Shown: piece by piece, positions 1 through 28,841 of the stretch
How the letters are laid out: the number at the start of each line of letters is the position of its first letter
Numbering within the stretch: position 1 is the first letter of the stretch
From: a virus
DNA length: 28,841 nucleotides
Virus record (IMG/VR): IMGVR_UViG_3300021185_001368
Coordinates: 1-28,841 of that record
Direction: 5' to 3' (one strand)
Made by a program: the position numbers and the translations under genes
Notes under the pieces: model-generated
Told to the model about the DNA's origin: nothing
The model's input: the letters and a program-made list of their open reading frames with translations, nothing else
Database searches by the model: none

Positions 1-3000
1 TCTGCGCTCATACTTGCTACTGTATATACTCCTGTGCCTGAATTTATAGATACATCTACTCCAGTTTCACTTTGTACAGCATAAGTACAGTTAGCAGTCT
101 TATCTGTAGTGCCAACTAATACTTTAAATGTTCCGCCAGCTCCTGTAAAACTTGCTCCTGTTCCATTAGAAGCTGTAGAAACAACATGTGCAGAGTTTGT
201 TAAAAATGCTGTTGTAGAGTCTGAACCTGATTTGAGTCCAAAAATTGTAACAGAATCAGTTGCTTTTATAGTACCGCTTGTAGACCCGTCTCTTACTTTT
301 ACTTTAACTTCTACAGTTTCGCCATCTTGAGGCTCACTTGAATCTGGTAAAGTAAAGGTCGAAGTAGTAGTAATACTTCCTGAAGTTGACCCATCAACTA
401 AAAATTCATAGTAGGGTGTTCCAGAAAAAGCAGAGCTACTCGTACCTGTATTTCCCTGTAAGTCAGTAGTAAAAGTAATAGTTGTTTCAGGATCTTCTGC
501 GTCTGGGTCATTTGCTCCATACGTTATAACATGAGTACTTGGCTCTATTTTAACTGAAGCCGCTGATACTCCTATGCTTCCTGAAGAACCATCTTTAGTT
601 ATTGATAAAGGAATGAGATCCGTAAATACTTCTCCGCTTACATCTGTTGTTGTTACTTTTACAAATTTATTAGTTGTAGAACTACTTGCAGATGAAGCAT
701 CTACTGTTGCTACATATGGACTACTTGTGTCTGTAACTGTTGTACTTCCATTTGTAAACTGTACATCTGATTGAGTGCCTTGATTAGTATCTACGAGAGT
801 AAATATGACTCCTGCTGCAGTCGGTGTAATGTTTCTTAGTGTTGCAGTTAGTTGTACGTCTTGTGCTGTTCCAGAGGGAGTCAATGCTCCACTATCATTA
901 AATTTAACTTGTATGCTTGATACATCAACATCTAATTGAGGTGATAGAATTTTTGCTTCACCATTTACACCGCCTGTTGCACTAGTAGGATGATAAGCAC
1001 TTAGTAATTGTTTTACAGAGTTATCCGCAGTAGAAGTGCTTCTTCTAACGTGTCGAATCCAGAAGTATTTACTACCTGCTGCTGCAATAGCGTATCTAAA
1101 AGAAACAGTATCATCGAGTGTAGCTACCTTGGCTGCATTTGCTCTATTGTTGTCGTCACTTACCCATATTTGAGTACTGTCAGTAGGCTCATTAAAAGTA
1201 CTACCGTTTGTCCAAGATAGTATTACTACTCCAGGCTTATCTGAAGTTGCAGAGAGATTTGTAGGTGCAGTAGGTGCTGCTAATGGAGCTGTTTGAGTAG
1301 AGGCTTCTTGCCTAACTCTAGAGGCTCTTTGTTTTGAAATAACATAAATGCTACTATCGTATTCTCTTGCTTTTATATTTACTGTACAATTAGGATTAAA
1401 TGTAGCATTTTCTATTCTAAATAATTTTTTATCAAATCTAAACGGGTCGTATGTGACCGATATGACTTGTCCTGCTTTAAGTAATAATCCTTTTTGTCCT
1501 ATAGTAAAAGATATTTCTTTACTGAATCTAGATTGTATTAGTTCTTTCTCTACTCCAATTCTTGCATTATAGTAATTTGTTACTCCGCTATATGCAAAAG
1601 TACCTGTTTTTATAGTGCCTCTATCAGCTTGTACAAAGTCAGAATTAAAGAAAGATACACTTCTACTACTCCAATTATTTTGAGGGTCAAATATACTTGC
1701 TTTAACTGTATTCTTTGATTTCTGAGCAGAGTTATCATTAAGAGTAATAGCACCAATAATATCTGTATTATCTATATATTCTGGGTTAACATTCTCGTCA
1801 TAGGTTTTTGAATTAAAAGCATTAGATATTTGAGGCACAGAAGCTTCTGTCTCAACATCTAAATTGTATTTTCCATTAGCATAACTTAATAACCCATTGA
1901 AATGTGATAAGAAAGCATTTACATTTGCAAACACAGATTTAGTAGTATCAATTATAAAATTAGTTTGATGTCTTGTTACCCACATTTGGTCGTGGTATTC
2001 CCATCCTAAATATCTCCAATATTTGATAAAGTCAGCATCATATAAAGAGTACCCTAATTCTAGTTCTCCATCCATTACTATAGTAGCAGGTCCGGAACCT
2101 GATTCTTTATGTAAAGTTATGGTAGTTCCTATATATGTAAGTCCTGCGAGAGTTTGGTCTAATGTAGTGTGAGCTGGTTTAGCTGTTTTATATCCAGAAG
2201 CAGCTACTCTATAAAAGTTTCCCTCTGTAGTATATACTATGTCTCCAATTTTATAATTTATATAGTTAAAGTATTTTCTAAGGAATTTTCCAGAAACATC
2301 TGTAAGAGTAACTTTTGTTTTACTGTTTACTAACGAGGATGATAGAACTTTTCCAGAAGCTATATGCGTACCGCTTGATGTCCCATCAGAAGTAAGCCTA
2401 TATACATCTCCAGTAGTTACAGTAGCATTAGTTGTTAATGTAAAATCTACATCTGACCTTGTATCACAAAGTCTTGCGGAAGATATAAAACTTCCAAGAC
2501 TTACATCAGTGGTTATATCTAAATCTTTTCCATATTTTTTACTGGACATATAATCTAATAACTGCATTGCTGGATTATTAGAAGCTCTTTTATCTCCTTT
2601 AGTACTTGTAATAGTATATGTTAGTCCATCATCGAAAGCACTTTCTGTTAGTGTAAAGAAAGCAGAATTAATTGTTATAGTATCAGTAGTTGTATTAAAA
2701 GAGGTTATTATTCTTTCTTCCCCTGTCTCATTTAAAGTTATAGTCTCTCCTACTAAATCAGCAGAGTTAGAAAGTCCTGCAACTGTAGAATCTGTAAGTG
2801 TGAAAGGCTCAGCTTTAAACAGTTCTAAACTTGTTAAATTAGAACCAAGCGTGGCTATGTTAGCATATCCTGTTAGGCCTGTAAAAGTAACTGTGTTCCC
2901 ACTCCACGTTCCTGTAAGTATGCTTCTTTTTAATCCTTCTAAGTGAGTTGCATTATTTAAAAATACTTGATATATTTTATTAGAGTTATATTCAACATAT

Positions 3001-5357
3001 CCTGCTTGCAAAGCTGTAGCGTCTGAACTTGAGAAAGTCATTTGCAAAGTACCAGAACTGTCTGTTACACTAGTAGGATTATATTTTTGTAAGTTTAGGG
3101 CTTTATTATTTATAATTTTTACATTATAAGTTCTCATGTGCCAATAATCTGAAGTGCCTGTTTTCTTTAGTCGCAAAAAATGATAGGAAGGAGCTCCATC
3201 ACTGTACCCTAAATCTGGTTTAGAATCTAGTCTAAATCTGTAATATTGCTCTCCATCTGTTCCTGTCCATAAGTATTTATCTAAAATCTTGAAAGATGTA
3301 GAAGAGCTTCCCAGTACAGTAGCACTACTGTAGCTTGAGCCGTCTGTACTTCTTTCTACTGTTACAGTATCTCCTTCTAAAAAGTTTGTATGGTCATTTG
3401 TAGTTAAGAAAGGATTCGGTTCGTAAGTATTATCATAATTGTAGCACTCTACTAACTTCCCTTTTAGTACATATTCTAATTCAGGTACAGTCGTTTGATC
3501 TTCATTTATTGTCATAGCAGTTACTACATAAGCAGTATCTAACAACCTATGGTTAGGAGACCAGTAGGGTAAAGTGCCTTCATAATAGTCTGCTTGTCTT
3601 TTAAAGCCAGTTGCAGCCGCTTTTGTAGTTAATAAATTAGAAGCTCTTTGGTTTGGTTTTCCAGAAAAGAAATGAAATTCCATATTATAAGGGTGGTTTA
3701 TACTACCTATTTGTTCATGATACATTCCTTTTGCATTAGTATTACCCTCAACTTCATCTGCTCCTAATGTAAGTGTTTTGTATGCTTCTTCTAAAGACCA
3801 TAGTTCTCCTTTTAATTCTAGTAATCTCTCGTCTTCAGGGTCACCATTTGTCTCCTGCTCCATTACTCTAATTTTTCTTTCGAGTTCAGATATGGCTGCT
3901 CTTACTTGTGTTAAAGTGTTATTATTTTGACTTGCAGAACCCCCTAAAGTGTCTCCTCTATCTGCTCTACCATAACATTGTAATTGTGAATTATCTTTGT
4001 CTGTTCCATTTGTTGCATTTCTTATATCAAAGTCTGCTTTATCAGTACAAATTAAAGGAACACCATCTATGTATAAATTATAAAGTCCTTGTACCTCTCC
4101 TTCTGCTATTGCATAAGTTACATAGACTTCTTTTGAATTATTACTTGCTGTATCAGCAAATATAGGTATACCTTGTATTCTTTGTACTCCATATACTATA
4201 GGTAAATGTTTTCCTTGTAAGTTTACGCTTAGGTCTACTTCATTATCTACTTGATATTTTTCTTCTACTGTGTAATATTTCTTGCCTCCAAATAATCCTG
4301 CAACTCCTCCTCTTTTCTTTGATTTCATTACAAAACGAGACTCTGTTGTTTGATAGATAGCTATCTGATTAAGTGTTGTCTCTGCGTGCATAAAACCTAA
4401 GTCAGACGCATATTCAGGTCTTATTGCCATATTTGGCTGTGGCTGAGATTTAGCATTTAAAGCTCTATGAATCTCATCAGTCGTAATTCTTCCATTAATT
4501 TGATTAAAGTCTGCCCAGTGACTAGAAAGACCCCATTTAACTCTTGAAGCTGTTTCCCCTTCGCTTAAATTACAAGTGGCAATTATACCTCTAAATATAA
4601 GAATACTTGAGTTTCCTGCTAAATCGCCTGTGTCTGGGTCAATAAATACTTTATGTACAAATACTTCTCTATTTAAAAAAGAGGGATTGGATAAATCTGA
4701 AACTATCTTTTCATTAGTAATTGCGCTCAGTTCTTCAGATTCTAAAGAAAGAGTAACTTGAGTATTAGCATCAGTCGGATATGTAGTAGTGTCGTCAGTG
4801 TCATTGCCTGTAGTAGCTAATGTTATAACAGAGTTATCTGTTGTAAATCCAGTAATAATATAAGTAAGTGTAGATACACTAGTGCTAAAATTACCTGAAC
4901 TTTTTGTAAACTTTATTTTGTCGCCTTCTCTAAAACCAAGTTCTACAAAGTCTAGAGGTTCGCCTTTATAAAGTTCTGTAGTTGCTGTAAAAGTAGCATT
5001 TGTGAAAGTACCTTGTAGTACGATAGAAGTTCCTAAGTGCTCTCCCGATAAAGTTAGAGCCATGTTTGTAGCACGAGGAGTAGTAGTTTCTGAATAACCG
5101 CCTAGACTTAATATTCTATTTGCTCTATAAACTTGGGAGCCATTTGAGTTTCCATCTTGGTCAACTGAACCATCATCAAAAGAGATGTCACGAGGTCCAT
5201 CAGTATAGTAGGCATACCTATTTGCATTTGTTCTAAATTGTGAAGTCTCAGAATCCTCCGCAAAAGGTCTCTCAAATTTTACTAAGTGTGCGTACTCAAA
5301 AGGTGAGTTACTAACTAGAATTTCTTCTATTGCGGTGTTTATTACTTTCTTTGTCAT
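1..5357 (-). CDS. Tail tip / host-specificity protein, lambda J-like (C-terminus outside window)
   Basis: The frame is open from ATG at 5357 to the window edge, at least 1785 residues. The N-terminal third reads like the lambda gpJ family: an early conserved tip region, a stretch near residues 390-425 containing VYVTYAIAEGEVQGLYNLYI (typical of the Phage-tail_3 / J fold), and a later region with YANGKYNLDVE near residue 1160. From about residue 1360 to 1455 there is a fibronectin type III-like domain starting APTAPTNLSATS and containing the usual VILSW strand. After that come beta-rich Ig-like or carbohydrate-binding-like segments to the edge. In J-type proteins the N-terminal part forms the baseplate hub and the C-terminal domains bind the host receptor. 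It is the last gene of the tail block, one base after the preceding stop, with a GAGGAGG ribosome site about 12 bases upstream. The family call is firm; the receptor is unknown. Confidence 0.85.
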   Translation of the reverse strand, partial: MTKKVINTAIEEILVSNSPFEYAHLVKFERPFAEDSETSQFRTNANRYAYYTDGPRDISFDDGSVDQDGNSNGSQVYRANRILSLGGYSETTTPRATNMALTLSGEHLGTSIVLQGTFTNATFTATTELYKGEPLDFVELGFREGDKIKFTKSSGNFSTSVSTLTYIITGFTTDNSVITLATTGNDTDDTTTYPTDANTQVTLSLESEELSAITNEKIVSDLSNPSFLNREVFVHKVFIDPDTGDLAGNSSILIFRGIIATCNLSEGETASRVKWGLSSHWADFNQINGRITTDEIHRALNAKSQPQPNMAIRPEYASDLGFMHAETTLNQIAIYQTTESRFVMKSKKRGGVAGLFGGKKYYTVEEKYQVDNEVDLSVNLQGKHLPIVYGVQRIQGIPIFADTASNNSKEVYVTYAIAEGEVQGLYNLYIDGVPLICTDKADFDIRNATNGTDKDNSQLQCYGRADRGDTLGGSASQNNNTLTQVRAAISELERKIRVMEQETNGDPEDERLLELKGELWSLEEAYKTLTLGADEVEGNTNAKGMYHEQIGSINHPYNMEFHFFSGKPNQRASNLLTTKAAATGFKRQADYYEGTLPYWSPNHRLLDTAYVVTAMTINEDQTTVPELEYVLKGKLVECYNYDNTYEPNPFLTTNDHTNFLEGDTVTVERSTDGSSYSSATVLGSSSTSFKILDKYLWTGTDGEQYYRFRLDSKPDLGYSDGAPSYHFLRLKKTGTSDYWHMRTYNVKIINNKALNLQKYNPTSVTDSSGTLQMTFSSSDATALQAGYVEYNSNKIYQVFLNNATHLEGLKRSILTGTWSGNTVTFTGLTGYANIATLGSNLTSLELFKAEPFTLTDSTVAGLSNSADLVGETITLNETGEERIITSFNTTTDTITINSAFFTLTESAFDDGLTYTITSTKGDKRASNNPAMQLLDYMSSKKYGKDLDITTDVSLGSFISSARLCDTRSDVDFTLTTNATVTTGDVYRLTSDGTSSGTHIASGKVLSSSLVNSKTKVTLTDVSGKFLRKYFNYINYKIGDIVYTTEGNFYRVAASGYKTAKPAHTTLDQTLAGLTYIGTTITLHKESGSGPATIVMDGELELGYSLYDADFIKYWRYLGWEYHDQMWVTRHQTNFIIDTTKSVFANVNAFLSHFNGLLSYANGKYNLDVETEASVPQISNAFNSKTYDENVNPEYIDNTDIIGAITLNDNSAQKSKNTVKASIFDPQNNWSSRSVSFFNSDFVQADRGTIKTGTFAYSGVTNYYNARIGVEKELIQSRFSKEISFTIGQKGLLLKAGQVISVTYDPFRFDKKLFRIENATFNPNCTVNIKAREYDSSIYVISKQRASRVRQEASTQTAPLAAPTAPTNLSATSDKPGVVILSWTNGSTFNEPTDSTQIWVSDDNNRANAAKVATLDDTVSFRYAIAAAGSKYFWIRHVRRSTSTADNSVKQLLSAYHPTSATGGVNGEAKILSPQLDVDVSSIQVKFNDSGALTPSGTAQDVQLTATLRNITPTAAGVIFTLVDTNQGTQSDVQFTNGSTTVTDTSSPYVATVDASSASSSTTNKFVKVTTTDVSGEVFTDLIPLSITKDGSSGSIGVSAASVKIEPSTHVITYGANDPDAEDPETTITFTTDLQGNTGTSSSAFSGTPYYEFLVDGSTSGSITTTSTFTLPDSSEPQDGETVEVKVKVRDGSTSGTIKATDSVTIFGLKSGSDSTTAFLTNSAHVVSTASNGTGASFTGAGGTFKVLVGTTDKTANCTYAVQSETGVDVSINSGTGVYTVASMSA

Positions 5358-5358
5358 C

Positions 5359-6075
5359 TTACGGCTGAGCCTCCTCTAAATTAAGACTGAATGTATATAA
5401 GTTATTTGTGCCTAAAGAGTACTCCTGTACATCAGAAGTTTGTACTACTCTTATCAAAGGATTAGTGTATGTTAAGGTTGAGTTGTCTCCAACATCTTTT
5501 TCTACTGGAGGAACAACGTAGAGTCTTCTTTCATCGCTAGAATCTAAAGCTGAATCACTGGACAGTTTATTAGTATTAGTATGAACTCTTACAATTTTAT
5601 ATGCTTTCTTATGATTTGAATTTCCCGAATCTGAGAAATTTATCATGTCACCTGGACGCAATCCTCCAGTGACACTGTCCATGCCATCTATTAAAAAATT
5701 GCTATCCCCTGATGTTATACTACCCGAAACTGAGATTGTTCCACTCGTTGCCGTTCTTGCTGACGCGTGTTGTGGTAGTGCAACAAAGAAAGGTTTTAAA
5801 CGACCTCTTTTTTCAAGTAAAAAATTATACACAGGTTCAAATTGGTCACGAGTCATAGGATTATAAGTTATTTGTACTTTCCACTTATGAGCTACGATTG
5901 CTCTCGTTATAACTCTTCCGCTATTTGTTCTGCTTATTGCAGTTGGCTGTTCGCTTGAAAACTTAACGCTTTTAAAACCTGGGCCTGCTACTGCACTATT
6001 AGAGGTTGATCCGTCTTCTCCAATGCTGTAAGTAGGGTCTGGTAATCTATTTGCAAATGTTGTAAATGTTGCCAT
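5359..6075 (-). CDS. Distal tail / minor tail protein
   Basis: A 238-residue protein lying between the tape measure and the J-like tip protein, the place where siphoviruses keep distal-tail and tip-assembly proteins (lambda M/L region). The sequence contains KWKVQITYNPMTRDQFEPVY followed by FLLEKRGRLKPFFVALP, a pattern I associate with minor tail proteins that describe a conserved beta-barrel. A loop of about 100 residues rich in Gly, Ser and Asp follows, then a last strand pair. No signal peptide or membrane segment. Its ATG overlaps the tape measure stop by one base (TAATG), so translation is probably coupled. The role as a distal tail adaptor rests on position and pattern, not on a recognised catalytic motif. 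Confidence 0.6.
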   Translation of the reverse strand: MATFTTFANRLPDPTYSIGEDGSTSNSAVAGPGFKSVKFSSEQPTAISRTNSGRVITRAIVAHKWKVQITYNPMTRDQFEPVYNFLLEKRGRLKPFFVALPQHASARTATSGTISVSGSITSGDSNFLIDGMDSVTGGLRPGDMINFSDSGNSNHKKAYKIVRVHTNTNKLSSDSALDSSDERRLYVVPPVEKDVGDNSTLTYTNPLIRVVQTSDVQEYSLGTNNLYTFSLNLEEAQP

Positions 6076-9000
6076 TAGCTGTTACTCCCGTAAGCCATAG
6101 GGTCTACTTGTGTTAAAAAGTCTTCTCCGTTCTCGTTGGCTGCTTCTCTTATCATTCTAATAATATTTCCTCGTTGATTTACTAATAAGTCTTCTACACC
6201 CGTTGCATCTACTGCGTTGATTGAGAAGTTAACATTAGTAGTTCCTCCGCCTAGTGCGAAGTTTGGTGTGATGTCTACAGGTTCTGTTGGAGTAATAATC
6301 TCTGGTCCTCTTTCTCCAACTACGATTCCTTCTCCACCGTTTGCGTAGCCTTTTCTACCCATGGCTCCACCTGCTCCCCCTAAGTTAGTGCCACTTGTGT
6401 TTCCACCTCTTAGGTAGTTAAGTTCTCCACCCGTTGCATTCTGTGCTACGTCTACGTTACTTGATCTATCCCCAATACTTAAAGCAGTAGTTGGAGTCTT
6501 TACCTCTTGGCCGCCTCCACCGTTATATTTAAGTTTTGAAATTATACCAATTTGTGCTAGTCCCATTGCACCTATCATAACAGCTAAAGCTGTTTCCATT
6601 CCTGGAGGCACCTTACCTGCTAAACTCAGTGCTCCAGCAACACCTGCAGCAGTGGAAGCTACCGCATTTGCCAACATTAATTTTTTATTTGTTTCAAACT
6701 CTTTTCTTTTTAGTTGCTCTTTTTTTGCTTCTAACTGTTTAATTTTTTGTAAAGACTTTTCAGATTGCCCGTCTCTTGCTTTCTCAGCTTTTATCATGTC
6801 GTCTACATGAGATACTCTTTGTTGCATATAACTAGAATAAACGGCTTGAGTTTGCATTATTGCACCTGATACAGCAGCAAATCCTGCGGCTAATCTTTCT
6901 GTTTTAGTAGCTTCGCTATTTTCTCCAAAAATTTGACCTAAGTTTTGAAAAATATCCAACATTCCAGCTGAAGCAGTTCCTAAAGCCGCTGCAAAAGCCC
7001 CATCTTCTCCGAAAGCTTCTTTTATTGTATTAGCAAAGTTTATCATATGTTGTTCTACCATATTTATTCCAGCTGCGACTCTTTCGGTTTCTGATAAGAC
7101 AAAATCTCCTATTTTTTTACCTTCAGGTATTTCATCTCCTTTTTTATATTTTGCTCCCATTAATGCTCCTCCTGCCATAGTGTTAAGAATTGGAGCCATT
7201 GCATTTTTTCCTACGTCAGAGCCAGGATTTAATTTGTCTATTAAATCTAATAATTTTGTTCTCATTGTATCTACTTGATTATTAAATTTAATACCTATTG
7301 CATTAAGTGCCTGTTCTTGTGCATCTGATAACTTTATTAAATCATCAGCAAAATTTGTAGATATTTCTGTTACTGTTGAGCCTGTGTCTTCGCTTATAGA
7401 TTTTAGTTGACTGTCTACAGCATTCATAGCTTTGCCAATAGCTAGTGCAGTGATATTGAATTGGTCTTGGGTAAATTGACCACTCTGAAACATTAAATTA
7501 CTTTTGGCAAGCTCTCCTTCTAAAGCTATTCTTGAGGCTTCAAGTGTAGTTTTTAATAAATCTTTATTTGATTTTTTCTTTGCATTAATAATTGCATTTT
7601 CACTAGTTTCGATTGCTTCCATTGTGCTAAGTTCGGCTTTCATAATAGCAAATTTATTAGTTACTATATCTTTTTCTATTTTTTCTTTATCTCTTAAAGT
7701 AGAACTCTCTAAGGATATTTGTTTGAGTAAAACTTCTGCTTGTCTAACAGGGCTTAGAGATGTTGAACCTGTTTCACTAAATTGTGCTATTTTTGCCTGT
7801 AGTTCCACTTGTTTCATTTTTTCTTTATTGAGACTCTCTTCATAGCCTAAAAGATTTTTCTGAACTTCTGCTTTTTGTAATAGTAATCTAAATTCTTCTG
7901 TTGCAGTAACAAACTTCTGTTTTAATTCAAGGTTTTCTAGCTCTTGCATAGCATTTAAAGCTGCTTGTACTGCTGCTATATTTTCTTTCGTTACTAAAGT
8001 ATTTCCAAGTAAGGTTTTTTCTTTGCTTAAGGCTTCTAAATTAGCCTTACTTAATTGTGTTCCTTTGAGGGTGGATTCAATAGTAAACTTTAAACTTTCT
8101 CTCTGTAACTCTACTTCTTGTTGTTTTAATTGAAAAGACCTATCAACTGCACCTTCTGATATTTTTGTTAACTTTGATATTGCTTGTTGAAGTGTTTTAA
8201 TTTCTGCTAGTTCTTGTTTTTGTCTTATTAAGGTTTCTTGTTGTCTAAAGTAGGAATCCTCTATATCTTGTAGTACTTGCCTTTTTACTTTATCTTCTAT
8301 ATTTATTGATTTTAATATTGTTCTTTGGTCTTCTGTAGCTAAAGATAATACAGCAGTATCATTTGCTATTTCCGCTAATACATTTTTTCTTTCTTTTTCA
8401 GAAAGTAAAGCACTTTCAAGTACTGTATTTAATTGTCTGAATGTTGCCAAAGGTTTGTCTACATCGGTTTTAACAATTAAACTATTAGAAAACGCTCTTG
8501 CTGAGTCTCTAGCGCCGTCAATGGCTGATCTTATATTCTCGAAACCTTGTGCTTCGTCTTTTTGTCTAGCAAGTATAGCTGTTCTTATTGCTTTGTCGTC
8601 TTCTCCAGTTGCAGTTGAACCTGCTGCGTCTAATTGCTCAAATAATTTTTTCATTTCTGGAGTTAGCATATCACTCTGAGCTCTTATAGTTTCTATAATC
8701 TCATTTGTATTTTTTTGTATCTTTCTTTTTGTTCCACCACCAAACATTGCAGGCAGTTTCTCACCCCAGAACTGTGCCCAACCTGAAGCGTTTTGTGTGT
8801 ATTTATCAAAAGCATCTATTTGATTATCTAACGCACTGATCGTTTCTGCTATAGAGTTTTTGAAAGCTTCAGTACCTTGATTGACTGCTTTAAAATTACT
8901 TTCACCTAATAATTTCATTTGCTCATTAACATGTGCTACTCTATCAGGCAGGAGTTTCATAGCACTATTCATTTCTTTAGTTGCATTTGTTAAATTTTCT

Positions 9001-10745
9001 GACTCTTCGCTTCCTACTCCTAAGAATCTATTAAAGGATTGAAATATCGGTAATATCATTAGAAATACTGTTAGAGGCCCCATTATAGCTGTCCAAAGAG
9101 CTTGAAAGGATGTTGCTAAAGATATTGCGCTTGCTTTTAATGCAAACATTCCTGCTCTTAATGTTGCGGAGGCTTTTCCAAATAATCCTGTTGCTCTTGT
9201 AGTAGCAATAATATTTGTTCTTACGTTTGAATATTCTATGGCAACTTGTTTTAAAGCTAATTTTAATCCTTGGTTACTTGCAATTACTTGTACGTTTGCA
9301 AGTCTTTCCGCTGTCATTGCTTTTATTTTTGTCTGTATAGCTGTTCTGTCTGCTTCCGTACCTCTAACAGGGCCTGTGAAAGGGTCAACCTTTTTATTAT
9401 CTATAGCTCTGATTTGTTCTAAAACAATCTTTTCTTGTTGTAACATTGAAAGCTCTTCCATAATTTCTTTATTAAGCTCTCTTTGTTTAAGTCCTCTAGG
9501 GTTTGTGATATCTGCTATTCTTTTATTTACAAGCTCTAGTCTTCCTTTAGCGGCTATTTCTTTTTGAAGGGCTGCCTCTATTCTCTTCGAAGCTTCTCTA
9601 CCCCCAACTCCTATGCTACCTGTTTTAGTGTTTTTTTGAATTTGAAGTCTTTCAGTTTCAAGTTGTTGTCTTCGTAAAGCTTGTTGAGCTTTTGCTTCTG
9701 CATTAATTAAGGCTATTTTTGCATTAGATTGTTTTTGTTGCTCTCCAGCTGCTTTTCTTGCCGCAACAGCATTTTCTACTGTTCTTGCAGTGAATTGAGT
9801 CATAGCTGGAATAGCCATTCTTAATAGTGTAGTTCCTATTGCAGTAAAAATTAAAGTGAATATTAATTTATTTTCTGCTAGAATATTTACTAGAAACTTA
9901 ATAGGGCCGTTTACAAGAGATAGAATATCTTGTGATAAATCTGAAAAAGTAGTTTGTAACTTGGCAAATGCATCGATTTCAATATCTTCAAAAACAGCAA
10001 ATTTTGCTTCACCTTGCTCTAATGCTTCATTTAAAAATGCTTGACGTTTTTGAAACTCTGTTAAATCTCCAACTGCAACACCTAGATCTGCGGCATATTT
10101 TGAAGCTGCTTCATTTACACGAACAAATAAACCAATTTCGTCTAAAAGTTCTGGTTCAACTTTAATAACACCACGAAAGATTCTATCAAGAGCATCTGGA
10201 AGGTTTCTACCTAAGGATATCGCTGCATTCTTTGCTACTGCACCGAGCCTTTCAATTTCAGGGCCTCCAAATCCAGCACTTGTTGCAAGAGATACTGAAC
10301 GTAAGGATTCTGCAAAACTTAAACCAAATCCTGCAGCTACTTGTAAATCTTTTGCTACATTTTTTATACCTTTTCCAGACACAACTTCTAGTCTTTCTAT
10401 AGACTCTGTTAATGTATCTATCTGAGCAGAACGAGATAAAATACCAAAAGCGGCTGTTAAAGCAAAAACGTTAGCTGCTAGTAAAGCATATGCACGAACA
10501 AGACCCCCTGAGCCTCCTCCGCCTTCAAGACCTTGCTGCATTTTTGAGAAATTTTTAGAAACATTTGAAGACATATTTGCAGTGCCTTTCATGCCTCTAT
10601 CTGCAGAAATATTTGAATTAGCTAACTTTTGATTACCTTGAGAAGCTTTTCTTTGAGATGCCGCAAGTTTATCTAGCTCTTTTCTAGTGCCTGTTATATT
10701 CCTGCCTTTTACCTGAATTTCTACTTCATTTTTGCTTTTTGCCAT
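6075..10745 (-). CDS. Tail tape measure protein
   Basis: At 1556 residues this is the longest complete gene in the window. It sets tail length and probably helps DNA pass the inner membrane. Most of the protein is alpha-helical and rich in Gln, Glu, Lys and Leu with long coiled-coil stretches. Hydrophobic segments lie near residues 81-104 (GLVRAYALLAANVFALTAAF), 281-313, 543-565 (around TAIMGPLTVFLMILP) and 1355-1403, the usual tape-measure arrangement. The last 150 residues are Gly-rich, with the GERGPEIITP motif commonly seen near the C-terminus of tape measures. It directly follows the overlapping chaperone pair, which is diagnostic for this gene order. Start ATG overlaps the upstream stop (TAATG). 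At about 0.15 nm per residue the predicted tail is about 230 nm. No peptidase or lysozyme domain was recognised. Confidence 0.93.
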   Translation of the reverse strand: MAKSKNEVEIQVKGRNITGTRKELDKLAASQRKASQGNQKLANSNISADRGMKGTANMSSNVSKNFSKMQQGLEGGGGSGGLVRAYALLAANVFALTAAFGILSRSAQIDTLTESIERLEVVSGKGIKNVAKDLQVAAGFGLSFAESLRSVSLATSAGFGGPEIERLGAVAKNAAISLGRNLPDALDRIFRGVIKVEPELLDEIGLFVRVNEAASKYAADLGVAVGDLTEFQKRQAFLNEALEQGEAKFAVFEDIEIDAFAKLQTTFSDLSQDILSLVNGPIKFLVNILAENKLIFTLIFTAIGTTLLRMAIPAMTQFTARTVENAVAARKAAGEQQKQSNAKIALINAEAKAQQALRRQQLETERLQIQKNTKTGSIGVGGREASKRIEAALQKEIAAKGRLELVNKRIADITNPRGLKQRELNKEIMEELSMLQQEKIVLEQIRAIDNKKVDPFTGPVRGTEADRTAIQTKIKAMTAERLANVQVIASNQGLKLALKQVAIEYSNVRTNIIATTRATGLFGKASATLRAGMFALKASAISLATSFQALWTAIMGPLTVFLMILPIFQSFNRFLGVGSEESENLTNATKEMNSAMKLLPDRVAHVNEQMKLLGESNFKAVNQGTEAFKNSIAETISALDNQIDAFDKYTQNASGWAQFWGEKLPAMFGGGTKRKIQKNTNEIIETIRAQSDMLTPEMKKLFEQLDAAGSTATGEDDKAIRTAILARQKDEAQGFENIRSAIDGARDSARAFSNSLIVKTDVDKPLATFRQLNTVLESALLSEKERKNVLAEIANDTAVLSLATEDQRTILKSINIEDKVKRQVLQDIEDSYFRQQETLIRQKQELAEIKTLQQAISKLTKISEGAVDRSFQLKQQEVELQRESLKFTIESTLKGTQLSKANLEALSKEKTLLGNTLVTKENIAAVQAALNAMQELENLELKQKFVTATEEFRLLLQKAEVQKNLLGYEESLNKEKMKQVELQAKIAQFSETGSTSLSPVRQAEVLLKQISLESSTLRDKEKIEKDIVTNKFAIMKAELSTMEAIETSENAIINAKKKSNKDLLKTTLEASRIALEGELAKSNLMFQSGQFTQDQFNITALAIGKAMNAVDSQLKSISEDTGSTVTEISTNFADDLIKLSDAQEQALNAIGIKFNNQVDTMRTKLLDLIDKLNPGSDVGKNAMAPILNTMAGGALMGAKYKKGDEIPEGKKIGDFVLSETERVAAGINMVEQHMINFANTIKEAFGEDGAFAAALGTASAGMLDIFQNLGQIFGENSEATKTERLAAGFAAVSGAIMQTQAVYSSYMQQRVSHVDDMIKAEKARDGQSEKSLQKIKQLEAKKEQLKRKEFETNKKLMLANAVASTAAGVAGALSLAGKVPPGMETALAVMIGAMGLAQIGIISKLKYNGGGGQEVKTPTTALSIGDRSSNVDVAQNATGGELNYLRGGNTSGTNLGGAGGAMGRKGYANGGEGIVVGERGPEIITPTEPVDITPNFALGGGTTNVNFSINAVDATGVEDLLVNQRGNIIRMIREAANENGEDFLTQVDPMAYGSNS

Positions 10746-11155
10746 TATCTTTTATTTTTTATTCTATCCGTCTCACTTTTTATTCTTTTCTGAGATTCTT
10801 TGATAGCTCTACCATCTAGCCATAGTATAGTATTAAATACATATTCTATTTGATGTTCTTCTATATTATAGTGTTTTATTAAAAATTTAAGATTAGTAAA
10901 ATCTTTTCCCACATAGCCTACATCTCCGTATACTCTATCTCCTAAGGAATTGAATATACTAAAAATTGATATTACTATGTCTGGGAAGTCCGCCCAGTCG
11001 GGAGGACATTTTTCCCAATCTATCTCTTCTCCAGTTTGCTCACACATCATGAGATACTGGTCTTTTGTCATACCTATTTGTTGATTATTTAGGTATACTT
11101 CCAGCCTTTTTCTTATCGTTTCCTGGCTCCTTGCTACGAAAGTTTTCCAGGTCAA
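10745..11155 (-). CDS. Tail assembly chaperone, downstream frame (lambda T-like)
   Basis: An open frame of up to 136 codons between the G-like frame and the tape measure. It overlaps the upstream frame by 71 bases. There is no ATG near its beginning: a TAG stop in this frame lies just upstream, the first possible start is TTG at 11155, and the first ATG comes about 28 codons in. That pattern, in this place, fits the T part of a G-GT pair, made only as a fusion through ribosomal frameshifting. The protein is helical with a conserved-looking PPDWADFPDIVISIFSIFNS segment. The relation to the upstream frame is +1 (equivalent to -2). It would act in the cytoplasm, binding the tape measure before tail polymerisation. 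If unshifted translation from TTG occurs, a free protein is also possible. Confidence 0.7.
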   Translation of the reverse strand: MTWKTFVARSQETIRKRLEVYLNNQQIGMTKDQYLMMCEQTGEEIDWEKCPPDWADFPDIVISIFSIFNSLGDRVYGDVGYVGKDFTNLKFLIKHYNIEEHQIEYVFNTILWLDGRAIKESQKRIKSETDRIKNKR

Positions 11156-11531
11156 AGACTACCTCATTGAGCCAATTATCAAACTCTGATGAATTTTCTA
11201 CAAGTACTAAAGCATTTTCTAATGTATGTTCCATTTCATTTTCTAAGTTCTGACCTTTTAAATCTACTAAAATTAAATCTTCTAAGTATGAAAGTTTTAA
11301 TCCTTTCCAATTTTTTATAGTAGATTCTGAAAATTCTTTTACAAATTTTTCATCATCAAGAGTTTCTTCAAAAGCTCTTGTTTTTCTATTGAACTTGCTT
11401 TGTGTACATTTCTTTCTTAAGTTTACTAATTCTTTTCTTGATAAATTTGCAAGTTCTACTTCAAATCCATCTAATCCTGGGAATTCTACCCAAGTAGTTT
11501 TACTGTCTACCAGTAATGATTTTAAATCCAT
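11085..11531 (-). CDS. Tail assembly chaperone, upstream frame (lambda G-like)
   Basis: A 148-residue acidic, helical protein starting with ATG behind a clear AGGAG site. Its N-terminus (DLKSLLVDSKTTWVEFPG, then ELANLSRKELVNLRKKC) resembles the beta-hairpin and helix seen at the front of many phage tail assembly chaperones. It sits between the tail tube genes and the tape measure, as expected. Its 3' end overlaps the next open frame by 71 bases and carries an A-rich run that could shift ribosomes into that frame; a +1 slip on AAA there would give a 261-residue fusion. The unshifted product ends with a lysine-rich tail, KKKAGSIPK. Family call rests on position, size and the overlap. Confidence 0.72.
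   Translation of the reverse strand: MDLKSLLVDSKTTWVEFPGLDGFEVELANLSRKELVNLRKKCTQSKFNRKTRAFEETLDDEKFVKEFSESTIKNWKGLKLSYLEDLILVDLKGQNLENEMEHTLENALVLVENSSEFDNWLNEVVFDLENFRSKEPGNDKKKAGSIPK
11105..11114 (-). promoter_or_regulatory. Candidate ribosomal frameshift site in the tail chaperone overlap
   Basis: On the minus strand the run AAG AAA AAG G is read in the upstream frame. Moving the AAA codon one base forward again gives AAA, so tRNA-Lys would re-pair perfectly, and the next codon becomes AGG in the downstream frame. A slip of -2 reaches the same frame but pairs less well. The downstream frame has no good start of its own and is closed by TAG just before the overlap. No classical -1 heptamer leading to this frame was found. 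The exact slip codon is inferred. Confidence 0.4.
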
Positions 11532-11541
11532 TTATTTTCTC

Positions 11542-12450
11542 CTAATATGTTATAATGGTTCCTAAATTTGCGGGACTATTGACTAAACGAAAGTCAATTG
11601 TCTGCGTGTAAGCTTCAGCAACATTGCTTCTTTTTGTAAACATACAACCTGTTAAGTTGGCGTTTAAAAAATTGGAATTATTTACTATTGTTTTAATTCC
11701 TACATTTGCTGAAGTATCAAATGATTGAAAAGTAGCAGAATTATTACTAGTTAAATACTGTGTAATATTTCCACTTACTACTCTATCTCCTAATGTATAA
11801 GTTGTTGGGTACATTGCATTTCCTGCATTAGTAACCGACAAGCTATTTTGTAATGTTTCAAAAGGAGTCCAATTGATATTGTTTTGCACTTGTAAAGTTG
11901 TGGCAGCAAGATTCGGTACATCTACTGAATCCACTTCTACATCTATAAGTGATAGGGTGGGAGTTCTAGTTGAACTGGCGCTTACCAGAGAACCTGGAAG
12001 CGAATAACTAGCATTTCCTACTCTACTTAACTTTTTCGCAGCTCCACTTACAGTTAATATAAGTGGTGAGCCTTTCGCTAAGTTAAACTCTCCTTGAGTA
12101 ATTACGCAACCTTCTAATTTGAAGGTGCTTTCTCCAGTTACGATATATAAGTCGAACGATTTTAATAATTGTTCTCCATTACTTGTATCGTAATCTGTTA
12201 GAAGACTTTTTACGATTGATTCATCCTTCTCTTGAGTTAGATGAACTGCAAAACTAAAGTTCGCAGGATTTGCCTTTGTTATAGTTGTTCCCTGAAACAT
12301 CTTTGTCTGATCGTGCAAAGTCTTAACTTCATATGCATCTTCCGCAAATGTCTGTGAGAACGACACCTCAGGAGTCGTTTTAATTAAATAACGACTCCCA
12401 TTGTGTACGATGTGTACACTACTTTCTCGAAGTAGATTGTACGCTGTCAT
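11542..12450 (-). CDS. Tail tube-like protein, paralogue of the major tail protein
   Basis: A 302-residue beta-rich protein immediately downstream (2-base gap) of the larger tube gene. It aligns by eye with that neighbour: PEVSFSQTFAEDAYEV against DGYSFSQGSDATDVTISEAG, FKLEGCVITQGEFNLAKG against YRLNECQVNQAEIDFSIDG, and VSGNITQYL against VSGSLTMYL. It lacks the neighbour's N-terminal insert. A second tube-fold protein next to the major tube protein may form the last tube ring or a tail-tip adaptor; which one cannot be told from sequence. No signal peptide or membrane segment. Start ATG is the only one that keeps the tube-like N-terminus. Confidence 0.62.
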   Translation of the reverse strand: MTAYNLLRESSVHIVHNGSRYLIKTTPEVSFSQTFAEDAYEVKTLHDQTKMFQGTTITKANPANFSFAVHLTQEKDESIVKSLLTDYDTSNGEQLLKSFDLYIVTGESTFKLEGCVITQGEFNLAKGSPLILTVSGAAKKLSRVGNASYSLPGSLVSASSTRTPTLSLIDVEVDSVDVPNLAATTLQVQNNINWTPFETLQNSLSVTNAGNAMYPTTYTLGDRVVSGNITQYLTSNNSATFQSFDTSANVGIKTIVNNSNFLNANLTGCMFTKRSNVAEAYTQTIDFRLVNSPANLGTIITY

Positions 12451-12452
12451 TG

Positions 12453-14006
12453 TTATACAGTGACGTCTGTTGTGTAAGCAGAATCAGAGTGACTTGTTAA
12501 ACCTTTATATTTAACTGTCATTTCATCTCCTGTTAATAAGTCAGTACCTTGAGCAGCAAATTCAACAGTTGTTGAAATAATGTCCGCTGTTTCAATTGTA
12601 GGTATCTGTAAATGAGCTTTTGGTAAGTCAAATTCAACTACCGGAGTAGAAGAAGACCCGCCGCCCATAAATAGACTCATATCAAATGCGTTGTTAACTA
12701 AGTCAGTAGCTGCTGTTAAGTCAGATAATAACGAGTTAGAACCATTTGCCTTAGTATCTAAATACATAGTTAAAGAACCACTAACCTGTCTAGCTCCTGA
12801 GAATGATCCTACTGGAACGTCTACAAGACCTAAAGTTTCTGGTGTTACGTAAGTAATGTTATTAGCAATAGTTAGTGAGCCACCTGTGATATTAATATCA
12901 TAAGTAGTTGTACTATCTGATGCTCCAACTTCTAATACTCCCGCTGAGTTTTTAGTATGCGTTAAGGTTAAAGTTGATAACTTATTTCTTAAGTAATCGC
13001 CATCGCCTGGTGCAGTAGTATCTACGTAGTTATACGCTTCGGTATATGTAGCTGCTGAACTTATTGTTTCAGTTCCATCAGTAACAACTGTTATAGCTTT
13101 TGATGGGTCTTCGACAGCTGTACTTACCTGGTCGATTGTTGTTGCATTTCCTGACCAAGAGATAGTAGCAATACCATCAATTGAGAAGTCAATTTCTGCT
13201 TGGTTTACTTGACATTCATTTAATCTGTATGTTGTGTTTTCTAGTGCAAAGAATATTGAAAGTTTCAATAATTCATGGTGGTCAGACCTTGCGAAAGATA
13301 CATCTGCATCAGTTGCGTCACATACTACAGCAGTTGCTGAAGTTCCACTTAAAGAACCTCCAGTAATATCTTTACCTGCAATTGCAGCCCAAAGAATATT
13401 TTCTACCATATCATGAGTACCACTTGATCTATGACTGTTTGAACCATGTTTGAAGGGTCTTACATAAGTTTGGAAAGACCATTCTGCTGGTGGTAAAGAG
13501 TCATTGAATCTTTTTGAACCTCTATTTGGAGCAGCACCCGCTTCACTGATTGTTACGTCAGTAGCATCACTACCCTGTGAGAAACTATATCCATCTAATA
13601 CACCTAATTTAAATGTATTTGCATCTGTTCCGTTGCCTTTAAAAAGTCCTGTAGCTATTCTACTTCCTTGTGCAGTTAGAGCGCTAACTCCGTCTACTAC
13701 AAGAGCAAATCCAGTACCTGAACCTGTTGTGGCTGATTGAGCAGCAGTTTCATTATCTACGAAAGCTGTTCCTCTAAAGTTATTAATAAGTGCTACGGAA
13801 GTAACGGCACCAGAATTAACAGCATTTACAACTACTTTTAACCCTGTTCCACTCCCACTTGTTGTTCCACAAGTGATAATATCTCCTACAGCATGTCCTG
13901 AACCTCCTGTGAATCCATCCACACTTAATACTGAACCACCACTTGCGTGTACTCCATTACCAGTTGAGACGAATACCGAGGTATTTCTTGATAGATTTAA
14001 AGCCAT
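12453..14006 (-). CDS. Major tail (tube) protein with N-terminal insert
   Basis: A 517-residue protein with the signature start of a tail tube family, MALNLSRNTSVFVSTGNG, and the later NTFKLGVLDGYSFSQGSDA segment. In this family the two normally follow each other closely; here about 85 residues (roughly 21-106) lie between them. The insert is Gly/Ser/Thr/Val-rich with two GSGTG motifs and reads like a small surface beta-domain. Residues about 115-517 carry the tube fold and a C-terminal Ig-like half. The protein should polymerise around the tape measure to form the tail shaft. Ribosome site AGGAG lies about 9 bases before the ATG. The upstream gap to the tail-completion gene is 64 bases and shows no convincing promoter or terminator. 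Confidence 0.78.
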   Translation of the reverse strand: MALNLSRNTSVFVSTGNGVHASGGSVLSVDGFTGGSGHAVGDIITCGTTSGSGTGLKVVVNAVNSGAVTSVALINNFRGTAFVDNETAAQSATTGSGTGFALVVDGVSALTAQGSRIATGLFKGNGTDANTFKLGVLDGYSFSQGSDATDVTISEAGAAPNRGSKRFNDSLPPAEWSFQTYVRPFKHGSNSHRSSGTHDMVENILWAAIAGKDITGGSLSGTSATAVVCDATDADVSFARSDHHELLKLSIFFALENTTYRLNECQVNQAEIDFSIDGIATISWSGNATTIDQVSTAVEDPSKAITVVTDGTETISSAATYTEAYNYVDTTAPGDGDYLRNKLSTLTLTHTKNSAGVLEVGASDSTTTYDINITGGSLTIANNITYVTPETLGLVDVPVGSFSGARQVSGSLTMYLDTKANGSNSLLSDLTAATDLVNNAFDMSLFMGGGSSSTPVVEFDLPKAHLQIPTIETADIISTTVEFAAQGTDLLTGDEMTVKYKGLTSHSDSAYTTDVTV

Positions 14007-14070
14007 TTTGCTTATCTCCTATATTTACTTTGGAAAGGGTTTAGCTAGAATTTTCTGCTTTACCTGTTTC

Positions 14071-14517
14071 CTAATATCGTACTTCGACTACCATTTCGCC
14101 TATACCTAAAGGAGATATTACTCCCTCATCTGTTCCTATTGATTGAATAGTTATAGATGTTGTTTGTAGGTTTGGCGATACTGTATCGTCATACACTAGT
14201 ATGTCATTATCGTCAATTACTCTTTCGAGGTCTTCGAGTAATAGTGACAAAACTTCTTGAGGGTCATTTGCATCTTCTACATATGCCCTGATTGTTACTG
14301 TTAAAAATCTCCATTTAAATCCGCCAGGCTGGTACTGTCGTATCTCATCGCCTGCTACAACACATACTTTAGGGTATTGTTGAATTTCATCTAAGAATAC
14401 TAAATGTGAGTCAGCATTATTAAATACATTCGAATTAAAAGGATGGTTCCCATCAATTTCTTTAAATTTGTTAACAAGAGCTTCGGCTATTTTCTTTCTT
14501 TGTGTTCTGTATGCCAT
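14071..14517 (-). CDS. Tail terminator / tail-completion protein
   Basis: A 148-residue protein between the neck gene and the tail tube gene, the slot used by lambda gpU / HK97 gp10-neighbour tail terminators. The pattern fits: an N-terminal helix (TQRKKIAEALVNKFKEI), the segment PKVCVVAGDE, a strand WRFLTVTIRAYVED, a helix EVLSLLLEDLERVIDD, then a closing GEMVVEVRY strand. These proteins cap the tube and connect it to the neck. Its ATG overlaps the upstream stop (TAATG). The family call is based on secondary-structure pattern and order; no exact profile match can be claimed. Confidence 0.65.
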   Translation of the reverse strand: MAYRTQRKKIAEALVNKFKEIDGNHPFNSNVFNNADSHLVFLDEIQQYPKVCVVAGDEIRQYQPGGFKWRFLTVTIRAYVEDANDPQEVLSLLLEDLERVIDDNDILVYDDTVSPNLQTTSITIQSIGTDEGVISPLGIGEMVVEVRY

Positions 14518-15914
14518 TATACTCTCCTAAGTGTAAATTTTTTCTCGGTATACTTTAATGCTAAGTTTCTTATGCTTTTAGCTATTAAAGGTTTCGGATT
14601 ATATCCTCTAGGCCATTGTTTAATACCTAGATTTTCAAAAGTTGAGTAAACTCCTCTTTTATTTTTACTTTGTCCTCCCCCTGTTAGAGTATAAGTATAT
14701 TCACCTGTTAGTGTTTTTCCTGTATCTCGCAAACTTAAAAGCCTAGCACTATTTGAAAATTGTCCTGTTCTATTTATTAATGCAGGTCTTCCCATATTTC
14801 TTCTAAGTTCTGCACCTAAACTTCTATTAATATTATATTTAATCTTATTAAGAGAAAGAGCTTCATCATCACTTGATTTACTTACAGAAGCTGTTGTTAG
14901 TACTTTATTCTGTGCTTCTAACTGCTTTGCAATTATAGCTGCTCCTGTTCCAACTTTCCTTGCTTTAGTAGTTACTTTTTGAGTATCTACCGATATTTTT
15001 GCTCTTTTCTTTCCTTTAGTTGTTTTTTTATAAGTTCTTTTCTTTTTGCCTACTGCAGCTTCTACTAATTGCTCTCCTAATTCCTTTCCAATACTTTTAG
15101 ATCCCGTAATACTGGTAATATCTGCATCACTAAGTGCTTTTGCTAAGTTAGAACTCATACCTGCGGAAGTTCCAGACACTAAAGCTTTTCTCATTGCTCC
15201 CAGTGTTTTTTGTTTAACTCCTTTTATACCTTTGTTTAATTCTTCTGTTTCGATTTGATACCTTGCAAGGGTTCCATCATTCAATTTTAAGTCTAACTGT
15301 TTTAAATAACTTATATCTATATGGCCATCTTTTTTCATCTCTTTTAGCTTAGCAACTATTTGTTTATTTTCTAAGTCATTTTTCTTTTCTGCTTGAGAGA
15401 TAACATGTCCTATACCTCTTAGTTTTCTTAGTCTTTCAGCTGTTATTTGCTGTTTTCTGTAAAAAACTGTATTTGCTTCTCCTTTTGCTTCTAGTTCTAA
15501 TAGTCCACTTTGTATTGCCATTATTGTTAAAGAAATAGAAACATTAATAGGCTCCATTGTTTTATGCCCTATATTCCACTGCGTAGGTAGTGCAGACCCT
15601 GCTCTTTTTAGGTGCCCTGCTAATTGAGCTAGTGCAGAACTTAGTTGTTTTTGGGTTGCTTCACCTGTCAATCTTTTATATGCTTTCATTACTTCAGGGT
15701 CATTACTTAACCCTGTTGCAGCAAGAGAATCGTTTAACTCTCTAAAAAATCCTTCACTTCCTTCTAATCTACCTAGCTGAACATTTCTAAGTTGCTTTCC
15801 TAAATCTGTTGCAGTTTTTCCTAAGTCTTTTGCCTGCTCTTGAACTAATTTTTCGTAGCTCACTCCAGTATCTTTATCTCTAGATAAGTACTTAAACTTG
15901 AATTTGTCGGCCAT
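14517..15914 (-). CDS. Neck / head-tail joining protein with long N-terminal extension
   Basis: A 465-residue protein. The last 100 residues look like an HK97 gp10-type neck protein: GRPALINRTGQFSNSARLLS, a TGEYTYTLTGGG strand pair, then PKPLIAKSIRNLALKYTEK at the end. Such proteins are usually 110-160 residues. The extra N-terminal 340 or so residues are helical and Lys-rich, with a basic patch KKKRTYKKTTKGKKRAKI near residue 300, and I do not recognise them. It lies between the gp6-like adaptor and the tail terminator with one-base overlaps on both sides, consistent with a neck role. The long extension could reach into the capsid or bind DNA; that is speculation. Confidence 0.55.
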   Translation of the reverse strand: MADKFKFKYLSRDKDTGVSYEKLVQEQAKDLGKTATDLGKQLRNVQLGRLEGSEGFFRELNDSLAATGLSNDPEVMKAYKRLTGEATQKQLSSALAQLAGHLKRAGSALPTQWNIGHKTMEPINVSISLTIMAIQSGLLELEAKGEANTVFYRKQQITAERLRKLRGIGHVISQAEKKNDLENKQIVAKLKEMKKDGHIDISYLKQLDLKLNDGTLARYQIETEELNKGIKGVKQKTLGAMRKALVSGTSAGMSSNLAKALSDADITSITGSKSIGKELGEQLVEAAVGKKKRTYKKTTKGKKRAKISVDTQKVTTKARKVGTGAAIIAKQLEAQNKVLTTASVSKSSDDEALSLNKIKYNINRSLGAELRRNMGRPALINRTGQFSNSARLLSLRDTGKTLTGEYTYTLTGGGQSKNKRGVYSTFENLGIKQWPRGYNPKPLIAKSIRNLALKYTEKKFTLRRV

Positions 15915-16525
15915 TACTTATGTATCTTATAAAAATCCAATATACGTTTAATATGGTCTGGAAAACCTATGTTTTCTCTTAGACTTGTTGATACAGGATT
16001 TTGTATCTGGGCGCCTGATATAGATAAGTTTGCTTTTCTTTCATCTTTTAAGTAATACTTAGTTAAATCAAAACACGCTAGTTTTAAATCTTCCGGTGTT
16101 GCTGCATACCCTGAAGTATACACAACTTTTACCGCTTTTCTTCCTTGTGGAAACATCTTGTCTCCTGATTCAGTAGTTCTAAAAATAGTATCTGCTACTT
16201 CATCTACTATGTATTCGTATTTTCCGCTACTGTCGGAGTTTTCTGTTACTAGTGTCGTATATGAGTCTGATTGCTTCTTCCTTTCGGCAACTGAAGTCAC
16301 GCTCACAATTGGACTTTCATCGAGTATTATTGCATTAGTGTACTGATCATTGATGTCATAGTATTCTGTCTTTGCACTTGAATAATAGTCTACAAAACTC
16401 GTCCCGCAATAAGTTTTTACTGCTTGACTGATGGCTGGTATAATTACATTAATCTTTGCGTCTTCAGACTGTCCTGTCAGACCTGCAAAGTTTTTATACT
16501 GTTGTAATGTTATTAAATTCGCCAT
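15914..16525 (-). CDS. Head-tail connector adaptor, gp6-like
   Basis: A 203-residue protein with the features of the phage head-tail connector family (HK97 gp6 / Phage_connect_1): an N-terminal helical segment ITLQQYKNFAGLTGQSEDA, IIPAISQAVKTYCGTSF, the beta part with ILDESPIVSVTSV, then KAVKVVYTSGYAATPEDLK leading into DLTKYYLKDER. It binds below the portal and begins the neck. It is the first gene after the terminator that follows the capsid gene, and its ATG is poorly provided with a ribosome site (the terminator T-run lies immediately upstream), so it may be translated from read-through or from a weakly recognised start. Confidence 0.8.
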   Translation of the reverse strand: MANLITLQQYKNFAGLTGQSEDAKINVIIPAISQAVKTYCGTSFVDYYSSAKTEYYDINDQYTNAIILDESPIVSVTSVAERKKQSDSYTTLVTENSDSSGKYEYIVDEVADTIFRTTESGDKMFPQGRKAVKVVYTSGYAATPEDLKLACFDLTKYYLKDERKANLSISGAQIQNPVSTSLRENIGFPDHIKRILDFYKIHK

Positions 16526-16529
16526 AATT

Positions 16530-16557
16530 AAAAAGGGGGAGTGTTAGGTACACTCCC
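16530..16557 (-). terminator. Rho-independent terminator after the capsid gene
   Basis: On the minus strand GGGAGTGT and ACACTCCC form a perfect 8-bp stem around a 5-base loop, followed by CC and five T residues. It begins 21 bases after the capsid stop and ends just before the adaptor ATG. This could attenuate transcription so that capsid message exceeds neck and tail message. Confidence 0.8.
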
Positions 16558-16578
16558 TGAAACCGTATTGCGCTAATA

Positions 16579-18042
16579 TTAGCTAGCTTTGTACATCCAA
16601 GCCCATTTAGAAGTTGCACCGTCAATTAAGTCAGTGAATCCTAATCTCTGAGAAGCCACTAAGACTCTTCTTTGATTAATAACTTCGTAGTCAGATTCTA
16701 CAGTAACGCCTCTTAATCTTGGCATTACATAGTTTCTTGGGTTAACAGCGATAGCTCCGAACTTAGAAACTGCTGGTGTAGCAAACTCGTCACATAATAG
16801 TACTCTTGAACCGAATACTTGACCAATTTCACCAGAAAGCTTAGTAGCCATGTCGCCAACTAGGTTAGCGTCTTGGAACTCTGCATCTTCTAATAGTTCG
16901 TAGTATGATCTTTGTGAAACAATATATACTACTTCACTTGGGTTCACACCATATTTACCCATGTTCTTTCTCATTTCAAGTAAGTCAGTTGCTACAATTT
17001 TATCAGTTGCAAAAGCAGTTCCTGATTGTGTGTAGTCACTGTCATTTCTTGCTAAGTGTAGTAAACCTTCGAAAGAAGCTCCACTAGTACCGAATACTCC
17101 GTCAGCATCATCACCAGCTAGGATTGAGTTTTCAATTGCTCTAGCGTGTGATCTTACCATTGATTCTCTAATTAAAGGAAGGATTGGTAAGATTGCATCT
17201 TCTTCAGTTTCATTACCTAGGAATGATTGAGAGATAAGTTTTTTAGTTGAAAGAGTTCTTTCAGCCATAGATACCCCAGCATCGTCACCATAAGAAGCAG
17301 ACCTCATATCTAAATTGTCGTTTGCTACAGCAGACCCTGAAGTAAATTCAGCGTAACCGCTATCTGGTAAGATTGGGATAATCATGTTTGCAGAAGTCAT
17401 TGGTACTTCTCTAAATAGAGGAGCTAAGACTAATTCATTTTGAATATCTCTTTCTATGTTTGTTGAAACGATTTGTTCGAAATCAGCTGATGAAACTTGC
17501 ACACCTGAATGAGTGTTAACTTTTTCCATCACACCTTTAGCAACTTCACTGTCCCATCCTTTACCAGTCGCTAGACCAGCAAATTTTGCGTCAACGATAT
17601 CTTGCTCAAAAGTTTTCTTCCAATCGCCTTGACCATTTCTGTCAGAGAAATGTCTTTTAGACTCTCTGATGTTCATGATTTCTTCTGATTTCTCAGCTAG
17701 TTGAGATTCAAGAGATTTAACAACTGATTCTAAGTTAGAATAGTTCTCATTAACTCTAGATTCCACGTCATTCATTAGCTTTTCAGCTCCTGATAGACCT
17801 GCTTCAACTATAGTTTTAGTTTTTTCCTGATCTGCTACTTCAGCAGCTTTTTGAACTTCGGCGTCGTCAGTTGCTTTTTGAGCAGCTTCGTCTGCAGCCT
17901 TCTGTTCAGCAGCTTTTTGTTCAGCTTGTTTCATTGCAATTTCAGCAGCTGTATCTGCAGCTACTTGCTTTGCGAATGCCTCAAGATTGAACTCTGAGTT
18001 GCTTTCAGGAGATTTATTTTCTTTTGACATATTTGTCTCCAT
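16579..18042 (-). CDS. Probable internal-start capsid protein (delta domain plus capsid)
   Basis: Inside the fusion gene the minus strand has AAGGGAGG at 18061-18054, then 11 bases, then ATG at 18042 (Met193). A second ATG at 18030 (Met197) has GGAG six bases before it. A site this strong inside a coding region, exactly at the junction between protease and scaffold/capsid, is best explained by separate translation of a 487-residue capsid precursor. This would let the phage make hundreds of capsid subunits and few proteases. It remains an inference until the protein N-terminus is measured. Confidence 0.5.
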   Translation of the reverse strand: METNMSKENKSPESNSEFNLEAFAKQVAADTAAEIAMKQAEQKAAEQKAADEAAQKATDDAEVQKAAEVADQEKTKTIVEAGLSGAEKLMNDVESRVNENYSNLESVVKSLESQLAEKSEEIMNIRESKRHFSDRNGQGDWKKTFEQDIVDAKFAGLATGKGWDSEVAKGVMEKVNTHSGVQVSSADFEQIVSTNIERDIQNELVLAPLFREVPMTSANMIIPILPDSGYAEFTSGSAVANDNLDMRSASYGDDAGVSMAERTLSTKKLISQSFLGNETEEDAILPILPLIRESMVRSHARAIENSILAGDDADGVFGTSGASFEGLLHLARNDSDYTQSGTAFATDKIVATDLLEMRKNMGKYGVNPSEVVYIVSQRSYYELLEDAEFQDANLVGDMATKLSGEIGQVFGSRVLLCDEFATPAVSKFGAIAVNPRNYVMPRLRGVTVESDYEVINQRRVLVASQRLGFTDLIDGATSKWAWMYKAS

Positions 18043-18618
18043 GTTATGGGATTCCTCCCTTCTTGGCTGCTCAACATTAACAGCGTCTGCTGATTCTGCT
18101 GGGTTAGCCTTATAAAAAGTTTGCTTATACTCGTTGTATTGCTCCATACTATCAAATGACTTGCTTAAGCCAAAGGTTGCCCCTTGGTTGCAAGGTACTG
18201 ATACTACAGAAACTTCAAAAAGCTCCGCGTCCTTTATTTTGTATCCATCGGTTTCTGTCATATAATCGGCTTCCTTGACTTTGAAACCGACAGAAAAAGC
18301 TCCAAGGACACCGTCTTTAATTAATTGTGTTACATCTCCAGCAGCTTTTGATATCTTTGCAGATATTTCTAAACCGTTTTCTGTAACTTTTAAATCTTTT
18401 GCACGACCAATTGGTTTGTCGTAGTTGTGATTAAACAAAATGATTGGATTATTTTTGAAGTTCTCTAATCCACCTTTTGTCCATGCATCGCTTTCAATAA
18501 TATCTCCAGCTCTGTCAATACCATTTGTACTTGCAGAACCTTTAATATCTATACCGCCATCATCAGTTTCACCTAATGATTTGAAAGTGCTAGTCCAATG
18601 ATAAATTTTACTTGACAT
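16579..18618 (-). CDS. Prohead protease fused to major capsid protein (HK97 family)
   Basis: One frame of 679 codons joins two usually separate genes. Residues 1-150 are a U35-type prohead protease with the candidate catalytic His64 (in ILFNHNYDKPIG), Ser109 (in GAFSVGFK) and an acidic residue in ELFEVSVVSVPCN near 132-135. Residues 205-320 are Ala/Gln/Lys/Glu-rich coiled coil, like the scaffolding delta domain of HK97 capsid protein. Residues 330-679 are the HK97-fold capsid protein, with GFTDLIDGATSKWAWMY at the end. The protease should remove the delta domain during maturation. An internal AAGGGAGG site before Met193 could also give unfused capsid protein. The start ATG overlaps the upstream gene by 11 bases. 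The fusion is continuous in the reading I checked; a sequencing frameshift would have to be absent for both halves. Confidence 0.9.
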   Translation of the reverse strand: MSSKIYHWTSTFKSLGETDDGGIDIKGSASTNGIDRAGDIIESDAWTKGGLENFKNNPIILFNHNYDKPIGRAKDLKVTENGLEISAKISKAAGDVTQLIKDGVLGAFSVGFKVKEADYMTETDGYKIKDAELFEVSVVSVPCNQGATFGLSKSFDSMEQYNEYKQTFYKANPAESADAVNVEQPRREESHNMETNMSKENKSPESNSEFNLEAFAKQVAADTAAEIAMKQAEQKAAEQKAADEAAQKATDDAEVQKAAEVADQEKTKTIVEAGLSGAEKLMNDVESRVNENYSNLESVVKSLESQLAEKSEEIMNIRESKRHFSDRNGQGDWKKTFEQDIVDAKFAGLATGKGWDSEVAKGVMEKVNTHSGVQVSSADFEQIVSTNIERDIQNELVLAPLFREVPMTSANMIIPILPDSGYAEFTSGSAVANDNLDMRSASYGDDAGVSMAERTLSTKKLISQSFLGNETEEDAILPILPLIRESMVRSHARAIENSILAGDDADGVFGTSGASFEGLLHLARNDSDYTQSGTAFATDKIVATDLLEMRKNMGKYGVNPSEVVYIVSQRSYYELLEDAEFQDANLVGDMATKLSGEIGQVFGSRVLLCDEFATPAVSKFGAIAVNPRNYVMPRLRGVTVESDYEVINQRRVLVASQRLGFTDLIDGATSKWAWMYKAS

Positions 18619-18874
18619 CTTTTTTCTCCACTTTCTTAGCAGGTGCTTTTTTCTCAGCAGGTGCTTCTTTTACTTCTGGTGCGACTATTACGTCTACTGG
18701 GTATCTTTTTGAGACTACACTAAGTACTCTACTCCAAGAACCAAATGCTCTTCTTAATAAGTAATCTTTAACAGGAACATCAGTCCCTTTTGCTTTATAA
18801 GCAGGTAGATCCATTATACCACCTTCTTTTTTAAAGTACTCAGAAAGAGACTTTACCATCATATCTTTTGTCAT
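18608..18874 (-). CDS. Small lysine-rich protein between portal and protease
   Basis: An 88-residue protein I do not recognise. The N-terminal 55 residues look folded and helical (MTKDMMVKSLSEYFKKEGG, then YLLRRAFGSWSRVLSVVSKR). The C-terminal 30 are Ala/Pro/Lys/Glu repeats (APAEKKAPAKK) like a flexible, possibly capsid-internal tail. It lies two bases after the portal stop and overlaps the protease start by 11 bases, so it belongs to the head operon. A head-assembly or DNA-contact role is possible from its position only. Confidence 0.6.
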   Translation of the reverse strand: MTKDMMVKSLSEYFKKEGGIMDLPAYKAKGTDVPVKDYLLRRAFGSWSRVLSVVSKRYPVDVIVAPEVKEAPAEKKAPAKKVEKKDVK

Positions 18875-18876
18875 AA

Positions 18877-20085
18877 TTATTCTTCCTCGCTTGGGGCAGC
18901 CTCTTCAGGTCTACCGCCTTGTTCCGGGTTTACGGCTGAGCCTGCTATATTTGCAGGTACTCTTGGCTCGTCAAATCCGTCAACAGGTTCTTTTCCTAAT
19001 GCTTCTCTTGCTTCGTTAGCACTTAATATACCCGTGTTAACTAGAGTAGCATAGTATGCTGCCTGGTCTCTCAATTCTGGTTGTAAAGCAGGAATCCCTG
19101 TTACATCTTCATTTAGTGAAAAACCAAAAAATCTTTCTAATGCATATCCAACTTTTTTAACTACTGGTAGTACTGTCTCTAAGTAGTACAATCTATGATT
19201 AGGTCTAATGTTTGCATTATTACCCCCATCCATTAAAATTGGTGGTATGCCCATTGCTTCGAGAATAATTCTTTCATTTGATTTAATTGATTCTGCAAAG
19301 TCTAACTCTTTAAAGTTAATTTTTGATAGAGCGTCTACTTCTAGTCCGCCATCAAGTATAAGAGGTCTTTTGCCTCCTGTTGTTGGATTATATCTAATAC
19401 TCCAAGCTCTCATCATTCTTTCTTTTACTTTTTCTGAAAGAGTATTGGGTGACTTAAGTACTAATCCTGGAACTGCTCCATTTTTGAAGAAGTTATCCTG
19501 GAAGTTTCTCATGCTAGAGAGTAACTGCATAGTTCTATATGCTGGTTTTAGTCTTGGTACACCTCTATAAATTGAATTAAAACTATTTTCTTTTATATGT
19601 ATAATTTCATTCGGGCTGTAATCTATTGAGTTATCATATGAAAATCTTTCTATATATGTTTTGTCGTCAGTATGGATAGTTATCTTGTCAGCAGGCAAAT
19701 GATACATATGCGCTCCATCAAAGTAAATAAATATATTTCCATCTATAAGTAAATCAATTATAAGATTTCTTTTAAAAGTACTTACATCTTGAAATGGGTT
19801 AGGCTCTTTATTAAGTAATAAATCAACTTTAGATCTACGAATATTTTTTACAACATTAGTAGTACCTAGTACTTTTTCTCCGACTGCAAAAGGTATTTCT
19901 GCTACATCATCAACAATCATATTTACTGCACGGTTAACGATTTCTAATTGTTCATAAGCATTTCTATAATTTGTTACAATTTCACGAGAGTCGACAGTCA
20001 TTCCTTCATTTCTAGAAATAACGTATTGAGAAGGATTAAGTTTTTCCTCCTTATCTCCTCCTAAGAATCTATCATACCATGCCAT
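18877..20085 (-). CDS. Portal protein (HK97 family)
   Basis: A 402-residue protein at the expected length and position for an HK97-type portal, the dodecameric ring through which DNA enters the head. Typical segments are visible: an N-terminal helix region EIVNRAVNMIVDDVAEIPF, MYHLPADKITIH, the EIIHIKENSFNSIYRGVPRL wing region, a stem part with FQDNFFKNGAVPGLVLKSP, and ILEAMGIPPILM followed by LPVVKKVGYALERFF. The C-terminus is acidic and disordered-looking (PEEAAPSEEE). The ATG lies inside the 3' end of the HNH gene (14-base overlap). Confidence 0.93.
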   Translation of the reverse strand: MAWYDRFLGGDKEEKLNPSQYVISRNEGMTVDSREIVTNYRNAYEQLEIVNRAVNMIVDDVAEIPFAVGEKVLGTTNVVKNIRRSKVDLLLNKEPNPFQDVSTFKRNLIIDLLIDGNIFIYFDGAHMYHLPADKITIHTDDKTYIERFSYDNSIDYSPNEIIHIKENSFNSIYRGVPRLKPAYRTMQLLSSMRNFQDNFFKNGAVPGLVLKSPNTLSEKVKERMMRAWSIRYNPTTGGKRPLILDGGLEVDALSKINFKELDFAESIKSNERIILEAMGIPPILMDGGNNANIRPNHRLYYLETVLPVVKKVGYALERFFGFSLNEDVTGIPALQPELRDQAAYYATLVNTGILSANEAREALGKEPVDGFDEPRVPANIAGSAVNPEQGGRPEEAAPSEEE

Positions 20086-20443
20086 ATTTATCTCTCTGTT
20101 TCTCGACCCATCTTTTTTGTTTCTCTGCGTGTATCAACTTGGGTCTTTTACCATATATTGAGTGTAACTTCATATGGTGACTATGGCAGAGTGTGACTGT
20201 ATCCTCGTAAAGTTCTTTCTGATGTTCATCAATGAAGGCTTCTCGAATCTCTAGTATTTCTTGTTCGTTTTTAATAATTAATTTTTTCTTTTTTATCCAA
20301 GTTTCTAGTAGTTCTGTAAGCCCGTGATAGTGATGAAAATCTAACTGTTCAGTCGAATCACAAATAAAACAATTGCTTGATTTATTATATTGTGATTTCG
20401 CTTTGTCTCGTACGTATTTAACTAAATCTCTTTTGAAATTCAT
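20072..20443 (-). CDS. HNH nuclease-like protein next to the terminase
   Basis: A 123-residue protein with an HNH/zinc pattern: CFIC (Cys25, Cys28), DFHHYHG (His37/His38), and LCHSHHMKLH (Cys86, His89-90, His94). Small HNH proteins beside the terminase and portal are known in HK97-type phages and can help the terminase cut DNA at cos sites. The frame continues upstream to a TTG at 20485, but that would lie inside the promoter spacer, so ATG at 20443 (MNFKRDLVKY) is the better start. It is the first gene after the second promoter. Whether it is active, and whether this phage uses cos ends, cannot be seen. Confidence 0.78.
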   Translation of the reverse strand: MNFKRDLVKYVRDKAKSQYNKSSNCFICDSTEQLDFHHYHGLTELLETWIKKKKLIIKNEQEILEIREAFIDEHQKELYEDTVTLCHSHHMKLHSIYGKRPKLIHAEKQKRWVEKQRDKYGMV

Positions 20444-20462
20444 ATTTCTACTCTTAATTAGA

Positions 20463-20492
20463 ATTATACCAAAAACATACAGCAAATGTCAA
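20463..20492 (-). promoter_or_regulatory. Sigma70 promoter P2 with extended -10
   Basis: Minus strand: TTGACA at 20492-20487, an 18-base spacer ending in TGG, and TATAAT at 20468-20463. The TGn before the -10 box makes it an extended -10 promoter. It lies in the 71-base gap between the terminase stop and the HNH start, with the predicted RNA start near 20456. It shares sequence beyond the core boxes with the promoter at 24810-24838. Confidence 0.85.
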
Positions 20493-20514
20493 GAACTGTT
20501 TTTTGTAGGTCTTG

Positions 20515-21816
20515 TTAGAACGATGTGGCTGTAGTTTCAAATGTATACAACGCATATCGCATAGCATCAGCCATATGGGATGCCATATTGTGTTTTGGTT
20601 TCTCTTTTAATAAATTAGGGTTAGGATCCCATTGATACTGGTCCAATGAGATAAGTGCTTCTTTGCAAGTTTGATCAACTATTATTTCATCGTTATCAAC
20701 TACAGTAGCTACATGTCCGATTCCGTCTAGTACGGATTTCTTGGCATTTATAGTACTGATATCATAATTTTGTGCAAAGTCGTATCTTGTTTGTTGAGCT
20801 GCAGAATCAATATAAATATAATCAATGTCCCATTTATGAATTAATTTTTGAATCTGAACCGCATGTTGTTCTGTTGTTTTTTCTGAGTCCATATACTCAT
20901 CTATAAGATAGTATTTCTCTTTGTCCCAGTCGTATGCTATAACGCAGAAAGCTGTAGGATCTTTATACCCTACGTCAAGGCCTGCAAATACATCCATATT
21001 ACTTACATCTATTTCAGACAAGTCTGCTATACATTTTTCATGATTGAAAGCCCATACTTGACCTTCGTAAACATTAAAGTCTGCCATATACTCTTGGGCA
21101 AACTCATTCTCAGACATCGTCTTTTTAGCTTCTATAATATCTGATTCTGCTACACGAGGATTCTCGTGGTAAGTTGCTTTTACTGAGCACCATTCAGGAA
21201 ACTCTTCGCTGAAACCTCTGTAATAAAATTCCGCAAAGTAATTATTTCTACCCCTTGGAGTAGATATAAAGATTGCTTTTGAGTTTTCTTTGTCTAGTGT
21301 AGGTCTTAGTGCGACATTGAAGGCATCCCTTCCATCTGTTAGAGCTGCTTCATCGAATATGATTAAGTCATAACTTCTACCAACAACTGAATCTACTTGG
21401 TTTATGGAACCCATTCTTATAGTAGAATTGTTAGATAGTTCTATAACTTTATCTTTTGCGTTATCTCTAAGCACTTCTAAGTCGAAGTGCTTAATCAAGT
21501 TTCTTTGTAAGTCAAATGATATTTGAGATAATGAATAGTTTGGAGACATTAATAGTACATGACTGTTAGGTACTAAACAAACTAACTGCCCTATTATGTT
21601 TGAAATATATGTTTTGCCTTGGCGACGTGAAATAGCCGCGCATACAAAACGATATTTTGGATTATTGATAGCATTTATAATTGCTCTCTGTGATGTATTA
21701 GGTTCTATTCCTAATAATTCAAGGTACTCCATTATAGGGAGTTTAATGAATCGTGACTCTTGTTCCAAGTCCATTAGATAGTTACTAACTATGTCGCTAC
21801 GGCTAATTTCTATCAA
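20515..21816 (-). CDS. Large terminase subunit (TerL)
   Basis: A 433-residue DNA-packaging motor. The ATPase half has an adenine/Walker A region AISRRQGKTY (residues 62-70, Lys68), Walker B LIIFDEAAL (151-159, Asp155-Glu156) and a coupling-type STPRGR (185-190). The nuclease half has candidate metal-binding Asp281 (FAGLDVGYKDP), Asp337 (IYIDSAA) and Asp417 (MADAMRYAL). It docks on the portal, pumps DNA and cuts it. The ATG overlaps the upstream 75-residue gene (ATGA). No obvious small terminase is adjacent; that 75-residue protein or a gene outside the window could fill the role. Confidence 0.95.
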   Translation of the reverse strand: MIEISRSDIVSNYLMDLEQESRFIKLPIMEYLELLGIEPNTSQRAIINAINNPKYRFVCAAISRRQGKTYISNIIGQLVCLVPNSHVLLMSPNYSLSQISFDLQRNLIKHFDLEVLRDNAKDKVIELSNNSTIRMGSINQVDSVVGRSYDLIIFDEAALTDGRDAFNVALRPTLDKENSKAIFISTPRGRNNYFAEFYYRGFSEEFPEWCSVKATYHENPRVAESDIIEAKKTMSENEFAQEYMADFNVYEGQVWAFNHEKCIADLSEIDVSNMDVFAGLDVGYKDPTAFCVIAYDWDKEKYYLIDEYMDSEKTTEQHAVQIQKLIHKWDIDYIYIDSAAQQTRYDFAQNYDISTINAKKSVLDGIGHVATVVDNDEIIVDQTCKEALISLDQYQWDPNPNLLKEKPKHNMASHMADAMRYALYTFETTATSF

Positions 21817-22040
21817 TGTAATGTCTCGTCTGGGAATAAGGTGTCTTCGTCATCTATTAGAAGGTCTAATTCTTGTAATTTAGTATAAAGATAACAATAA
21901 GTTGCAGATACTTGTTTAATTTTCTTTTCCGCTGGGGATAAAGTTCTAAACTCTTCTGCTTTTATCAAATCTTGTAGTAACTTTCCTGCATGTACTATAC
22001 CTTCTTCAAGCCATAGTCGTGTTCCGTTTGCAGTTGTCAT
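21813..22040 (-). CDS. Small protein directly upstream of TerL, unknown function
   Basis: A 75-residue helical protein, MTTANGTRLWLEEGIVHAGK at the start and an acidic tail with LLIDDEDTLFPDE. It is coupled to both neighbours: TAATG with the basic gene before it and ATGA with TerL after it. Its place just before TerL is where a small terminase often sits, but it is shorter than most and shows no clear helix-turn-helix. A segment PAEKKIKQVSATYCYLYTKL may form a helical pair. I do not assign a function. Confidence 0.6.
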   Translation of the reverse strand: MTTANGTRLWLEEGIVHAGKLLQDLIKAEEFRTLSPAEKKIKQVSATYCYLYTKLQELDLLIDDEDTLFPDETLH

Positions 22041-22390
22041 TATTTTCTCCTTCGTTTTAATCCTAATGTTCTTTTTTGAGACTTTGGTGGTCTCTTCTTT
22101 GAGCCTCCTGGGCCTGCCCAGAAAACTTTGTTTGCCCAGTAAGCAGCGGAAGATTTTCCTTTTCTAATGTTCTTTGCGTGTCGCGCTTTGAAACTTTTTC
22201 TTGCTTCTGGACTATAGTTGTGACCCATGCCTTGGGCTCCGAACCTAATAATCTTTATTTTACCACTGACTCTTACGGCTACTACAGCTTTCTTAGTCTT
22301 GTGGCTGGGAGTCTTCTTAGGTTTATTGAGTCCGCTAAGTCCTGCTCGTTTTAGCCTTCCTTTTTCTGCGTCTGTTAGTGCCATTTTCAT
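22040..22390 (-). CDS. Basic phage protein with FKARH...YWANKVFW motif
   Basis: A 116-residue very basic protein. It contains FGAQGMGHNYSPEARKSFKA, then RHAKNIRKGKSSAAYWANKV, and a poly-basic C-terminus (RTLGLKRRRK). I recall similar small proteins, with an S-F-x-A-R-H ... Y-W core, in marine podoviruses and siphoviruses, function unknown. The last ATG of the start cluster (MALTDAEKG, at 22384) is probably the real start, since AAGGG lies about 8 bases before it; ATG at 22390 is the alternative. Basic charge fits nucleic-acid binding. TAATG overlap with the next gene. Confidence 0.65.
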   Translation of the reverse strand: MKMALTDAEKGRLKRAGLSGLNKPKKTPSHKTKKAVVAVRVSGKIKIIRFGAQGMGHNYSPEARKSFKARHAKNIRKGKSSAAYWANKVFWAGPGGSKKRPPKSQKRTLGLKRRRK

Positions 22391-22397
22391 CCCTTGT

Positions 22398-22417
22398 TAG
22401 TAAAGATTTCTTTACTA
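22398..22417. repeat. Perfect 8-bp inverted repeat
   Basis: TAGTAAAG and CTTTACTA face each other across a 4-base loop just before the ribosome site of the basic 116-residue gene. There is no T-run after it, so it is not a terminator. It may be a small RNA hairpin in the gap between two genes, or chance in AT-rich DNA. Confidence 0.35.
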
Positions 22418-22467
22418 CTTTGTCGAGCCTACCCGACTTCATAAGTTTATTTATTCGTTCTAAGATA

Positions 22468-22740
22468 TTATCTTCTTCTCCTTCTCGTCAATAAAGTAGA
22501 AGGTGTTTTCTTTCCAAACTTTGCTCTCTTAGGATTGACTGTCTTACCAAATCTTGGTCCTACTGCCTTTGGAGCTGCCCCGTAAAATCCACCTGGTGTG
22601 GACATTGGAGACTTAGTGTTAACATAAGTTCCTGCTGCTGCATTTAAATCACGAGTTAAACCTCTTTTCAATACATGCTTTCTTAGCTTGGAAGTTGAGT
22701 GGACGCTTGGTCCGCTTAAAAATCCGCCTTGTCTTGCCAT
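22468..22740 (-). CDS. Small basic protein with poly-Arg C-terminus
   Basis: A 90-residue protein, MARQGGFLSGPSVHSTSKLR at the start, a Gly/Pro-rich middle (MSTPGGFYGAAPKAVGPRFG), and LLTRRRRR at the end. No fold is recognised; it looks largely disordered and strongly positive. Ribosome site AGGAA precedes the ATG. It is one of a series of basic microproteins upstream of TerL. Nucleic-acid binding or packing into the capsid is a guess from charge. Confidence 0.58.
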   Translation of the reverse strand: MARQGGFLSGPSVHSTSKLRKHVLKRGLTRDLNAAAGTYVNTKSPMSTPGGFYGAAPKAVGPRFGKTVNPKRAKFGKKTPSTLLTRRRRR

Positions 22741-22759
22741 TTTTAATTCCTATCTACTC

Positions 22760-22933
22760 TTAGCGAGTACTTTGGCTTATTAGCCTATTAATGAGAACCT
22801 TATTATTTGCGGTTCTCGGTAAATTTAATAATTTTTGCAAGCTACAACCGTACTCTAGTTCCAGTTGAACTGCTGTTTTTAATCGTTGTGATAAATCTAA
22901 TACTTTCTCTATTTCATAAGTTAGACTATTCAT
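22760..22933 (-). CDS. Small helical protein, unknown function
   Basis: A 57-residue protein starting at ATG 22933 (MNSLTYEIEKVLDLSQRLKT). The frame is open further to a TTG at 22999, but that lies inside the preceding gene, whereas ATG 22933 follows that gene's stop by 4 bases. The sequence predicts two or three amphipathic helices with the short motif YGCSLQKLLNLPRT. Unlike its neighbours it is not strongly basic. Nothing identifies its function. Confidence 0.5.
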   Translation of the reverse strand: MNSLTYEIEKVLDLSQRLKTAVQLELEYGCSLQKLLNLPRTANNKVLINRLISQSTR

Positions 22934-22937
22934 TGTT

Positions 22938-23219
22938 TTACTTCTTTTTTCGACGTCTCCGTTTAGTAAAAGTACGTACGTTAGTGGGTCTTCCACCAAC
23001 GCCCTGAGGTACTGCCCTCTTACGGCGAACTGCCGACCTTTTCTGAGCTTTGCTCATTGTTCTTGCACGTGCTAAAGGCACACACTTTGGGTATCCTTTT
23101 CGTGAGGTTTTTGCTTTACCTCTTCCGCAAGGTTGATACTTACCTTTTTTCTTGGGTCTAGATATATCTACCCACTTTTCTTTGAACCATTTTGATAATC
23201 CGCCTTTAGGTTTAGCCAT
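22938..23219 (-). CDS. Basic phage protein with YQPCGR...YPKCVP motif
   Basis: A 93-residue protein with WVDISRPKKKGKYQPCGRG, YPKCVPLARARTMSKAQKRS and GGRPTNVRTF, ending in RRRRKKK. I recall this motif set in small proteins of marine phages and large algal viruses; its function is unknown as far as I know. Two cysteines (in QPCGR and PKCVP) may bind metal or form a pair. The ATG overlaps the end of the 43-residue EF-hand-like gene (GGC TAA over ATG GCT AAA). The whole protein is about one-third Lys plus Arg, fitting nucleic-acid contact. Confidence 0.68.
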   Translation of the reverse strand: MAKPKGGLSKWFKEKWVDISRPKKKGKYQPCGRGKAKTSRKGYPKCVPLARARTMSKAQKRSAVRRKRAVPQGVGGRPTNVRTFTKRRRRKKK

Positions 23220-23343
23220 TTTTTGCTTTCTGTTCAGCTGCTATCAATTTGTCTTTGATATCCACTGACCCGTCCCAGTTCTTATCTTTTCCTGTGACTA
23301 TATTTAATATTTGTGTTAGTTTAGTTTTAAACCAAGTTGTCAT
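23212..23343 (-). CDS. 43-residue protein with an EF-hand-like loop
   Basis: Reading the minus strand from ATG at 23343 gives a 43-residue protein, MTTWFKTKLTQILNIVTG followed by KDKNWDGSVDIKDKLIAAE. The loop DKNWDGSVDIKD matches the EF-hand pattern D-x-N-x-D-G-x-V-D-x-x-D, with Asp in place of the usual Glu at position 12. A helix precedes and follows it. The start forms ATGA with the upstream gene, and the stop overlaps the next gene's start, so it is clearly part of the gene chain. A single calcium-binding loop is likely; EF-hands usually pair, so it may dimerise. Function unknown. Confidence 0.62.
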   Translation of the reverse strand: MTTWFKTKLTQILNIVTGKDKNWDGSVDIKDKLIAAEQKAKNG

Positions 23344-23534
23344 TTTTTCCTTTTCCTTGCAACGCCCATTCTATATTTTCCGCCACGTTGCTTATATGTT
23401 TTTACTAACCATCCGTTTGCATATGCACTCGGATAGACCTTAAATTTTCTTTTTGCTGCTGCCTTTACCCTTGCATATAGTGCTGGGTTTGTAGGTACAG
23501 GTCTTTTCTTAGCTGCTTTCCTTTTTCTTGCCAT
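23340..23534 (-). CDS. Basic microprotein with YPSAYANGWLVKTYKQRGGKY motif
   Basis: A 64-residue basic protein: PTNPALYARVKAAAKRKF, then VYPSAYANGWLVKTYKQRGG. The YPSAYAN...YK.RGGKY core is, from memory, widespread in small proteins of marine phages and giant viruses, of unknown function. Start ATG lies inside the end of the 135-residue gene (26-base overlap), and its TGA stop overlaps the next ATG. Lys and Arg make up about a third of it. Confidence 0.68.
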   Translation of the reverse strand: MARKRKAAKKRPVPTNPALYARVKAAAKRKFKVYPSAYANGWLVKTYKQRGGKYRMGVARKRKK

Positions 23535-23916
23535 GTCTTAGTTCCATCAGTCTTGCCCTGTCTTGCTGTATAATTATACGCTTCGGGGCTTGGTTGTTGC
23601 CACCTTTTGAAAAAGATGGGTGTGACCATAAGTATTCACAAGTGTTTTGGACTTCATTTCTATGTTCTGTGATAGCGTCCATGTCGTCAAGAGTATAGTC
23701 ATCACCCATTAGATAGATAATCACCTCCCATGATTGTTGATTCCAGTTAGTCTCATTTTCTAGTAGTAAGTCTTCTCTGTAATCGACAAAATTTGTAGTA
23801 CCTGATAAAAATGAGTTATATGACCAGGGACATACTTTATTTAATTTTCTAAAATAAAATAACCAAATTATGTAATCCGGGAGAGGCTTAACCTCTTGAA
23901 CGCTTCTTTTTTCCAC
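23509..23916 (-). CDS. Acidic 135-residue protein, unknown function
   Basis: A 135-residue protein beginning with GTG at 23916 inside the end of the 39-residue gene. It has an aromatic-rich part, PDYIIWLFYFRKLNKVCPWS, then an acidic segment YLMGDDYTLDDMDAITEHRN, and a basic end, RHGKKKESS. No membrane segment of usual length and no known domain. The start is weak: the only ribosome-site candidates are the AAAGG and AAAAAGG runs within the preceding gene's lysine codons. The frame is +1 relative to that gene, with an A-run between them. Confidence 0.5.
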   Translation of the reverse strand: MEKRSVQEVKPLPDYIIWLFYFRKLNKVCPWSYNSFLSGTTNFVDYREDLLLENETNWNQQSWEVIIYLMGDDYTLDDMDAITEHRNEVQNTCEYLWSHPSFSKGGNNQAPKRIIIQQDRARLMELRHGKKKESS

Positions 23917-24007
23917 CCTTTTTCTTTTTACCTTTCTTTTTCATTTTTTTCAAAATAGCTTGTTGTAAAGCTTTTGGTAGTTTCTTCTGTTTAGCAGTTA
24001 GTGCCAT
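23888..24007 (-). CDS. 39-residue lysine-rich microprotein
   Basis: ATG at 24007 follows an AGGAG site by 7 bases. The product begins MALTAKQKKLPKALQQAILK and continues as an almost pure Lys/Gly/Arg tail ending KKRSRG. Seventeen or so of its 39 residues are Lys or Arg. The start MALT matches that of the 116-residue basic gene nearby. It overlaps the next gene by 29 bases. Likely nucleic-acid contact; function unknown. Confidence 0.58.
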   Translation of the reverse strand: MALTAKQKKLPKALQQAILKKMKKKGKKKKGGKKKRSRG

Positions 24008-24016
24008 TATATACTC

Positions 24017-24172
24017 CTAAGTCCAACGAGGTACTTCCTCAGGACACTCTGCCCATCTAATCTTTGTTTTGAGGGGCATAAAACAGTTACAAACTTTGCA
24101 AACCTTCCACTTGTTTAAGTTAGGACATTTCTTGCAAATTTCATACCTTTGTTCAGGTGTTTGTTTTTCCAC
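24017..24172 (-). CDS. 51-residue zinc-ribbon-like microprotein
   Basis: The frame begins with GTG at 24172, immediately after the previous stop, and gives MEKQTPEQRYEICKKCPNLN followed by KWKVCKVCNCFMPLKTKIRW. Cysteines at 13, 16, 25, 28, 30 and 43 make two CxxC knuckles plus two extra, a probable zinc ribbon. I recall similar C-C ... C-C-C-F-M-P-x-K-T-K proteins in many phages; function unknown. The GTG has no strong ribosome site, so re-initiation after the preceding stop may be used. Confidence 0.62.
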   Translation of the reverse strand: MEKQTPEQRYEICKKCPNLNKWKVCKVCNCFMPLKTKIRWAECPEEVPRWT

Positions 24173-24358
24173 TTATCTTAAGCGTTTAGGTAAATGTTGT
24201 CTTTTCTTTCTTTGAAGATTTGTTTTTCTTGCAAGTAGTCTTTTTACTCTTGCTGACAGTGGGGAAGCTTCTGCTTCGGACCCCTTGCCTTCTTGAACTG
24301 TTCCTGATTCTACTTGCTTAACTGCATTTTTCAATGCTTCTTCTATTGAGTTTGACAT
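24173..24358 (-). CDS. 61-residue protein with basic tail
   Basis: MSNSIEEALKNAVKQVESG at the front forms a helix; the second half, ARVKRLLARKTNLQRKKRQH, is strongly basic. The ATG lies one base upstream... in transcription order it begins immediately after (and abuts) the 56-residue gene's stop, and its own stop abuts the GTG of the zinc-ribbon gene. No domain recognised. It could bind nucleic acid through its tail, but this is only a charge argument. Confidence 0.5.
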   Translation of the reverse strand: MSNSIEEALKNAVKQVESGTVQEGKGSEAEASPLSARVKRLLARKTNLQRKKRQHLPKRLR

Positions 24359-24529
24359 CTATTCTCCTTTGAGTCGGTTTAGTGCTATTTCAGCATTTTC
24401 ATGTTTTGTAAACCCATGAGTTTCGCCATCATAGTCAAAGTAGAAAAGTCCATCTTTTTCCTCTCTAATTTCGCTGCTACCTTTTGTTTTTGTAGCTTTT
24501 ATATCTTTTGTTTGATAATCTTTTTTCAT
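24359..24529 (-). CDS. 56-residue protein, unknown function
   Basis: ATG at 24529 follows AGGAG by 5 bases. The protein, MKKDYQTKDIKATKTKGSSE then FYFDYDGETHGFTKHENAEI, has a beta-hairpin-like middle and a final helix ALNRLKGE. The GLFYFDYDGETHGFTKHENA part resembles small hairpin-helix domains that show a ligand or substrate edge, but no family can be named. It is the second gene after promoter P1 and abuts its neighbours. Confidence 0.6.
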   Translation of the reverse strand: MKKDYQTKDIKATKTKGSSEIREEKDGLFYFDYDGETHGFTKHENAEIALNRLKGE

Positions 24530-24537
24530 TATTTCTC

Positions 24538-24768
24538 CTAGCTATGCATTGAGAACATAGTCCATATTATGCCAGCGCCAGCAACTATTAAAGTACCTGA
24601 TACGCTAATAAGTATTGTTTCTATTCTTGAGACTTGGTTGTCTATGCCTGTGAATCTTCCATCCGCACCTTTTTCCATGGCCTCTATCTTATTGAAGATA
24701 GTTTTCCATCTTTCAGCGCATACCGCTTCATGTTTTGCTAATTCTGCGGCCACCTCGTTGACATCCAT
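24538..24768 (-). CDS. Holin/XhlA-like single-pass membrane protein
   Basis: A 76-residue protein with an N-terminal coiled-coil-like part (AELAKHEAVCAERWKTIFNK, then IDNQVSRIETI) and one membrane helix at the C-terminus (LISVSGTLIVAGAGIIWTMF). This plan matches XhlA-type and some holin-like phage proteins, which work with endolysin at the host membrane. No endolysin is visible in the window. ATG at 24768 is preceded by AGGGGAG; the frame reaches back to a TTG at 24807, but that would lie at the promoter's RNA start. First gene after promoter P1. Confidence 0.6.
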   Translation of the reverse strand: MDVNEVAAELAKHEAVCAERWKTIFNKIEAMEKGADGRFTGIDNQVSRIETILISVSGTLIVAGAGIIWTMFSMHS

Positions 24769-24809
24769 GTTTACTCCCCTAATTTCTTGAACTTTTTGTT
24801 CTTTCAATA

Positions 24810-24838
24810 ATTATACCAAAATCACAGCTAAAAGTCAA
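24810..24838 (-). promoter_or_regulatory. Sigma70 promoter P1 with extended -10
   Basis: Minus strand: TTGACT at 24838-24833, a 17-base spacer ending in TGG, and TATAAT at 24815-24810. RNA should start near 24803, about 35 bases before the holin-like ATG. The sequence immediately upstream of -35 overlaps the stop codon of the cyclase gene. It shares about 40 bases with promoter P2. Confidence 0.87.
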
Positions 24839-24841
24839 GAA

Positions 24842-26632
24842 CTATTTTCTGATGGTATATATTTTAACTGGTTCGGTCTTTCCTTTTACCGTAACTTCTG
24901 CTAGGAACTCGTAATCGAAACCGTCAACTAAACTGTGCTCCGATATGATAAGATCCGCATCATATTCTTTACAAGAGGATTCTAAACGAGCAGCTAGATT
25001 AACGGCATCACCAAGTACGCTATAGTCGAAACGAGTACTAGACCCAAAATTTCCAACAACACATGGTCCTGTGTTGATTCCAGCCCCTGTGTTAATTTCG
25101 TCAAGGCCTTCTTCCCTGAGTTTTTCATTTAATTCTCCTAATGCTATTCTCATTTCAATAGCACACTCTGTGGCTTTTCTTTCTTGTTCTTCTACATCTA
25201 AGGGAGCATTCCAGAAAGCCATGATGCAATCTCCCATATATTTATCTATTGTGCCTTCATGTTTCAAAATTATTTCAGTCTGATTGTCTAAAAAGCGGTT
25301 AATTAAATGAGTAAGACCTTGAGGGTCTTTTTGGTATTTTTCGGAAATTGGTGTGAATCCTCGAATATCTGAAAAAAGAAAAGTGAGTCGTTTAGTCTCC
25401 CCACCCAATCTCAGCAATGTGGGGTCGTCCTGTAATTTTTTTACCAAGGCCGGACTAACGTACGTGCCAAATTGTTGTTTAATTTGTAATCGAAGCAAAT
25501 ATTGCGTAATGAAATTACGGAAACTTTCAATAGCCCAGAAAACAAATGCGACTAAAATAGTTCCAGAAACGTCAACCAAGTAAGAAGATTTCCACATTTC
25601 CAGCGTAAAGTAAATAAGCCCTCCAATAGTAATTGCTAAGACTGGAACTGATAACCATATACGAGGTGCAGTAATCGAAAGTAATAGTAGAGCTAGAAGG
25701 GCGGCTCCTAACTCTACTGCTACATTCCATGTCGGGATGGATGGACTGTTTCCCTCTATCAAAGAGTGGAGAACATTTGCTTGAATTTCGTGCGGATATA
25801 CAGCTCCTTGTGCTGTGGGCACTGGGTTAGTTACTCCTTCTGCTGTAACCCCGAAGATAACAAAAGGTGCTGGTATTGGATTTTGCATATACTGTGATGC
25901 AGTTTGTCTATAAAATTTTACATTTTGTTGAATCCATATTCGTGCATTTGCATCAGTGTTTACATTTGGATAATTAGGTATTCTTAACCACTCTACTCCT
26001 GTTTCATTAGTCTTAATTTGATAGCTTGGGTCACCTACTGCTACTCTTAACATTTCAAGTGGAAAACTTGGATATAGTTTATCTCCGCTTCCTACGACTA
26101 CTGGCATGCGCCTGACGACGCCGTCTATTTCTGGACTTGAGTTTATTAAGCCTACGCCCCCTGCGTTTAGTTGTAAGATCGATAGTTGTCGTAAAATTCC
26201 CGGATAGTTCAATAGCCATGGTAATGGATTCTCCCCTAATTGAGCTGTACCTACGTGAGGCCCTGACTCTGTTGCTTGAGTGGAAGCTGCATAAGCTAAC
26301 ACGGTTGGTTTAACTGACATAGCAGATGCTAACTTATAGTCATTTCTGCTGTCTCTTAAATCAGGGTCTGGCATTAATAAAGTTAGCCCAGATACTCCTT
26401 CTGTACTCTCTATCATGCTGGCAAATAAACTTCTTGGCAGAGGATACCCTCCGTAAGCTTCTACTATCTCTTCATCTAAATCGACAAGAAGTATATTTTC
26501 ATTTTGAATTGTTGGGGATTTTGACATTAAGTAATCGAATGTACTTAGTTCAAGTATTTTGAAAGGGTAAGGATTCCAGATAAGAAGTCCTAGCAAGGAT
26601 GCTGCTATAGCAAAGCTAATTAAATGTTTCAT
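24842..26632 (-). CDS. CHASE2-domain membrane adenylate cyclase (class III)
   Basis: A 596-residue protein. An N-terminal membrane helix (residues 5-20) is followed by a periplasmic CHASE2 sensor domain (about 25-295, with ILLVDLDEEIVEAYGGYPLP early on), three membrane helices near 303-323, 326-343 and 351-370, a linker helix, and a class III cyclase domain from about 414. Catalytic residues are all present: metal-binding Asp422 (FLFSDIRGFT) and Asp468 (KYMGDCIMAFW), adenine-selecting Lys464 and Asp542 (LGDAVN), and Asn545 and Arg549 for the transition state. It should therefore make cAMP from ATP in response to a periplasmic signal. It is coupled by ATGA to the curlin-like gene upstream and follows the FecR gene. 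FecR-domain and CHASE2-cyclase genes are neighbours in various bacterial genomes, as I recall; in a phage this is surprising. Confidence 0.92.
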   Translation of the reverse strand: MKHLISFAIAASLLGLLIWNPYPFKILELSTFDYLMSKSPTIQNENILLVDLDEEIVEAYGGYPLPRSLFASMIESTEGVSGLTLLMPDPDLRDSRNDYKLASAMSVKPTVLAYAASTQATESGPHVGTAQLGENPLPWLLNYPGILRQLSILQLNAGGVGLINSSPEIDGVVRRMPVVVGSGDKLYPSFPLEMLRVAVGDPSYQIKTNETGVEWLRIPNYPNVNTDANARIWIQQNVKFYRQTASQYMQNPIPAPFVIFGVTAEGVTNPVPTAQGAVYPHEIQANVLHSLIEGNSPSIPTWNVAVELGAALLALLLLSITAPRIWLSVPVLAITIGGLIYFTLEMWKSSYLVDVSGTILVAFVFWAIESFRNFITQYLLRLQIKQQFGTYVSPALVKKLQDDPTLLRLGGETKRLTFLFSDIRGFTPISEKYQKDPQGLTHLINRFLDNQTEIILKHEGTIDKYMGDCIMAFWNAPLDVEEQERKATECAIEMRIALGELNEKLREEGLDEINTGAGINTGPCVVGNFGSSTRFDYSVLGDAVNLAARLESSCKEYDADLIISEHSLVDGFDYEFLAEVTVKGKTEPVKIYTIRK

Positions 26633-27423
26633 TGTTGTGTGATAGATATAGTTTTTGTGCAGTCAGCTGTGCAATTGAAAGTTGCGGTATATGTTTGATT
26701 TGTGGCCCCAAGTTGGGTTACATCTACATCATACCCTGTTGTATAGAATTTCATATTTGCTACGTGAGCTCCTGTTCCATATTGTGTTAAGTCTACTTCA
26801 TTATCAGAGTTGTAAAAGAATATATCTGCATCTTTGTTACCACTACCATACTGAGTAACACTTACCGAGTTATTGTGCGCACCGCCATTTCCATAAATAT
26901 AAGAATTATGTTGGCCAGTCCCATACTGATTAACAGTAATATCAGAATCATCACCGAAAAAGAATATTTTGCTATATTTGTTATTTCCTGTTTGAGTAGT
27001 TGAATAAACATTGTCGTCTCCAGAGCCTAAAGCCTCGGCATGATTATCATTACCTGTTTGAGTAATAGTTACTACATTGTCGTCTTCATCTTGGTCAATA
27101 TATGCATAGTTATCATTACCGTCTATAGTTACAGTAGAAGAGTTTCCTATATTGTTTGACCATACAGTATACATCTTAACTGTATTACTATTGCCTTCTA
27201 TAGTACTGCTCCATACGGCGTTTGTGCAGCTATGAGCGCTATAGGAAGCTCCGGTTATAGTTCCGCCTGAGTTTGCTCCACAAAGAATAGTAGTAATATT
27301 ACCATTACCTACTTGCTTAGTAGTAATTTGATTATTTGTTCCTTTTGTAATAATCGTAGTAGAGTTATCCCCAGCAAAGCTAAGGGGACTGATTAATAAT
27401 AATAACGTTATCACCCGCACCAT
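26629..27423 (-). CDS. Secreted curlin-like repeat protein
   Basis: A 264-residue protein with a Sec signal peptide (MVRVITLLLLISPLSFAGDN, cleavage likely after Ala17). The mature part consists of curlin-type repeats with Q-x-G motifs at Gln37, 122, 144, 166, 191, 214 and 237, so six repeats spaced 22-25 residues from 122 on, each with surrounding V/I-x-V/I strands and Asn-rich turns (VVTITQTGNDN, ITVNQYGTGQHN). This is the CsgA/CsgB pattern that stacks into a cross-beta amyloid. Cysteine pairs lie at 48/66 and 251/255. No CsgG-type exporter is seen here, so the host's would be needed or the protein stays periplasmic. It starts 44 bases inside the FecR gene and overlaps the cyclase start. Confidence 0.82.
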   Translation of the reverse strand: MVRVITLLLLISPLSFAGDNSTTIITKGTNNQITTKQVGNGNITTILCGANSGGTITGASYSAHSCTNAVWSSTIEGNSNTVKMYTVWSNNIGNSSTVTIDGNDNYAYIDQDEDDNVVTITQTGNDNHAEALGSGDDNVYSTTQTGNNKYSKIFFFGDDSDITVNQYGTGQHNSYIYGNGGAHNNSVSVTQYGSGNKDADIFFYNSDNEVDLTQYGTGAHVANMKFYTTGYDVDVTQLGATNQTYTATFNCTADCTKTISITQQ

Positions 27424-28480
27424 TGATATTCACCTCCAATATTACTCCTGCGTTGTTTATATATAAATAAGTACCTGCGTTTATATCGATACCTATATCG
27501 TAGTTATTCTGCCCTTCGTGAACAAAGTAAATCATTCCTTCTTCCACAAAAGTGTATGTCTGGTATATAGGGTCAAAGCCTGCTATTATACCTTCAAGTT
27601 CTACTCCATTTAATTCTGAAGTCTGGTTTTTCTTTTTACTTGTTGTTTCTACAAGTGCTAGTAAATCTATTAGAAACTCTACACTCAGTAAATCAATGTC
27701 TAGTCTTGTGACTTCTTTATCGTCTTCGTCACATTCCTCTACTAGAGCATCGCAGTTTAAATCTGGCGCATCTTCAAAGAAGTCTTTATCTAAGTCTGCT
27801 GTTGGTGAGACTCCAGCTTCTTGTTCTTCTATTGCTTGTTCGACTTCTTCAGGTCTTTGAACAATTAGCATATTGTCAATTAGTCCAAGTGTCAGGCCTC
27901 CAAGAGTTACTTTTGGTGTAGGTGGTTGTTCCCACGCTGAAACCATTGTTGCTTGAAAAGGCTCATTAAGTACCTCTACTCCAGATGCAGTTGTTACTGT
28001 TATCTCTCCTGAAGAGTTTCCATTCTCATCTGGTAGTAAGATTACTAAACTTCTACCTAGTTCATCTACTGTTGTTGTAAAATCTGTTCCACGAATACCT
28101 ATCTTAGCTGTAGGAGTATTAATAGTTATGTTTTCTTTATTAATTTTTCCAAAAGCACCCGAAATGAATCGAGCTGTTCCAGATGCCATGTTAAGAGCCA
28201 TTTTACTCTTTGCTGGGTCTGGGTCAAAGATATATTCATCTATAATTAACTTTGAGTGTTCTGTTAGTTTAACTATAGAATCATCTAGAAACTGTATCGC
28301 GAGTCTTCCGTTTCCTGTTCTTACATCATCGTAGGAAAAAATATCTGAAGCTATCTCCGCACTGAAAGAATCATTAGAGTTTACTCTAGTAATTTCTCCA
28401 TTGCCTTTTAGTTCAGATATTTCTCCTATCTCAATTGAAAAGGCTGGTATACTAAAAAGTATTAACAGCCAGAAGCGCAT
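27380..28480 (-). CDS. Secreted FecR-domain protein
   Basis: A 366-residue protein with a signal peptide (MRFWLLILFSIPAFS, about 15 residues) and a FecR domain near residues 50-150: DDVRTGNGRLAIQFLDDSIV, KLTEHSKLIIDEYIF, a SGTARFISGAF segment, and INTPTAKIGIRGTDFTTTVD. The middle, 205-260, is acidic and probably flexible (EEVEQAIEEQE, EECDEDDKE). The last 40 residues form beta strands ending VNINGAGDNVIIINQSP, similar to one half of a curlin-type repeat. FecR domains in the periplasm usually present a signal to a membrane partner; here the CHASE2 cyclase two genes on is the natural candidate. It overlaps the upstream curlin-like gene by 19 bases and the downstream one by 44. Confidence 0.85.
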   Translation of the reverse strand: MRFWLLILFSIPAFSIEIGEISELKGNGEITRVNSNDSFSAEIASDIFSYDDVRTGNGRLAIQFLDDSIVKLTEHSKLIIDEYIFDPDPAKSKMALNMASGTARFISGAFGKINKENITINTPTAKIGIRGTDFTTTVDELGRSLVILLPDENGNSSGEITVTTASGVEVLNEPFQATMVSAWEQPPTPKVTLGGLTLGLIDNMLIVQRPEEVEQAIEEQEAGVSPTADLDKDFFEDAPDLNCDALVEECDEDDKEVTRLDIDLLSVEFLIDLLALVETTSKKKNQTSELNGVELEGIIAGFDPIYQTYTFVEEGMIYFVHEGQNNYDIGIDINAGTYLYINNAGVILEVNINGAGDNVIIINQSP

Positions 28481-28841
28481 TGATCTACATCAATAGTACC
28501 ATTTGAGGTGGTAGATATTATATTTGCAACGTTTGTACTTGCAGTATCAGTTTGGTCAATCGTAACAGTATTTGAACTACCAGTTAAAGATGCTGTGATT
28601 TGATGGTCAGCAGAACCTGTCTGTAGTGTAGTAATACTATTACTGTTTCCACTAATAGTCCAATTATTTATACAACCCACAACTTCACAAGTACCTGTTA
28701 CAGCATTTGAAGTTCCTGTTATAGTAAAGTCAGTGTTAGCTCCGGTAGCTGTCGAAGCAGCACCCTGAGTCCATGTAAGAGCATTACTGTCACCGATTGT
28801 AATATAGTCAAAATCAGAACTAGCAATGTCTCCGGTAGCTC
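28462..28841 (-). CDS. Curlin-like repeat protein (N-terminus outside window)
   Basis: The frame is open from the right edge to TAA at 28462, at least 126 residues. It is Asn/Thr/Ser/Gly-rich with repeating strand-turn units: FDYITIGDSNALTWTQGAAS, FTITGTSNAVTG, WTISGNSNSITTLQTGSADH, LTGSSNTVTIDQTD. The Q-x-G and GxSNxxT turns match the curlin-like gene at 26629-27423 (compare STIEGNSNTVKMYT with TISGNSNSITTLQT), so the two are paralogues. Cysteine pairs CEVVGC and CASGC (the C-terminus) recall the CTADC of the other. A GTG at 28680 is only an internal codon. Signal peptide not visible because the N-terminus is cut off. Confidence 0.72.
   Translation of the reverse strand, partial: ATGDIASSDFDYITIGDSNALTWTQGAASTATGANTDFTITGTSNAVTGTCEVVGCINNWTISGNSNSITTLQTGSADHQITASLTGSSNTVTIDQTDTASTNVANIISTTSNGTIDVDQCASGC

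Follow-up and report, generated by a model that had tools for sequence, protein, structure and literature searches.

A protease and a capsid protein in one reading frame

The window analysed here, a 28,841-nucleotide fragment from IMG/VR (IMGVR_UViG_3300021185_001368), carries a single open reading frame in which a prohead protease is followed by a linker, a delta/scaffold domain and an HK97-fold capsid protein. The parts of this gene and its flanking signals are as follows.

18626–18629, minus strand: GGAG, the Shine-Dalgarno (SD) sequence of the protease start ATG 18618, seen in the sequence; an SD is also present at most relatives' upstream starts
16579–18618, minus strand: the whole fused reading frame, 679 residues, protease–linker–delta/scaffold–capsid (sequence and Pfam)
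18145–18618, minus strand: protease domain, residues 1–158 (Pfam PF04586, 1.8e-15)
18031–18144, minus strand: linker, residues 159–196, largely predicted to be disordered (AlphaFold2)
17521–18030, minus strand: delta/scaffold domain, residues 197–366, with long predicted helices (H212–291 and H296–319)
16582–17520, minus strand: mature capsid region, residues 367–679, HK97 fold, nearest to the DT57C and T5 capsids (sequence and structure matches)
16537–16557, minus strand: intrinsic terminator directly after the capsid stop codon; a similar hairpin and T-tract occur in relatives, including T5-like phages

Pfam places Peptidase_S78 at residues 56–158 and Phage_capsid at residues 386–661, and the protease residues H64 and S137 are invariant in an alignment of 39 sequences. 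The predicted structure, which is of moderate overall confidence (mean pLDDT 65.8, pTM 0.42), comprises the protease domain, a low-confidence linker at residues 171–213 (pLDDT below 50, about 30), long helices across residues 212–319 and a capsid domain whose top PDB matches are the DT57C and T5 capsids. By sequence, the nearest solved proteins are T5-like capsids (8ho3, 8zvi and 5tjt). Because the alignment of the mature T5 capsid chain (5tjt) to the fusion begins at residue 367, residues 197–366 are the counterpart of the delta/scaffold part that is removed in T5, and this domain is probably cut off near residue 366/367. The gene thus genuinely joins, in one frame, a prohead protease of the S78 type, a delta/scaffold domain rich in helices and a capsid protein with a T5-like HK97 fold.

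The gene order around the fusion is that of T5: terminase, portal, a small gene, protease, capsid, head completion and tail genes. The protease start ATG 18618 overlaps the 3' end of the preceding reading frame (18608–18874) by 11 bases. The terminator at 16537–16557 lies between the capsid and head-completion genes, where comparable hairpins are found in split T5-like phages. Elsewhere in the window, three adjacent minus-strand genes (24842–28480) look cellular rather than phage-like. They encode a protein with CHASE2 and adenylate/guanylate cyclase domains (24842–26632), which matches a PHROG of unknown function at 2e-158, a curlin-repeat protein (26629–27423) and a FecR-domain protein (27380–28480).

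Distribution of the fused gene

The phages with the fused gene form a large group of uncultured T5 relatives from marine and environmental sources. Protease and capsid are fused in all 258 classifiable loci that we fetched for this clade, and 22 T5-like loci have them as separate genes. A tree with 47 rows places one change, with a support of 100 and in either direction, between the fused and split states. No cultured phage in the collection matches the fusion protein at 60% identity or above, the best matches being split T5-like genes, and a genome scan for hosts gave only two contigs, both from metagenome-assembled genomes (MAGs).

In some distant relatives, the open frame runs upstream of the protease into extra domains: Hva1_TUDOR in L231 (916–2130) and L238 (2053–2400), and DUF3721 in L271 (1210–2310). 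In L271 and L238 the protease part, too, begins with an ATG preceded by an SD, and these genes may be further nested fusions.

A conserved start signal at the junction

The initial annotation proposed that the gene yields both the fusion and a free delta-capsid precursor, the latter from an internal start at the junction of the two parts. The sequences concerned are listed here.

18054–18061, minus strand: AAGGGAGG, the SD proposed initially, present in 15 of 152 relatives
18040–18042, minus strand: the ATG proposed initially, kept in 102 of 152 relatives; the conserved GGAG begins with the G of this codon
18037–18040, minus strand: GGAG, the conserved SD of the internal start, at positions −10 to −7 in 150 of 152 relatives
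18028–18030, minus strand: internal start ATG at residue 197 (MSKENKSPES...), which would give a 483-residue delta-capsid precursor (conservation, and placement like Met1 of the T5 and KIT04 capsids)

In the window, AAGGGAGG (18061–18054) is present as described, 11 nt before ATG 18042–18040 and in frame with the 679-residue reading frame. The site falls between the protease and the delta/capsid parts as claimed, within the linker segment predicted to be disordered (residues 171–213). Judged on this gene alone, SD strength favours initiation at ATG 18042 driven by AAGGGAGG: the SD of this codon is the strongest among the 18 in-frame ATGs (−11.0, codon-shuffle P = 0.02; AAGGGAGG turns up somewhere in 9% of codon-shuffled genes), and motif and ATG recur in the close clade. 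The spacing of 11 nt is long, however. Conservation among relatives, which the annotation had named as a check on its proposal, speaks against this site: the motif is found in only 15 of the 152 relatives, and the codon at the position of ATG 18042 is ATG in 102, ACG in 42, CAG in 4, AAG in 3 and GGA in 1, so that the start is lost in 50. We rejected ATG 18042 as a conserved start on these grounds. That it is the internal start appears improbable; it may at most be an added second start in the nearest relatives.

The conserved start lies 12 bases further downstream and consists of GGAG, a gap of 6 nt and ATG 18030, the GGAG overlapping the ATG proposed initially. Around it the relatives keep the pattern xxG GAG ACN NNN ATG TC. 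The Glu codon within the SD is GAG in 150 of 152 genes, compared with 26% of Glu codons overall. The residue that overlaps the first base of GGAG varies among Met, Thr, Lys and Gln in the near relatives, and its codon always ends in G, with locus L267 as the sole exception; where this residue is Thr, the codon is always ACG, which accounts for 3.7% of Thr codons in these genes. The two genes lacking GGAG in the standard register keep an SD in another reading register, as GGAG in L267 (GGAGAAAATATAATG) and AAGGA in L271 (AAGGAAAAAGTAATG). Synonymous conservation in the codons just upstream of ATG 18030 is among the highest in the gene.

The case for ATG 18030 is comparative; its SD is unexceptional in the window alone (−6.4 kcal/mol, third of the 18 in-frame ATGs, P = 0.24). 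We compared 18 divergent fused lineages, clustered at an identity below 75%. In 16 of them no other in-frame ATG of the gene has an SD as strong as that of the junction ATG, with about 3 expected (P = 1.3e-11). Single-gene shuffle tests are weak, with per-lineage P values mostly above 0.05, and for this reason we report pooled tests: the pooled junction SD is stronger than in codon-shuffled genes for the same protein (z = −6.5). In distant fused genes, at 38–60% capsid identity, the ATG that opens the delta domain is nearly always preceded by an SD even though the residues differ; the signal is weak (−3.5) in L242 and L265. Two loci from bacterial MAGs, which were found later and were not used in forming the rule, also fit it (AAAAGGAG followed by ATG-MSE). 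In position and domain boundary, Met197 corresponds to Met1 of the separate T5 and KIT04 capsid genes; the match rests on these two features because the first residues of the delta domain align poorly with T5.

These patterns could in principle reflect a feature of the protein, such as an autocleavage site between protease and delta domain, rather than translation, and the residues (I/V)EQPS and ET.MS are indeed conserved in the near clade. However, the residue over the SD varies between M, T, K and Q while its third base stays constant, and distant lineages keep SD and ATG with other residues and in other reading registers. We consider a protein-level explanation highly improbable. A different possibility is that only the full-length polyprotein is made, with protease on every shell subunit until maturation, and that the junction start is a relic of an ancestral separate capsid gene. 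The fused frame is uninterrupted, and any fusion that deleted the stop codon would leave a start behind. A relic would be expected to decay, yet GGAG has been kept through large protein divergence and against codon preference; moreover, the split genes could even be the derived state. A relic is very unlikely to account for the signal. Comparative evidence thus gives good support to a junction start that has its own signal and is under nucleotide-level selection in the fused clade. The principle put forward in the initial annotation is well supported by this selection, whereas the SD and start codon that it named are replaced by those 12 bases downstream.

RNA elements around the internal start

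Three further elements lie close to the internal start.

18061–18075, minus strand: GTTGAGCAGCCAAGA, a stretch where synonymous conservation reaches some of the highest levels in the gene (codons 183–184)
18048–18059, minus strand: small RNA hairpin GGGA-GGAA-TCCC, the 5' arm of which is the core of the SD proposed initially (covariation; pooled stability above codon shuffles)
18008–18011, minus strand: CTCC, the complement of the internal GGAG, a possible start-sequestering stem that is paired with GGAG in the predicted fold

The hairpin was recovered unaided by RNAalifold. Its covariation score is 0.392, against 0.118 ± 0.020 for shuffled alignments and at most 0.098 with slid partners, and changes on both sides are seen at four of the five pairs. 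Variants in relatives include GGC-GAAA-GCC, GGGC-ACAA-GCCC, GAGGA-GAAA-TCCTC, CCGC-AAAT-GCGG and ACAGC-AAAT-GCTGT. Stability in single genes is mostly not significant, the significance being pooled: with 24 divergent genes taken together, codon shuffles fold less stably than the region does (z = −4.5), and the perfect-stem score is raised (z = 4.1). No clear hairpin was found in L233, L242 or L265. The GGGA of AAGGGAGG is 96–99% paired in the predicted fold, and its place inside a covarying hairpin is a further argument against its use as an SD. A second upstream hairpin (GCTGTT/AGCAGC), spotted by eye, was unsupported by the consensus fold, and Rfam gave no match at gathering score anywhere in the window.

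A hairpin is also predicted directly before the capsid SD in BF23, where protease and capsid are separate genes, and none is predicted before the capsid start of Vibrio KIT04. In our reading, the covarying hairpin just upstream of the SD is part of the start module, and it is perhaps not specific to fusions. Most likely it keeps the start open to ribosomes or shields the end of a processed mRNA.

The CTCC element is found downstream of GGAG in 147 of 150 relatives, in the same place in 145 of 150, and lies 19 bases into the short reading frame. The complement is near-invariant, which makes covariation uninformative for it. Pairing with GGAG could reduce or gate initiation, which counts against ATG 18030; as a switch, CTCC might close the internal start until a ribosome arriving from the protease part opens GGAG.

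Synonymous conservation also reaches upstream of the SD. In codons 183–184, GAG is used for 148 of 152 Glu and CAG for 149 of 149 Gln, against a general use of 26% and 25%. This block, RTTGAGCAGCCAAG (18075–18061), may serve as a promoter or processing site, or may belong to an RNA structure. Its conservation would suit an arrangement in which most of the capsid-only product is translated from an mRNA of its own, made from an internal promoter or by RNA processing upstream of the hairpin. The hairpin would then form a protected mRNA 5' end, and herpesvirus UL26.5 within UL26 offers a gene-within-gene parallel. Against this, a search limited to sigma-70-like promoters found none at the junction. 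We regard such an mRNA as the main source of the short product as rather unlikely; the idea is compatible with a two-product gene, in which the same start codon would be used.

A proposed nested gene for fusion and capsid precursor

We propose that the fused gene is a nested two-product gene with an internal start at ATG 18030 and its SD at GGAG 18040–18037, a reading to which we assign a probability of roughly 80% on the comparative sequence evidence. Ribosomes that start at ATG 18618 would meet no stop codon and would make the 679-residue protease–linker–delta–capsid chain. Those starting at ATG 18030 by means of GGAG would make the delta-capsid part alone, a 483-residue product without protease that would be the counterpart of the separate capsid precursor of T5. 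With no stop codon lying between the protease and capsid parts, all protease translated from ATG 18618 would be attached to a capsid subunit, and we infer from the same absence that the fusion co-assembles into the shell. Long and short products, both bearing the delta scaffold and the shell fold, would assemble together, and the fusion subunits would bring a limited dose of protease, covalently tied to scaffold, into the prohead. Cleavage near residue 366/367 would then release protease and delta domain and leave identical mature shell subunits.

The short-product start probably sets the amount of protease built into each shell. The initial annotation had the fusion rare and the capsid precursor abundant. 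The two SDs in the window are equal in computed strength (−6.4 each for ATG 18618 and ATG 18030), and because of this the ratio of long to short product cannot be read from the sequence. If correct, the nested arrangement would explain why a phage with one protease-shell gene need not have protease attached to all of its shell subunits, and by what route a limited amount of it enters the shell.

Fusions in cultured phages

Single protease-capsid reading frames also occur in actinophages (Arthrobacter AM/AN/AU, Rhodococcus RRH1 and Microbacterium EE) and in Pseudomonas PAJU2. Like these, the 679-residue gene holds protease, scaffold and capsid domains in one frame; they have little sequence similarity to the T5-related fused clade. 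In the first three that we checked (Circum gp12, Maggie gp7 and PAJU2 ORF3), the in-frame ATG with the strongest SD is at the junction (Met165, Met160 and Met197, respectively). We then checked 17 other phages related to Circum and Maggie; most carry a Met at the equivalent position, in the usual case preceded by an SD, as before KTVKEV in the Circum family and in the group of Coeur, McGonagall and RRH1; GirlPower and HotFries have no Met at the homologous junction place. Most of the 20 cultured fusions checked thus have a junction ATG with an SD. Few of the codon-shuffle tests on these genes reach significance, so that the generalisation rests on position and homology. Moraxella Mcat3 was considered as a further fusion and set aside, its protease and coat being separate genes.

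It is an evenly balanced proposition that protease-capsid fusion genes in several unrelated HK97-fold groups are nested two-product genes, in which a junction capsid start has been kept or regained and shells are doped with covalent protease, with the covarying hairpin regulating the start in the T5-related clade. The initial interpretation is right in outline, wrong in its start codon and possibly more general than a single sequence could reveal. In the accessible text of their descriptions, the fusion genes of cultured phages are treated as single fusion proteins (PMC5513430, PMC7302621, PMC9671004, PMC9753647). An internal start in fusions of this kind was not reported anywhere in the accessible text of the literature searched, which excluded most subscription journals. 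Annotation of actinophage and metagenome genes as one fusion protein probably hides a second product, made in larger amounts.

Comparison with known head modules and nested genes

The T5-like phages (Demerecviridae, including BF23, DT57C and Vibrio KIT04) share with the window a homologous protease, delta domain and capsid fold, the gene order and the terminator after the capsid gene. They differ in having two separate genes with a stop codon between them and a free protease protein; their capsid genes begin 13–17 nt after the protease stop, in another frame. The window has homologous protease and capsid in the T5 order and lacks separate genes for them. BF23 resembles the fused clade further in having GGAG as well as its predicted hairpin before the capsid start, but this GGAG lies 12 nt from the ATG.

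The closest parallels in organisation are nested genes in which a protease-bearing product and a shorter one share a C-terminus, and the fused gene likewise has an internal in-frame start with its own signal under selection. In phage lambda, C and Nu3 form an in-frame nested gene whose long product carries the protease and whose short product shares its C-terminus. The nested lambda product is scaffold only, and the capsid protein gpE comes from a separate gene. The nested logic is the same here, except that the nested product would include the shell protein itself. A lambda scaffold-protease fusion is mentioned in the accessible text of PMC5513430. In herpesviruses, UL26 encodes protease fused to scaffold, and UL26.5 a shorter scaffold that shares its C-terminus, the protease-derived form being about 10% of scaffold (PMC12474303). 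The herpesvirus arrangement differs in that UL26.5 is a gene of its own starting inside UL26, and the capsid protein lies outside the fusion. In HK97 and T5 the scaffold forms the N-terminal part of the capsid protein (PMC10275583), and because of this, protease, scaffold and shell all come to lie on one chain in the fusion described here.
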